A DNA stretch of 64,000 nt from an uncultured Lachnospiraceae bacterium (GTDB taxonomy: Bacteria > Bacillota > Clostridia > Lachnospirales > Lachnospiraceae). Location of the stretch: assembly GCA_947589155.1 (NCBI GenBank), contig CANQBH010000004.1:1-64000 (forward strand), in the 5' to 3' direction. Positions within the stretch are counted from its first letter, which is position 1. Each line of letters starts with the position of its first letter. This document shows positions 1-64,000 of the stretch, one piece after another. The notes beneath the pieces were generated by a model. The model was given only the letters and a program-made list of their open reading frames with translations. It had not been told where the DNA came from and ran no database searches. The position numbers and the translations under genes were made by a program.

Positions 1-359
1 GCAACATCATAGGAGAATATATCATCTTCTGCAAGGTGTATAATGAACAGCGTAAAAAATGCGGACAGACCAAAGAGGCAATCGAGGAAACGATCCGCAT
101 ATGCAAAGACAGAAACGTTTTAAGAGAGTATCTGGAAAACAGGCAAAAGGAGGTCGTAGACATTATGATGACGTTGTATGATGATGAAGAAATCGCAGAA
201 ATGTATACAAATGATATCAAAAGAGAGACATCCAGGAAAGCGGCTGAAAGAATGATAAAAACAGGCAAACTGACTTTGGAAGAAATTGCTCTTTGTGTTC
301 CTTCTTTATCCCTCGACGAGATCAAGGAGATCGAAGCCGAAGTCATGCAGATGGCATAA
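1..359 (+). CDS. C-terminal part of Rpn family recombination-promoting nuclease / PD-(D/E)XK transposase-like protein (5' end outside window)
   Basis: Frame is open to the left edge (..NIIGEYIIFCKVYNEQRKKCGQTKEAIEETIRICKDRNVLREYLENRQKEVVDIMMTLYDDEEIAEMY..); the C-terminal pattern is typical of Rpn/PDDEXK_2 proteins. Confidence 0.75.
   Translation, partial: NIIGEYIIFCKVYNEQRKKCGQTKEAIEETIRICKDRNVLREYLENRQKEVVDIMMTLYDDEEIAEMYTNDIKRETSRKAAERMIKTGKLTLEEIALCVPSLSLDEIKEIEAEVMQMA
35..218 (+). repeat. 184-nt direct repeat copy 1 (Rpn fragment)
   Basis: Nearly identical to 471-654. Confidence 0.9.
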
Positions 360-375
360 GTGTTATAAAATCAAG

Positions 376-404
376 AAAGCAGGTTCTCCGCCTGCTTTTT
401 TATT
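376..404 (+). terminator. Rho-independent terminator after the Rpn fragment
   Basis: aaagcagg-ttctccg-cctgcttt stem followed by a T-rich tract. Confidence 0.75.
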
Positions 405-468
405 TTTATATATGCAGCCAACCTCTCATTTGACGAAGCGGTCGATAATGCTGTTGTAGTCGGCAAAT

Positions 469-666
469 TTGGTGTATAATGAACAGCGTAAGAAATGTGG
501 ACAGACCAAAGAGGCGATCGAGGAAACGATCCGCATATGCAAAGACAGGAACGTTTTAAGAGAGTATCTGGAAAATAGAGAAAGAGAGGTCGTAGACATT
601 ATGATGACGTTGTATGATGATGAAGAAATCGCAGAAATGTATGCAAATGATATCTGTAAGTGGTAA
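469..666 (+). pseudogene. Truncated, chimeric Rpn/transposase-like remnant
   Basis: Duplicates residues of the 36-359 ORF then ends abruptly (..NDICKW*). Immediately upstream, in another frame, is LSFDEAVDNAV, a motif typical of a different Rpn paralogue. Confidence 0.7.
471..654 (+). repeat. 184-nt direct repeat copy 2 (Rpn fragment)
   Basis: Nearly identical to 35-218; flanks differ. Confidence 0.9.
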
Positions 667-717
667 GATTAACCGCAAAATCTTTTTTGCATTATTAACT
701 ACATCTTCTTAGAAGCA

Positions 718-1524
718 TCACCAACTGTATTCAGAAAACTGTAAAGTGTATTTTTCACCTGGTGTAATGTCGTACACTATGATAGAGTTATCTTTAAATT
801 TATCGCCGGCAGAAAGGTTGGACAAATAAACACTACCCGAATCAGTCAAATATCCGTTACTGTCGTAGAGTTTATAGGATATAATATCATAACTTGAAGT
901 ATCGCCGACAGTCTTTTGTCCGGAAAAGGTTATTTGAAGTTGAGGAGTAAAGTCTTTCTCATAAACATATGTAACATCTGTAATCCTTATGATTGATTCA
1001 ACGTTTCCGTCATACCCTTTAACCTCTAATTCAATGGGTAAATCTTTTGCATCAAGTTCCACATCAGCAACCGGCAAACAAGACAATGCTGTGCAATTTA
1101 CTTCATCAAAGCGAACATCATCATCTTTGTAAACGGTTAGATATACCGTGCCGTCATTTGATTTTCCGCTTTTAATATCGGAGGCGGGTATTCGTACATT
1201 GGCAAAAAATTGTTTTCCGGCAATCTGACTTTTGTAATTCCCGAAATCCTTGGATGTTACCGACTTTGTGGCAGAATATACTTCTTCACCGGCGTCATTA
1301 ACTATGCGGATATCAACAGTAACATCTGCGGCAATGTATCTTTCCTTATTGTTTAGCAACCCGAAAAATAAACTATAATCATTAGTTCCCGGATTGCTTT
1401 GAAAAGACCAACCTTTCAATGTTTCAATATCATCACTTCCGATAATTGTTGTCGGTACAAAAGAGCAACCGCATAAAGAACTCATGAATACAACAAGGAA
1501 TGATATAATAAACTTTTTCATCAT
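718..1524 (-). CDS. Predicted lipoprotein of unknown function
   Basis: Start reassigned to MMKKFIISFLVVFMSSLCGCSF: signal peptide with lipobox and RBS gaggtgg; the longer ORF start at 1617 is unlikely. Confidence 0.7.
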   Translation of the reverse strand: MMKKFIISFLVVFMSSLCGCSFVPTTIIGSDDIETLKGWSFQSNPGTNDYSLFFGLLNNKERYIAADVTVDIRIVNDAGEEVYSATKSVTSKDFGNYKSQIAGKQFFANVRIPASDIKSGKSNDGTVYLTVYKDDDVRFDEVNCTALSCLPVADVELDAKDLPIELEVKGYDGNVESIIRITDVTYVYEKDFTPQLQITFSGQKTVGDTSSYDIISYKLYDSNGYLTDSGSVYLSNLSAGDKFKDNSIIVYDITPGEKYTLQFSEYSW

Positions 1525-1571
1525 TACCACCTCACTCGGTTTTTCATCATCTGAAGTTTTGAGAAAAGTCG

Positions 1572-2264
1572 TTATTTGCCGCGCTGTTTCTTTTTTGCAC
1601 TTTTCAGAAGCAAGCAAAAACCTCTGTTACAATGTTCGCTCAAATAACAGGTTTCACAAAGCATCAGATTAAGTTCTTGACACATAATTTCCTCACCCGA
1701 AGGCAATTTGTACTTTTCAATCCGTTTTATGTCTACCGGATTGCGGATGGCATAGTCGATTTGCTTTCCGTTTCTGGTTTTCAAGTAACGGTACGGCTCT
1801 GCAAAGAACTCCACGCAGTCGCCAACATACAACTTCTCAAATCCGGTAAGATCCATCCAAACATGCTGTTCTTTGTAATTGACGTATTCACCGTCCGAAA
1901 ACATACCTTCTATAAACAAGTGCTGGAAACAAATATGTTTGTCGTTGGTTTTTTCAACCTGTGCTTTGAACCCTAGCGGAATATTGAAAAAGCACCATTG
2001 AAAACTGCTATGAACCTTGCCTAGCGCATTGATTTGGGCATCAATGTAGTCATTATAAGTGAGTTTCTCACCGTGCACGACTTCTTTTAATCCGTTTGGA
2101 TCAAAGTCGATGCTCCCTCCTTCGGTCATCTGGACGATTTTCATGCCGTAATTGGCAAGAATCATTCTTTCGTAGTTGGGATGTTTTTTCAATAGATTGG
2201 CGGCCGTTTCTCGCACAGTCTTTTCTCTGATGCGCGCCTCTTTCTTTGCTCTTATGTTTTCCAT
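1572..2264 (-). CDS. Hypothetical protein with Cys-rich C-terminus (CQELNLMLCETCYLSEHCNRGFC)
   Basis: Long ORF with RBS; no family recognised. Confidence 0.6.
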   Translation of the reverse strand: MENIRAKKEARIREKTVRETAANLLKKHPNYERMILANYGMKIVQMTEGGSIDFDPNGLKEVVHGEKLTYNDYIDAQINALGKVHSSFQWCFFNIPLGFKAQVEKTNDKHICFQHLFIEGMFSDGEYVNYKEQHVWMDLTGFEKLYVGDCVEFFAEPYRYLKTRNGKQIDYAIRNPVDIKRIEKYKLPSGEEIMCQELNLMLCETCYLSEHCNRGFCLLLKSAKKKQRGK

Positions 2265-2564
2265 TTTTTAACCTCCGTTAATAAGTGCCGCAAATGCAGC
2301 CTATCATGCTAACGGAGTTTGTTCCACACAGATATTACTGTATTTTTATTATAACCTAAAAATTTTTGCATTCAATAGAATCGGATTAAAATTTTCAATA
2401 AGTCCAAAACAACTTGTTTTCGAATGTTGTTCATCCGTCCGATACTTGTATTTTGAACTTGTCTTTTGAGCACTTCGTTCGCGCCTCGCGCGTTGCCGGC
2501 TGTTTTACCGGTTGGAGAAATAATTCCTCTGGCCGTCGGCCGATGCCGGCAGGCCAACCCCGAC

Positions 2565-2593
2565 TTGAAAAAATTGCGTTTCCATAGTATGAT
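2565..2593 (+). promoter_or_regulatory. Sigma-A-type promoter of signalling operon
   Basis: TTGAAA-N17-TATGAT, 22 nt upstream of the ATG at 2615, with aggagg RBS. Confidence 0.65.
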
Positions 2594-2614
2594 AAACTCC
2601 ATAGGAGGCAGAAT

Positions 2615-4264
2615 ATGGTAGCGCTGGTTTTTAATATCATCCTCATTGCGGCATTGCTCCTTCTTTTTGCATTATGCGTTTATCTGGGCTCGCATCTGTC
2701 ATCCAAGGAGCATTTTCTGTTCATCATGTCGCTGCTGTTTACCGGATTTATCATTCTGGGCAACCTTTTCGAGTGCAACGCGACGCAGCTTGAGGCGGCG
2801 CTGGTAGGGCGCAGGCTCAGTTTCCTCGGAAGCACTTTTGCGGAATGGTTCATGTTTTTGTTTGTGCTGCGTTTCTATAAACAGAAGCCGGGCAGTTTTT
2901 ATACCTACGGCCTTTTGGGCGCGCACTGCCTGATCGGCATTGCGGAATTTACCTGCACGCGGCATGATCTGATCTACACTTCCATGTCTTTTCTCCGCGA
3001 GGGCGGCGTCAGCCGTATCATTACCACGCCGGGCTGGCTGAACTACGCCAACCGGCTTTTAATGTGTTTTTATATCATCGCGATTCCTGCGGTCTGTATC
3101 CGCTATTACAGTATGCACCCGAGCAACAAGCACCGGATCAACGCGCTGCTGCTGGCGATGTGCGCAGTCTTTCCGGGCGTGGCGTATCTGCTGATGATAA
3201 CGGGGCTGACAGGCAATTACGACCTGACGTCGCTGTTTATGGCGGCTTCCGCGCTGCTGGCGTATTTTCTTGTGGTGCGCCGCCATATGTTCGATACGCT
3301 GGAGGTGGCGCAGGACAAACTGATCTCCGGCCTCGCGGACGCGGTCGTGATCCTCGACGAGGATATGCAGCCGCTCTACCTGAACGAAAAGGCGAAGGAG
3401 ATCTTTGGCGACGTCAATTTTTCGCAGGGCGACTACGGTGTTCTGATGGACATCTGCAAATCCGCGGTGGAACAGTATAAGAGGAACGGCAGGACGTATA
3501 AGCTGCAGACCAGCCGCATCTATCACCATCGGCGTTTTTACGGCTATACGATGATCTTCAGCGATGTGAGCGAACTTGCGGATTACGCGATCGAACTTGA
3601 AGACGAGGTCAGCTTAAAGATCAGTGAGATCGAGCGGATCCAGCATCAGGTGCTGTATTCCTTCGCCAATATGATCGAGATGCGCGACGGCATGACCGGA
3701 CAGCACGTCAAGAGGACGACGGAATATGTGCGGATCCTCGTGACCGAGATGCTGCGCCGCGGCCTCTATCCGAACGAACTGACCGAAGAAAACGCCGGCC
3801 GGATGGTCAGCGCCGCCGCGCTGCACGACATCGGAAAAATCGCGATCAGCGATGTGATCCTGCAGAAGCCCGCGAGCCTGACGGCGGAAGAATTTGAAGT
3901 GATCAAGACCCATTCCGAGATCGGCGGGCAGATGATCGACGAGATCCTGACGGAGGTCGGCGATAACGATTATCTGGGCGAGGCAAAGAAGATGGCGGTG
4001 TTCCACCATGAACGCTGGGACGGCACGGGCTACCCGAAAGGGCTGGCGGGCGACGAGATCCCGCTGGCGGCGCGGATCATGGCGGTGGCGGACGTGTTCG
4101 ACGCCCTGATCTCCGAACGCCAGTACAAGCGCGCTTATACGATGGACGAGGCGTTTGCGATCATTGAGGCGTCCCGCGGTTCGCATTTTGATCCGGTCGT
4201 GGCAGGCGTTTTTCTGGAACTGCGGCCGGAAATTGAAAAAGTTGTCGCCCGTCTGGGTGAATAG
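2615..4264 (+). CDS. Membrane HD-GYP domain protein (7TM-like N-terminus, PAS, HD-GYP)
   Basis: N-terminal hydrophobic helices; PAS-like region; ..ALHDIGKIAISD..FHHERWDGTGYPKGL..ADVFDAL.. Confidence 0.85.
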   Translation: MVALVFNIILIAALLLLFALCVYLGSHLSSKEHFLFIMSLLFTGFIILGNLFECNATQLEAALVGRRLSFLGSTFAEWFMFLFVLRFYKQKPGSFYTYGLLGAHCLIGIAEFTCTRHDLIYTSMSFLREGGVSRIITTPGWLNYANRLLMCFYIIAIPAVCIRYYSMHPSNKHRINALLLAMCAVFPGVAYLLMITGLTGNYDLTSLFMAASALLAYFLVVRRHMFDTLEVAQDKLISGLADAVVILDEDMQPLYLNEKAKEIFGDVNFSQGDYGVLMDICKSAVEQYKRNGRTYKLQTSRIYHHRRFYGYTMIFSDVSELADYAIELEDEVSLKISEIERIQHQVLYSFANMIEMRDGMTGQHVKRTTEYVRILVTEMLRRGLYPNELTEENAGRMVSAAALHDIGKIAISDVILQKPASLTAEEFEVIKTHSEIGGQMIDEILTEVGDNDYLGEAKKMAVFHHERWDGTGYPKGLAGDEIPLAARIMAVADVFDALISERQYKRAYTMDEAFAIIEASRGSHFDPVVAGVFLELRPEIEKVVARLGE

Positions 4265-4287
4265 CGGACGGGCCTTCGGGAGGAAAT

Positions 4288-5736
4288 ATGAGATATCTAC
4301 CAATAGAAGAAGCGCAGCCGGGCATGCTTCTCGCGTCCGACATTTATGATGCAATCGGCAGGACGCTGATCGGCCAGAATTGCGAATTGACGGCGGATTA
4401 TATCAACAGCCTGAAAGAACGCGGGATCGTCGGCGTATATATCGAAGACGACCTTTCCCGCGACATCCGTCTGGAGCAGGCGATCACGGAGCGCGTGCGG
4501 CAGGAGGGCATGGACTGCGTCGCGAAAAAGGACGTGGACGGCTGTATCAGGGTCGCCGGCCGGATCGTGGACGAGATCATCGAGAAAGGGAACGTCTCGT
4601 TCGACATTGCGGATCTGCGCTCTTATGACAACTATACTTTCGCCCATTCCGTCAATGTCGCGGTGCTGTCCGCGGCGATCGGCATGGGGATGCGGATGGA
4701 GCGGAGCGAACTGGTCAATCTGGTTACGGCGGCGCTGATGCACGATCTGGGAAAACTTGAGATCCCGATGGAGATCTTAAACAAACCCGCGCGCCTGACC
4801 AAGGAAGAATACGCGATCATGAAGAGCCACGCGGAATTTTCCTATCAGCTGCTCAGCGCGCGGTGGGACATTTCCGCGCATGTGAAGTCGGCGGTGCTTT
4901 TCCACCACGAAAACGAGGACGGCAGCGGCTATCCGCAGGGATTGGAAGGCGCGGAGATCCCGCTGTTTGCAAAGATCCTCCATGTGGCGGACGTCTATGA
5001 CGCGCTGCGTTCCAAACGCCCGTATAAAAAACCTTACGCGCCGAACGAAGCGGCGGAATATCTGATGGGCGGCTGCGGGATCCTGTTCGACCTTTCCATC
5101 GTAGAAAAACTTCTGGCCTGCGTGCCGCTGTATCCGAAGGGCTCTGAGGTGGAACTCTCGGACGGACGGCGCGCGATCGTCTGCGAGAACAGCGGCGCTT
5201 ACAATCTGCGCCCGCTGCTGCGCCTTATGGACGGGCGGGAACTGGATCTGACGAGATCGAAAAACCTCAATATCACGGTCGTCGGCGCATGGGAGGACAG
5301 TCAGGATCCGGATGATTCGCAGGAACAGCAGCGCAGCGACAACATCCGGCGGATCGAAAGAAAGCGGCTGATGGTCGTGGACGACATGAAGACAAATCTT
5401 CAACTGCTCCGCGGTTTTCTCGAAGACGAGTACGAACTGATCCTGTTAAAATCCGGACGGCAGGTGCTGCGCTATCTTGCAGACCACGACGCGCCGGATC
5501 TGATCTTAATGGATATCGATATGCCCGGCATGGACGGGATCGAGACCGCGTCGCGGATCCAGAAGATGACTGAGGAAAAGATCCCGATCCTGTTCGTATC
5601 GGCGATCTGCGACAGGCAGACCGTCATGCTCTGCCGCAGCATGAACGCCGCCGGATATATTGTCCGGCCTTATCAGCCGGTCTATGTCAAGTCGGAGATC
5701 CTGCGGATCTTGAAAGGGTGGAACGAGAGGATATAA
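4288..5736 (+). CDS. HD-GYP protein with C-terminal receiver (REC) domain
   Basis: ..LMHDLGKLEIP..HHENEDGSGYPQGL.. followed by RLMVVDDMKTN..LILMDIDMPGMDG.. Confidence 0.85.
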   Translation: MRYLPIEEAQPGMLLASDIYDAIGRTLIGQNCELTADYINSLKERGIVGVYIEDDLSRDIRLEQAITERVRQEGMDCVAKKDVDGCIRVAGRIVDEIIEKGNVSFDIADLRSYDNYTFAHSVNVAVLSAAIGMGMRMERSELVNLVTAALMHDLGKLEIPMEILNKPARLTKEEYAIMKSHAEFSYQLLSARWDISAHVKSAVLFHHENEDGSGYPQGLEGAEIPLFAKILHVADVYDALRSKRPYKKPYAPNEAAEYLMGGCGILFDLSIVEKLLACVPLYPKGSEVELSDGRRAIVCENSGAYNLRPLLRLMDGRELDLTRSKNLNITVVGAWEDSQDPDDSQEQQRSDNIRRIERKRLMVVDDMKTNLQLLRGFLEDEYELILLKSGRQVLRYLADHDAPDLILMDIDMPGMDGIETASRIQKMTEEKIPILFVSAICDRQTVMLCRSMNAAGYIVRPYQPVYVKSEILRILKGWNERI

Positions 5737-8453
5737 TGGAGATACTGATACACGCCGGAGGGCTGTTCCTTACTTTTTTCGTATTGCAGCACTATATGAT
5801 GCTCGGCACCCATTCGCGGGCGCACCGTCTTTTGCCGCTGGTTCTCGGCCTGATCGCGCTGTACGATTTTTACGAGATCGTGCAGTGCATTACAAAGCAG
5901 ACCCGGACGTTTACCCTTCTCGAAGATCTGCTGATCATTCAGTTTCTCTATGTCATGCTGCACTATTTCATTGAATTTATGCGGATGCGCTGGCCGGTCT
6001 GGATCGATACGGTCATGTTCGTTTCCCTGCTGACGACCAACGCCTGCATTATTTACCGCGCGTACCTCGGCCGCCCGTACAGGAGCGTTTATTATGCGGC
6101 GGCTGTTTTTTATTCGCTGGTTCTTCTGGTCGTGGTCTGTATCGTCGTGGTGAAGTATTCGTACAGCAAACGGCAGCATTTTGTCAGCGGTATGCTGTAT
6201 CTGGCGGCGCTGCTGCCGTGGACGGCGCTGCTGGCCCGCCATGTCGGCTCCGTCCCTCCGCAGATCGTCATGACGCTGGCGCTGGCGGCAAGCTGCGTGA
6301 TCATCTTTTATCTGCTGATCACGGACCGCTTTGAAGATTCTTCCCTTTATATGCAGGAAAATATCTACCGCAGTTCGGACAACGCGCTGATCCTTCTGGA
6401 TACAGACTGCTATTTTCTTGACGCCAATCAGGAGGCGCGGCGGCTTTTGTCCGACGTGCTTGCAGCCGTGGAGCGCGAGCAGGAACGCTCGGTCTATATC
6501 GCCGCGATCCGCGAGTATCTGGCGGGAAAACGGGAAGCCCTGCTCTGGCAGCGGGAGGGCGAGTATTACCGCGGCCATATCACGCCGGTCATCCACCGCG
6601 GGCGGCTCAAGGGGTATGTGCTCACGATGTTTGACATCACGCCGCAGATGAAGGAGATCCGTGAGTCGGAAAGGAAGATGGAGGAAGCGCAGGATCTGAC
6701 CGTGCAAAAGAGCCGGTTCATGGCGCGGATGAGCCACGATCTGCGCAGCCCGCTCCATGCGATCATCGGGATCAGCGACGTGCTGATCGCGCGGCAGGAT
6801 CTGCTTTCCGAAGAACGCGGCCTGCTCCGGCAGCTGCGGCAGGCGGGCATGACGCTGCTGAAGATGGTGGACGATATCCTTGACTTTTCCAAACTCGAAG
6901 CGGGCCGGATGGAACTCAAACCGGCGGCTTACGATCTGCGGGAACTGTTGGAAGAAGTGGCGGCCGACCACGCGGTGCAGCTGCTCGATCGGCCGGTGGA
7001 ACTGACGCTTTCGGTCCGCACGCCGTATCCCCTGTATGTGACGGGCGATGCGGACAGGGTGCGCGAGATCCTGCAGAATCTCCTTTCCAACGCCGTGAAA
7101 TTTACCAAAGAAGGCAGCGTGGCCTGCGAGGTCTTCTGCGAGGAAGTTTTGGGAGAAGGCAGGGTGCGGCTGATCTGCCATGTCAGGGATACGGGGCCGG
7201 GCATGAAGGAGGAGCAGCTGCGGCAGATCTTCCGCGAATACGTTTCGTTTGCCGACAGCAGGACGCTGGAAGGGAGCGGCCTCGGGCTTTGTATCGTGCA
7301 GCAGCTGGCGGCGCTGATGGGCGGCTGCGCCTATGCGCAGAGCGACGGCGTCAGCGGTTCCGTCGTCAGTGTGGAATTGTTGCAGGAGATCGCGGAGCCG
7401 GTGCAGTGGGAACCGGCATTTTCCGTCCGCGGCGGGGAACTGCTGAGCCGCGGCATGAACTGGGCGCCTGCCGCGCGTCCGCAGTGGGAATATCCCGACG
7501 CGCGTGTGCTTCTGGCGGACGATATGGAAGTCAATCGGGAACTCTTTGCGGAGATGGCGCGTCCGTGGAAACTGCAGCTGCGCTGCGCGGCGGACGGGAG
7601 CGAGGCCGTGCGCCTTTGCGCGGAGGAGACGTTTGATCTGATCTTCCTCGATCTGATGATGCCGGAGATGACGGGAAAGGATGCGGCCGCACGGATCAGA
7701 GGGAAGCAGGACGCGCCGCTGATCGCGCTGACGGCGGACATTTCCGAGGATACTAAAAGGCTGCGGGAGGACTTCGGTTTTGCGGACGTGCTGTTAAAGC
7801 CGATGGAACCGGCGGATCTGAAAGCCTGTCTTGAAACATACCTTCCGAAGGAAAAGCGCTGCCAGCCGAGCAGTTTTGCGGCGGATCTTGCGCAGTTGCC
7901 GGGCAGCGTCAGCCGTTCCGCCTATCAAAAGACGCTGCGCACCTACGTCAGGGAAGTGGAGCCGCTGCTGGAGATCCTGCGGGAAGACGCGCAAAGGGAT
8001 CCGGAGGATTTTCGGATCAGGGTCCACGGGATCAAGGGCGTCAGCCGCCAGATCGGAAGGACGGCTGCAGCGGAGCGCGCGGAGATCATGGAAATGGCGG
8101 CAAAGGCCGGACATCAGGAGTACATCGGGCGGCACTTGGACGGTTTTCTGTCCTATCTGCGCGAGGTCGTTGAAGACGTGCGCCGCGAGGCGGCGCTCTT
8201 ATCTCTGCAGGACGGCGGCGGGAAAACAGAAGGAGAAGAAGCGCGGGCGCAAAGCGTTATCACAGACCGCAGCGTCCTGCGCCGTGAACTTGCCGACGCC
8301 TTCCGTTCCTACGACATGGAGCGGATCGAGCGGGGAATCCGCGCATGGGAAGCGGCGTCGCCGGACACCGCGGAGACGGAACTTCTGCGGGAACTGCGTG
8401 AAGCCTGCGAGGAATTTGAATACGAAAAAGGATGGGAACTTCTGGAAGGATAA
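5736..8453 (+). CDS. Hybrid sensor histidine kinase (TM, PAS, HisKA, HATPase, REC, Hpt)
   Basis: H-box FMARMSHDLRSPLHAIIG; N/G boxes; REC LIFLDLMMPEMTG; Hpt-like VHGIKGVSRQIG. ATG at 5736 overlaps the upstream stop. Confidence 0.85.
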   Translation: MEILIHAGGLFLTFFVLQHYMMLGTHSRAHRLLPLVLGLIALYDFYEIVQCITKQTRTFTLLEDLLIIQFLYVMLHYFIEFMRMRWPVWIDTVMFVSLLTTNACIIYRAYLGRPYRSVYYAAAVFYSLVLLVVVCIVVVKYSYSKRQHFVSGMLYLAALLPWTALLARHVGSVPPQIVMTLALAASCVIIFYLLITDRFEDSSLYMQENIYRSSDNALILLDTDCYFLDANQEARRLLSDVLAAVEREQERSVYIAAIREYLAGKREALLWQREGEYYRGHITPVIHRGRLKGYVLTMFDITPQMKEIRESERKMEEAQDLTVQKSRFMARMSHDLRSPLHAIIGISDVLIARQDLLSEERGLLRQLRQAGMTLLKMVDDILDFSKLEAGRMELKPAAYDLRELLEEVAADHAVQLLDRPVELTLSVRTPYPLYVTGDADRVREILQNLLSNAVKFTKEGSVACEVFCEEVLGEGRVRLICHVRDTGPGMKEEQLRQIFREYVSFADSRTLEGSGLGLCIVQQLAALMGGCAYAQSDGVSGSVVSVELLQEIAEPVQWEPAFSVRGGELLSRGMNWAPAARPQWEYPDARVLLADDMEVNRELFAEMARPWKLQLRCAADGSEAVRLCAEETFDLIFLDLMMPEMTGKDAAARIRGKQDAPLIALTADISEDTKRLREDFGFADVLLKPMEPADLKACLETYLPKEKRCQPSSFAADLAQLPGSVSRSAYQKTLRTYVREVEPLLEILREDAQRDPEDFRIRVHGIKGVSRQIGRTAAAERAEIMEMAAKAGHQEYIGRHLDGFLSYLREVVEDVRREAALLSLQDGGGKTEGEEARAQSVITDRSVLRRELADAFRSYDMERIERGIRAWEAASPDTAETELLRELREACEEFEYEKGWELLEG

Positions 8454-8479
8454 GGACAGCAAAGGAGGACGGCAAAGAC

Positions 8480-9184
8480 ATGCGGATTGCAGTGGTAGAT
8501 GACGATGCCGGAATGAGGGAAAAAGCGGCGGCATATCTTGAACGGTTTTCCAAAGAAACCGGTACGAAAACGGCATACCGCCTGTACGCCGATCCGCAGG
8601 AATTTTTATCCGACGGCCAAGGGACTTTCGATCTGCTCCTGCTGGATGTTGAGATGCCCGGCATGGACGGCATTACGCTGGCGCGGAAGATTCGTAAAAA
8701 AGATGAGAGCGTGATGATCATGTTTCTGACGAACATGGCGCAGTACGCCCTGCACGGATACGAAGTGGATGCGGTCGATTATGTTGTCAAGCCGATTGGG
8801 TATCCGGATTTTGCGATGAAGATGAAAAAGGTGCTGCGCTATCTTGGCCGCCGTCAGGACCGTCAGATCCTGTTGCAGACGACGAAGGGGCTGCAAAAGG
8901 TCAGCGTCGCGGAACTTGTGTATGTGGAGGTCATCCGTCATTATCTCCACTATCACACAAAAAACGCGGTCTATGAGGCGCGCGGTTCGATGAAAGAGGC
9001 GGAAGCGCAGTTGTCGGAGAGTTATTTTGTCCGCTGCAGCCAGTCGTATCTGGTCAATCTTGCAAAGGTCACGGCGATAAACGGCGGCAGCGTCACGGCG
9101 GGCGGAGAGGAACTGCCCGTCAGCCGCAACAGAAAGGCGGCGTTTATCGAGGCGTTTACGCGGTATGTGGGAGGTGTGTCCTGA
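8480..9184 (+). CDS. LytTR-family response regulator (AgrA-like)
   Basis: MRIAVVDDDAGMREKAA..LLLLDVEMPGMDG..VVKP.. and LytTR domain (YFVRCSQSYLVNLAKV..LPVSRNRK). Confidence 0.85.
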   Translation: MRIAVVDDDAGMREKAAAYLERFSKETGTKTAYRLYADPQEFLSDGQGTFDLLLLDVEMPGMDGITLARKIRKKDESVMIMFLTNMAQYALHGYEVDAVDYVVKPIGYPDFAMKMKKVLRYLGRRQDRQILLQTTKGLQKVSVAELVYVEVIRHYLHYHTKNAVYEARGSMKEAEAQLSESYFVRCSQSYLVNLAKVTAINGGSVTAGGEELPVSRNRKAAFIEAFTRYVGGVS

Positions 9185-10581
9185 TGGATGGCAGGGCTTT
9201 GGATCTGTTTGAGGAACTTCGTTTCATATTGGAACTTTTGACGGCGGAGCATCTTTTTGCCTGCTGTTTTACCCGACGGCGCCGTCAGCGGTTTCGTCTG
9301 ACAGCCGTTGCCGGAGCATTGTGCCTGATGTTGTTGGGCGGCTCATATGCGTTCTGGTACAGGGATTGTTTTCAATTGCTGCAGGGCGGGGGCGAAGCGG
9401 TCTTCAACCTTGCGTGGTACATCCTTCTTTCGCTGCTGGGCGTGGGATATCTGCACGGATGTTATCGTCTGACCTGGGCGGACGCGCTGTTTTTGTGCAG
9501 CGGCGCGTACAGTCTGCAGCATGTGGAATATGTCGTGGTCAACGAAGTGATGGCGCGCGGGCTGTTTCCGGAGATAAGGCTGCAACTGTTCTTTTATATG
9601 CTGCTGTGCGTCTTTTCGACGCTGTTTTTGTATTATATGGCTTACCGCATTTTTGCGCCGGCCCTGAAGAAAACCGGCGGAGGGATATATGAAGATAACG
9701 GCGGAAACGTAGTCTTTACCGGTATGTTTTACGCGTTGGTCTTTCTTTCCACTTTCCTATGTCAGGCGTTGTTTATCGGCGCGTCCTATGATTATGAGAG
9801 CGTGAATTATAAAGGCGCGGCCGTGGATTTTCTGATCTGCGCGCTCATATTGTGGGCGCAGTACGGGATCTTGGAGAATAAGGCGGTCAACCGAGAGAAA
9901 GCCATCGTCGAGCAGTTGTTGTACGAACGCAAGCGGCAGTATGAACTTTCCAGAGAAAATATCGAGACGATCAACCGGAAGTGCCACGATCTGAAGCATC
10001 AGCTGCACGCCCTGACGCAGGTTGGGGAAAGCGAACGGGGAGGCTATCTGCAGGAATTGGAAGAGGCGCTGGACATTTATGATTCGGTGGTGGAGACCGG
10101 AAACGAAGTGGTCAATACCATTATTTCGGAAAAGTCGCTTCTGTGCAGCAGCCGCCATATCCGGCTTTCGTGCATTGTGGACGCGGGGCGGCTGGATTTT
10201 ATGAGCACGCTGGATATCTATGCGCTGTTGGGGAACGCGCTGGACAATGCGATCGAAGCCGTCAGCCGTTACGACGAAGAAGAACGGCGCGTCGTCAGCC
10301 TGACGATCGGCGCGGTGGGTGATTTTTTAAGTATCCGTGTGGAAAATTATGTTTCGGAAGGGCATTCGTTTGTGGACGGGCTGCCCGTCACGACCAAAAA
10401 GAATAAAGAATATCACGGCTTCGGTATGAAAAGTATGCGTCATCTCGCGGAAAAATACGGCGGTTCGCTGGTCGCGTCCGTGATCGACGGCGTGTTCGTC
10501 CTCCAGATCCTTCTGCCGATGCCGAAGGAGTTCGTGCGGCTTTATGCGATCCGCGGACAGGAAGCGGAGCAGGAACGCTGA
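9184..10581 (+). CDS. AgrC-like membrane sensor histidine kinase (GHKL ATPase)
   Basis: Multiple TM segments; NRKCHDLKHQLHAL; LLGNALDNAIEAV; start overlaps the stop of the upstream regulator gene (tgATG). Confidence 0.85.
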   Translation: MDGRALDLFEELRFILELLTAEHLFACCFTRRRRQRFRLTAVAGALCLMLLGGSYAFWYRDCFQLLQGGGEAVFNLAWYILLSLLGVGYLHGCYRLTWADALFLCSGAYSLQHVEYVVVNEVMARGLFPEIRLQLFFYMLLCVFSTLFLYYMAYRIFAPALKKTGGGIYEDNGGNVVFTGMFYALVFLSTFLCQALFIGASYDYESVNYKGAAVDFLICALILWAQYGILENKAVNREKAIVEQLLYERKRQYELSRENIETINRKCHDLKHQLHALTQVGESERGGYLQELEEALDIYDSVVETGNEVVNTIISEKSLLCSSRHIRLSCIVDAGRLDFMSTLDIYALLGNALDNAIEAVSRYDEEERRVVSLTIGAVGDFLSIRVENYVSEGHSFVDGLPVTTKKNKEYHGFGMKSMRHLAEKYGGSLVASVIDGVFVLQILLPMPKEFVRLYAIRGQEAEQER

Positions 10582-10607
10582 CCAGTTGTGTCAGAAAACG
10601 GTCAATT

Positions 10608-10641
10608 ATGCCAGACCCATTGCAGGGTCCGGCATTTTTTT
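10608..10641 (+). terminator. Terminator after signalling operon
   Basis: atgccagaccc..gggtccggcat imperfect stem followed by T7. Confidence 0.7.
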
Positions 10642-10700
10642 ATATGTTGAAGACAATAAAACGGGTCGGTTTTGCCCTAAGACTTAGAAGGAGGAAGAAG

Positions 10701-13700
10701 ATGGATAAGAAACCATTCAGCAGGAAAAAGGCAATCGTGACCTATGTCGTATGCCTTGTCCTGATCGTTGCGCTGGCGGTCGGCAACTATTTCGCCGATC
10801 TCTACCGCGATCTCATCACGGTCTATCTCAGCGGTTCCGACGTTGTTACGACCGACGAAGCCGCCTCGGTATGCCAGAAGATCGAGGAAGAAGGCATGGT
10901 GCTTCTGAAAAACGACGGCGGTCTGCCGCTGGAGGAGGGAGCAAAGATCTCCCTGTTCGGTCAGGATTCCGTGGATTTTGTTTACGGGGGATCCGGTTCG
11001 GGTTCCGTGGATACCTCTCTTGCCATGAACCTGAAAGAGGCGATGGAGGCTTCCGGATTTGAAGTCAACCAAACGTTATGGGATTTTTACGAGACGGGCG
11101 CAGGAAAGGATTACCGCAAATCGGTACCGGATGAGACGGGCGCGGGTGAGTTTGCGGTCAATGAAGTTCCGGCGGATCTTTACACCGACGAGGTGAAGAA
11201 AAGTTTCGGCGACTATGCGGACGCTGCTGTCGTTTGTATCGGACGGAGCGGCGGCGAGAGCGCCGATATCCCGACGGAGCCTCTGGAAAACGGATACCGC
11301 TATCTGGAACTGGATGCGGACGAGCAGGCGATGCTTACGATGGCCTGCGAGAATTTTGATAATGTCGTCGTCCTGCTCAACGCAAACAACGCGATGGAAC
11401 TGGGATTTCTGGAGGATGAAGCCTATGGAAATGTCCGCGCCTGCGTATGGTGCGGCGGCGTCGGTCAGGAAGGCATTAAGGCGGTGGCGGATGCGATCGC
11501 CGGAAAGACGAACTTCTCCGGACATCTGGCGGATACCTACGCCTACGATTCCATGAGCGCGCCGTCGGCGAACAACATCGGCGACTATACGATCGTCAAC
11601 AGCGAGGTCGGCAACGGAAATAAGTACATCGTATATGCCGAAGGAATCTATGTCGGCTACCGCTACTATGAGACGCGCTACGAGGACGTCGTTACGGGGC
11701 AGGGAAACGCCGGTGATTACGACTATGCCGGAAGCGTGCAGTTCCCGTTCGGATACGGGCTGTCATACACCGACTTTGCATGGTCGGATTACAGCGTAGA
11801 AGAAAAAGACGATACCTATGAATGCAGCGTCACGGTAAAGAACACCGGAGATGTGGCAGGCAAAGACGTTGTAGAGATCTATATGCAGTCGCCGTACACG
11901 GATTACGATAAGCAGAACGGAATCGAGAAACCAGCGGTCGAACTGGTGGGCTTTGCCAAGACGGACGAGATCGATCCGGGAAAAGAGCAGACCGTGACCG
12001 TCAGCGTGCCGAAGGAGAGCATGAAGGCATATGACGCGACGCAGGCGAAGACCTATATCGTGGACGCCGGAGATTACTTCTTTACGGCGGGCCGCGACGC
12101 GCACGACGCGGTCAACAACATCCTCGCGGCGAAAGGCTATACCAGGGATAACGGCATGGATGCGGACGGCAGCGCGGAGATGACCTATAAAGTCAGCGTC
12201 GGCGCTATGGATACCGAAACGTATGCCGTATCCGCGCAGACGAAAAATCCGGTGGAGAACCGTTTTGACAGCGCCGATATCCGTTACTATGACAGCGGTT
12301 TTTCTTATCTGACGCGGCAGGACTGGACGGGTACGTATCCTTCCACTTACGCCGGCGGAAGCATGACGGCGGGAGAAGCGCTGCTTTCGGATCTGAAGTG
12401 GGACCGGAGCGACGAAGTACAGGCGGACGGCGCCGCTATGCCGGAATTTGAACAGGAAAGCGGCAAGACGGTAAGCGACGCGAAAGGCAAAGAGTATGAC
12501 GACCCGATCTGGGAAGAACTTGCAGCCTCGCTTCCGGCGGACAAGGCGATGCAACTGGTGCGTCAAGGCGGATATGCGACGATTCAGGCGGATGGGATCG
12601 GACTTCCGCCGACGACGGATAAAGACGGCACATCCGGTATTTCCGGAACGCTGGTCGGAGGACAGAGCGCCATGGCGTATCCGGTGGAAACCGTGATGGC
12701 CTGCACATGGAATACGGAACTTTTGTACGAGATGGGACAGAGTCTGGGTGAGGATTCGATTCAGACGGAAGTAGCCGGATGGTACGCGCCGGGCGTGGAT
12801 ATCCACAGATCGCCGTACAGCGGACGTAATTTTGAATATTTTTCAGAGGACGGTTATCTTTCCGGCCAGATGGCAGGAAACGAGATCAAAGGCGCGAGGG
12901 AAAAAGGCGTCATTACATATATGAAGCATTTTGCGCTGAACGATCAGGAGACGAACCGTTACGGCGGCGCGGTGTTCGCCAACGAACAGTCCATCCGCGA
13001 ACTGTATCTGAAGGGCTTTGAATATGCGGTCACGCTGGGACATTCCAATGCCGCCATGGCGGGCATGAACCGTATCGGCGCGCGTTGGGCAGGAGCGCAT
13101 AAAGGACTGATGACGCATGTGCTCAGAGAGGAATGGGGCTTTGAAGGAGCCGTCATTACGGATCAGGCATCCGTGCAGGCAATGTTCTATCAGGATATCA
13201 TTTCCGGACTGGATGCGGGAACCGACCTGTGGCTCAATACCAACAAGAGTTTCTGGAAACTGGACGCTTATCAGGAAGAAGACGGATCGACCGTCGACTG
13301 GACAACGAACGCAACCGTCATGAGCAACGTGCAGCGGGCGGCAAAGAATGTGATCTATGCGGTAGGCACGTCCAATGCGATGGATACCGTCGGAGAAAGC
13401 GGACAAGTAGAGACGAAAAAAGCGGCGTGGGAGATCGCGCTGTTGATCTTGGATATCATTGTCTTCGGTATCTGCGGTCTGCTGATCGTGTTGACGACGA
13501 TCCGCTGGAGACAATATGCAAAGACTTTGCCGAAGAAGGACGAAGAGGAAGGAGAGGATATCGTGAAAAAGAGTAAAGTAGTGGTGATCGTAGTCATTGC
13601 CGTTATCGCCAGCCTGCTGGTCGGAGGCGGTCTGAGCCTGCGGCTCTTTGGAGGCGGCGCGTCTGAATCAAAGAAAGACGAAGCCGGACAAAGCGGCGGG

Positions 13701-14147
13701 GACGCGGCGGAAGAAAGCGGCGTTAAGGTCTATATTTACGGAGAAAGCAAAGACAACGCATACGGCGGTACGGATTATGACGAATATGAACTGACGTTAT
13801 ATAACGACGGTACTTACGAAATGACGATGACGGAAGCGACGTTTGCATACAGTATGCTCTTGGGACATACTTCCGCTACCGCAACGGGAAGTTATACCAT
13901 GGGAGAATCAACGGACGGCTATACGGCGTGTGAATTGTCAAAGGCGACCAATATCCGTTACAATTCCTATTCCGACGTTGGAGGATATAATCTTTCTTAC
14001 GATACGGATACCGTAGAGAGTTTTCCGGTCGAACTGCCGGGCGGCACCATGGTCGAGGAGGAGGAATTCTTCACGCAGTACGGTCCGCAGAGAACGGTTT
14101 ATCTTGACGATGCAAATCTGAGCCGCATGGCCTTTCAGATGGAATAA
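10701..14147 (+). CDS. GH3 family beta-glucosidase, domain-permuted (GH3_C, FnIII, GH3_N) with N- and C-terminal TM segments
   Basis: Start reassigned to MDKKPFSRKK (RBS gaaggagg). EEGMVLLKNDGGLPL (GH3_C) precedes SGRNFEYFSEDGYL..YMKHFALNDQE..GAVITDQ (GH3_N). TM helices near the N-terminus and at about 13430-13650. Confidence 0.85.
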   Translation: MDKKPFSRKKAIVTYVVCLVLIVALAVGNYFADLYRDLITVYLSGSDVVTTDEAASVCQKIEEEGMVLLKNDGGLPLEEGAKISLFGQDSVDFVYGGSGSGSVDTSLAMNLKEAMEASGFEVNQTLWDFYETGAGKDYRKSVPDETGAGEFAVNEVPADLYTDEVKKSFGDYADAAVVCIGRSGGESADIPTEPLENGYRYLELDADEQAMLTMACENFDNVVVLLNANNAMELGFLEDEAYGNVRACVWCGGVGQEGIKAVADAIAGKTNFSGHLADTYAYDSMSAPSANNIGDYTIVNSEVGNGNKYIVYAEGIYVGYRYYETRYEDVVTGQGNAGDYDYAGSVQFPFGYGLSYTDFAWSDYSVEEKDDTYECSVTVKNTGDVAGKDVVEIYMQSPYTDYDKQNGIEKPAVELVGFAKTDEIDPGKEQTVTVSVPKESMKAYDATQAKTYIVDAGDYFFTAGRDAHDAVNNILAAKGYTRDNGMDADGSAEMTYKVSVGAMDTETYAVSAQTKNPVENRFDSADIRYYDSGFSYLTRQDWTGTYPSTYAGGSMTAGEALLSDLKWDRSDEVQADGAAMPEFEQESGKTVSDAKGKEYDDPIWEELAASLPADKAMQLVRQGGYATIQADGIGLPPTTDKDGTSGISGTLVGGQSAMAYPVETVMACTWNTELLYEMGQSLGEDSIQTEVAGWYAPGVDIHRSPYSGRNFEYFSEDGYLSGQMAGNEIKGAREKGVITYMKHFALNDQETNRYGGAVFANEQSIRELYLKGFEYAVTLGHSNAAMAGMNRIGARWAGAHKGLMTHVLREEWGFEGAVITDQASVQAMFYQDIISGLDAGTDLWLNTNKSFWKLDAYQEEDGSTVDWTTNATVMSNVQRAAKNVIYAVGTSNAMDTVGESGQVETKKAAWEIALLILDIIVFGICGLLIVLTTIRWRQYAKTLPKKDEEEGEDIVKKSKVVVIVVIAVIASLLVGGGLSLRLFGGGASESKKDEAGQSGGDAAEESGVKVYIYGESKDNAYGGTDYDEYELTLYNDGTYEMTMTEATFAYSMLLGHTSATATGSYTMGESTDGYTACELSKATNIRYNSYSDVGGYNLSYDTDTVESFPVELPGGTMVEEEEFFTQYGPQRTVYLDDANLSRMAFQME

Positions 14148-14162
14148 GACGCGGGGGGAGTT

Positions 14163-16562
14163 ATGCTGCGATATCAGGAGACGATCGACAAGATGACGTT
14201 GGAACAGAAGGCAGCCATGATGTCCGGCAAGGATACATGGAGGACCGTGGATCTTCCGGAATACGGCGTGCCTTCCCTGTGGCTGAGCGACGGGCCGCAC
14301 GGGCTGCGCAAGCAGGCGGGCGCGGGAGACCATTTGGGGATCAACACGTCCCTGCCTGCCACCTGTTTTCCGACGGCGGCGACCATGGCCAACAGCTGGG
14401 ACGAGGCGCTGGGGGAAGAACTCGGCAGATGTCTGGGCGAGGAAGCGGCGGCGCTGGGCGTAGACGTGGTGCTCGGGCCGGGGCTGAACATTAAGCGAAG
14501 CCCCCTGTGCGGTCGCAATTTTGAATATTTCAGTGAAGATCCGTATCTGGCGGGAAAGATGGCGGCAGCTTATATCCGTGGAATCCAGAGCGAAGGCGTG
14601 GCGGCCTGTCCAAAACATTTTGCCGTCAACAGTCAGGAGGAACGGAGGATGTCCGTAGATTCCGTGGTTGACGAGCGGACGCTGCGCGAGATTTACACAA
14701 CAGGATTCGAGATCGCGATCAAAGAAGGAAAAGCCGGAGCGGTCATGACGGCGTATAACCGTGTCAACGGAACCTATGCGAACGAACACGAGCATCTTCT
14801 TGACGACCTTCTTTACGGAGAATGGGGTCATAGCGGAATCGTCGTGTCCGACTGGGGCGGCAGCAACGACCATGTGGAAGGCGTGCGCCGCGGGTCGCAT
14901 CTGGAAATGCCGTCTACCGGAAAGATGGGCGCGCGGCAGTTGGTGCGCGCGGTGGAAGAAGGACGTTTGGACGAATCGGTGCTGGACCGTCGGGTAGATG
15001 AACTCCTGTCATTTGTGTTTTCGTTACGCAAGAATGAGAAGCGGGCGGAAAAAGGGACGTATGATGTGGAAAAACACCACGCGTTTGCAAAGAAGGCGGC
15101 GGCAGAGAGCGTTGTCCTGTTAAAGAATGAAGGCGGCGTCCTGCCGCTGAAGTCCGGCGCGTGCGTGGCGCTGATCGGCGATTTTGCGCAGAAGCCGCGG
15201 TATCAGGGCGCGGGTTCGTCTCTGGTCAATCCGTCAAAACCTGTGGAGAGCCTGCGTGAAAAGATCGGCGGTTACGATCTGGACTGCGTGGGTTACGCCA
15301 AGGGATACCGCAGGAATATGCCGCCGGATCGGATGCTGCGTGAGGAAGCGGTCCGTCTGGCAAAGCAGGCGGAGACGGTCCTGCTGTGCGTTGGACTGGA
15401 CGAGATCAGCGAGACGGAAGGCATGGACCGGAAGCATCTGGGTCTGCCGCGGGCGCAGGAGGAACTGATCGAGGCGGTGACAGGCGTATGCGACAGAGTC
15501 GTCGTGATCCTTTCCGCAGGCTCCGTCGTCTGTATGCCGTGGGAGGAACGCGCGGCGGCGATCGTGCACGGATATCTCGGCGGACAGGCGGGCGCGTCGG
15601 CAATGTTGGACGTGCTGACCGGCAGGATCAACCCAAGCGGAAAACTGGCGGAGACTTATGTCCGCGACCTTGCCGATGTGCCGTCTTTTCCATATTATCC
15701 GGCGAAGGAACGCGGCAGTCAGTACCGCGAGGCGCTCTTTGTGGGCTACCGCTACTTTGATACCAATGGAGCGGCTGTGCGCTATCCGTTCGGCTATGGG
15801 CTGAGTTATACGACGTTTGCGTACAGCGGACTGCGGATAGAAAAGGACGGCATATTTTTTACCGTTGAAAACACCGGTTCTTTTGACGGGGCGGAGGTCG
15901 CTCAGTTATATATCGGCCATGACAGGACGCAGTTGTTCGGACCGAAAAAAGAACTCAAGGGATTTGCAAAAGTTTTCCTGAAAAAGGGGGAGAGCCGGGA
16001 AGTCTCGATTCCGTTTGACGACAAGTCGTTCCGCTACTATAATGTGGTTACGGGACAATGGGAAGAAGAAGGCGGCGTCTATCAGATCTATATCGGCGCG
16101 AGCGTTTTGGATATCCGTCTGCAGGGAGAACTTCAGCGCGACGGTACCGGCGCGCCCCTGCCGTATGCGCCGGAAAAACTGCCGTCGTATTTTTCCGGAG
16201 ATGTTATGAGGGCGACGGAGGAGGAATTTGCGGAACTGTATGGAGGAACGCTGCCGCCGACGGACTGGGATCGGAACGGTCTGCTCGACGTCAACGACGC
16301 GCTCTGCCAGATGTTTTATGCAAAGAGCCTGATCGCCCGCGCAATCTGCCTGCTCCTGCGCGGTCTCAAAGAGATGAGCGAGAAAAGCGGCAGGCCGGAT
16401 CTGAACGTGATGTTTATTTACAATATGCCGTTCCGCGGACTTTCCAAGATGACGGGCGGCGCGATCACCGCCGGTATGGCGGACGCTCTTGTGGAAATAG
16501 CCAACGGGCGGGGACTCGTCGGTTTGTGGCATTTTCTGCGGGCGGCTGTGCGGCGGCGGTGA
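14163..16562 (+). CDS. GH3 family beta-glucosidase, canonical domain order
   Basis: ..LSDGPHGLR..CGRNFEYFSEDPYLAGKM..CPKHFAVNSQE..GIVVSDWGG.. then ESVVLLKNEGGVLPL and a FnIII-like C-terminus. Confidence 0.92.
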   Translation: MLRYQETIDKMTLEQKAAMMSGKDTWRTVDLPEYGVPSLWLSDGPHGLRKQAGAGDHLGINTSLPATCFPTAATMANSWDEALGEELGRCLGEEAAALGVDVVLGPGLNIKRSPLCGRNFEYFSEDPYLAGKMAAAYIRGIQSEGVAACPKHFAVNSQEERRMSVDSVVDERTLREIYTTGFEIAIKEGKAGAVMTAYNRVNGTYANEHEHLLDDLLYGEWGHSGIVVSDWGGSNDHVEGVRRGSHLEMPSTGKMGARQLVRAVEEGRLDESVLDRRVDELLSFVFSLRKNEKRAEKGTYDVEKHHAFAKKAAAESVVLLKNEGGVLPLKSGACVALIGDFAQKPRYQGAGSSLVNPSKPVESLREKIGGYDLDCVGYAKGYRRNMPPDRMLREEAVRLAKQAETVLLCVGLDEISETEGMDRKHLGLPRAQEELIEAVTGVCDRVVVILSAGSVVCMPWEERAAAIVHGYLGGQAGASAMLDVLTGRINPSGKLAETYVRDLADVPSFPYYPAKERGSQYREALFVGYRYFDTNGAAVRYPFGYGLSYTTFAYSGLRIEKDGIFFTVENTGSFDGAEVAQLYIGHDRTQLFGPKKELKGFAKVFLKKGESREVSIPFDDKSFRYYNVVTGQWEEEGGVYQIYIGASVLDIRLQGELQRDGTGAPLPYAPEKLPSYFSGDVMRATEEEFAELYGGTLPPTDWDRNGLLDVNDALCQMFYAKSLIARAICLLLRGLKEMSEKSGRPDLNVMFIYNMPFRGLSKMTGGAITAGMADALVEIANGRGLVGLWHFLRAAVRRR

Positions 16563-16580
16563 CAGCAAAGGAGGACGGAG

Positions 16581-17174
16581 ATGGAAGCGATCAGGAAACA
16601 TTGGGCAAAATTTGAACAGGCGCATCCCTTGGCCGCGAAGTGGATCTATCAGGTCGTATTTTTTCTGACCTTCAGCGTCGGCGTGACCGTCTTTCAATAT
16701 CTTGTGTTTACGTTCATGCCGAGGCTACTGGGTTACGAACTTGCCGGAACCGCGTTCATGTGGCCGAAGGTGCCGATGCATTTGTTCGGCGTGGATTTTA
16801 CATGGTGCTTATTTGGCGCGGAGGTGCTGTACGACGAGGCGGGTCGGGTGATGATCGGCGGAGGGCTCGGCTACTTTATCAGTTATGAGACCGGAACGTT
16901 TCTCGCGCAGTGTATCAATTTCCCTTTGCAGCGCAACATCACGTTCAAAAGCCACGGGAACCCGTGGTATCAGGCGATGTGGTATTTCATCGCGTGGGTC
17001 GTGCTCTCCGTGGCCTGCAACGCGCTCAACAATCTTTGGATGCCGCTGGCGGCGGTGTATGTGTCTCCGGCCGTTTACAATATTCTTGTGACCTTTATTA
17101 CCGGCTTTGTTTCCATGGTGGTCTTTTTCTTCGTATTCAAGATCATCTTTCCGGAGGGCGAGAAAAAAGACTGA
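16581..17174 (+). CDS. GtrA-like multi-pass membrane protein
   Basis: Four hydrophobic segments; INFPLQRNITFKSHG resembles the GtrA family pattern. Confidence 0.55.
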   Translation: MEAIRKHWAKFEQAHPLAAKWIYQVVFFLTFSVGVTVFQYLVFTFMPRLLGYELAGTAFMWPKVPMHLFGVDFTWCLFGAEVLYDEAGRVMIGGGLGYFISYETGTFLAQCINFPLQRNITFKSHGNPWYQAMWYFIAWVVLSVACNALNNLWMPLAAVYVSPAVYNILVTFITGFVSMVVFFFVFKIIFPEGEKKD

Positions 17175-17212
17175 GAGTTTGTCATATATCTGCATAATCG
17201 GTCGAAAAAACA

Positions 17213-17249
17213 AAGTTTTTGCACTTGAGTGCAAAAACTTGTTTTTTTT
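17213..17249 (+). terminator. Rho-independent terminator
   Basis: Perfect 12-bp stem aagtttttgcac-ttga-gtgcaaaaactt followed by gttttttta. Confidence 0.85.
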
Positions 17250-17290
17250 ATATTTTTATGCTACGATAAGGGCGACGGGAGGGATGCGTC

Positions 17291-18607
17291 ATGATCGAAT
17301 CACATCAATTAAAAAACAGGGACCGTTACCTCAATAAACTGATTGGTTTTCAGGATACCGAACCGGTAAAAGTCATCACCGGCATAAGGCGCTGCGGCAA
17401 ATCAAGCCTTTTGAAACTGATGGTCGCGCATTTGATCGAAACCGGGATCGCGCCGGAGCAGATCGTTGAGATGAACTTTGAATCAAATGATTTTCGGAAA
17501 ATGACTTCCGACGAGGTCTACGCTTATGTAAAAAAACAGACCGTCTCCGGAAAGCGCATGTATCTGTTTTTCGATGAGATCCAGAGGATCGGCGGCTGGG
17601 AGGACGCGGTCAACGCGCTGCGCGTGGATCTGGACTGCGATATCTATGTGACCGGCTCCAACGCATACCTGCTTTCCTCGGAGTATTCGACCTATCTTTC
17701 CGGCAGATGCGTAGAGATCAAAATGCTGCCGCTTTCTTTTGGTGAATTTCTTTCCTTTCATGATTTTGAAGTGAGGGAAATGGCGAGCGCTCTCGGCGGC
17801 GTCCATAAGTGTGTTTTTGATAAAAACGGCGCACAATATGAACTGCGGGAGGCGTTTGAAGCGTTCATGCGTTTTGGCGGTATGCCGGGAATCGCCGATA
17901 TCGGGCTTGATCAGGAAAAGGCGCTTTCGCTTTATGACGGGATCTATTCGACGGTCGTCGTCCGCGATATCCTTGAGCGGGAAAAGCGCCGGGGACAGAA
18001 ACAGATCGCCGATCCGGTCCTGCTTCGCAAGATCATCCTGTTTCTTGCAGACAATATCGGCTCGAATGTTTCCGTTGCATCCATCGGCAATACCTTGACG
18101 GACGAAGGCCTTCTTGAGGAGGGAAAACGGAAAGGCGCGCCGAGCGCGCATACGGTGCAGGCGTATGTCAACGCCCTGCTGGAAAGTTATTTCTTCTACG
18201 AGATCAAGCGCTTCGATATCAAGGGAAAGGAATATCTGCGCACACTCGGGAAATACTATATCGTCGATATCGGACTGAGGAATTATCTGCTTGGGTTCCG
18301 GAACCGCGACAGCGGGCACGCGCTTGAAAACGTCGTCTATTTTGAACTGCTGCGGCGGGGATACGACGTCGCGATCGGTAAGATCGACAACATGGAGGTG
18401 GACTTCATTGCAACGTCCGCGGACGAGAAAAAATATATTCAGGTGACGGAATCCATGACCGGCGAGGAGGTAAGAAAGCGTGAACTGCTCCCGCTGCAAA
18501 AAATCCGCGACAACTATGAAAAGACCGTCCTGTCGCTGGAGCCGGGGCTGGACCGTTCATATGAAGGGATCCGCTCCGAAAATCTGATCGAATGGCTGCT
18601 TGCTTAG
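17291..18607 (+). CDS. AAA_14 / DUF4143 ATPase
   Basis: VITGIRRCGKSSLLKLM Walker A; YLFFDEIQRIGGWEDAVN; C-terminal DUF4143 pattern (FYEIKRFDIKGKEYL..LENVVYFELLRRGYDV..VDFIA). Confidence 0.88.
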   Translation: MIESHQLKNRDRYLNKLIGFQDTEPVKVITGIRRCGKSSLLKLMVAHLIETGIAPEQIVEMNFESNDFRKMTSDEVYAYVKKQTVSGKRMYLFFDEIQRIGGWEDAVNALRVDLDCDIYVTGSNAYLLSSEYSTYLSGRCVEIKMLPLSFGEFLSFHDFEVREMASALGGVHKCVFDKNGAQYELREAFEAFMRFGGMPGIADIGLDQEKALSLYDGIYSTVVVRDILEREKRRGQKQIADPVLLRKIILFLADNIGSNVSVASIGNTLTDEGLLEEGKRKGAPSAHTVQAYVNALLESYFFYEIKRFDIKGKEYLRTLGKYYIVDIGLRNYLLGFRNRDSGHALENVVYFELLRRGYDVAIGKIDNMEVDFIATSADEKKYIQVTESMTGEEVRKRELLPLQKIRDNYEKTVLSLEPGLDRSYEGIRSENLIEWLLA

Positions 18608-18750
18608 AAGTCTCGAGTTACGCTGGCGGGGTTGAAATAAAGAGGCGCGATTGCAAGAAAAGCCCGCCTTGACAAAGGCGGGCGGGGGGTAAAATGGAAG
18701 CGATCTGGCGATGGTAACATTAAAATTAAGAATTGAGGGAGTATGCACAT

Positions 18751-21700
18751 ATGAAAAAGAAAGCAGGAAAAGGAGGAGGCAGAGTCGTTGTCTGGATCAT
18801 GATGGCGCTGATGCTTTTCAGTAGTATGCCGGTAAACGTGCTGGCACAGACAGAGACAGTAGCCGAGGGCGATGCAGTGACGCAGGAGTCCGCCGGACAA
18901 GAGTTCTCCGAAGGAACGCCGGAGGCAGTATCCGAGACGGGCGCGGACGGCTCTATGGATGCGAATACAGTAATTGAAAACAATGAGAGTGGAATTCCTG
19001 ATACTGCGCTGTATCAGTTGGCGCTTCAAGCGGCCAATGAATACGGCAATGGAAATGGAGATAACGAACTGACCGTGGCGGAAGCGCAGAGTATAGTCGC
19101 TCTTTCTTTTAATCATGAGATACGGAATTACATGGGACTGGGGACATATCTGACAGGTCTTAACAACATCAGTTTTGCCTTTTCCGCGGATTATCCGGAG
19201 ACGGAAAAAGAGGCTTGGGTTGGCGCGGCAGATTCATTCCTGACGGAATATGAAAAACTGAACCAAGTAACCAGTCTGAGTGGATTTTGGCTGACAGATC
19301 AGGCGCAGTTGGCGAAACTCGCGGAGAAGAATACGCTGAACTGGCTGGGGATAACGGTTGGCACGGATGTGACGGACGTTTCTGCGCTGGGAAAGTTATC
19401 TGCACTGACTAATTTACAAATTGGAGGAGATAAAGACAAAGAGGATCAGCAGAAATGGACAGTGGATCTTTCCGCGCTAAACGGAACGAATTTCCCGAAC
19501 CTGATTATGTTATCGGTATATGATCTCAATATTCCTACAATACCGGAAGGAATCGGTTCGATGTCATCGCTGATTAGTTTGTATTGGATATACAATAATA
19601 CGAATGAACTGGCGGACCTGAGCGGATTGGAAGGGTTAAATCTCCTGATGCTGCGGGGCAATGAGCTGACTCCGGATCAGGTATCCGGAAAAGTACCGGA
19701 GAAGTTTTATACTGACCCAGCATGGATCAAGAGCGAGATCAACTGGTCTGACACTTCTGAGCCGGATGAGGATGATGGAGAGATTAGTGAAATCATCACA
19801 AATGATGAGGATGGTATTCCGGACGCTGCGTTGTATGCGGCAGCACTGCACGCGGGCGATGAAGGATGGATAGGCAATAAGGACGGCCAACTGACGATGG
19901 ATGAGGCAAGAAATGCTTTTGATATCAGGCTTCCCTATGCGATTCGAGATTATACAGGATTGAGTCTGCTTTCCGGACTAACATCTATAAACTTTAGTCT
20001 TTATGTTATTAAGGAGGATGGCACATATACCTACGGCGAAAACCACTGGGATGAGGCGGCGGATTCTTTTTTTGAGGAATATGCAAAAATGCCTAACCTG
20101 CGGGGCGTGAGCGGGGATGGAATACAGATTGAAAATAATGTCAGGCTTAAAGAGGTGGCACAGAATCAGCAACTTACTTGTTTAACTATGCAGGTTGGAG
20201 AAGAAGTCACAGATTGGTCTGTACTGGGAAAGTTGGAACTGCAGCAGCTCTATGTGAACCACGGAATCCCTAATCTTAGTCAGTTGAAAGATCTGGAGGA
20301 CACTTTGCACACGTTGGCAATACGCCTATCCTATGACGATTCTGACACAACTTTGAATCTGGAAGTTGGCAATTTTGTGAATTTGCTGGCTTTGGATATA
20401 AGTGGTAATTTAGTTTCCATAACCGGACTGGAAAACCTTGCCAAACTGCGATATCTGTATCTGCGCCATATTCCTATGCAATACAATAACGTGGCTGAAT
20501 TGGATCGACTGCCGCTGCCAAAGTCTCTGCAGGGGTTGGGGCTGTATTATGTAAGTGTGAAGGATTTAAGTGAGTGCGGTATATCCCAACTGACGGCTCT
20601 GCAGGAACTCCGATTAGAGAATACAGGGCTGCAGACATTGGAGGGTCTGGAGAATCTGAAAAGCCTTACAACCTTAGTGCTTTCAAATAATAAGATTACG
20701 GATATCAGTCCGATAGGTGCATTGACAGATCTGGATACGCTGTATTTGAACTATAATCAAATTAAGGATATCAGTGTGCTTGGCAAGTTGACGAAGATGA
20801 CTATCCTGGGACTCTCAAACAATCAGATTACGGACGCCGCAGGACTTGAAAACCTGAAACAGTTGATTTATCTGAATCTGCAGAATAATCAACTGACAGC
20901 CCTGCCTGATCTGTCGGGTTTGGAAAAACTTGGCAAGAACGAGGTGTTTGATGTACTAGATAGTTTTAAGATTAGCGAAAATCTCCTGACAAGAGACGCG
21001 GTAGCCGGAAAGGTGCCTTCAGTATTTGAGGAAAATACGCTTTGGATGGTAAAGGCGGTTTCCCGCAATTGGGGCGGCGTTACCTTCTATGGCGATCTGA
21101 GCGCCAAGGAACTCAACGCTCTGATCTATGAGTACAATCCGAGCGGAACAGGGTTTAGTAAGACGATTTATGTGACTGACGGCAGCAAGGTGGAACTGCC
21201 TCGGGAACTGACCAAAGAACTGATAAAGGATAGAGTTAAACTAGATGTAAATTTTATGGATCTAATAGATCAAACTGACCTTGCTTTTGTAGGGCAATAT
21301 CATTTTGGTGGCGATTATCCTTATCCGGAGTCAGTGGATGTGGTATTAGAGAGCAGACCGGGCTCAAAAGTGGACGAGGAAGATCAGGAAACAGCGGAGA
21401 AATTATTCAGCCGATATGAGACGAAACCCCAGGTTCGGTGTTTCCAGATCAAGGATGCCATTGCGAACAGCCACATATATATTTACTCTGATATAAAAGT
21501 GGAAGACGGATCTAATGGAAAAAGATACGGTTTCTATTTCTATGACCGAGAAAATGCTAGGGTGATCAATGTTGGAGATTTACAGTCTATGCCAATGAGT
21601 ACCTTGAATCTTTCAACAATGCAAATTGAAACGGCTGGTTATCATGTTGAGTTTTCAAATTATTTTTCCAGATGGGATTTTACATCTTCATCATCGATAA

Positions 21701-22686
21701 ATGAACTGAAAGAAGAATGGTGCTATCCTGCGTCAAAGGGCTTCTATTTCTTGGTGGAGAGTACTTATACTCCTGAAGGCCTGAGCGAGACGCCGGAACC
21801 GAGCGAGACGCAAAAACCAAGCGAGACGCAAAAGCCAAGCGAAACGCAGAAACCTTCCGTGACGCCGGAGACGGAAAAGCCGGGCCCGGTGAAGGAAACG
21901 GATGTAAAGAAGGCCGAAGAGGCGGAAGAGATCCTGATGGATAAGATCCAGAATGGATACGGCGGAAAGGCGTCCGTAGCGATCGACCAGCCAACGACCT
22001 TGTCCAAGAATGTCTTCAAGGAGATGATGGACAATAACAAAGGCTTGTCCGTATCCGTGACAAACGAGAACAACGAGAAGATCTATGAGTGGTCGTTTGA
22101 AAGTTCAAAACTGGACCCGAGTAAATTTACGGATCTGGATCTGACCGTAAAATTTGAGACGGCGGCCAAGGAAAGGATCGAAGCCATAACGGGTCAGAAG
22201 GATGCGTTCTATATGTCCTTTAATTATCACGGCGATCTGCCGGCGCCTGCCACGATGACCGTGTATGTAGGCGATCGGTATAAGGATGGAGACATCGTGT
22301 ATCTGTACTATTACAATAATGAAACGGACGAAGTGGTTTCCATTCCTGGAAGGAATGTCTACGGGGAAGAAGTTTACCAAAACGGTTATAAGGTGGTGAA
22401 CGGATATATCACATATACGATCACGCACTGTTCGGATTATTTCCTGTCAGAGAAGACGCCGGAGGAACTTGGCGTGACCGTTGAGGAGACCTCAGGATCT
22501 GTGGAAAATAATGGATCGGAGGCTTCAGCGGATGCGAATGTGCCGAAAAAGGTTCTCAGCCCGAATACGGGAGACAATACCTATGGATCAGCCGGTTGGC
22601 TTATGCCGGGCGCGGCAGCGCTTCTTCTGGCTTTCCTTGGAATCGCAGGCCTTGTACGCGCAGCGAAATCCGGAACGGAAGAATAG
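18751..22686 (+). CDS. Cell-wall-anchored leucine-rich-repeat surface protein
   Basis: Signal peptide (MKKKAGKGGGRVVVWIMMALMLFSSMPVNVLA), multiple LRRs (LKSLTTLVLSNNKITDISPIGALTDLDTLYLNYNQI), PSETQK linker repeats, SPNTG plus hydrophobic helix and charged tail. Start moved from TTG 18733 to ATG 18751 (RBS gaggga). Confidence 0.88.
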   Translation: MKKKAGKGGGRVVVWIMMALMLFSSMPVNVLAQTETVAEGDAVTQESAGQEFSEGTPEAVSETGADGSMDANTVIENNESGIPDTALYQLALQAANEYGNGNGDNELTVAEAQSIVALSFNHEIRNYMGLGTYLTGLNNISFAFSADYPETEKEAWVGAADSFLTEYEKLNQVTSLSGFWLTDQAQLAKLAEKNTLNWLGITVGTDVTDVSALGKLSALTNLQIGGDKDKEDQQKWTVDLSALNGTNFPNLIMLSVYDLNIPTIPEGIGSMSSLISLYWIYNNTNELADLSGLEGLNLLMLRGNELTPDQVSGKVPEKFYTDPAWIKSEINWSDTSEPDEDDGEISEIITNDEDGIPDAALYAAALHAGDEGWIGNKDGQLTMDEARNAFDIRLPYAIRDYTGLSLLSGLTSINFSLYVIKEDGTYTYGENHWDEAADSFFEEYAKMPNLRGVSGDGIQIENNVRLKEVAQNQQLTCLTMQVGEEVTDWSVLGKLELQQLYVNHGIPNLSQLKDLEDTLHTLAIRLSYDDSDTTLNLEVGNFVNLLALDISGNLVSITGLENLAKLRYLYLRHIPMQYNNVAELDRLPLPKSLQGLGLYYVSVKDLSECGISQLTALQELRLENTGLQTLEGLENLKSLTTLVLSNNKITDISPIGALTDLDTLYLNYNQIKDISVLGKLTKMTILGLSNNQITDAAGLENLKQLIYLNLQNNQLTALPDLSGLEKLGKNEVFDVLDSFKISENLLTRDAVAGKVPSVFEENTLWMVKAVSRNWGGVTFYGDLSAKELNALIYEYNPSGTGFSKTIYVTDGSKVELPRELTKELIKDRVKLDVNFMDLIDQTDLAFVGQYHFGGDYPYPESVDVVLESRPGSKVDEEDQETAEKLFSRYETKPQVRCFQIKDAIANSHIYIYSDIKVEDGSNGKRYGFYFYDRENARVINVGDLQSMPMSTLNLSTMQIETAGYHVEFSNYFSRWDFTSSSSINELKEEWCYPASKGFYFLVESTYTPEGLSETPEPSETQKPSETQKPSETQKPSVTPETEKPGPVKETDVKKAEEAEEILMDKIQNGYGGKASVAIDQPTTLSKNVFKEMMDNNKGLSVSVTNENNEKIYEWSFESSKLDPSKFTDLDLTVKFETAAKERIEAITGQKDAFYMSFNYHGDLPAPATMTVYVGDRYKDGDIVYLYYYNNETDEVVSIPGRNVYGEEVYQNGYKVVNGYITYTITHCSDYFLSEKTPEELGVTVEETSGSVENNGSEASADANVPKKVLSPNTGDNTYGSAGWLMPGAAALLLAFLGIAGLVRAAKSGTEE
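21784..21854 (+). repeat. Short coding tandem repeat (P-S-E-T-Q-K)n linker
   Basis: SETPEPSETQKPSETQKPSETQKP. Confidence 0.85.
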
Positions 22687-22700
22687 TTTTAAGTAAAGAA

Positions 22701-22737
22701 AACAGTGCCTTGTTTCTGCAACAGGGCACTGTTTTTT
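22701..22737 (+). terminator. Rho-independent terminator after LRR gene
   Basis: aacagtgccttgt..acagggcactgtt stem then T6. Confidence 0.8.
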
Positions 22738-22828
22738 GTGTTGCATGAGCACGGGGCAGGACGTTCTTTGAACAATGGAAAACAAAAATTTTTTTAGCAG
22801 CAGCCGCCATCATTCAGAGAAATAATTT

Positions 22829-23509
22829 TTAGAGTAATTTTTTCTTTATATTTTTCAAATAATTTTTCTTGAATGTTCTGATATTACCAAAGAACATTAA
22901 CTCGGAATGACTGAAAGAGTTTGTTTCAGCCTTTTCGGCTAAAAGTTCCATTGTACAAATAAGATCAGCAATTTGGAATAACTTATAATTTATAGGTTTT
23001 ACTTTTCGGAATTCAACATGAGTATATAATGTATTGAAGATGGATATAAGAATTTTAGTGAGTTCAATTTGTCCGTTGTCATAGTAGATGATTACCTTAT
23101 CAAAACTATTCCAAAAATCTTCATTGTTTCGCAGTATGTCAGCCAAATTTTTCGAAATTTTTGAAGTCATTGATATGACATCCGGACATTCGATTTTCTT
23201 TACTTTTATGTAGGAATAGTGAAAATCCAGTTTGCGGGCAAAGTTAAATAATGCATTGAATAAGCGTTTTCTTTCTTCAATAAGGGCGTTAGTATAAACG
23301 GCTTCGCGCCTTATCAGCGGACCGGTATGAATGGCGTGATGTGGATAGCCTAAGTTTGATAAATGCGAATCAAAAACTTTTATATTTTCGGAGATATCAA
23401 TATTTTGATTATGTAATACCATAGAAACCACGTAGTAGGGTGCGTGGGGGTCGTAAGGACCAAAATCACCAGATTCATCTATGAATACACTAAGTATTTT
23501 TTCTGACAT
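22829..23509 (-). CDS. DUF3800 domain-containing protein
   Basis: MSEKILSVFIDESGDFG.. start and ..KVIIYYDNGQ..FQIADLIC.. are typical of DUF3800. Confidence 0.85.
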   Translation of the reverse strand: MSEKILSVFIDESGDFGPYDPHAPYYVVSMVLHNQNIDISENIKVFDSHLSNLGYPHHAIHTGPLIRREAVYTNALIEERKRLFNALFNFARKLDFHYSYIKVKKIECPDVISMTSKISKNLADILRNNEDFWNSFDKVIIYYDNGQIELTKILISIFNTLYTHVEFRKVKPINYKLFQIADLICTMELLAEKAETNSFSHSELMFFGNIRTFKKNYLKNIKKKLL

Positions 23510-23511
23510 AC

Positions 23512-23617
23512 AATCATCCTTTTCCAATCCTGCGTATGAAAATGGCGGGGAAATTCCCCGCCGTTCGGTGGACCAGGGTCTTTCGACCAGCCCGAATCAG
23601 CCACCGCTGATTTATTA
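23512..23617 (-). ncRNA. Candidate structured leader RNA upstream of DUF3800
   Basis: Minus-strand helices AATCAGC-GGTG-GCTGATT (23595-23612), GGTC-GAAA-GACC (23577-23588), GGCGGGGA-ATT-TCCCCGCC (23544-23562), and possible pairing of CGGTGG (23601-23606) with CCACCG (23566-23571). Confidence 0.6.
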
Positions 23618-23623
23618 TATGCA

Positions 23624-23652
23624 ATTATAAGTCAAATACACCCAAATGTCAA
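23624..23652 (-). promoter_or_regulatory. Consensus sigma-A promoter for DUF3800 leader
   Basis: On the minus strand TTGACA-N17-TATAAT, both hexamers perfect. Confidence 0.85.
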
Positions 23653-23698
23653 ATGCCCGTATCTGCGGGATGTGTTATTTCAAATATACGCTTCCGCC

Positions 23699-24265
23699 TC
23701 ACTTCTTCAGCCGCAGCCCGTCTTTGAACGCTTCGCCCACGCGCTCGGTCACTTTATAATAGCCGTGCGTATAAGGATCGAAAGCGATCGCGTTCACCAG
23801 CGACATATCCAGCGCGCCGTCCGGCATGACGCTCTCGTCGGCCGTCGCAGCGACGACCCTGCCGATCACGCCGCAGCCGTATTTGTTGTTTTGGTACTCG
23901 ATAAATTCACATTCCAGACAGAGCGGGAACTCGTTGATCACCGGAGCGTCGACCGTCTCCGCCTTGCTTGCGGTCAGACCGGCTCTTGCGAGTTTGTCCG
24001 CTTCTTTGTTTCCGGACTCGACGCCAAAATAGTCGGCTTCCGTCACATGCGCCGCGTCCGCGATGCTCACGGTAAAAGCGCCCCGCTTTTTGATGTTCTG
24101 CACGGTCTTGTGCGTCTCGGTGAGGTTGAGCGCGACCACGCCGCGTTCCTGCATCGTTCCCCATGCCGCGTTCATTACGTTCACGCTGCCGTCGTCGTTA
24201 TAGGTGGCGACCATCAGCACGGGCATCGGAAAGATGCCTTCCGTGATATTCAGTTTCTTTCTCAT
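23699..24265 (-). CDS. Flavin reductase family protein
   Basis: MRKKLNITEGIFPMPVLMVATYNDDGSVNVMNAAWGT..; FMN-binding split-barrel pattern. Confidence 0.85.
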   Translation of the reverse strand: MRKKLNITEGIFPMPVLMVATYNDDGSVNVMNAAWGTMQERGVVALNLTETHKTVQNIKKRGAFTVSIADAAHVTEADYFGVESGNKEADKLARAGLTASKAETVDAPVINEFPLCLECEFIEYQNNKYGCGVIGRVVAATADESVMPDGALDMSLVNAIAFDPYTHGYYKVTERVGEAFKDGLRLKK

Positions 24266-24540
24266 AGCAGCCCTCCTGTTCCACGGATCGAATCCGTAAA
24301 TCTATGTTTCTTCCTTATATAACTATAACAATCGCCGCAGAAAAAACAAGCCCTTCCATATATTCCCATTTGTGGCATAAAACCCATTGGTGATTTTTCA
24401 TGAAATACAGCAAAATTTTTTGTTTATTCTGACATTTTTCGTCAAAACAAAAAGCAGAAGTCGCAAAACAGGGGAGGATATGATAAAATTTCTATAACCC
24501 CTGCGAGGGGATCAAAAGGAAAATCAAGGGGAGTGGACAT

Positions 24541-25317
24541 ATGGATCAGCCAAAAAACAAAGCCAGGATCCTTGCCGTGGCTGGCAAGGGCGGCGTCGGA
24601 AAGACTTCTCTTGCGGCAGTGATGGTCAAACTGCTGACGGAGACTTATCCCGACAGCCGGATCCTGGCTATTGACGCGGATCCGGCCGTGGGACTTTCCA
24701 CAGCCCTCGGCGTCAGCGTAGAAACAACGATCGACGATATCCGCAAAGAAGTCGTAGCACATGCCGAGGACGGCGATTCCAAAACGGCGCTGGAACTGCT
24801 CGGCGAAGCGCGCTACCGCATTTTTGACGCGCTGGTGGAGATGGACGGATTTTCGTTCATCGCCGTCGGACGTCCGGAAGCGGCGGGCTGCTATTGCAAG
24901 ATCAACAGTTATCTAAAGGAAGTCATCGGTATGCTTTCCGAAAATTACGACTATATCGTGATCGACGGAGAGGCGGGGATCGAGCAGATCAACCGCCGCG
25001 TGATGGAGAAGGTGACGCATCTCTTTCTGGTGACGGATTCTAGCAGAAAAGGAACGCAGGTCGTGCAGACGATCAAGTCCGTGGCGGACGAACTGGTCAT
25101 GTACGATCAACTCGGCGTGATCGCCAACCGCCTGCCGGATCTGCGGGTAAAGGAACAGATGGACCTCGGGGATCTTCCGGTCCTTTCCTATATCCTGTCG
25201 GACGGCGCGCTGGCGGAAGCGGACTTAAAAGGCGACAGCCTCTTTGGTCTGGATCAGGACTCAGCGATCGTGCGCGGGGCAAGGGAAGCCCTGCAAAAGA
25301 TCGGGATCATAGCGTAA
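24541..25317 (+). CDS. CooC-like nickel-insertion ATPase (MinD/ParA-type P-loop)
   Basis: AVAGKGGVGKTSLAA deviant Walker A; GCYCK CXC motif; YIVIDGEAGIEQINRRVMEKVTHLFLVTDSSRKG. Confidence 0.8.
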   Translation: MDQPKNKARILAVAGKGGVGKTSLAAVMVKLLTETYPDSRILAIDADPAVGLSTALGVSVETTIDDIRKEVVAHAEDGDSKTALELLGEARYRIFDALVEMDGFSFIAVGRPEAAGCYCKINSYLKEVIGMLSENYDYIVIDGEAGIEQINRRVMEKVTHLFLVTDSSRKGTQVVQTIKSVADELVMYDQLGVIANRLPDLRVKEQMDLGDLPVLSYILSDGALAEADLKGDSLFGLDQDSAIVRGAREALQKIGIIA

Positions 25318-25329
25318 GGGAGGAAAAGA

Positions 25330-26520
25330 ATGAAAGATCTGAAGCACCTGTATTATTTTGAACAGCTTTTGGAGGACGCCCACAACGATCTTGTCCGCCA
25401 GGCAAAGCAGGACGGCTTAAAGTGCATTGCCACGACCTGTGAGAATGTGCCGGAGCCGCTGGTGAACCTGCCGGGGACGTTTTCCGTCAGGCTGCGCGCG
25501 CCGCGTACCGGCTCCATGGAGATGGGCACCTATTACCTGACGAGTTTTCTGTGCGAGTACAGCCGCGCGCTGTTGGAGCGCGCGATGGAGGGCGGCTTTA
25601 ACTTTACCGACGCGATCATCACGCCGGACGGCTGCACCATGATGAACCGCTGCATTGAGAACATGGAACTTCTCAAGACCATGGATAAGCCGGGCTTTTT
25701 CTACGAGTACATGGAGATCCCGATGAAGTCGGACGACAACGCCCTAAATCTCTATGTCCGCCAGTGCCGCAACCACATCCTTGCGCCGCTGGAAAAGAAT
25801 TACGGGATCGACACTTCCGACGCCGCGATCCGCAAAGCGGTAGACGAACACAATCAGATCTGCCGGATCCTGCGGGAGATCGGTGATTTCCGCAAGGACG
25901 AAAAGCCGAGGATCACCGGCTACGAATACCATATCTTAACCATGCTCAGTTACGTTGCGCCGAAGGCGCTGCTTCTGGACAAATACCGCGAGACGCTCGA
26001 AGAAGTCAAGAACCGCGAACCGGACGAAAAATCCAAATTCCGCGCCAGAGTGCTGCTGGTCGGTTCCGAGGTCGACGACGTGGACGTGGTGAAACTGATC
26101 GAGGAATCCGGCGCTTACGTCTGCGCCGACCGCTTCTGCTACGGATCGCTGCCGAGCAGGGACGAGATCCTCTTAAACGACGAGGAGGACGCGCTGACGC
26201 AGGTCTGCCGCGCGTATATCCGCCGCGGCCAGTGCCCGCGTTACATGGATACGCCTAAGATGAACGAGCGCCGCGCCTATGTGGACCGGATGGCAAAAGA
26301 ATACAAGGCGGACGGAATCATCTACGAACAGATGAAGTTCTGCGATCCGTGGGCTTACGAAAAGATGATGGGCACAACGATCCTGCGGGACGACTACCAC
26401 TATCCGGTGCTCGGCGTCGACCGTCCGTATGCGATCGGCATGTCCGGACAGATGCGGACCCGCGTGCAGGCCTTTGTGGAGAGCATTGAGATCAAGAAGA
26501 TTCAGGGAGGTGCGAGATAA
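25330..26520 (+). CDS. 2-hydroxyacyl-CoA dehydratase / benzoyl-CoA-reductase-like subunit (HgdB/BcrC superfamily)
   Basis: Family pattern with conserved Cys (ATTCENVPE; DGCTMMNRC; EQMKFCDPWAYE) and C-terminal GQMRTRVQAFVE. Confidence 0.8.
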   Translation: MKDLKHLYYFEQLLEDAHNDLVRQAKQDGLKCIATTCENVPEPLVNLPGTFSVRLRAPRTGSMEMGTYYLTSFLCEYSRALLERAMEGGFNFTDAIITPDGCTMMNRCIENMELLKTMDKPGFFYEYMEIPMKSDDNALNLYVRQCRNHILAPLEKNYGIDTSDAAIRKAVDEHNQICRILREIGDFRKDEKPRITGYEYHILTMLSYVAPKALLLDKYRETLEEVKNREPDEKSKFRARVLLVGSEVDDVDVVKLIEESGAYVCADRFCYGSLPSRDEILLNDEEDALTQVCRAYIRRGQCPRYMDTPKMNERRAYVDRMAKEYKADGIIYEQMKFCDPWAYEKMMGTTILRDDYHYPVLGVDRPYAIGMSGQMRTRVQAFVESIEIKKIQGGAR

Positions 26521-28082
26521 TGGCGAAAGAAGTCGGCAAGGATCGTCTCGGAGATTTCTATACCACCGGGACCGTTCGCAAGCGTCGGGAGTGGCGCGGC
26601 TTTAAGGATACGTTTTACGATTACGGCAGATGGCTCTATATCATGTCCATTCTGGCAAAGTTCATCATCAAGCCGCGGAATATCAAAGCGATGTTCCGTT
26701 ACCGCTGGATGTCCAACTATCTTGCAGTGCCGATGATGGTAGACCGGCATACGCAGGGGCTGCGCGGCGAATATCTGCGCATCTGCCACGCGGAGCAGGA
26801 TCTTATCATCTACGACGTGGCAAAACTTCTCGACAATCTGTTCCGCGGCGACAGGCGGATCGGCAACGATAAGGAGTTTAGCAAAAAGGTCATCCTTGTG
26901 GACGAGAACGAGATGACCGCCGTGATGATGGGCTTCCCGACCGTCAAGGGGCTGTCCCGCGAGACGCCGTCGACCTACGTTCCGGTGCTGTTAAATCAGC
27001 ACTCCATGGAACACTACATCGACGTGGCGCAGGAATACGGCCTGCCGGGCGACGTCTGCCCGATGCCTGAGGCGGAATGCGGCGTTTCCATCGACGGCGA
27101 TGCGCCGGTGCTCGGCGCGGGCGCGATCCAGTGCAACACCACCTGCGACGGCTCCCTGCTTGGCAACGGCGTCATCAGCAAGCGGCTGGAGCAGGAGGAC
27201 GGGATACCGGTCTTCCAGCTGGCGGCTCCGCTGCGGCATACGGAAGAAGACGTGCAGGACTACGCGGCGCAGGAGATCAAAAACGCGATCGCCTTCGTCG
27301 AGAAATGCACCGGAGAAAAATGGGATTGGGACTATTATTTCAGCTGCGCGAAGCGCGTCAATGAATCCACGCGCCACCGTCTGGAATGGCTCGAGATGAA
27401 CAAGACGGATTATCCGCAGGTCTTCGGTTCCAACCTCGCGCTCTATACCGAAACAAATTACATGGCGATCTGCGGCAAGGTGCCGGAGTTCGTCGAGGCG
27501 GACCGCAAGATCTCCGCGCTGGCGGAGAAGGCTTTCCGCGAAAAGAAGATGATGGCGAAAGAATACCGCCACCGCGCGATCGTGTGGGGCGTGCAGTCGC
27601 ACTTCTACTTTGACTTCCTGCTGTGGATCCTAAACTGCTGGGGTATCGTCGGGCTGACCGACATGCTGTCCATGGTCTCCACCAAGGAGATCGCGGAGGA
27701 GGATACGCCGGAAAACCGCGAGCAGGCATATTACGACATGGCGTGGCTGACGGAGAACATGATCATGCGGAACCGTACCCACGGCGGATACAAGGTCCTT
27801 CTGGACGATCTGTGGGATTACGTGGAGGAGTTCCACGCCGACATGGTCATCCTCTGGGAGCATATGGCATGCAAGGCATTAAACGGTATGCACGGCCAGT
27901 TCGAGGAAAAGGCGCGTGAAAAAGGTATCCACCTTGTATGGGTGACGCATGACCTGTTCGACCCGCGTATCATTTCCCGTCAGGGCGTGCGCGACCAGAT
28001 CAACCTTTACATGAGGACCGTATTGAACGAAGAACCGCTGGATCCGACGCTCGAGATCCTGACGGATGAAAATTCCTGGTAG
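26520..28082 (+). CDS. 2-hydroxyacyl-CoA dehydratase-like subunit, second paralogue
   Basis: Overlaps the upstream stop (ataATGG). IQCNTTCDGSLLGNG; HADMVILWEHMACKALNG..LVWVTHDLFDPRIISRQGVRDQINLYMRTVL. Confidence 0.7.
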   Translation: MAKEVGKDRLGDFYTTGTVRKRREWRGFKDTFYDYGRWLYIMSILAKFIIKPRNIKAMFRYRWMSNYLAVPMMVDRHTQGLRGEYLRICHAEQDLIIYDVAKLLDNLFRGDRRIGNDKEFSKKVILVDENEMTAVMMGFPTVKGLSRETPSTYVPVLLNQHSMEHYIDVAQEYGLPGDVCPMPEAECGVSIDGDAPVLGAGAIQCNTTCDGSLLGNGVISKRLEQEDGIPVFQLAAPLRHTEEDVQDYAAQEIKNAIAFVEKCTGEKWDWDYYFSCAKRVNESTRHRLEWLEMNKTDYPQVFGSNLALYTETNYMAICGKVPEFVEADRKISALAEKAFREKKMMAKEYRHRAIVWGVQSHFYFDFLLWILNCWGIVGLTDMLSMVSTKEIAEEDTPENREQAYYDMAWLTENMIMRNRTHGGYKVLLDDLWDYVEEFHADMVILWEHMACKALNGMHGQFEEKAREKGIHLVWVTHDLFDPRIISRQGVRDQINLYMRTVLNEEPLDPTLEILTDENSW

Positions 28083-28100
28083 GAGAGGGGGAAATCAAAA

Positions 28101-28895
28101 ATGAAATACTTTGGAGGATGCGATTCCGGAAGTACCTATACAAAATGCGTGATCATCGATGAAAACGGCAAGATGGTGGCGGACGTCACCCTGCGCAGCC
28201 GTATCAACGCGGTGCTCAGTTGCGAGGAGGCGCTGCAGAAGGCCGTAGAGCAGGTCAGCGAACTCAAGGACGCCAAGGATCTGACCTATCTGGTCGGCAC
28301 CGGATACGGACGGAACAAGGTGCCGTTTGCGGACGAGAACATCTCGGAGATCAGCTGCCACGCGATGGGCGTACATATGGCGGACCCGACGGTCAAGGCC
28401 ATCATCGATATCGGCGGGCAGGACGTCAAGGGGATCGCGGTGGACGACGACGGCACGGTCAAGAACTTCGCGATGAACGACAAGTGCGCGGCCGGTACCG
28501 GACGTTTCTTTGAGACGATGGCAAAGGCGTTTGAGATGAGTCTCGAGGACTTTTCCAAACTTTCGCTCAAGGCAAAGAACGTGATCCCGATCACGGCGCA
28601 GTGTACGGTGTTCGCCGAGTCCGAGGTTATCTCCCTTGTGGGCGAGGGCAAGCCGATGGACGAGATCGCGGCGGGTATCGAACTTTCCGTGGCAAAGCGC
28701 TGCTTCGTCATGAGCAAGAAAGCGGGCGCGACCGACTCGATCACGCTGACCGGCGGCTGCGCGAAGAACGACGGCCTGAAGGAAGCGATCGAGAAGGTGT
28801 TGAACCTCAAGGTGATCGACCTGCCGATCGACCCGCAGTTGATGGGCGCGCTCGGCGCCGCCGAATATGCAAGGCAAAAAGGAATGGCAAGTTAA
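28101..28895 (+). CDS. Acyl-CoA dehydratase activase (HgdC/BcrA/BadF-type ASKHA ATPase)
   Basis: GCDSGSTYTKCVIID; IDIGGQDVKGIAVDDDGTVKNFAMNDKCAAGTGRFFE; TGGCAKNDGL. Confidence 0.92.
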   Translation: MKYFGGCDSGSTYTKCVIIDENGKMVADVTLRSRINAVLSCEEALQKAVEQVSELKDAKDLTYLVGTGYGRNKVPFADENISEISCHAMGVHMADPTVKAIIDIGGQDVKGIAVDDDGTVKNFAMNDKCAAGTGRFFETMAKAFEMSLEDFSKLSLKAKNVIPITAQCTVFAESEVISLVGEGKPMDEIAAGIELSVAKRCFVMSKKAGATDSITLTGGCAKNDGLKEAIEKVLNLKVIDLPIDPQLMGALGAAEYARQKGMAS

Positions 28896-28907
28896 AGGAG
28901 GAAAGGG

Positions 28908-29075
28908 ATGGCAACATTTTTACACGTTCTTCTTATCATCGCGATCGTGCTGGTATGCCTGTTCGCGCTCACGTTTCTGGTATATTTCTTCAATCTGGAC
29001 ATGAAACTGACGGCGGCGCTGTACCCGCTGTTCCAGAAACACTATGACAAGATAGAAAGAGACAAACACCTGTAA
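28908..29075 (+). CDS. Small single-pass membrane protein, 55 aa (not in supplied ORF track)
   Basis: ATG at 28908 after aaaggaggaaaggg RBS: MATFLHVLLIIAIVLVCLFALTFLVYFFNLDMKLTAALYPLFQKHYDKIERDKHL*; its stop overlaps the next ATG (taATG). Confidence 0.8.
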   Translation: MATFLHVLLIIAIVLVCLFALTFLVYFFNLDMKLTAALYPLFQKHYDKIERDKHL

Positions 29076-29797
29076 TGATGAAACTGTATGATGAAGTGAT
29101 CGGGCAGATCCTCGCCCTCTGCGCGCCGTATCCGTGCAGCGCGCTTTCGCCGGACAAAGAGGCCGGATGGGAAGACAAGGGCAATAACAACATGGTCTTG
29201 CGCGGCGATATGGCCTACGAACTCGGCGGCTCCGGCCTGCCGGGGATCGGCGTGACGGCGGTCACGGCAAGCCGCGAACTTGTTCCGGAGGACGAGATCC
29301 TTCTCTACGGAAGGGATCTTCCGCAGCTGCAAAAGGATACGCCGTACGCGCGGCTGGCGTTCGCGCGGGTCCGCGAAGAAGACATGGGCGAGGGCAACGC
29401 CCTTTACAACGCCGTCAAAAAGATCGAGAATACCCGTTATCACGTCAACCCCGAAGGGTTCATGATCCGCGTTTCCACGATTCAGAAGCGGGAGGCCGTG
29501 CGCGTCGACCGCGGCGCGCTGCAAAGAGGTCTGGATTTTCAGAAAGCGGGTTCGCTGATGCTGCGCTCGTTCCGCGAAAACCCAAAGATCGAGGCGGTCA
29601 AACTGCTGTTTATCGATCTTGAGGACTTCCCGTATGAACAGCTTTTATCTTACGCAAAGCGCGCGGGAAAGATCACGGAAACGATCGACCACATGATGAA
29701 GAATATCGTGATGGACTGCGATGCGTGCAGCCTGCAGGAAGTCTGCGACGAGGTCGAGGGCCTGCGCGAACTTCATTTTTCGGCGGGACAAAGGTAA
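29075..29797 (+). CDS. Acetyl-CoA synthase beta (CdhC/AcsB)-like protein without a recognisable A-cluster domain
   Basis: Resembles the CdhC/AcsB region before the A-cluster domain (LYGRDLPQLQ.. NPEGFMIRVS.. DFQKAGSLMLRSFRENPKIEAVKLLFI); C-terminal DCDACSLQEVCDEVEGLRELHF Cys motif. Confidence 0.5.
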   Translation: MMKLYDEVIGQILALCAPYPCSALSPDKEAGWEDKGNNNMVLRGDMAYELGGSGLPGIGVTAVTASRELVPEDEILLYGRDLPQLQKDTPYARLAFARVREEDMGEGNALYNAVKKIENTRYHVNPEGFMIRVSTIQKREAVRVDRGALQRGLDFQKAGSLMLRSFRENPKIEAVKLLFIDLEDFPYEQLLSYAKRAGKITETIDHMMKNIVMDCDACSLQEVCDEVEGLRELHFSAGQR

Positions 29798-29859
29798 CTG
29801 TCGTCCGAAGAAGGCTTTGGGCGATACAAATAGATCAAAAAAGAAAAGGAGAAAATGCT

Positions 29860-32742
29860 ATGGACATGAGGAAGTACGACGAGTGGCCGGCGAATCATAA
29901 ACATGATCCGAATCCGAGTCCGAAGATCATCGCGCTTGGCAAGAAGATCACGGATGTGGCCGGACATATGATCGGCGGCGTCAAGGTGGAGGATCCGGAA
30001 TACTGGGGACTTGCCGAGATCATCACGGAGGAGATGGCGGAAGTCGGCCTGACGATGGAAAAAAGAAAGCACTACACTTTCGACCAGATGTGCGAAATGA
30101 ACAAAGAAAAGGTCGAAAGAGAAGGCAGGGAGGCGTTCCAGAAACTTCTGGACGAGATGGCCTACATCGGTCTTCTTGAGTACGACTACGGCAACCATTA
30201 CGACCACAACGGACGGACGGCGCCGCAGTCCGAAAGACGCTACATCCTTCCGATGTTCGTACCGGGTTCCGCCGAACTGTTCAACATGGAAGAACTTGAA
30301 GACGGCAGCAATCCGCGCCTGAAAGAACATCCGGACGTGGCTTCCTTCTTCGAGCGCATGACCTATATCCCGCTGGACGGTATTACGCAGATGGTGCCTC
30401 CGGGAGGCGCGGGTATCGGTATGCACGTCATTCCGGTCGAGAAAGCGATCGAAATGGAAAACGAGGCGGTCGATCTCGAAAAACTCTCTTACTGGCTGAG
30501 CAAATACGAAGGCCACATCGGCGTAGGCCGCTGCTCCTGCCGCGCGAGCCGTAAGGCGATCGGCGAAGGCTGCGGAGACGATGACTTTGCATGGTGTATC
30601 GGCGTCGGCGACTTTGCCGATTACTGCCGCGAGACCAACAAGGGCCATGATATCACGAAAGAAGAAGCGCTTGCCATCCTGCAGCGCGCCGAAGACAACG
30701 GTTTTGTGCATCAGATCACGAACATCGACGGCGAGAATAAGATCTTCGGTATCTGCAACTGTAACGTCAATATCTGTAACGCGCTGCGTACCTCGCAGCT
30801 GTTCAACACGCCGAATATGTCCCGTTCCGCTTATGTGGCGCACGTCGACAAAGATAAGTGCGTAGCCTGCGGACGCTGCGTGGAATACTGCCCGGCCGGC
30901 GCGACCCGTCTCGGACAGAAACTCTGCCAGAAGGACGGCACGGAAGTGCAGTATCCGAAGCAGATGCTTCCGGATCATATCAAGTGGAGCAAGGCGTATT
31001 ACGATACGGATTACCGCGACAACAACCGCCGCAATACCCACACGACGGGAACCTCGCCGTGTAAGACGGCCTGCCCGGCGCACATCGCCGTACAGGGCTA
31101 CTTAAAGAAAGCGGCGCAGGGCGAGTACCGCGAAGCGCTGGCGCTGATCAAGAAGCAGAATCCGTTTCCGGCTGTCTGCGGACGCGTCTGCAACCGTCGC
31201 TGCGAGGACGCCTGCACGAGAGGAACGATCGACGAGCCGATCGCAATCGATGCAGTCAAGAACTTTATCGCGCAGCAGGATCTCGACGCGAAGACGCGCT
31301 ACATACCGCCGATCGTGATCCCTGCGAGCACCTATAAGTCACGCTGGGAGGAGAAGATCGCGATCATCGGCGGCGGCCCGGCGGGCCTGTCCGCAGCGTT
31401 CTTCCTTGCGGAAAGAGGATATAAGCCTACGGTCTTCGATAAAAACGCGGAACCGGGCGGTATGCTCCGCTACGGTATCCCTTCCTACAAACTGGAAAAA
31501 GACGTCGTCGCAGCCGAGATCGACGTTATGCGCGAGATGGGCGTTGAGATCAAGAGCGGCGTGGAAGTCGGCAAGGACATTTCCTTAAACGAACTGCGCG
31601 CACAGGGTTACAAGGCGTTCTATATCGCGATCGGATGCAGCGCCGGACGCCGTCCGGGCGTACCGGGAGACGATGCGGAAGGCACGTTCACGGCGATCGA
31701 TTATCTGAAGGAAGCCAACTGCGGCGGCAAGGAGTATACCGGCAGGGTCGTAGTGGTCGGCGGCGGTAACGTAGCGATCGACGCATCCCGCGTCAGCGCG
31801 AGAAACGGCGCTTCCGAAGTAACGCAGCTGTGTCTGGAGTCCGAACAGGAAATGCCGGCGTCCGATGAGGAAGTACGGGAAGCCGGAGAAGACGGCGTGA
31901 CCATCCACAACGGCTGGGGCCCGAAGGAAGTTCTGACCGAGGGCGGCAAGGTAACGGGCATCGTCTTCAAGAAGTGTACGAGAGTCTTTGACGAGAATCA
32001 TAAGTTCTCACCGCAGTACGACGAGAACGAGACCATGACGATCGAGTGCGACCGCGTGATCTTCGCTGTTGGTCAGGCGTCCGTATGGGGCGACCTGCTC
32101 AAAGACGAGAACGTGACGTTCAACGGACCGGCTCTGCAGGCGGATAAAGTCACCTATCAGGTAAAGGGCGCGCCGGATCTGTTCATCGGCGGCGACGTTT
32201 ACACCGGACCGAAGTTTGCGATCGACGCGATCGCTGCGGGCAAGTTTGCATCCGAGACGCTGCACCGTTATGTGCAGGGCGGCCACATGACCATCGGCCT
32301 GAACCGTTGGGAGTTTACGCAGATCGATACCGACAATATCCGCGTCGAGAGTTACGACAATTCCTCACGCCAGCATGAGGGCACCGATCCTTCCGTGCCG
32401 CCGAAGTCCTTCGAGAGCGCGAAATTGACGCTGACCGAGGAACAGGTGAAGATCGAAACGGCACGCTGCTTAGGCTGCGGCGCGACGGTCATTGACGAGA
32501 ATAAATGTATTGGCTGCGGCGTATGTACGACGAAATGTATGTTTGACGCGATCCATCTGAGAAGGGATCATCCGGAGTGCACGAACATGGTCGTTGCGGA
32601 GGATAAGTTCAAGAAGATCCTTCCTTACGAACTCAAGCGCGCGGTGAAGATCGCCTTCACGCCGAAGACGGCGGAAGAAAAGCGCCAGATCAGAGAGTGC
32701 AAGGAAGCATACGCAGCCAAGCAGGAAGCGGAAGGTAGATAA
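29860..32742 (+). CDS. Multi-domain Fe-S / FAD-NAD(P)H oxidoreductase (GltD-like with ferredoxin modules)
   Basis: Start reassigned to MDMRKYDEWPAN (RBS aaaggag). Ferredoxin motif CVACGRCVEYCPAG; AIIGGGPAGLSAAFFLAERGYKPTVFDK; VVGGGNVAIDASR; C-terminal CIGCGVCTTKCMFDAI. Confidence 0.9.
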   Translation: MDMRKYDEWPANHKHDPNPSPKIIALGKKITDVAGHMIGGVKVEDPEYWGLAEIITEEMAEVGLTMEKRKHYTFDQMCEMNKEKVEREGREAFQKLLDEMAYIGLLEYDYGNHYDHNGRTAPQSERRYILPMFVPGSAELFNMEELEDGSNPRLKEHPDVASFFERMTYIPLDGITQMVPPGGAGIGMHVIPVEKAIEMENEAVDLEKLSYWLSKYEGHIGVGRCSCRASRKAIGEGCGDDDFAWCIGVGDFADYCRETNKGHDITKEEALAILQRAEDNGFVHQITNIDGENKIFGICNCNVNICNALRTSQLFNTPNMSRSAYVAHVDKDKCVACGRCVEYCPAGATRLGQKLCQKDGTEVQYPKQMLPDHIKWSKAYYDTDYRDNNRRNTHTTGTSPCKTACPAHIAVQGYLKKAAQGEYREALALIKKQNPFPAVCGRVCNRRCEDACTRGTIDEPIAIDAVKNFIAQQDLDAKTRYIPPIVIPASTYKSRWEEKIAIIGGGPAGLSAAFFLAERGYKPTVFDKNAEPGGMLRYGIPSYKLEKDVVAAEIDVMREMGVEIKSGVEVGKDISLNELRAQGYKAFYIAIGCSAGRRPGVPGDDAEGTFTAIDYLKEANCGGKEYTGRVVVVGGGNVAIDASRVSARNGASEVTQLCLESEQEMPASDEEVREAGEDGVTIHNGWGPKEVLTEGGKVTGIVFKKCTRVFDENHKFSPQYDENETMTIECDRVIFAVGQASVWGDLLKDENVTFNGPALQADKVTYQVKGAPDLFIGGDVYTGPKFAIDAIAAGKFASETLHRYVQGGHMTIGLNRWEFTQIDTDNIRVESYDNSSRQHEGTDPSVPPKSFESAKLTLTEEQVKIETARCLGCGATVIDENKCIGCGVCTTKCMFDAIHLRRDHPECTNMVVAEDKFKKILPYELKRAVKIAFTPKTAEEKRQIRECKEAYAAKQEAEGR

Positions 32743-32743
32743 A

Positions 32744-33151
32744 ATGCACGAATTGGGAATCGTATTCCATATCGCAGGCCAGGTCGAAAAGATCGCGGTG
32801 GAGAACCACGTTTCCAAGATCCACAGGGTCACGGTAGAGATCGGAGAGGTCTCTACCGTGATACCGGAATATCTGGAAGACTGCTGGAAATGGAAATCCT
32901 CCAAGAGCGAGATATTAGACGGCTGCGAACTTCAGATCGAGATGATTCCGGCCGTTACGTTCTGCGAGGATTGTGAAAAGACCTATCCGACGGTCGAGTA
33001 CGGCAAGACCTGTCCGCACTGCGGCAGCGAGAACACCTATCTCATTCAGGGCAACGAGCACGCGATCAAGGAGATCGAGGTCTACGACGAATACGCCGAA
33101 GACCCGCCGGAGCCTCAGCCGGAGGCCGACGGCATGAAAATGGAAGACTAA
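32744..33151 (+). CDS. hypA: Hydrogenase/urease nickel incorporation protein HypA-like
   Basis: MHELGIVFHIAGQVEKIAVENHVSKIHRVTVEIGEVSTV; zinc motif CEDC..CPHCGS. Confidence 0.88.
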   Translation: MHELGIVFHIAGQVEKIAVENHVSKIHRVTVEIGEVSTVIPEYLEDCWKWKSSKSEILDGCELQIEMIPAVTFCEDCEKTYPTVEYGKTCPHCGSENTYLIQGNEHAIKEIEVYDEYAEDPPEPQPEADGMKMED

Positions 33152-33208
33152 AAGACCCGCGCTTTTTCCTTTATAAGGGAAAAACGCGGGTCTTCTTTTG
33201 CGCGGAAT

Positions 33209-34195
33209 TTACAGTTCGTAAACGCCGAAGTCCATTTTTTTGTAACTCCAGACGGCGCTGCCGATGCCGTGCCTTGCGAGGACGGCGCGCACGTCTTTGA
33301 GCCATGCTTCGCGGGAGACCGGATCCGCCTGATCGATCACGCCGTATTCGCCGCAGTAGAGACTGACATTCCTTTCTTCGGCGACGGCGATGGCTTCCGC
33401 AAACAGCGTCTCGTAGTAATCGATGTTGAAGCCGGATGCGGGGATCGCCCAGTCGGTCAGATGATAGACCTCTCCGAACGGACGGCTCTTTTCCTCAAAT
33501 TCGGCGCGCGTCATCGGATAGGAAACGAAAAAGCCTTTCATTTCTTCCATCCAATGCGCGTTCTGGTGGGTAAAGAGCAGCGGCTCGTAGCAGTGGAAAC
33601 TGTAAACGATGTTTTCATCGAACGGAGCGGCGATATGCTTGACGGTCAGGACGCTGTTGTTCCAATAACTGCCGATCAGGATCTTGACCGTTGGCGCGTA
33701 TCGGCGGATCACCTTGACCGCGCGCTCGGCGATCTTCATCCACGGCGCGTTGCTCTCCGGTTCCACGACTTCGTTCAGGAGTTCAAAGGCGACGTGCGGA
33801 TCGAGGGAGCCGTAGCGCTTTGCGAGTTCTTCCCAGAGCGTTAAAAACTGTTGTATCAACGCCTCGTCGGTAAAGAACAGGCCGGATTCGTTTTCGCCTT
33901 TGTCGAACGAATAGCCCGCGGTCTTATGCAGATCGAGGATCAGGTTGACGCCGTATCTGCGGCACGCGTCGACACAACGGTCAATATAGGAAAAATTTTC
34001 TTCTTTCAGGCGGCCTTCCTCATCCTGAAGAAGGTTGTAATCGATCGGCAGCCGCACGTGGTCGAGACCGTCGTCCGCGATCCTTGCGACGTCTTTTTCG
34101 CTGATGAACGTATCATAATGCTCTTTGGTATGGACGCACTGGGAGAGCCAGCCTCCCAGATTGATCCCGTTCTGATAACCGTTCCATGGTTTCAT
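33209..34195 (-). CDS. GH5 family cellulase-like glycoside hydrolase (no signal peptide)
   Basis: GINLGGWLSQ; VAFELLNEV (acid/base NE); LYCGEYGV (nucleophile). Confidence 0.88.
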   Translation of the reverse strand: MKPWNGYQNGINLGGWLSQCVHTKEHYDTFISEKDVARIADDGLDHVRLPIDYNLLQDEEGRLKEENFSYIDRCVDACRRYGVNLILDLHKTAGYSFDKGENESGLFFTDEALIQQFLTLWEELAKRYGSLDPHVAFELLNEVVEPESNAPWMKIAERAVKVIRRYAPTVKILIGSYWNNSVLTVKHIAAPFDENIVYSFHCYEPLLFTHQNAHWMEEMKGFFVSYPMTRAEFEEKSRPFGEVYHLTDWAIPASGFNIDYYETLFAEAIAVAEERNVSLYCGEYGVIDQADPVSREAWLKDVRAVLARHGIGSAVWSYKKMDFGVYEL

Positions 34196-34205
34196 GTTCT
34201 GCCTC

Positions 34206-36644
34206 CTATTCTCCCATGATGATCTCTACGCGGCGTTCTTTTACGCCTTCTTCATATGGAATGATATTGCCGCTGACGTCTTTGCCGTCGACGGTCATGC
34301 GCGCGACGCCTTTTTCAACGCGCTTAGGATTTCGTACTTCGATCGTATAGCGGCATCCGCGGAAGGTCCGCTGAAGCGTGAAGTCGCCAAAGTCCGCCGG
34401 TACGCACGGATCGACGCTGAGCCCCTTGTGCGTCGGGTAGAGGCCGAGGATGTACTGGGAGACGTTGACAAAGGTCCATGCGGCCGTGCCGGTCAGCCAA
34501 CTGTTCTTGGCTTCTCCGTGGCGAACGGCGTCTTTTCCTGCTACCATCTGCGAATAGACGTAAGGTTCCGTGCGGTGGATCTCGCTGATGTCCTCGATAT
34601 AAGCCGGACAGGTGCGGCGGTAGATCTCAAACGCGCGGCTGCCGCGGCCGATCACGGTCTCCGCGATCGATACCCAAGGGTTGTTGTGGCAGAAGATACC
34701 GGCGTTCTCCTTGTATCCCGGCGGATAAGAGGAGATCTCGCCGAGTTCGAGATGATAGCGCGTATAGGCCGGCTGCAGGATCATAATGCCGTAGTCGGTG
34801 TCCAGATGTTTTTTGACGGAATCCATCGCCGTCTGCGCCATGCCGTTCTGCGTGCCGATACCGGCGAGAACGCAGAAGCCCTGCGGTTCGATGTAGATCT
34901 TTCCTTCTTCACATTCCTGCGAACCGACTTTGTCGCCGTTCGCATCGTAAGCGCGGAGGAACCATTTGCCGTCCCAGCCGTCTTTTTCCACGGCCTTTGT
35001 CATTTCCTGCGCCTCTTTGCGCGCGCGCGCCGCTTCGGCGGGATCGCCCGTCAGTTCGGCAAGCTGCGCGTATTCTTCCGCGTATTTGACGAACATGCCG
35101 GCGATGAAGACCGACTCGGCGACAGGGCCTTCGCTTGGGCCGAAGGTCTGGAAGGATTCGCCCGGATGCGCGGAGAAGCAGTTTAAGTTCAGGCAGTCGT
35201 TCCAGTCGGCGCGGCCGATCAGCGGAAGGCCGTGCGGACCTTTGTGTTCGATGATGTAATTGAGGGAGCGGCGCAGATGTTCCATCAGGGACGCCGCGTT
35301 GTTTTCGTCGTTGTCAAACGGCACGGTCTCGGAGAGGATGGTAAGGTCTCCGGTCTCGCGGACGTAAGCGGAAGTTCCGGCGATCAGCCAGAGCGGATCG
35401 TCGTTGAAGCCGCTGCCGATGTCGGAATTGCCCTTTTTGGTCAGCGGCTGGTACTGATGGTACGCGCTGCCGTCGGCAAACTGCGTCGCCGCGATATCGA
35501 GGATACGCTCCCGCGCGCGGTCGGGGATCAGGTGGACGAAGCCGAGAAGATCCTGACAGGAGTCGCGGAAGCCCATGCCGCGGCCGATACCGGATTCATA
35601 ATAGGAAGCGGAACGGCTCATGTTGAACGTCACCATGCACTGGTACTGATTCCAGATGTTGACCATGCGGTTCAGTTCCGGATGGTCGGAAGCGACGGTA
35701 TATTTGTCGAGCAGGTTCTTCCAGTATTCCTGAAGCGCCGCAAACGAAGCGTCCACGGAAGCCGCGGTTGTGTAGCGGTCGAGAAGGAGGCGCGCCCGTT
35801 CTTTGTTGATCACGCCCGGGCTTTCCCATTTTTCGTCTTCCGGATTTTCGACATAGCCGAGCAGGAAGATAAAGTCTCTGGATTCGCCCGGCGCAAGCGT
35901 CACGTCGATCTGGTGCGCGGCGATCGGCGACCAGCCGCTCGCGACGGAGCCGGTGCAGCCGCCAAGTTCTACGGCCTGCGGACAGGACGCGTCGCGGTAA
36001 GCGCCGAGGAACTCGTCGCGGCTCGTGTCAAAGCCGTCGACCGGCGTATTTACGGAAAAGAACGCGTAGTGGTTCCGGCGTTCGCGGTACTCGCTCTTGT
36101 GATAGATCGTGGAGCCGTCGATCTCCACCTCGCCGATGGAGAGGTTGCGCTGGAAGTTCTTCATATCGTCGTCCGCGTTCCATAAGCACCATTCCACATA
36201 AGAGAATAAGGAGAAGGAGCGCGGCTTGTCGTCCTCGTTGCCGAGCGTGAGGCGGAAGACCTCGCAGCTGTCCTGCAGCGGAACGAAGGTCAGGAGAGAA
36301 GCGCGGATCCCGCGGAGTTTGCCGGTAATGCGGCTGTATCCGATCCCGTGGCGGCATTCGTAGGCGTCCAGCGGCGTCTTGGAAGGCTGCCATCCCGGGT
36401 TCCAGATCCCTTCGTCGTCTTTAATATAGAAGTAAGTGCCGTTGCAGTCCGCCGGAACGTCGTTATAGCGGTAGCGCGTGAGGCGGAGCAGTTTCGCATC
36501 CTTATAAAAAGCATAACCGCCGCCGGTGTTTGAGATCAGACGGAAAAAGTCGTTGCAGCCCAGATAGTTGATCCAAGGCAGCGGCGTCTTCGGCGTCGTG
36601 ATCACATATTCCCTGTTGGTATCGTCGAAATAACCGAATTTCAT
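34206..36644 (-). CDS. GH94 glycoside phosphorylase (cellobiose/cellodextrin phosphorylase type)
   Basis: [29 protein letters not shown].. and ..[38 protein letters not shown].. are characteristic of cellobiose phosphorylases. Confidence 0.92.
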
Positions 36645-36709
36645 TTTGTACAGCCTCCCTTTTTTGTTTGACTAAATTGCACCCAATTGCACCAAATCTT
36701 GCCCTATAA

Positions 36710-36725
36710 GAAAACGTTTAAGTAA
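36710..36725 (+). promoter_or_regulatory. Putative LacI-family operator O1
   Basis: GAAAACGTTTAAGTAA; one mismatch to 36895-36910; contains AAACGTTT core. Confidence 0.6.
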
Positions 36726-36857
36726 AAGATGATAAAAAACATGGTTAAAGTATAAGGGATATTGTGTAATATTGCAATACCCAAAAAATTTTTTATGCGA
36801 GAACCCTTGATTTTACTGGGGTTTTGAAATTATTACTCAAAGAAATGAAAAAAGCAC

Positions 36858-36886
36858 TTGCTATTTTAGGGAATATGCTGTATAGT
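36858..36886 (+). promoter_or_regulatory. Promoter of lacI-transporter operon
   Basis: TTGCTA-N17-TATAGT. Confidence 0.65.
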
Positions 36887-36894
36887 GAAGATAC

Positions 36895-36910
36895 GAAAAC
36901 GATTAAGTAA
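36895..36910 (+). promoter_or_regulatory. Putative LacI-family operator O2
   Basis: GAAAACGATTAAGTAA, just downstream of the -10 box. Confidence 0.6.
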
Positions 36911-36956
36911 TCCTCGGCTTCAACGGACGTCGCTGATCGGAAGAAAGGAGAAGAAA

Positions 36957-38060
36957 ATGGTTTCCCTGAAAGATATCGCTTCCGAATGCGGCGTGTCGAT
37001 CGCAACCGTCAGCAAGGCACTGAACGGGCGCAGCGACATCGGTGAAGAAACGAGAAAGCGGGTCGCCGCTGCTGCGGACGCCATGGGCTATGTACCGAAC
37101 GCCGCGGCAAAGTCGTTGAAGACCGCGCGTACCTATAATATAGGCGTGCTGTTCGTCGACAAAGCAAACAGCGGCCTGACGCACGACTTCTTCTCGCGGG
37201 TGCTGGACGCATTCAAAAGAGAAGTGGAGCGCTTCGGTTACGACATCACCTTCATCAGCGCGAACAAAGAGCGGCCGGGAAGGACGACGTATCTGGAGCA
37301 CGCAAGGTTCCGCCGGTTTGACGGCGTGTGCGTCGCCTGTGTGGATTTTACGGATCCCGAGGTGCTGGAACTGGTACAGAGCGAGATACCGGTCATCACG
37401 ATCGACCACATGTTTGAACACGCTTCGGCGGTGCTTTCCGACAACGTCGGCGGCATGAAGGATCTCGCGACCTACGTTTTTTCGCAGGGGCACCGCAGAG
37501 TCGCCTATATCCACGGCGAAAAATCAAGCGTTACTGCAAACCGCCTCGCATCGTTTTACCGCGTGGCGCAGAAGTTCGGCGTCGAAGTGCCGGACGCATA
37601 TATAAAGGAAGCGGCGTACCGCAACACAAGGGAAGCCTACGAAAGGACGGCGGAACTTTTGGATCTGCCGGAACCGCCGAGTTGTATCCTTTATCCCGAC
37701 GATTTTTCGGCGCTGGGAGGGATACGGGCGATCGGTGAACGCGGCCTGTCCATTCCGGACGACGTTTCCGTGGCGGGATACGACGGATTGCGGCTCGGGC
37801 GGCATTTGAATCCGAGGCTGACGACGCTCTGGCAGGACACCGACAGGATCGGCCTGACCGCGGCGGAACAGCTCGTGCGGATGATCAAAAATCCAAAGAC
37901 GACGATGATGGAGCAGTATATGATCACCGGACATCTGTATCCGGGAGAGTCCGTGAAAAACCTCGCGGACGGCAAACAACAAGATATAGATTTTGCGCAA
38001 GCAGATTTATATAACCAAGTAAACCAAGCAAAATATGCAAAGGGAGGAAATGCGAAGTGA
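36957..38060 (+). CDS. LacI family transcriptional regulator
   Basis: MVSLKDIASECGVSIATVSKALNGRSDIGEETRKRV HTH plus periplasmic-binding-like domain; start reassigned to 36957 (RBS aaaggag). Confidence 0.92.
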   Translation: MVSLKDIASECGVSIATVSKALNGRSDIGEETRKRVAAAADAMGYVPNAAAKSLKTARTYNIGVLFVDKANSGLTHDFFSRVLDAFKREVERFGYDITFISANKERPGRTTYLEHARFRRFDGVCVACVDFTDPEVLELVQSEIPVITIDHMFEHASAVLSDNVGGMKDLATYVFSQGHRRVAYIHGEKSSVTANRLASFYRVAQKFGVEVPDAYIKEAAYRNTREAYERTAELLDLPEPPSCILYPDDFSALGGIRAIGERGLSIPDDVSVAGYDGLRLGRHLNPRLTTLWQDTDRIGLTAAEQLVRMIKNPKTTMMEQYMITGHLYPGESVKNLADGKQQDIDFAQADLYNQVNQAKYAKGGNAK

Positions 38061-39403
38061 AAAAGAAAATTGTCAGTTTACTGATGATCGCAGCCATGGC
38101 GGCAACCATGTTTGCAGGCTGCGGCGGTAGTAACAGCGAAGGCTCAGACGCCGGAAGCAACGGAAGCGCAGGCAAAGTCCTGAACATCCAGTGCTGGAAC
38201 GAGGAGTTCCGTACCCGTATCGAGGATCATTATCCTGACTATGAAAAAGTCAGCGATACGGAAGGTAAGATCGGTGACGTAACAGTCAACTGGATCATCA
38301 CGCCAAGCGATGACAACGCATACCAGAACAATCTGGACCGCGTGCTGGAAGCACAGGAGAGCACGGATCAGGATGAGAAGACGGATATGTTCCTGATCGA
38401 GGCCGATTATGCGCCGAAGTACATCGAGACGGACTATGTCCTTCCGCTCTCTGAACTCGGAATCAGCGACAGTGACATCTCCGAGCAGTACGATTACACG
38501 CAGAAGGTCGTAACCGATACGAACGGCAACTTAAAAGGCCTTTCATGGCAGGCTTGCCCGGGCGTTCTGTTCTACAACAGAGACCTTGCGACGGAAGTGC
38601 TTGGCACCGACGATCCGGACGCGGTTCAGGAAGCCGTTAAGGATTGGGATACGTTCGTTGCAACGGCAGAGCAGATGGCTGCAAAGGGCTATCACATGAC
38701 GAGCAGCGTCAACGATACTTACCGTGTATATTCCAACAACGTAACTTCTAAGTGGGTAGAAGACGGCAAACTCAACATCGACGACAACATCATGAAGTGG
38801 GTCGAAGACTCCAAGAAGATGGTAGACGCAGGACAGACGGCAACGCACGAACTCTGGTCTGACGACTGGAACAAGGGTATGATGGAAGACTCACCGGTAT
38901 TCTGCTACTTCGGACCTGCATGGCTTGTAAACTTCTCTATGCACGCTGACGAAGAAGGATCCGTTGGATACGCCGGCAAGTGGGGCGCATGCGAAGGACC
39001 TCAGGGCTTCTACTGGGGGGGTACTTGGATCTGCGCAGCAGCAGGTACCGACAATGCTGATCTGATCAAAGACATCATGCTGACGATGACCACAGACAAG
39101 GATGTTTTGAAGGAGATCGTAGAAAAAGACGACGACTTTGCCAACAACAAGACTCTGATGGATGAGATGGCAGAGACCGATTACACCAGCAAGGTGCTTG
39201 GCGGACAGAACCCGCTTCCTCTCTATGCAAAGAATGTGGAAAGCCTCGACCTGTCAAATCTTTCACCGTACGATCAGGGATGTAACGAAGAATTCCAGAA
39301 CGCGATGAAGAACTACTTTGACGGCAACGCAACGCTTGATGAAGCGCTTGCATTGTTCAGGAAGGCTGTTGCTGAGAAATATCCGGATATTTCGGTAGAG
39401 TAA
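38057..39403 (+). CDS. Sugar ABC transporter substrate-binding lipoprotein (CUT1)
   Basis: GTG start overlapping the lacI stop; lipobox MFAGCGG; SBP family sequence. Confidence 0.88.
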   Translation: MKKKIVSLLMIAAMAATMFAGCGGSNSEGSDAGSNGSAGKVLNIQCWNEEFRTRIEDHYPDYEKVSDTEGKIGDVTVNWIITPSDDNAYQNNLDRVLEAQESTDQDEKTDMFLIEADYAPKYIETDYVLPLSELGISDSDISEQYDYTQKVVTDTNGNLKGLSWQACPGVLFYNRDLATEVLGTDDPDAVQEAVKDWDTFVATAEQMAAKGYHMTSSVNDTYRVYSNNVTSKWVEDGKLNIDDNIMKWVEDSKKMVDAGQTATHELWSDDWNKGMMEDSPVFCYFGPAWLVNFSMHADEEGSVGYAGKWGACEGPQGFYWGGTWICAAAGTDNADLIKDIMLTMTTDKDVLKEIVEKDDDFANNKTLMDEMAETDYTSKVLGGQNPLPLYAKNVESLDLSNLSPYDQGCNEEFQNAMKNYFDGNATLDEALALFRKAVAEKYPDISVE

Positions 39404-39420
39404 GAGCAAACGCAAAAGAA

Positions 39421-39470
39421 AAGAGTCTGGCCTGCCTGCTTCGGCGTGAGGCGGGCAGGCGCTCTTTTTG
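39421..39470 (+). terminator. Intra-operon terminator/attenuator-like hairpin between SBP and permeases
   Basis: gcctgcc..ggcaggc with outer aagag..ctctt pairing followed by T5. Confidence 0.6.
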
Positions 39471-39524
39471 ATTAAAAACGGGTGTTTTTAATGAAAAAGG
39501 GTAAAAACGCAGGGAGGTGGCATT

Positions 39525-40433
39525 GTGAAAAAGAAGAAGGGAAACAAGTACAATCGATGGGGCTGGTATTTCCTGATCCCGTTCCTGTTGGTCTATGTGG
39601 TCTTTCAGTTGATACCGCTCTTTAATACGATCTACAACAGTTTTTTTGAGCGCTACCGCACGGGACTGACATGGGTGGGACCGAATTTCGTTGGCCTCGA
39701 CAACTACAAGGAACTGCTGTCGCAGGGCGACCTTTGGGTCTATCTGAAAAATACGATGATCATGTGGGTGCTGGGCTTCGTGCCGCAGATTGCGGTATCG
39801 CTGCTCCTCGGCGCATGGTTCTCCGACAACCGTCTCCGCTTAAAGGGAAGCCGGTTCTTCAAGACCGTGATCTATCTGCCGAACCTGATCATGGCGTCAG
39901 CGTTTTCCATGCTGTTTTTTACGCTGTTTTCCGATAACGGGCCGATGAACTCCATTTTGATGAGCCTCGGTATCATATCCGAACCGTACAGTTTCTTCTC
40001 GCATGTGTGGTCGACGAGGACGCTGGTCGCCGTCATGAACTTCCTGATGTGGTTCGGAAATACGACGATCCTTTTGATGGCGGGCATGATGAGCATCGAC
40101 ACGTCCCTTTATGAAGCGGCCGAAGTGGACGGCGCGACGAGCACGCAGCGTTTCTTCAAGATCACGCTGCCGGTCCTCAAACCGATCCTGATCTATGTGA
40201 TGATCACATCGCTGATCGGCGGTCTGCAGATGTTCGATGTGCCGCAGATCTTAACCAACGGTACCGGCGAGCCGATGCGTTCTTCCATGACCCTGATCAT
40301 GTTTTTGAATAAGCATCTGTTCAGCAAGAACTACGGTATGGGCGGCGCGTTGTCCGTATTGCTGTTCATTGTAACGGGCATACTCAGTATCATCGTGTTT
40401 AAGGCGTCCGGTTATTCCATGGACGACGAGTAG
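39525..40433 (+). CDS. Sugar ABC transporter permease (MalF-type)
   Basis: Multi-TM; EAAEVDGATSTQRFFKITLPVLKP EAA loop. Confidence 0.92.
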   Translation: MKKKKGNKYNRWGWYFLIPFLLVYVVFQLIPLFNTIYNSFFERYRTGLTWVGPNFVGLDNYKELLSQGDLWVYLKNTMIMWVLGFVPQIAVSLLLGAWFSDNRLRLKGSRFFKTVIYLPNLIMASAFSMLFFTLFSDNGPMNSILMSLGIISEPYSFFSHVWSTRTLVAVMNFLMWFGNTTILLMAGMMSIDTSLYEAAEVDGATSTQRFFKITLPVLKPILIYVMITSLIGGLQMFDVPQILTNGTGEPMRSSMTLIMFLNKHLFSKNYGMGGALSVLLFIVTGILSIIVFKASGYSMDDE

Positions 40434-40445
40434 GAGGTGAAGGGA

Positions 40446-41294
40446 ATGGAAACGAAAAAAGGATTGAATGTAAAAGCAAGACGTGCCATTGCCTACGTCG
40501 TACTGATCGCGATCACGGTGCTGTGCCTGTTCTGGTTCTATGTGCTGCTGATCAATGCAACGCGTACCAACTCGCAGATCTCGGGCGGATTTTCCCCGCT
40601 GCCGGGCACGAATATGGCGAAGAACTGGGTCAACCTCTCGCACGGCACGCTGCCGATCTGGAGAGGCCTGCTCAACAGCCTGATCATCGCGACGGCGTCC
40701 GCGTTTTTGACGACCTATTTTTCCGCGATGACGGCTTACGCCATCCATGCGTACCGCTTCCGCGGAAGGAAATTCATCAGCACCTTTATCCTGATGGTCA
40801 TGATGATCCCGACGCAGGTCGTAGCGTTAGGTTTCTTGGAACTCATCAACAACATGGGGCTGGACAACAGTTTTATCCCGCTGATCCTTCCGGCGGCGGC
40901 TTCTCCGGTCACATATTTCTATATGAAGCAATACATGGAAAGTTCCCTGCCGCTGTCCATCATCGAGGCGGCGCGGATCGACGGCGCGGGAGAGTTTAAG
41001 ATCTTCAACATCGTCGTTATGCCGATCATCAAACCGGCCATTGCCGTACAGGCGATCTTTGCTTTCGTAGCAAGCTGGAACAATTACTTTACTCCGGCGC
41101 TGGTGCTGCACAGCGACAGCAAGAAGACGCTGCCGATCCTGATCGCGCAGCTGCGTGCGGCGGACTTCCTGAAGTTCGATATGGGGCAGGTGTATATGAT
41201 GATCCTGTTCTCCATCCTGCCGGTCGTCGTTGTGTACCTGCTGCTCAGCAAGCAGATCGTATCCGGCGTTGCCGCAGGATCCGTCAAAGGTTAA
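40446..41294 (+). CDS. Sugar ABC transporter permease (MalG-type)
   Basis: Multi-TM; EAARIDGAGEFKIFNIVVMPIIKPA EAA loop; RBS aggagg 8 nt before ATG 40446. Confidence 0.92.
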   Translation: METKKGLNVKARRAIAYVVLIAITVLCLFWFYVLLINATRTNSQISGGFSPLPGTNMAKNWVNLSHGTLPIWRGLLNSLIIATASAFLTTYFSAMTAYAIHAYRFRGRKFISTFILMVMMIPTQVVALGFLELINNMGLDNSFIPLILPAAASPVTYFYMKQYMESSLPLSIIEAARIDGAGEFKIFNIVVMPIIKPAIAVQAIFAFVASWNNYFTPALVLHSDSKKTLPILIAQLRAADFLKFDMGQVYMMILFSILPVVVVYLLLSKQIVSGVAAGSVKG

Positions 41295-41318
41295 AATCAC
41301 ATTTTGTGCTTTTCTCTA

Positions 41319-41360
41319 AAAAAATACCTCCCGGGGGAAGACCCTTCGGGAGGTATTTTT
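41319..41360. terminator. Bidirectional terminator between convergent permease and dtxR genes
   Basis: aaaaaatacctcccg..cgggaggtattttt. Confidence 0.8.
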
Positions 41361-41748
41361 ATGCGCGGTCGAGAAGGCCGCTGTCCGTCACGGCGCGTTT
41401 GACCGCCGCAAAACTTTCCGGACTGATGACGTGCTCGATCCGGCAGGCGTCTTCTGCGGCGATCTCTTCCGGAACGCCGAGCGCCGTCAGGCTCTTTGAG
41501 ATCAGTTCGTGGCGCTCGTAGATCATCTCGGCGATCCGCCGGCCTTCGTCGGTCAGATAGATGTAGCCCTGCTCGGTCACGGTGATATGTTCCTTCTGCC
41601 GCAGGTTCTTCATCGCGATGCTGACACTGGATTTTTTGAAGTCCAGCGCGTTGGCGATGTCCACGGAGCGGACGACGGGAAGTTTCCGGCTCAGCAGAAG
41701 GATGGTCTCTAAATAATTCTCGGATGATTCGTTGACGAATGTTCTCAT
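41359..41748 (-). CDS. DtxR/MntR family metal-dependent regulator
   Basis: MRTFVNESSENYLETILLLSRKLPVVRSVDIANALDFKKSSVSIAMKNLRQKEHI..; start reassigned to 41748. Confidence 0.85.
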   Translation of the reverse strand: MRTFVNESSENYLETILLLSRKLPVVRSVDIANALDFKKSSVSIAMKNLRQKEHITVTEQGYIYLTDEGRRIAEMIYERHELISKSLTALGVPEEIAAEDACRIEHVISPESFAAVKRAVTDSGLLDRA

Positions 41749-41826
41749 GACGCCCTCCTTTTCCCTTATCATATCATAAAATGCGCGGGGCGGCCGCTCT
41801 TTTTTCGGTAAAATAAAAAAAGGCGC

Positions 41827-41855
41827 TTGACAGCGGCGCAGAAAAGGAGTAAAGT
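41827..41855 (+). promoter_or_regulatory. cysK promoter
   Basis: TTGACA-N17-TAAAGT. Confidence 0.65.
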
Positions 41856-41872
41856 ACAATTCATATAAAACC

Positions 41873-41894
41873 TACTTAGTTACTGGGGATTGCG
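41873..41894 (+). promoter_or_regulatory. 22-nt operator-like element upstream of cysK (putative Rrf2/CymR-type site)
   Basis: TACTTAGTTACTGGGGATTGCG; near-identical on the opposite strand at 43437-43458. Confidence 0.65.
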
Positions 41895-41932
41895 AAAAGG
41901 GTAACGTATGGAAAAGAAGTAGGAGGTAAGAT

Positions 41933-42871
41933 ATGAGCGATATCAAGACAAGCGCAGTGGAACTGATCGGAAAAACGCCGATCCTTCGGATCGACCGGTA
42001 TGCAGAGGCGGCGTCGCTGAAAGGCGCGCGGCTGTTCGCAAAACTGGAGTATCTCAATCCGGCGGGTTCGGTAAAGGACCGCGTGGCATTGGCCATGATC
42101 AGCGACGCGGAAGAAAAGGGGCTGCTCAAAGAGGGCGGTACGATCATCGAGCCGACCAGCGGCAATACCGGAATCGGTCTGGCGGCGGTGGCGGCGGCCA
42201 GAGGCTATCGGACGATCATCACGCTGCCGGATACGATGAGCGTGGAACGCAGGAACCTTTTGAAGGCGTATGGCGCCGAGCTTGTGCTGACGGACGGCGC
42301 GAAAGGCATGAAAGGCGCGATCGCAAAGGCGGAGGAACTGCGGGAGCAGATCCCGGGTTCGATCGTGCTCGGCCAGTTCGTCAATCCGGCAAACCCGAAG
42401 GTGCATGAGACGACGACGGGGCCGGAGATCTGGTCGCAGACGGACGGTGAGGTGGATATCTTCGTCGCGGGCGTCGGCACCGGCGGCACCGTGACCGGCG
42501 TCGGCCACTATCTGAAGAGCAGGAAAAAGGACGTGAAGATCGTCGCGGTGGAACCGGCGTCAAGCGCGGTGCTCTCCACGGGGCAGGCGGGCGCGCATAA
42601 GATTCAGGGAATCGGCGCGGGCTTTGTACCGGAGATTCTCGATACCGGCGTGTATGACGAGATCATCGCGATAGAAAACGAAGACGCGTTTGCGGAAGGC
42701 AAGCGGTTCGCCCTTGCCGAAGGCGTGCTGGTCGGCATTTCCTCCGGCGCGGCATTGAAGGCCGCGGCGATCCTTGCGGCGCGTCCGGAGAATGAGGGAA
42801 AGAACATCGTGGTACTGCTGCCGGATTCCGGCGACCGCTATCTGTCCACGCCTCTGTTTTCCGAAGAATAA
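41933..42871 (+). CDS. cysK: Cysteine synthase A (O-acetylserine sulfhydrylase)
   Basis: [25 protein letters not shown] lysine motif; [12 protein letters not shown]. Confidence 0.95.
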
Positions 42872-42897
42872 ACACGGCGGAGCCGGGGAGGTAAACG

Positions 42898-43335
42898 ATG
42901 AAAGTATCCACAAAAGGACGCTATGCGATCCGCTTTATGCTCGATCTTGCGATGCACGATACGGGGCTTCCGGTGCGCATACGGGATGTGGCGGCGCGGC
43001 AGGAGATCTCCGACAAATATCTGGAGCAGGTCGTGGCGACGCTGAACAAGGCGGGCTACGTCCGCAGCAGCCGCGGGCCGCAGGGCGGTTACGTCCTGAC
43101 CCGCAGGCCGGCCGATTATACGATGGGAGAGATCCTGCGCCTGACGGAAGGGGACATGGCGCCGGTCGCCTGTATGGCGGACGAGGTCAACCAATGCAAG
43201 CGGGCGGACAACTGCGTGACGCTGCGTTTCTGGAAACGGCTCGACGACGCGATCAGCGGCGTGATCGACCATACGACGCTGGCGGACCTGATGGAGGAAG
43301 AACTTGCCATGAGCGCCGACAATTACGTGATCTAA
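42898..43335 (+). CDS. Rrf2 family transcriptional regulator (CymR/IscR-like)
   Basis: MKVSTKGRYAIRFMLDLAMHD..ISDKYLEQVVATLNKAGYVRSSRGPQGGYVL. Confidence 0.92.
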   Translation: MKVSTKGRYAIRFMLDLAMHDTGLPVRIRDVAARQEISDKYLEQVVATLNKAGYVRSSRGPQGGYVLTRRPADYTMGEILRLTEGDMAPVACMADEVNQCKRADNCVTLRFWKRLDDAISGVIDHTTLADLMEEELAMSADNYVI

Positions 43336-43399
43336 GGCGCGCGGCATAAGGGAAACAAAGATCATCCGGAAATTTTCCGGATGATTTTTTATTTCCCTA

Positions 43400-43428
43400 T
43401 TGACATCATGGGAAAAGTAGGATATAGT
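43400..43428 (+). promoter_or_regulatory. metY promoter
   Basis: TTGACA-N17-TATAGT. Confidence 0.7.
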
Positions 43429-43436
43429 AATCGTAT

Positions 43437-43458
43437 CGCAAATCCCAGTAACTAAGTA
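43437..43458 (-). promoter_or_regulatory. 22-nt operator-like element upstream of metY (putative Rrf2/CymR-type site)
   Basis: Reverse complement TACTTAGTTACTGGGATTTGCG matches 41873-41894. Confidence 0.65.
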
Positions 43459-43529
43459 TGAAATTAGGAAAAGCCGCAAAAGGCAAAAGAGACAAAAGAA
43501 ACTGCAAAAGAGTAAGAAGGGAGAAAGAA

Positions 43530-44813
43530 ATGGCAAAGTATAAATTTGAAACCTTACAGCTTCATGTCGGACAGGAACAGCCGGATCCCGTGACGGACGC
43601 GCGGGCGGTGCCGATCTATCAGACGACCAGTTATGTGTTCCGCAATTCCAAACACGCCGCGGACCGGTTCGGACTCGCGGATCCGGGCAACATCTACGGT
43701 CGCCTGACCAACTCCACGCAGGGCGTTTTCGAGGACAGGATCGCGGCGCTCGAAGGCGGCGTCGCGGGGCTTGCGGTCAGTTCCGGCGCGGCGGCGATCT
43801 TTTATACGATCGTCGCGCTGGCGCAGGAGGGCGGCCACATCGTCGCACAGAAGACGATCTACGGCGGTACCTATAACCTGCTCGCGCATACCCTGCCGCT
43901 CTACGGCGTGGAGACGACGTTTGTGGATATCCACAACGAAGCCGAGGTCGAGGGAGCGATCCGCGAGAATACGCGCGGGATCTTTATTGAGACGCTGGGA
44001 AATCCGAACAGCGATATTCCGGACATTGACAGGATCGCCGAAATCGCGCACGGCCACGGACTTCCGCTTGTGATCGACAACACCTTCGGCACGCCGTATC
44101 TGATCCGCCCGATCGAGCACGGCGCGGACATTGTCGTACATTCCGCGACAAAATTCATCGGCGGCCACGGAACGACGCTCGGCGGCGTGATCGTAGACGG
44201 CGGCACGTTCGACTGGAAAAAGAGCGGAAAGTACGCGCCGATCGCGGAACCGAACCCGAGTTATCACGGCGTTTCCTTTGTCGAGGCTGCGGGCAATGCG
44301 GCGTTTGTGACGTATATCCGCGCGATCCTGTTAAGGGATACGGGCGCGACGCTTTCTCCGTTCAACGCTTTCCTGCTTTTGCAGGGCACCGAGACGCTTT
44401 CCCTGCGGCTTGAGCGGCACGCGGAGAACACGAAGAAAGTCGTCGACTATCTGCAAAAGCATCCGGGCGTCGAGCATGTCAACCATCCGTCCCTGCCCGA
44501 CCATCCGCAGCACGCCCTCTATGAAAAGTATTTCCCGAACGGCGGCGGTTCGATCTTCACGTTTGAGATCAAAGGAAAGCAGAAAGAGGCGCACCGCTTT
44601 ATCGACAGTCTGGAGATCTTCTCGCTCCTTGCCAATGTCGCCGACGTCAAGAGCCTCGTGATCCATCCGGCCACGACGACCCATTCCCAGTTGTCGCCGC
44701 AGGAACTCGCGGAGCAGGGAATTAAGGAGAATACGATCCGCCTGTCGATCGGATGCGAGCATATCGACGACATTCTGGCCGACCTCGATCAGGCGTTCAA
44801 AAAAGCGCTGTAA
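43530..44813 (+). CDS. metY: O-acetylhomoserine aminocarboxypropyltransferase/cysteine synthase family protein
   Basis: MAKYKFETLQLHVGQEQPDPVTDARAVPIYQTTSYVF; VVHSATKFIGGHGT PLP lysine; start reassigned to 43530. Confidence 0.92.
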   Translation: MAKYKFETLQLHVGQEQPDPVTDARAVPIYQTTSYVFRNSKHAADRFGLADPGNIYGRLTNSTQGVFEDRIAALEGGVAGLAVSSGAAAIFYTIVALAQEGGHIVAQKTIYGGTYNLLAHTLPLYGVETTFVDIHNEAEVEGAIRENTRGIFIETLGNPNSDIPDIDRIAEIAHGHGLPLVIDNTFGTPYLIRPIEHGADIVVHSATKFIGGHGTTLGGVIVDGGTFDWKKSGKYAPIAEPNPSYHGVSFVEAAGNAAFVTYIRAILLRDTGATLSPFNAFLLLQGTETLSLRLERHAENTKKVVDYLQKHPGVEHVNHPSLPDHPQHALYEKYFPNGGGSIFTFEIKGKQKEAHRFIDSLEIFSLLANVADVKSLVIHPATTTHSQLSPQELAEQGIKENTIRLSIGCEHIDDILADLDQAFKKAL

Positions 44814-44912
44814 AGCGGCGGGCGCCGGAGTAAAGAGATCAGGTCGGCTTGTCACCTGTCAAAAAATGTGGTAGTCTATTCGATACAGAAGGCGTATGAA
44901 AGAGGAAGAGAT

Positions 44913-45713
44913 ATGCTGCTACATGACATTTCGGCAGGCGACGAAGTCAGGCTGGAACTTATCATCAACGACACGCCGTACCAGATCCCGACGCACGCGG
45001 TGGACGTCGCGCCGGGCAAGGTCTGGATCGAGGTGTTCCGTTTTGAAAAACAGGTGATCGATCTTTCCGATCCGAAGTTCTATCATATCCGCTACAATCT
45101 GCACGGCTACGACAAGGCGAAACTGCCGTACTGCTGGGATGATATGGAACTTTCCATGGAAATGCACAACGGCCTTTCCTGCTATCTCCTCAGCTGCAGC
45201 CCGTTCAAGAGCGCGGGCCGCGCGGAGAACAAGCGGATGAAGGACCGCGTAAAAGTTTCCGTGCCTGCGGAACTTCAATGGAGGCAGAAGAATTTCAACA
45301 TTCCGGTCACGCTCTACGACATCAGCGACAGCGGCGTGGCGTTTCTGGCCAACGAAGATGCCCCGCTGATCAACGAAAGGATCATCGTCGAGATCCGCGA
45401 GATGATTCAGGAGCGGAAGTTCTGGATCAAGATGGAATGCGTCTGCGTCCGCAAGATGCCAAAAGACGGCAACATCCTCTACGGCTGCAAATTTCAGATC
45501 ATCGACCAAAGGCTTCTGGAATATATCTTCGCCAAGCATATGCAGGTGCGCGCCGCGGAAGTCGCGGAGAGCCGGAGGCTGGCCGAGGAAGAGCGTCTCC
45601 GCTTAGAAGCGCAGCAGCAACAGAAAGAGAAAGAGCAGAAAGAGAAAGCGCAGAAAGAACAGGAAAAGGACGCGCAGGAACAGAAAGAACAGGCAAAAAA
45701 ACAACAGGCGTAA
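44913..45713 (+). CDS. PilZ domain protein (YcgR-like), KEQ-rich C-terminal tail
   Basis: RMKDR (RxxxR) and DISDSG (D/NxSxxG) PilZ motifs; start at MLLHDISAGDEV. Confidence 0.85.
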   Translation: MLLHDISAGDEVRLELIINDTPYQIPTHAVDVAPGKVWIEVFRFEKQVIDLSDPKFYHIRYNLHGYDKAKLPYCWDDMELSMEMHNGLSCYLLSCSPFKSAGRAENKRMKDRVKVSVPAELQWRQKNFNIPVTLYDISDSGVAFLANEDAPLINERIIVEIREMIQERKFWIKMECVCVRKMPKDGNILYGCKFQIIDQRLLEYIFAKHMQVRAAEVAESRRLAEEERLRLEAQQQQKEKEQKEKAQKEQEKDAQEQKEQAKKQQA

Positions 45714-45720
45714 GGCCCGC

Positions 45721-45767
45721 AAGTGGAAAATGTCAACAACCCTTGACTTTTTTCCACTTTTTTTATG
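45721..45767 (+). terminator. Rho-independent terminator after PilZ gene
   Basis: aagtggaaaatgtcaa..ttgacttttttccactt followed by T-tract. Confidence 0.8.
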
Positions 45768-45778
45768 CAATCTTTTTG

Positions 45779-45807
45779 TTGAAAAGGCAGGATAAATACT
45801 TTATGAT
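45779..45807 (+). promoter_or_regulatory. Promoter of leuB-ilvD-ilvB region
   Basis: TTGAAA-N17-TATGAT. Confidence 0.65.
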
Positions 45808-45885
45808 AGTAAAGTATAGAATTTAATGGGAAAGTGCGGCCTTTTTGCCGCGCGCCCATCGAAATACGGGGAAGGAGCGTTATCT

Positions 45886-46992
45886 ATGGAATATAGGATC
45901 GGTGTGATCGAAGGCGACGGGATCGGGCCGGAGATCGTGCGCGAGGCGCACAAAGTGTTGGAATGTGTCTGTCAGGCCTACGGACACCGCCTGTCTTGGG
46001 ATAAGATCCTGATGGGCGGCTGCTCCATCGACGCCTGCGGCGTGCCGCTGACCGATGAGGCCGTCGCGCAGGCCAAAGCGGCGGACGCGGTGCTGATGGG
46101 ATCGATCGGAGGCGACCCGGCGACGTCGCCGTGGTATCAGCTGCCGCCGGAGAGGCGGCCCGAGGCGGGGCTCTTAAAACTCCGGAAAGAACTCGGATTG
46201 TTCGCAAACCTGCGTCCCGCGTATCTTTATCGGGAGTTAAAAGAAGCCTGCCCGCTGCGCGACGACGTCATCGGCGACGGCTTTGATATGGTGATCGTGC
46301 GCGAACTGACGGGCGGGCTGTATTTCGGCGAGCGCACGACGACGGAAAAGGACGGCGTCCTGACCGCGACCGACACGCTGACATACAGCGAGAACGAGAT
46401 CCGGCGCGTGGCGGTGCGCGCGTTCGACGTGGCAAGAAAGCGCCGGAAGAAAGTCACCAGCGTGGATAAGGCAAACGTGCTCGACAGTTCCCGACTGTGG
46501 CGCAAGGTAGTAGACGAGGTGGCGCTCTCCTATCCGGACGTTTCATGCGAGCATATGCTGGTCGACAACTGCGCGATGCAGCTGGTGCGCGATCCGAAGC
46601 AGTTCGATGTGATCCTGACGGAAAATATGTTCGGCGATATCCTGTCGGATGAGGCGAGCATGGTGACGGGGTCGATCGGCATGTTGTCTTCCGCGAGCCT
46701 GAACGAGACGCGGTTCGGCCTGTACGAGCCGAGCGGCGGATCGGCGCCCGACATCGCGGGCAAAGACGTCGCGAACCCGATCGCTACCATATTGAGCGCG
46801 GCGATGCTGCTGCGTTACAGCCTCGATCTGGATACGGAAGCGCAGGCGATCGAGCAGGCCGTCAGAGACGTCCTCGCGGACGGCGTCCGCACCGCGGACA
46901 TCATGCCGCAGCCGGGCAGGGACCGCGAGGGTCTGGTCATGGTCGGCACGGCCGCGATGGGAGATAAGATCTGCGAGAAAATCAGGAGGTAA
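45886..46992 (+). CDS. leuB: 3-isopropylmalate dehydrogenase
   Basis: MEYRIGVIEGDGIGPEIV..MLVDNCAMQLVRDPKQFDVILTENMFGDILSDEASM; start reassigned to 45886. Confidence 0.9.
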   Translation: MEYRIGVIEGDGIGPEIVREAHKVLECVCQAYGHRLSWDKILMGGCSIDACGVPLTDEAVAQAKAADAVLMGSIGGDPATSPWYQLPPERRPEAGLLKLRKELGLFANLRPAYLYRELKEACPLRDDVIGDGFDMVIVRELTGGLYFGERTTTEKDGVLTATDTLTYSENEIRRVAVRAFDVARKRRKKVTSVDKANVLDSSRLWRKVVDEVALSYPDVSCEHMLVDNCAMQLVRDPKQFDVILTENMFGDILSDEASMVTGSIGMLSSASLNETRFGLYEPSGGSAPDIAGKDVANPIATILSAAMLLRYSLDLDTEAQAIEQAVRDVLADGVRTADIMPQPGRDREGLVMVGTAAMGDKICEKIRR

Positions 46993-46995
46993 GGG

Positions 46996-48669
46996 ATGAA
47001 AAGTGATAACGCACGAAAAGGGATGCAGCAGGCTCCTGCAAGAAGCCTGTTCAACGCGCTCGGTTTTACCGGCGAAGAAATGAAAAAACCGATGGTCGGT
47101 ATCGTCAGTTCCTACAACGAGATCGTACCGGGCCATATGAATATCGACAAGATCGTGGAAGCGGTCAAACTCGGCGTGGCGGAGGCCGGCGGCGTGCCGG
47201 TGGTCTTTCCGGCGATCGCGGTGTGCGACGGCATCGCGATGGGGCATGTGGGCATGAAGTATTCCCTCGTCACGCGCGACCTGATCGCGGATTCTACGGA
47301 ATGTATGGCGATTGCGCACCAGTTTGACGCGCTGGTCATGGTGCCAAACTGCGATAAAAACGTGCCGGGGCTTCTGATGGCGGCGGCGCGTCTGGATCTG
47401 CCGACGGTCTTTGTTTCCGGCGGCCCGATGCTGGCCGGTCATGTCAAGGGACATAAGACGTCGCTGTCCTCGATGTTTGAGGCGGTCGGCTCTTACGCGG
47501 CCGGTACGATGAGCGAGGACGACGTGCTGGAATACGAAAACAAGACCTGTCCGACCTGCGGCTCCTGCTCGGGCATGTATACGGCAAACTCCATGAACTG
47601 CCTGACCGAAGCCCTTGGCATGGGCCTGCGCGGCAACGGCACGATCCCGGCGGTCTACTCCGAGCGCCTGCGTTTGGCAAAGCAGGCCGGATACGCGGTG
47701 ATGGAACTGTACAAAAAAGGGATCGGCGCGCGCGACATCATTACAAAAGAAGCGATCTTAAACGCGCTGACCGTGGACATGGCGCTCGGCTGTTCGACGA
47801 ACTCCATGCTGCACCTGCCTGCGATCGCGCATGAGATCGGATTTGATTTTGATATCAGTTTTGCCAATGAAATCAGCGAGAAGACGCCGAACCTCTGCCA
47901 TCTGGCTCCCGCCGGCCCGACCTATATGGAAGACCTCAACGAGGCGGGCGGCGTTTACGCGGTCATGAAGGAACTTTCCGAACTCGGACTTCTCAATCTT
48001 GACTGCATGACCGTGACGGGAAATACGATCGGCGAGAACATCCGCGATGCCGTCAACCGCGATCCGGAAGTGATCCGTCCGTTGGATCGGCCGTATTCCA
48101 AGACCGGCGGCCTTGCCGTCTTAAAAGGAAACCTCGCGCCGGACGGCTCCGTCGTCAAGCGTTCCGCCGTGGTGGAGGAGATGCTCGTGCATACCGGTCC
48201 GGCCCGCGTGTTCGACTGCGAGGAGGACGCGATCGCGGCGATCAAGGGCGGACAGATCAGGGAAGGCGACGTGGTCGTGATCCGTTACGAGGGCCCGAAG
48301 GGCGGCCCGGGTATGCGGGAGATGTTAAACCCGACGTCCGCGATCGCGGGCATGGGCCTCGGATCTTCCGTCGCACTGATCACGGACGGACGCTTCTCCG
48401 GCGCGTCCCGCGGCGCGTCGATCGGCCATGTTTCGCCGGAAGCGGCGGTCGGCGGCCCGATCGCGCTGGTCGAAGAAGGCGACAGCATTACGATCGACAT
48501 TCCAAAACTTTCCATTCATCTGGACGTTTCCGACGAGGAAATGCAGGAACGCAGGAGGGCGTGGAAGCCGAGGGAACCGAAGGTGCGCGAAGGCTATCTG
48601 CGGCGTTATGCGGCGCAGGTGACGTCCGGCAACCGCGGCGCGGTCTTAAAGGATCCGGAGGAAGACTAA
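46996..48669 (+). CDS. ilvD: Dihydroxy-acid dehydratase
   Basis: [47 protein letters not shown]. Confidence 0.97.
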
Positions 48670-48709
48670 AGATCCTTTGCACTGATAACATCGGAAAAGG
48701 GGAAAACTT

Positions 48710-50395
48710 ATGCAATTAACAGGCGCAGAGATCGTGATCCGCTGCCTGCAGGAGCAGGGAGTGGATACCGTTTTCGGCTATCCCGGCGGCGCGATCTTAA
48801 ATGTATATGACGAGTTATACCGGCACAGGGGAGAGATCCGGCACGTACTGACCTCCCACGAGCAGGGAGCCAGCCACGCGGCGGACGGCTATGCGAGAAG
48901 TACGGGAAAGGTCGGGGTCTGTCTTGCGACCAGCGGCCCGGGCGCGACCAATCTGGTCACGGGCATCGCGACCGCGTATATGGATTCCGTGCCCATGGTG
49001 GCGATCACCTGTAACGTCACGGTTCCGCTGCTAGGCAAGGACAGTTTTCAGGAAGTGGATATCGCTGGTGTGACGATGCCGATCACAAAACACAATTTCA
49101 TCGTCAAGGATGTGGAACATCTTGCGGATACGATTCGCCGCGCGTTCGTGATCGCCCAGACGGGGCGGCCGGGGCCGGTGCTTGTGGACATTCCAAAGGA
49201 CGTGACGTCCGCAAAAACAAACTATACTTTCCGCGAGGCGGAAAAAGTCGCTCCGGTCTCGGATACGATCACGGACGAAGCGATAAATCGCGCGGCGGAA
49301 CTGATCGCGCACGCAAAGAAGCCGTTCGTCTTTGTCGGCGGCGGCGCGGTCATCAGCAACGCGAACGAGGAACTCAAGACGTTCGTTTCCCTCGTGGACG
49401 CGCCGGTCTGCGATACGCTGATGGGCAAGGGCGCTTACGACGGCTCCGCCGAAAATTACACCGGAATGCTCGGGATGCACGGCACCAAGGCGTCCAATCT
49501 CGGCGTGAGCGAGTGCGACCTTCTGATCGCCGTCGGGACGCGTTTCAGCGACCGCGTGCTCGGCAACCCGAAAAAATTCGCAAGACAGGCGAAGGTACTC
49601 CAGTTTGACGTGGATCCGGCCGAGATCAACAAAAACGTGGTCGTGACCGCGGAGGTGATCGGGGATATCCGAGAGATCTTGCGGCGGCTGAATCCTCTGA
49701 TCAAACAGAAGGACAACAGTGAATGGAACGCGCGGATCCGCGAACTTCAGAAGGCCTATCCGCCGACCTACCGCGATACGGGACTGACCGGCCCGTTTGT
49801 GATGGAGGAGATCGCGCGGCAGACCAAAGAGGACGCGATCATCGTGACCGAAGTCGGCCAGCATCAGATGTGGGCGGCGCAGTACTACACCTACCACAGG
49901 CCGCGGCAGCTTTTGACCTCGGGCGGGCTCGGTACGATGGGCTACGGGCTCGGCGCCGCGATCGGCGCGCAGACGGCGAACCCGAAGAAACAGGTCGTCA
50001 ATATCGCCGGAGACGGGTGCTTCCGCATGAACATGAACGAGATTGCCACGGCGGTCCGGCAGGAACTGCCGTTGATCGAGGTCGTCATGAATAACCATGT
50101 GCTCGGTATGGTGCGGCAGTGGCAGACCCTCTTTTACGAGGAGCGCTATTCCGCGACGGTCTTAAACGACGCCGTGGATTTTGTCAAACTCGCCGAAGCC
50201 ATGGGCGCCGTCGGTATGCGGGCAAAAACAAAAGAAGAATTTCGGGAAGCCTTCGCGGCGGCGCTTGCGCAGAAACGGCCGGTGGTGATCGACTGCATGA
50301 TCGGCAGCGACGACAAGGTGTGGCCGATGGTCGCGCCGGGAACGCCGATCAGCGAATGTTTTGACGAAGAAGATTTGGAAAAGAAGGGAAAGTAA
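48710..50395 (+). CDS. ilvB: Acetolactate synthase large subunit
   Basis: EIVIRCLQEQGVDTVFGYPGGAILNVYDEL; TPP motif NIAGDGCFRMNMNEIATAV. Confidence 0.93.
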   Translation: MQLTGAEIVIRCLQEQGVDTVFGYPGGAILNVYDELYRHRGEIRHVLTSHEQGASHAADGYARSTGKVGVCLATSGPGATNLVTGIATAYMDSVPMVAITCNVTVPLLGKDSFQEVDIAGVTMPITKHNFIVKDVEHLADTIRRAFVIAQTGRPGPVLVDIPKDVTSAKTNYTFREAEKVAPVSDTITDEAINRAAELIAHAKKPFVFVGGGAVISNANEELKTFVSLVDAPVCDTLMGKGAYDGSAENYTGMLGMHGTKASNLGVSECDLLIAVGTRFSDRVLGNPKKFARQAKVLQFDVDPAEINKNVVVTAEVIGDIREILRRLNPLIKQKDNSEWNARIRELQKAYPPTYRDTGLTGPFVMEEIARQTKEDAIIVTEVGQHQMWAAQYYTYHRPRQLLTSGGLGTMGYGLGAAIGAQTANPKKQVVNIAGDGCFRMNMNEIATAVRQELPLIEVVMNNHVLGMVRQWQTLFYEERYSATVLNDAVDFVKLAEAMGAVGMRAKTKEEFREAFAAALAQKRPVVIDCMIGSDDKVWPMVAPGTPISECFDEEDLEKKGK

Positions 50396-50396
50396 A

Positions 50397-51479
50397 ATGA
50401 GCAGAGTGTATAATTTTTCAGCGGGTCCGGCGGTGCTTCCGGAAGAAGTGCTGCGGGAAGCGGCGGAGGAGATGTTGGATTACAGGGGATGCGGGATGTC
50501 CGTGATGGAGATGTCCCACCGCTCCAAGGCGTTTGATACGATCATCAAAGAAGCGGAAGCGGATCTGCGGGAGTTGATGAACATTCCGGACAACTACAAA
50601 GTCCTGTTCTTACAGGGCGGCGCGTCGCAGCAGTTCGCGGCCGTTCCGATGAATCTGATGAAAAACCGCAAGGCGGGTTACATCATTACCGGACAGTGGG
50701 CAAAGAAAGCGTTTCAGGAGGCGAAACTCTACGGCGAGGCGGTGGAATTGGCGTCTTCCGCAGACAAGACGTTTTCCTACATACCGGACTGTTCCGATCT
50801 GGAGATCGCGGACGACCTCGATTATGTGTATATCTGCGAGAACAACACGATCTACGGCACGAAATACAAGACGCTGCCGAACACCAAGGGACATGATCTT
50901 ATTGCGGACGTCTCCTCGTGCTTTCTGTCCGAGCCGGTGGACGTTTCCCGTTACGGCGTCATCTACGGCGGCGTGCAGAAGAACATCGGGCCGGCCGGCG
51001 TGGTGATCGCCATTATCCGCGAAGATCTGATCCGCGACGATGTGCTGCCGGGCACGCCGACGATGTTAAAATACAAGACGCAGGCGGACAACGATTCGCT
51101 CTACAATACGCCGCCGTGCTACGGCATCTATATCTGCGGCAAGGTCTTCAAATGGCTGAAGAAAATGGGCGGCCTTGAGGAGATGAAAAAGCGCAACGAA
51201 GCCAAGGCGAAGATCCTGTATGATTTTCTGGACGAGAGCAGACTGTTTTCCGGCACCGTGCGCAGGGAAGACCGTTCCCTGATGAACGTTCCGTTTGTGA
51301 CGGGAGACGCGGAAAAAGACGCGGAATTTATCGCGCAGGCGAAGGCGGCGGGCTTTGAGAACCTCAAGGGCCACCGGACGGTCGGCGGTATGCGCGCGTC
51401 CATCTACAATGCGATGCCGCAGGAGGGCGTCGAGAAACTCGTAGCGTTTATGAAGGATTTTGAAGCGAAGGACCGCTGA
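50397..51479 (+). CDS. serC: Phosphoserine aminotransferase
   Basis: MSRVYNFSAGPAVLPEEVL; ADVSSCFLSEPVDVSRYGVIYGGVQKNIGPAG. Confidence 0.96.
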   Translation: MSRVYNFSAGPAVLPEEVLREAAEEMLDYRGCGMSVMEMSHRSKAFDTIIKEAEADLRELMNIPDNYKVLFLQGGASQQFAAVPMNLMKNRKAGYIITGQWAKKAFQEAKLYGEAVELASSADKTFSYIPDCSDLEIADDLDYVYICENNTIYGTKYKTLPNTKGHDLIADVSSCFLSEPVDVSRYGVIYGGVQKNIGPAGVVIAIIREDLIRDDVLPGTPTMLKYKTQADNDSLYNTPPCYGIYICGKVFKWLKKMGGLEEMKKRNEAKAKILYDFLDESRLFSGTVRREDRSLMNVPFVTGDAEKDAEFIAQAKAAGFENLKGHRTVGGMRASIYNAMPQEGVEKLVAFMKDFEAKDR

Positions 51480-51505
51480 AAGACCTGACGAAAAAGGAGA
51501 GGATC

Positions 51506-52669
51506 ATGTTTTCATATCATTGCTTAAATCCGATCGCCCAGGTAGGGCTGGATGTTTTTTCTACTGACTATAAAAAGACCGACAAACTGGAGGACGCGCA
51601 GGCCGTACTGGTCCGCAGCGCGTCCATGCACGACCTTGCGCTGCCGGAAGGACTGCTTGCCGTTGCGCGCGCGGGCGCGGGCGTCAACAATATTCCGCTG
51701 GAAAAGTGCGCCGAAAAGGGGATCGTGGTCTTTAACACGCCGGGCGCAAACGCCAACGGCGTCAAGGAACTCGTTTTTGCCGGTATGCTTCTGGCGGCGC
51801 GCGACATCGTAGGCGGGATCCGCTGGGTCGAGGAACATCAGAGCGAGGAGGAGATCGGCAAACTCGCGGAGAAAGCCAAGAAAGCCTTTGCCGGTACCGA
51901 GATCGCCGGAAAGAAACTCGGGGTGATCGGCCTCGGCGCGATCGGCGTTCAGGTAGCCAACGCGGCGACGCATCTGGGCATGGACGTTTACGGATACGAT
52001 CCGTACATTTCCGTACAGGCGGCGTGGAACCTGAGCCGTTCCGTCAAACACATCAATTCGCTCGACGAGATCTACAAGGCGTGCGATTTTATCACGATCC
52101 ATGTACCGCTCATGGATGCGACGCGCAAGATGATCGACAAGAGCGCGATTCAGGCGATGAAAAAAGACGTCATCATCTTAAACTTCGCGCGGGACGCGCT
52201 GGTTGACGAGCAGGCGGTCCTTGACGGGATCGCGGCGGGCAAGATCCGGCGGTACGTTTCGGATTTTGCGAACCCGACGACGGCGGGCAAGGAAGGCGTG
52301 ATACTGATGCCGCATCTGGGCGCGTCCACGGCGGAGGCCGAGGACAACTGCGCGATGATGGCGGTGCAGGAGATCGCCGATTTCATGGAGAACGGCAACA
52401 TCACACATTCGGTCAATTATCCGGACTGTCAGGTCGGCGTGTGCCGCACGCAGGGCCGCGTGACGATCATGCACCGGAACAACAAGGGCGTGATCGCGCA
52501 ATATACCAAGATCCTCGGCGACGCGAACATCAATATCGCCGATATGTTTAACAAGACCAGAGGAGATTACGCTTACGCGGTGCTTGATATCGACGCGCCG
52601 GTCAGCGACGGGATCGTCGCGCAGCTGGATGCGATCGACGACGTGATCCGCGTGCGCGTAGTAAAATAA
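51506..52669 (+). CDS. serA: D-3-phosphoglycerate dehydrogenase (with ACT domain)
   Basis: KLGVIGLGAIGVQVANAATHLGMDVYGYDPY; ACT-like C-terminus. Confidence 0.93.
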   Translation: MFSYHCLNPIAQVGLDVFSTDYKKTDKLEDAQAVLVRSASMHDLALPEGLLAVARAGAGVNNIPLEKCAEKGIVVFNTPGANANGVKELVFAGMLLAARDIVGGIRWVEEHQSEEEIGKLAEKAKKAFAGTEIAGKKLGVIGLGAIGVQVANAATHLGMDVYGYDPYISVQAAWNLSRSVKHINSLDEIYKACDFITIHVPLMDATRKMIDKSAIQAMKKDVIILNFARDALVDEQAVLDGIAAGKIRRYVSDFANPTTAGKEGVILMPHLGASTAEAEDNCAMMAVQEIADFMENGNITHSVNYPDCQVGVCRTQGRVTIMHRNNKGVIAQYTKILGDANINIADMFNKTRGDYAYAVLDIDAPVSDGIVAQLDAIDDVIRVRVVK

Positions 52670-52687
52670 CGGATAAGGGAAAGAGTT

Positions 52688-53926
52688 ATGGCAAGACTGA
52701 TACCGTTTCGGGCAATAAGGCCTTCGGGGGAGAGAGCCGCAGAGATCGCAGCTCTCCCTTATGATGTTTACAGCCGCAGCGAGGCGGCGGAGGAAGTGGC
52801 AAAAAATCCGGAGAGTTTCCTTGCGATCGACCGCGCGGAGACCGGCTTCGGACCGGAAACGGATCCGTATGCGCCCGAAGTCTACGAAAGAGCGGGCAGA
52901 CTGCTTTGGCAGTGGGTCGATCAGGGGCGGTTCCAAAAGGACGACGAACCCTGTTTCTATCTCTACGAACTGACGATGGACGGCAGGACGCAGACGGGGA
53001 TCGTCGGGCTGGCGGCGGCGGACGACTATAAAAGCGGCGTGATCAAAAAACATGAGAACACGCGGGCGGATAAGGAAGAAGACCGGGTAAGGCATGTGGA
53101 CGCCTGCCGCGCGCAGACCGGACCGATCTTTCTGGCGTACCGGCGCGACCCGCGGCTGGACGGCCTGATCAAAGAGAGCAAAAAAGAAGCGCCGCTGTAT
53201 GATTTTGTCTCGGAGGACGGCGTGCGCCACCGCGTGTTCGCGGTTTGCGACGGCGCAAGGATCGCGCGGATCGAAGAGATCTTCGCGGGCATGGACCGGC
53301 TGTATATCGCCGACGGGCATCACAGGGCGGCGTCCGCGGTGCGCGTCTGCGAAAACCGCAGGCAAAAGGAGCCGGAGCGCGCCGGAGACAGGGACTATGA
53401 CTATATCCTTTCCGTTCTCTTTCCGGGAGAGGAACTGCGGATCCTCGATTATAACAGGGTCGTGACGGATCTGGCGGGACAAAGCACGGAGTCATTTCTT
53501 GAAGAAGTTAAAAGAAGATTTGATATTACAGAAGTTTCACGGGACATCCTGCGGCCGCGGGCGCGGGGAGAGTTTTGCATGTACCTCAAAGAAACGTGGT
53601 ACCGCTGCCTGATCCGTGAAAAAGACCGTTCCGACGATCCGGTGAAAGGGCTGGACGTCTCGCTCTTGCAGGATCTTTTGCTGGAGCCGGTGCTGAAGAT
53701 CAAAGATCCGCGGACAGACGCGCGCATTGATTTTGTCGGCGGGATCCGAGGGCCGGAGGAGTTGGAGCGGCGCTGCAGGGAAGGATGCGAGGCGGCGTTT
53801 GCGATGTATCCGACGTCGATCGAAGAACTGTTTGCGGTCGCGGACAGCGGAAAACTGATGCCGCCGAAGTCCACATGGTTTGAACCGAAACTGCGCAGCG
53901 GCCTTTTCATTCATGAGATCGGATGA
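52688..53926 (+). CDS. DUF1015 family protein
   Basis: LIPFRAIRP..IAALPYDV..; YIADGHHRAASAVRV. Confidence 0.88.
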   Translation: MARLIPFRAIRPSGERAAEIAALPYDVYSRSEAAEEVAKNPESFLAIDRAETGFGPETDPYAPEVYERAGRLLWQWVDQGRFQKDDEPCFYLYELTMDGRTQTGIVGLAAADDYKSGVIKKHENTRADKEEDRVRHVDACRAQTGPIFLAYRRDPRLDGLIKESKKEAPLYDFVSEDGVRHRVFAVCDGARIARIEEIFAGMDRLYIADGHHRAASAVRVCENRRQKEPERAGDRDYDYILSVLFPGEELRILDYNRVVTDLAGQSTESFLEEVKRRFDITEVSRDILRPRARGEFCMYLKETWYRCLIREKDRSDDPVKGLDVSLLQDLLLEPVLKIKDPRTDARIDFVGGIRGPEELERRCREGCEAAFAMYPTSIEELFAVADSGKLMPPKSTWFEPKLRSGLFIHEIG

Positions 53927-53950
53927 GGGGCGGCATAAAATGAGAAAGGA

Positions 53951-54826
53951 ATGAAAATGATAGTATTGTCACAGGTCCTGTCGGACAGTCTGATCGAAAA
54001 CCTGAAGGACGGCGTGCTCAAGCGGTGGCTTGAGTCGGTTCTGCCAGACGTGCTGAGTTTCTTCTGGAGCATCGCGCTGGCGTTTCTGATCTTTTATCTT
54101 GGCGGACGGATCATCCGCGTCGTGCGCCGCGTGTTCCAAAAATCCATGGAGCGTCGCGGGATCGAGGAAGGCGTCAGGCAGTTCGCCGATCAGGCGCTGA
54201 AGTGGGCGCTCTGGCTGGTGGTCGTCATGCTGATCCTCGGCCTGTTCGGCGTGACGGCGTCCTCGTTCGCGGCGGCGATCGCCTCCCTCGGCGTGACCAT
54301 CGGTCTTGCGTTTCAGGGGAGCCTTTCCAATTTTGCGGGCGGCGTGCTGATCCTGATCCTGCATCCGTTCCGCGTCGGGGATTTTATCGTGGAGGATACG
54401 CACGGGAACGCGGGCACGGTCGAGGAGATCTCGATCTTCTATACGAAACTGCGCACGATGGACAACCGCATGGTCGTGATCCCGAACGGCACGCTGGCAA
54501 ACACCAGCCTGACCAATGTGACGGAAAGCGACCGCAGGCGGCTTGATCTGGAATTTTCGATCGCCTACGAGGCGGATATCCGGCGTGCAAAGGAGATCCT
54601 GCGCGGCCTGCTCGATAAAGAAGAACGCTGCCTGCGCGATGAAGCGCCGCAGATCTTTGTCAAGGCGTGGGCGGACAGCGCGGTGCTGATCGGCGTCCGC
54701 TGCTTTGTGCCGACGGAGTATTACTGGGACGTGCAATGGAAACTTTTGGAGGACGCGAAGTATGCGTTTGACGAGGCGGGGATCTCCATTCCGTATCCGC
54801 AGATGGACGTTACGGTCAAAAAATAA
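53951..54826 (+). CDS. MscS-family mechanosensitive ion channel
   Basis: TM region and AIASLGVTIGLAFQGSLSNFAGGVLILILHPFRVGDFI. Confidence 0.93.
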   Translation: MKMIVLSQVLSDSLIENLKDGVLKRWLESVLPDVLSFFWSIALAFLIFYLGGRIIRVVRRVFQKSMERRGIEEGVRQFADQALKWALWLVVVMLILGLFGVTASSFAAAIASLGVTIGLAFQGSLSNFAGGVLILILHPFRVGDFIVEDTHGNAGTVEEISIFYTKLRTMDNRMVVIPNGTLANTSLTNVTESDRRRLDLEFSIAYEADIRRAKEILRGLLDKEERCLRDEAPQIFVKAWADSAVLIGVRCFVPTEYYWDVQWKLLEDAKYAFDEAGISIPYPQMDVTVKK

Positions 54827-54847
54827 CAACACGGGGGAAGGTTTGAG

Positions 54848-57745
54848 ATGCATGAGGCATATGAACTGGTCAAAGAAGAATATCTGAGCGATATCCGGTC
54901 GATGGGCACGGTGCTGCGCCATAAAAAGAGCGGCGCGCGCATCAGCCTGCTGTCAAACGACGACGACAACAAGGTGTTTTACATCGGATTCCGCACGCCG
55001 CCGGGCGATTCGACCGGCGTGCCGCATATCATCGAGCATACGGTGCTCTGCGGTTCGCAGAAGTACCCGCTGAAAGATCCGTTCGTGGAACTGGTCAAGG
55101 GTTCTTTGAATACGTTTCTGAACGCGATGACCTATCCGGATAAGACGGTCTATCCGGTCGCAAGCTGCAACGATCAGGATTTTAAGAATCTGATGGACGT
55201 CTATATGGACGCGGTGTTCCATCCGAACATCTACCGCGATCCCGAGATCTTCATGCAGGAGGGGTGGCACTACGAACTCGAGGATGAAGACGGCGAGATC
55301 CGCTTAAACGGCGTGGTCTACAATGAGATGAAGGGCGCGTTTTCTTCTCCGGACGACGTAGTCAGCCGCGAGGTGTTCAACTCCCTGTTCCCCGACAATG
55401 CCTACCACTACGAATCGGGCGGCGATCCCAAGGTGATCCCGCAGCTGACGTATGAGGATTTCATCGCGTTCCACCGCCGCTATTACCATCCGTGCAATTC
55501 CTACATCTATCTCTACGGGAATATGGACATGGAAGAACGGCTGGATTATCTGGATCGGGAATACCTCTCCAAATATGATAAGATCGAACTGGATTCGTCG
55601 ATTCGCCGTCAGGAGGCGTTTCCGCGGCCGATCCTCGTGGACAAATACTATCCGATCTCGTCGGCGGAAGACGGGCGGGACGCGACCTATCTCGCCTATA
55701 CGTTCGTGATCAGCGACGCGCTGGATCAGGAGCTGTATCAGGCGTTCGACATCTTGGAATATGTTCTGTTCAGCGCGCCGGGCGCGCCGGTGCGTACCGC
55801 GCTGCTGGAAAAAGGAATCGGCAAGGATATCATCGGGTCGTTCGATACCGGTATGCTGCAGCCGATGTTTTCCGTTACGGCCCGCGGCGCAAATCCGCAG
55901 GACAAACAGCCGTTTATTGATACGATTCAGGAGATCCTGCTGCGGCAGGTGGCTGAAGGCATTGACAAAAAAGCGCTTCAGGCGGGGATCAACGCGGCGC
56001 GGTTCAATTACCGCGAGGCCGACTTCGGCAGTTTCCCAAAGGGACTGATCTACGGCCTGCAGTGCATGGACAGCTGGCTCTACGACGATAACGAGCCGTT
56101 CATCCATCTGCACGGGGAAGCCGTGCTCGACCGCCTGCAGGAAAAGGCGGAGCAGGGCTATTTTGAGCAGCTGATCCAGACCTATCTTCTGGCGAACACC
56201 CATGCGTCGGTGCTGATGGTGGAGCCGAAGAAGGGCATGACGACCGAAGAAGATGAAAAATTAAAAGAAGAATTAAGAAAATACAAAGAAAGCCTTTCCA
56301 AAGACGAGATCAGGGATCTGATCCGTCAGACCAAACTGTTGAAACAGCACCAGCAGGAGCCGTCGACGAAGGAACAGCTCGAATGTCTGCCGATGCTGCG
56401 GCGGCAGGATCTGAAAAAAGAGGCGCGGCCTCTGGATCTTGCGGAGAGGGAAATCGACGGCGTTACGGTGCTGCACCACGACGTGCCGACCAACGGGATC
56501 CATTATCTGGATCTGGTCTTTGATATCAAAGGCGTCGATCCGAAGGATTACGGCTATCTGTCCCTGATGGTGCGTATGCTCGGCCTTTTGGACACCGAGC
56601 GGTACGGCTATGCGGAACTCGCCAACGAGATCAACATCCATACCGGCGGCATTTACGCCAGCCTTTCGGTGTATGCGCAGAGCAGCGCGTCCTACCGCTT
56701 TGTCTGCGAAGTGAAGGACAAGTTTTTATATGAGGACGCAAAAGAGGCCGTCCGGCTTCTGACGGAAGTGCTGGCGACGACGGATTTTTCGGACGAGAAC
56801 CGCCTGAAGGAACTGATCTCGGCGCAGAAGTCAAGGCTGGAAGTGCAGATGAGCAGCGCGGGAAACGTCGTGGCGGCGAGCCGCGCGATGGGGTATTATT
56901 CCGAAGCCGCAAGGATCACGGACGAGATTTCGGGGATCGCTTTCTACCGCTTCTTAAAGGATCTCGAAGAAAATTATGAAGCGAAGGCGGCGCTGATCCG
57001 CGAAAAATGCCGGTCGCTTTGCAGCGTGTTCTGCAAAGAGAATCTGCTCGTCAGCTGCACCGGAGACGGCGGGGCGTACCGGCAACTGGAGGACTTCCTG
57101 CCGCAGATCTTATCCGGCCTCCATGCGCCCGCCGTTTCCAAAGGCGGGGAGGATCTGCCGCTGTTTGACGCGGGCGAAGGCTTTAAGGACGCGTCGCAGG
57201 TGCAGTATGTCTGCCGCGCCGGCAATTTCATGCGGGTGGGCTATCCGTACAGCGGATATCTCAAAATATTAAAAGTAATTTTAAGTTATGATTATTTCTG
57301 GGTCAATGTCCGCGTCAAGGGCGGCGCATACGGCTGCCGGAGTTTCTTCGGGCGGACGGGCGATCTCTATTTCGTTTCCTACCGCGACCCGAACCTGCGG
57401 AAGACGAATGAGATCTTTGAAAACACGCCGGAATACATCCGGCAGTTTGCGGCGGACGAGCGCGATATGACCAAATACATCATCGGAACGGTCAGCGAAA
57501 TGGATACGCCGCTCACGCCGTCGCAGCGCGGAAGCCGCGCGCTTGCCGCTTATCTGACGGGAACGACGTTTGAGGAATTGCAGAGGATCCGCGACGAGGT
57601 GCTGAATGCGACGGCGGAGGATATCCGCGGCCTGGAAGGGCTGGTCCGCGACACGCTGGCGCAGGGCTATCTCTGCGTGGTCGGAAACGAGGACATGCTG
57701 GAAAAGGAAAGCGAAATGTTCGAGCGTCTGGAAAATCTGTTTTAA
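54848..57745 (+). CDS. M16C family zinc metallopeptidase (presequence-protease/insulinase type)
   Basis: HIIEHTVLCGSQKYPLKDPFVELVKGSLNTFLNAMTYPDKTVYP (HxxEH); full-length about 965 aa. Confidence 0.93.
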   Translation: MHEAYELVKEEYLSDIRSMGTVLRHKKSGARISLLSNDDDNKVFYIGFRTPPGDSTGVPHIIEHTVLCGSQKYPLKDPFVELVKGSLNTFLNAMTYPDKTVYPVASCNDQDFKNLMDVYMDAVFHPNIYRDPEIFMQEGWHYELEDEDGEIRLNGVVYNEMKGAFSSPDDVVSREVFNSLFPDNAYHYESGGDPKVIPQLTYEDFIAFHRRYYHPCNSYIYLYGNMDMEERLDYLDREYLSKYDKIELDSSIRRQEAFPRPILVDKYYPISSAEDGRDATYLAYTFVISDALDQELYQAFDILEYVLFSAPGAPVRTALLEKGIGKDIIGSFDTGMLQPMFSVTARGANPQDKQPFIDTIQEILLRQVAEGIDKKALQAGINAARFNYREADFGSFPKGLIYGLQCMDSWLYDDNEPFIHLHGEAVLDRLQEKAEQGYFEQLIQTYLLANTHASVLMVEPKKGMTTEEDEKLKEELRKYKESLSKDEIRDLIRQTKLLKQHQQEPSTKEQLECLPMLRRQDLKKEARPLDLAEREIDGVTVLHHDVPTNGIHYLDLVFDIKGVDPKDYGYLSLMVRMLGLLDTERYGYAELANEINIHTGGIYASLSVYAQSSASYRFVCEVKDKFLYEDAKEAVRLLTEVLATTDFSDENRLKELISAQKSRLEVQMSSAGNVVAASRAMGYYSEAARITDEISGIAFYRFLKDLEENYEAKAALIREKCRSLCSVFCKENLLVSCTGDGGAYRQLEDFLPQILSGLHAPAVSKGGEDLPLFDAGEGFKDASQVQYVCRAGNFMRVGYPYSGYLKILKVILSYDYFWVNVRVKGGAYGCRSFFGRTGDLYFVSYRDPNLRKTNEIFENTPEYIRQFAADERDMTKYIIGTVSEMDTPLTPSQRGSRALAAYLTGTTFEELQRIRDEVLNATAEDIRGLEGLVRDTLAQGYLCVVGNEDMLEKESEMFERLENLF

Positions 57746-57779
57746 CGCGGAAGATCGCGGCGAAAAGGAGCAGGAGAGT

Positions 57780-58691
57780 ATGCAGGAGCAGTTCAAATCA
57801 GGTTTTGTCGCGCTGATCGGCCGGCCGAACGTAGGGAAATCCACGCTGATGAATCAGTTGATCGGGCAGAAGATCGCGATCACGTCCAACAAACCGCAGA
57901 CGACCCGCAACCGGATCCGGACGGTCTATACGGATCCAAAGAAAGGCCAGATCATCTTTCTCGATACGCCGGGGATGCACCGCGCGAAAAACAAACTCGG
58001 CGAGTTCATGGTGGAGACCGCGCAGAGCACGCTCAGGGACGCGGATCTGATCCTATGGCTCGTCGAGCCGTCAGAGCGTATCGGGGGCGGCGACCGCCAT
58101 ATCATAGAGCAGTTGAAAAACGCCGGAGCGCCGGTCATCCTCGTCATCAATAAGATCGATACGGTGGAGCACGACGAGGTCTACGGCGTGATCGAGGCGT
58201 ACCGCGGGCTGTATGACTTCGCGGAGGTCGTGCCGCTGTCCGCGCTGCGCGGAAAGAACTGCGGGATCCTTCCGGATCTGATCTTTCGTTATCTTCCGGA
58301 AGGGCCGGCGTATTTTGACGAGGACACCGTAACCGACCAGCCGCAGCGGCAGATCGTGGCGGAGATCATTCGGGAAAAGGCGCTGCACGCGCTCAGCGAC
58401 GAAGTGCCGCACGGGATCGCGGTCGCCATCGACCGGATGAAGTTTTCCGGCGGAAAAAAACCGATCTGTGATATCGACGCGACGCTGATCTGCGAAAAAA
58501 ATTCCCACAAGGGAATCATCATCGGCAAGGGCGGCGCCATGTTAAAAAAGATCGGAAGCAACGCGCGGTACGAATGCGAGCACCTGCTGGGCGTGCAGGT
58601 GAACCTCAAACTCTGGGTCAAGGTCAAGAAGGACTGGCGCGACAGCGATTATCTGGTCCGGAATTTCGGCTACCGCAGCGACGGCGAATGA
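57780..58691 (+). CDS. era: GTPase Era
   Basis: VALIGRPNVGKSTLMNQLIGQKIAITSNKPQTTRNRI; KH-domain C-terminus; start reassigned to 57780. Confidence 0.96.
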   Translation: MQEQFKSGFVALIGRPNVGKSTLMNQLIGQKIAITSNKPQTTRNRIRTVYTDPKKGQIIFLDTPGMHRAKNKLGEFMVETAQSTLRDADLILWLVEPSERIGGGDRHIIEQLKNAGAPVILVINKIDTVEHDEVYGVIEAYRGLYDFAEVVPLSALRGKNCGILPDLIFRYLPEGPAYFDEDTVTDQPQRQIVAEIIREKALHALSDEVPHGIAVAIDRMKFSGGKKPICDIDATLICEKNSHKGIIIGKGGAMLKKIGSNARYECEHLLGVQVNLKLWVKVKKDWRDSDYLVRNFGYRSDGE

Positions 58692-58791
58692 GTTTCATCT
58701 GGAAACGATCTACCAGTATATCCTTCCGGCGGATGGTAAACCTAAACAGTGACGGGCGGCGCCCGAAGCAGCTTGGGGAAAGGATGCCGGT

Positions 58792-58989
58792 ATGGATCTA
58801 TGGGAGCGTTTTACGCAGACGGGAAGCGTGATGGATTATCTCTTTTATTGCAGGGAGGAAAAGGAAGGAGCGCATGGGCTTCAATATCGTGCTGACAGGG
58901 ATGGTGCTTTCGGCGATTCCGGTCGGGGAGTACGACAAGAGAATAACGATCCTGACGAGGGAGAGAGGGAGGATTACGGCTTTCGCTAA
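58792..58989 (+). CDS. yqzL: YqzL-like small protein, overlapping recO in another frame
   Basis: MDLWERFTQTGSVMDYLFYCREEKEG matches the YqzL pattern; located between era and recO as in other Firmicutes. Confidence 0.55.
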   Translation: MDLWERFTQTGSVMDYLFYCREEKEGAHGLQYRADRDGAFGDSGRGVRQENNDPDEGEREDYGFR

Positions 58990-59641
58990 AGGCGCGAGGC
59001 GTTCGACCAATCAACTTTTGGCCGCGGCGAACCCCTTCGCGCTGGGCGAGTTCGAGGTATATCAGGGGAAAAGTACATATACCGTGGTCAAGGCGGAGAT
59101 CTCGGATTATTTCAGGGAACTGGCCGCGGATCTCGACATGGTCTGCTACGGCTATTATTTTCTGGAAATGGCGGACGATCTGGCGCAGGAGAACGTCGAC
59201 GAGAGCGAGCGGCTGCGTCTCCTTTATATGACGCTGCGGGCGCTGGAGAGCCGAAAGATCCCGTTCGCCCTGATCCGCGGCGTCTACGAACTCAAGACGC
59301 TGGCGATCCAAGGCGAGTATCCCAACGTCTTTTCCTGCATGAAATGCGGAACGAAGGAAGATCTGGATTTTTTCAGTATGCGTCTGCGCGGCTGTCTCTG
59401 CAAGAAGTGTCAGGCGAAGGAAGGCGGGACGCCGCTGCACGGTTCGGCGCTCTATGCGATGCAGTTCGTGATCTCCACGCCGCCGGAGCGCCTTTATACG
59501 TTCCGGCTTACGCCGCCGGTGCAGGACGAATTTCTTTCGCTGCTGAAGGCGTACCGCTCGCATTATGCGGACCGCCGCTATAAATCGGAGGAATTTCTGC
59601 CGCAGGAAGAAAGCGGAAACGGGCAGGCGCCGCGCTCTTGA
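58874..59641 (+). CDS. recO: DNA repair protein RecO
   Basis: GMVLSAIPVGEYDKRITILTRERGRITAFAKGAR; zinc-finger Cys CMKCG..CLCKKC. Confidence 0.95.
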   Translation: MGFNIVLTGMVLSAIPVGEYDKRITILTRERGRITAFAKGARRSTNQLLAAANPFALGEFEVYQGKSTYTVVKAEISDYFRELAADLDMVCYGYYFLEMADDLAQENVDESERLRLLYMTLRALESRKIPFALIRGVYELKTLAIQGEYPNVFSCMKCGTKEDLDFFSMRLRGCLCKKCQAKEGGTPLHGSALYAMQFVISTPPERLYTFRLTPPVQDEFLSLLKAYRSHYADRRYKSEEFLPQEESGNGQAPRS

Positions 59642-59697
59642 AAAAAAAGCGCGCGCATAGTATAATATTGCGGATCGACAGAAGGAGGCATACATAT

Positions 59698-60435
59698 ATG
59701 GAACGACAGAGAACGCCAAGGAGCGCGCAGGCAAAGAAAAAGCGCGCCGCCGGTGCGAAAAAGAGACGGGAGATCGTCCGAAAGAGGGTCATTCTGCTTG
59801 GCATACTGATCGCGGCCACAGCGGCGCTCATCGTATTTTTGATCTGCCGCTTAACGGGCGTTTTTGAGAGCATACCCGAGCGCAGCGTGCTGCACGTCGG
59901 CGCGGACGGACAGGTCGTCTGCGAAGAAGTCACGACGTTTGACGAAACGTTTTATACAAAAAGTTCGCTCAAATCCTTTATGAAAAAAGAGATCGGCGCG
60001 TATAACGACGAGAACGGCTCCGGCAGCGTCAAACTGGAGCAGGTGAAGGTCAAAGGCGATACGGCGTATGCAAGGACCGCTTATACGTCGCCGAACGTTT
60101 ACAGTTCCTTTACGGGATTTGGTTTGTATCAGGGTACGGTGAAACAGGCCTTAAAAGACGGATATGATTTTTCCGACGCGTTTGTGAGCGTGGAAAACGG
60201 CGAAAAGAAAGAGCAGGCCGAAACACTGGATATCACGTCGCAGCCGAAACTAAACGTCGTGGCGGTCCGTGAAAACATCGAAGTCACCGTCGACGGGGAG
60301 ATCCTCTATGTGTCCGACAGCAATACGACCATGGTGGACGCTTCCACCGTCTCCATCGAGCAGTTGGACGGCAACAACGACGCGACGCAGCTGACCTATA
60401 TCGTCTATAAGAAGGCGGCAAAGAGTGAAAAGTGA
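59698..60435 (+). CDS. Hypothetical single-pass membrane protein with extracytoplasmic domain
   Basis: Basic N-terminus, [27 protein letters not shown] gaaggagg; start reassigned to 59698. Confidence 0.65.
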
Positions 60436-60443
60436 GGATAAGC

Positions 60444-61841
60444 ATGGAAAAGACAATGGAAAAGATCACGGCCCTCTGTAAGGCGAGGGGCTTCGTATAT
60501 CCGGGATCGGAGATCTACGGCGGTCTGGCGAACAGTTGGGACTACGGCCCGCTGGGCGTGGAATTAAAGAACAATATCAAAAAAGCGTGGTGGCAGAAGT
60601 TCGTGCAGGAAAATCCGTACAACGTCGGGATCGACAGCGCGATCATCATGAATCCGCAGACATGGGTGGCGTCCGGCCATCTGGGCGGCTTCTCTGATCC
60701 GCTGATGGACTGCCGCTCATGCCACGAGCGCTTCCGCGCCGACAAGATCATCGAGGATTTTGCCGCCGAACAGGGGCTGGAACTGGAGAGTTCCGTAGAC
60801 GGCTGGAGCGCCGAAGAAATGACATCGTATATCAGGGAGCATCAGATTCCTTGTCCGTCCTGCGGCAAGCACGATTTTACGGATATCCGGCAGTTCAACC
60901 TGATGTTCAAGAGTTTCATGGGCGTGACCGAGGACGCGAAGAACACCGTTTATCTGCGGCCGGAGACCGCGCAGGGGATCTTTGTGAATTTTAAGAACGT
61001 CCAGCGCACGTCGCGCAAGAAACTGCCGTTTGGGATCGCGCAGATCGGAAAGTCATTCCGCAACGAGATCACGCCGGGCAATTTTATCTTCCGCACGCGG
61101 GAATTTGAACAGATGGAACTGGAATTTTTCTGCGAACCGGGCACGGATCTGGAGTGGTTTTCCTACTGGCGGGGCTTCTGCCGCGACTTTCTGCTGTCTC
61201 TTGGCATGAAGGAAGACGAACTTCGGATGCGCGACCACGATCCGGCGGAACTTGCGTTCTATTCCAAAGGCACGACGGACATCGAGTTTTTGTTCCCGTT
61301 CGGCTGGGGCGAACTCTGGGGCATTGCCGACCGCACGGATTACGATCTGTCGCAGCATCAGGAAACGTCCAAGCAGGATCTGACCTATTTCGACGACGAA
61401 AAGGGCGAGCGCTATCTGCCGTACGTCATCGAGCCGTCGCTGGGCGCGGACCGTATCCTTCTGGCGTTCTTATGCGCGGCCTATGACGAGGAGAACCTTG
61501 GAACCAAGGAGAAGCCGGATATGCGTACCGTGCTTCACTTTCACCCGATGCTCGCGCCGGTCAAGATCGGCGTGCTGCCGCTGTCAAAAAAACTTTCCGG
61601 CGCGGCCGGGGAAATTTATACCGGACTCTGCAAAAAATACTGCTGCGAGTTCGACGACCGGGGCAATATCGGCAAGCGTTACCGCCGTCAGGACGAGATC
61701 GGCACGCCGTTCTGCGTCACCTATGATTTTGATTCGCAGGAAGACGGCTGCGTGACCGTAAGGGACCGCGACACGATGGAGCAGGAGCGCGTTGCCATTG
61801 CAGAACTGGACGCGTATTTCGCAAAAAAATTCACATGGTAG
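60444..61841 (+). CDS. glyS: Glycyl-tRNA synthetase (single-chain class II type)
   Basis: [58 protein letters not shown]. Confidence 0.96.
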
Positions 61842-61849
61842 GAAAGAGA

Positions 61850-61878
61850 GGGCTGCCGCCGCAGCCCTTATTTTTATG
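61850..61878 (+). terminator. Rho-independent terminator after glyS
   Basis: gggctgc-cgcc-gcagccc followed by ttattttta. Confidence 0.85.
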
Positions 61879-61900
61879 GAAAAATCCGGCAAAAATCATA

Positions 61901-61928
61901 TTGATAAATGCGCGAACTGTGGTATAAT
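61901..61928 (+). promoter_or_regulatory. ppdK promoter
   Basis: TTGATA-N16-TATAAT. Confidence 0.65.
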
Positions 61929-62020
61929 ATCTTTGCGCGCTTTTTAGCGCCGTCATCAGGGTATTTCGTTCAGTGAATGAAAATACGAAACGAATTTATG
62001 TTTGAGGAGGAAAAGAGAAA

Positions 62021-64000
62021 ATGGCAAACAAATGGGTTTACATGTTCAGTGAAGGCGACATGACCATGCGTAATCTTCTCGGCGGCAAGGGTGCGAACCT
62101 GGCTGAGATGACCGGTATCGGACTTCCTGTTCCGCAGGGATTCACGATCACGACAGAAGCTTGTACGCAGTATTATGAGGACGGACGCAAGATCAACGAC
62201 GAGATCATGGCGCAGGCCATGGAGGGCGTTAAGAAGATGGAAGAACTTAACGGCAAGAAGTTCGGCGATCTCAAGAATCCGCTTCTGGTTTCCGTGCGTT
62301 CCGGTGCGAGAGCGTCTATGCCGGGTATGATGGATACCATCTTAAACCTCGGACTGAACGACGAGGTCGTAGCGGCAATGATCGCAGGCAATCCGGATCC
62401 GAAGTTCGAGCGTTTCGTATATGATTCATACAGACGTTTCATTCAGATGTTCTCCGACGTCGTTATGGAAGTCGGCAAGAAATATTTCGAGCAGCTGATC
62501 GACAAGATGAAAGAGGACAGGGGCGTACAGTTCGACGTGGAACTGACCGCCGCAGATCTCAAGGAACTTGCAGAGCAGTTTAAGGCGGAATACAAGAATC
62601 AGCTTGGCGAGGACTTCCCGTCCGATCCGGTGCAGCAGTTGAAACTGGCAATCGAGGCCGTTTTCCGTTCTTGGGACAACCCTCGCGCCAATGTTTACCG
62701 CCGCGACAACGATATCCCTTATTCATGGGGAACCGCCGTCAACGTAATGCCGATGGTCTTCGGAAACCTGAACGACCAGTCCGGAACAGGCGTTGCCTTT
62801 ACCCGTGATCCGGCGACCGGCGAGAAGAAACTCATGGGAGAATTTTTGATCAACGCGCAGGGCGAGGACGTCGTTGCAGGCGTGCGGACGCCAATGCCGA
62901 TCGCGCAGATGGAAAAGGAATTCCCGGAAGCATACGGCGAATTTATCAAGGTATGCGAGATCCTGGAAAATCATTACCACGACATGCAGGACATGGAGTT
63001 TACCGTAGAAAACAAGAAACTGTTCATGCTGCAGTGCCGTAACGGAAAGAGAACGGCTCCGGCAGCATTGAAGATCGCCTGCGATCTGGTGGACGAAGGC
63101 CATAAGACCGAAGAGGAAGCAGTCGCTATGATCGATCCGCGTAACCTCGACACGCTGCTTCATCCGCAGTTCGACGCCGCAGCGCTCAAGGCCGCTTCAC
63201 CGATCGGCAAAGGACTGGGCGCTTCTCCGGGAGCCGCCTGCGGTAAGGTCGTATTTACGGCGGACGACGCCGTTGCATGGGCGGAACGCGGAGAGAAGGT
63301 CGTTCTGGTACGTCTGGAGACCTCTCCGGAAGACATCACCGGTATGAAGGCGGCGCAGGGTATCCTGACCGTCCGCGGCGGTATGACTTCCCATGCGGCC
63401 GTTGTTGCGCGCGGTATGGGTACCTGCTGCGTATCCGGCTGCGGCGATATCGCAATGGATGAAGAAAACAAGACGTTTACGCTGGCGGGAGAGACCTTTG
63501 TGGAAGGTTCCGAAATCTCTATCGACGGTACGACGGGTAACATTTACGCCGGCCTGATCCCGACGGTGGACGCAACGATCGCCGGTGAGTTCGGACGCGT
63601 TATGGCATGGGCGGACAAGTTCAGGACGCTGAAGGTGCGTACCAATGCGGACACGCCGGCCGACGCAAAGAAGGCAAGAGAACTTGGCGCGGAAGGCATC
63701 GGCCTTTGCCGTACCGAGCATATGTTCTTTGAAGAAGACAGGATCGCGGCATTCCGCGAGATGATCTGCGCGGATACCGTAGAAGAAAGAGAAGCGGCTC
63801 TCGAGAAGATCCTTCCGTATCAGCAGGGCGATTTCAAGGCGCTCTACGAGGCGCTGGAAGGATGTCCGGTCACGATCCGTTTCCTCGATCCGCCTCTGCA
63901 TGAGTTCGTTCCGACCGAGGATGACGATATCAAGAAACTCGCGGACGCACAGGGCAAGACGGTTGAGGAGATCCGCACGCTGATCGACAGCCTGCATGAG
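62021..64000 (+). CDS. ppdK: Pyruvate, phosphate dikinase (3' end outside window; not in supplied ORF track)
   Basis: MANKWVYMFSEGDMTMRNLLGGKGANLAEMTGIGLPVPQGFTITTEACTQYYEDG..; swivelling His motif GGMTSHAAVVARGMG; RBS gaggagg; open to the right edge. Confidence 0.97.
   Translation, partial: MANKWVYMFSEGDMTMRNLLGGKGANLAEMTGIGLPVPQGFTITTEACTQYYEDGRKINDEIMAQAMEGVKKMEELNGKKFGDLKNPLLVSVRSGARASMPGMMDTILNLGLNDEVVAAMIAGNPDPKFERFVYDSYRRFIQMFSDVVMEVGKKYFEQLIDKMKEDRGVQFDVELTAADLKELAEQFKAEYKNQLGEDFPSDPVQQLKLAIEAVFRSWDNPRANVYRRDNDIPYSWGTAVNVMPMVFGNLNDQSGTGVAFTRDPATGEKKLMGEFLINAQGEDVVAGVRTPMPIAQMEKEFPEAYGEFIKVCEILENHYHDMQDMEFTVENKKLFMLQCRNGKRTAPAALKIACDLVDEGHKTEEEAVAMIDPRNLDTLLHPQFDAAALKAASPIGKGLGASPGAACGKVVFTADDAVAWAERGEKVVLVRLETSPEDITGMKAAQGILTVRGGMTSHAAVVARGMGTCCVSGCGDIAMDEENKTFTLAGETFVEGSEISIDGTTGNIYAGLIPTVDATIAGEFGRVMAWADKFRTLKVRTNADTPADAKKARELGAEGIGLCRTEHMFFEEDRIAAFREMICADTVEEREAALEKILPYQQGDFKALYEALEGCPVTIRFLDPPLHEFVPTEDDDIKKLADAQGKTVEEIRTLIDSLHE

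Follow-up and report, generated by a model that had tools for sequence, protein, structure and literature searches.

A DUF3800-XI RNA before a predicted RNase H-fold nuclease gene in a Lachnospiraceae bacterium, and solitary copies of the RNA core in phages

The minus strand of the DNA analyzed here, a window of 64,000 nucleotides from an uncultured Lachnospiraceae bacterium, carries a compact cassette in which a promoter, a short structured RNA, and a terminator-like hairpin precede a gene of the DUF3800 family. The gene (22832 to 23509, minus strand) starts with an ATG at 23509, where the original prediction had placed its start codon, and encodes a protein of 226 amino acids with a DUF3800 domain (PF12686, E = 4.4e-10), for which none of the PADLOC models of known defense systems gave a match. 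The protein is predicted to be an RNase H-fold nuclease with invariant acidic residues. Its AlphaFold2 model (pLDDT 94.7) finds its best matches among solved structures in RNase HII (E = 8e-5, TM about 0.4), and the residues D11, E12, G14, D15, H33, H61, E69, R80, D144, G146, Q147, Q179, and D182 are invariant in 29 diverse DUF3800 proteins. The prediction is in line with the literature, which describes DUF3800 as a catalytically rearranged RNase H fold that acts as an accessory nuclease at certain class 2 CRISPR loci (PMC10910872, PMC12669027).

The promoter is of the SigA type and lies at 23624 to 23652 on the minus strand, with the -35 box TTGACA at 23652-23647, a 17-nt spacer, and the -10 box TATAAT at 23629-23624. 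As had been claimed, it matches the consensus TTGACA-N17-TATAAT exactly, and it is the single such occurrence in the window, where shuffled sequences give an expectation of 0.01 by chance. A transcription start near 23617 is predicted and fits the position of the -10 box. Both the promoter and the terminator-like hairpin are recognized by sequence, and transcription of the cassette is a prediction. The order of promoter, RNA, terminator-like hairpin with T-run, and gene is maintained among relatives, and -10 boxes precede 37 of 48 gene-bearing copies of the RNA, compared with 16 of 92 control positions.

The RNA belongs to a family already catalogued and is typical of it. With cmscan, positions 23547 to 23594 (minus strand) match the Rfam family DUF3800-XI (RF02975) over model positions 1-48 of 48, scoring 70.1 bits (E = 1.7e-13) against a cut-off of 37.8, and the PF12686 gene begins 38 nt past the match. 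The leader was therefore rightly suspected of belonging to one of the DUF3800 RNA families; the additional suggestion that it might be a new variant does not hold, as the core sits near the Rfam consensus. A match of the Xoo2 sRNA in the leader scored under its own cut-off and was taken as chance.

When folded without constraints, the segment 23612-23536 forms exactly three hairpins, here called P1, P2, and P3, at -37.9 kcal/mol (z = -3.55; none of 200 shuffles folded equally well). P1 is the expected 7-bp 5' hairpin AATCAGC-GGTG-GCTGATT (23595 to 23612, minus strand). Among relatives its pairing is kept while its sequence is hypervariable, and in a shuffle test it was detected at p <= 0.05 in 44 of 100 non-redundant bacterial copies versus 7 of 99 control windows; the signal is concentrated in gene-bearing copies (27/49) and nearly missing in phage copies (2/17). 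In four loci (L027, L029, L047, and L049), two small hairpins upstream of the core (ACAGAT..ATCTGT and TGCAC..GTGCA) replace the single P1. P2 (23569 to 23594, minus strand) is the conserved hairpin with the GAAA loop. The GNRA hairpin of the original prediction is thus present, but its stem is longer than had been claimed, comprising 9 bp with a 2-nt bulge (23593-23570), in agreement with the Rfam consensus, which pairs P2 alone: an outer stem and, past a 2-nt bulge, an inner stem of 4 bp capped by a GNRA-type loop. P2 is followed by the linker CCGAAC (23563 to 23568, minus strand), delimited by column conservation in our alignments A1 and A2; together with the A before it, the linker forms a conserved ACC (or AUC) motif in both alignments.

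P3 (GGCGGGGA-ATT-TCCCCGCC, 23544 to 23562, minus strand) is the 8-bp GC hairpin that had been described before the start codon. The Rfam model leaves this segment unpaired, and the compensatory changes whose absence would have spoken against a structured leader do occur here and support the helix: among viral-contig copies, both sides change at 7 of the 8 pairs, for example GACGAAGG/CCTTCGTC, GGCGCTGG/CCGGCGCC, GACGTGGA/TCTGCGTC, and GCTGAGG/TCTCAGC. The covariation set consists of 24 non-redundant viral-contig cores (17 solitary and 7 cassette-like), in which P2 and P3 together score 0.298, versus 0.124 in shuffles (0/500 reach 0.298) and 0.09-0.12 in slid registers. Because most of P2 was fixed in the pattern used to retrieve the set, independent evidence comes from the inner P2 pairs and P3 only. 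Together with the tail ATTTTC that follows it (23538 to 23543, minus strand), P3 scores as a weak terminator-like site. The T-run of the window is weak, and most bacterial relatives have a stronger one past P3 (mean of 5.8 T in 9 nt).

A terminator-like hairpin immediately ahead of a gene raises the possibility that the RNA is a cis-acting leader, with P3 as attenuator and with P1 and P2 sensing a signal (e.g., the DUF3800 protein) that controls read-through into the gene. The RNA is indeed invariably found upstream of the intact gene, and such a leader might be expected to contain a conserved pairing that undoes P3. The one pairing examined, between CGGTGG and CCACCG, had been proposed as a pseudoknot or competing helix; it is possible in the sequence of the window, but the corresponding 5-nt match between loop and linker can form in just 5 of the 43 relatives whose 5' hairpin is clear, which rules it out as a conserved feature. 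The copies of the RNA that lack the gene also count against a leader: they are common, 17 of 29 gene-less bacterial copies retain the promoter as judged by their -10 boxes, and phages hold the RNA mostly without promoter or T-run and without detectable DUF3800. We therefore regard a purely cis-acting leader as improbable, although cis autoregulation is compatible with a role in trans and may be a second role of the RNA.

Among 250 genomes of the family, 38 contain DUF3800-XI RNA, as do 12 of 391 from the class. Its carriers range from Lachnospiraceae and Oscillospiraceae through Treponema, Fibrobacter, Saccharibacteria, and Flexilinea, with gut and rumen genomes predominating; cultured carriers include Acetatifactor muris DSM 23669 and Eubacterium oxidoreducens DSM 3217. 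The genome of the window contains a second copy on another contig (G000 contig 30; L002:778-825, minus strand), downstream of a tRNA-Met gene and with its own DUF3800 gene, whose product is 39% identical to that of the window. This copy belongs to a second RNA subtype (L002, L052, L053, L056, L058, and L060), in which the outer P2 stem reads UGGUCU/GGACCA and is compensatory to the main type; the subtype pattern gave no match among the viral contigs searched.

In the 250 related genomes, the distribution of gene and RNA is asymmetric. All 25 full-length DUF3800 genes of the window's clade have the RNA upstream. Twenty-two of these RNAs were called automatically and stand 21-72 nt before the gene, two were read by eye, and one is cut by a contig edge, the contig starting inside the RNA. 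Three genes that seemed to lack the RNA (G041, G039, and G224) proved on reading the sequence to have it, one of them being the copy cut by the contig edge, and a fourth candidate (G100) is a truncated remnant rather than a full-length gene. Conversely, the 54 RNAs in these genomes are accompanied by an intact gene in 23 cases, by a disrupted gene in 11, and by none in 18, with 2 cut by contig ends. The RNA thus persists without the gene in one third of the bacterial copies, while a whole gene without the RNA was not seen, so that the description of the element as a leader before a DUF3800 gene is incomplete. An antidote role of the RNA predicts RNA without gene and no intact gene without RNA. 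The asymmetry could also reflect decay of a dispensable cassette, a reading made less likely by the solitary phage copies described below. A comparison with empty sites within the genus revealed no readable insertion boundary, as the flanking gene is missing from the relatives. The genes around gene-bearing cassettes gave a few matches to AbiEi, restriction, and Cas1, an uncontrolled count from which no association is claimed. In one locus (L156:526-900), a gene with a CdiA_C domain (PF18451, E = 1.4e-16) stands 12 nt after the RNA in place of DUF3800 and is possibly a swapped nuclease partner.

The core of P2, linker, and P3 is also carried by tailed-phage contigs of IMG/VR, in records of up to 184 kb. 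The set of viral records bears terminase, portal, tail, and integrase genes, while a search for tail-sheath genes was uninformative. No DUF3800 was detectable in 25 of the 33 viral records with the RNA, where a fragmentary record cannot prove absence from the virus and 6 MAG-derived or fragmentary records may conceal a DUF3800 gene. Of the solitary-type loci scanned, 15 of 17 exceed the Rfam cut-off. The solitary groups score 41-73 bits with a model of P2 and P3 built in this analysis, which was trained on the same sequences and leaves the Rfam score as the independent one. Viral matches to a looser pattern (e.g., L207, L208, L210, L212, and L214) had weak scores or lacked P2/P3 pairing and were set aside as chance, and the annotated phages of INPHARED gave no blastn match to the RNA and one partial match to DUF3800. 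By sequence, the phage copies fall into 15 groups, 8 of which (L190/199, L201/215/226, L206, L211/213, L216, L218, L224, and L235) have tRNA genes of the same strand no more than ~300 nt away, the loci holding up to 22 tRNAs. In L190, L201, and L215, the RNA stands only 4-6 nt ahead of the next tRNA. One phage tRNA array contains two DUF3800-XI copies (L218:3258-3308 and 5486-5534). Phage copies are usually without a promoter of their own (-10 boxes at 3 of 17), and the RNA is presumably co-transcribed with the tRNAs and released via tRNA processing. Most of them have lost the T-run after P3 (3.5 T in 9 nt versus 5.8 in bacterial copies), and P3 is therefore retained in phages as a structure rather than as a terminator. 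In a separate observation, the terminase matches of L190 and L224 contain in-frame TAG codons and those of L204 TGA/TAA codons, and a tRNA with a CTA anticodon occurs in L224, which suggests possible recoding in part of these phages.

The position of these copies invites the view that the core is first and foremost an RNA of phages or tRNA arrays that serves some unrelated purpose (processing, packaging, or translation) and was acquired later by DUF3800 cassettes. The core does reside by phage tRNAs and other phage RNAs: a drum RNA (RF02958) immediately adjoins it in two of the phage contigs (L191:11384-11537 and L197:485-638), in another a ROOL RNA (L216:7644-8224) shares its 22-tRNA locus, and ROOL and GOLLD are known near phage tRNA islands (PMC12286853). 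Such an origin is nonetheless very improbable, as 7 of the 15 phage groups lie away from tRNA and the bacterial RNA is tied to DUF3800, with 9 of 187 copies within 800 nt of a tRNA.

As the RNA is often gene-less in both bacteria and phages, a trans-acting RNA is favored. Restraint of the DUF3800 nuclease by DUF3800-XI is its most likely role, because the same order of parts is found in type III toxin-antitoxin systems and in AbiF. Our main reading, to which we assign a probability of about 0.5, is that the two make up a pair of the toxin-antitoxin (type III-like) or abortive-infection kind, with the RNA inhibiting the RNase H-fold nuclease and the phage copies acting as decoys. The SigA-type promoter would drive a short structured RNA of about 75-85 nt that ends at the terminator-like P3, and occasional read-through past P3 would yield the mRNA for the DUF3800 protein, the terminator maintaining an excess of RNA over toxin. 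The P2-linker-P3 core would act in trans, binding and restraining a presumably toxic DUF3800 protein in the way of type III and AbiF RNA antitoxins. In the putative anti-phage role of the pair, phages with the core alone would supply extra antidote or decoy RNA and thereby disarm the host system. Against this reading stand the missing type III hallmarks described below, the possible decay of the cassette, the records that may conceal a DUF3800 gene, and the weak T-run of the window.

The strongest rival is that the nuclease requires the RNA as its cofactor or guide within an RNA-protein effector, since phage decoys would arise under that role too, like the RNA anti-CRISPRs that mimic CRISPR repeats (Racrs, PMC10651486). 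The presence of the RNA with every intact gene seen would follow equally, and DUF3800 domains occur as accessory nucleases in some CRISPR loci and have been linked to noncoding RNAs (PMC10910872, PMC12669027). We nonetheless consider a cofactor unlikely. The core has no variable guide-like segment except P1, which is self-paired and lacking in phage copies, a mere cofactor would not need to outlast the gene as the RNA does, and terminators that separate the RNA from the gene typically go with an excess of antitoxin.

The literature searched contained no function for any of the several DUF3800-associated RNA families of Rfam and no description of solitary DUF3800-XI copies in phage tRNA arrays. 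As far as it shows, the covarying P3 helix, the asymmetry of gene and RNA, and the solitary copies in tRNA arrays are new, although parts may be contained in the original description of the motif. The asymmetry and the solitary phage copies provide a specific hypothesis that is cheap to test, namely that the RNA is an antidote and the phage copy a decoy. If this is true, an RNase H-fold family joins the RNA-controlled toxin systems, part of the noncoding RNA within the tRNA arrays of phages is accounted for, and natural phage antitoxin mimics are added to those known so far, which are pseudo-ToxI escape mutants (PMC5086642) and, for CRISPR, Racrs. More tentatively, the pair may represent a new class of RNA-inhibited toxin or defense system built on an RNase H-fold nuclease, with large phages having acquired, on repeated occasions, solitary RNAs that mimic the antitoxin, many of them next to tRNA genes, as counter-defense and with the other DUF3800 RNA families as further specificities in the same arms race.

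Compared with Rfam DUF3800-XI, the element of the window shares the sequence, the structure of P2, and the place before a DUF3800 gene; Rfam pairs P2 only, whereas the present analysis adds P3 as a conserved helix and P1 as a 5' hairpin that goes with the cassette. With the type III systems ToxIN, CptIN, and TenpIN (PMC5086642), the cassette shares the order of promoter, RNA, Rho-independent terminator, and nuclease gene, its T-run being conserved in bacterial relatives. However, DUF3800-XI/DUF3800 cannot be classed as a type III toxin-antitoxin system, because tandem RNA repeats (each cassette read among the relatives has a single core), a pseudoknotted RNA (the sole proposed pairing is not conserved), and the ToxN/AbiQ/CptN/TenpN fold (the DUF3800 model has an RNase H fold, with RNase HII as the nearest solved structures) were all not found. 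Another parallel in layout is AbiF with its abiF-motif RNA RCd22 (RF03085; PMC12373285), which likewise consists of a SigA promoter, a short structured RNA, a terminator, and the gene. There, the RNA neutralizes the toxic AbiF protein in cis and in trans, and the terminator separates RNA from gene. The two systems differ in the fold of the RNA, in the protein (Abi_2/Cas13-like in AbiF versus RNase H fold here), in the number of motif copies (two versus one), and in that the function has been shown for AbiF, whereas we infer it for DUF3800-XI. ROOL and GOLLD are likewise phage noncoding RNAs near tRNA islands, but they are unrelated, measure several hundred nt where the core here has about 50, and have no known host partner gene. 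For the proposed phage decoys, precedents exist in phage TE, which evades ToxIN via a pseudo-ToxI RNA (PMC5086642), and in the Racrs. Racrs mimic CRISPR repeats, whereas the element here is a DUF3800 RNA; in both cases, viruses carry solitary copies of an RNA element of a host system, proposed here to act as decoys, and the phage copies of DUF3800-XI keep the structure of the RNA in records that mostly have no detectable DUF3800, as would be expected of a Racr-like decoy.
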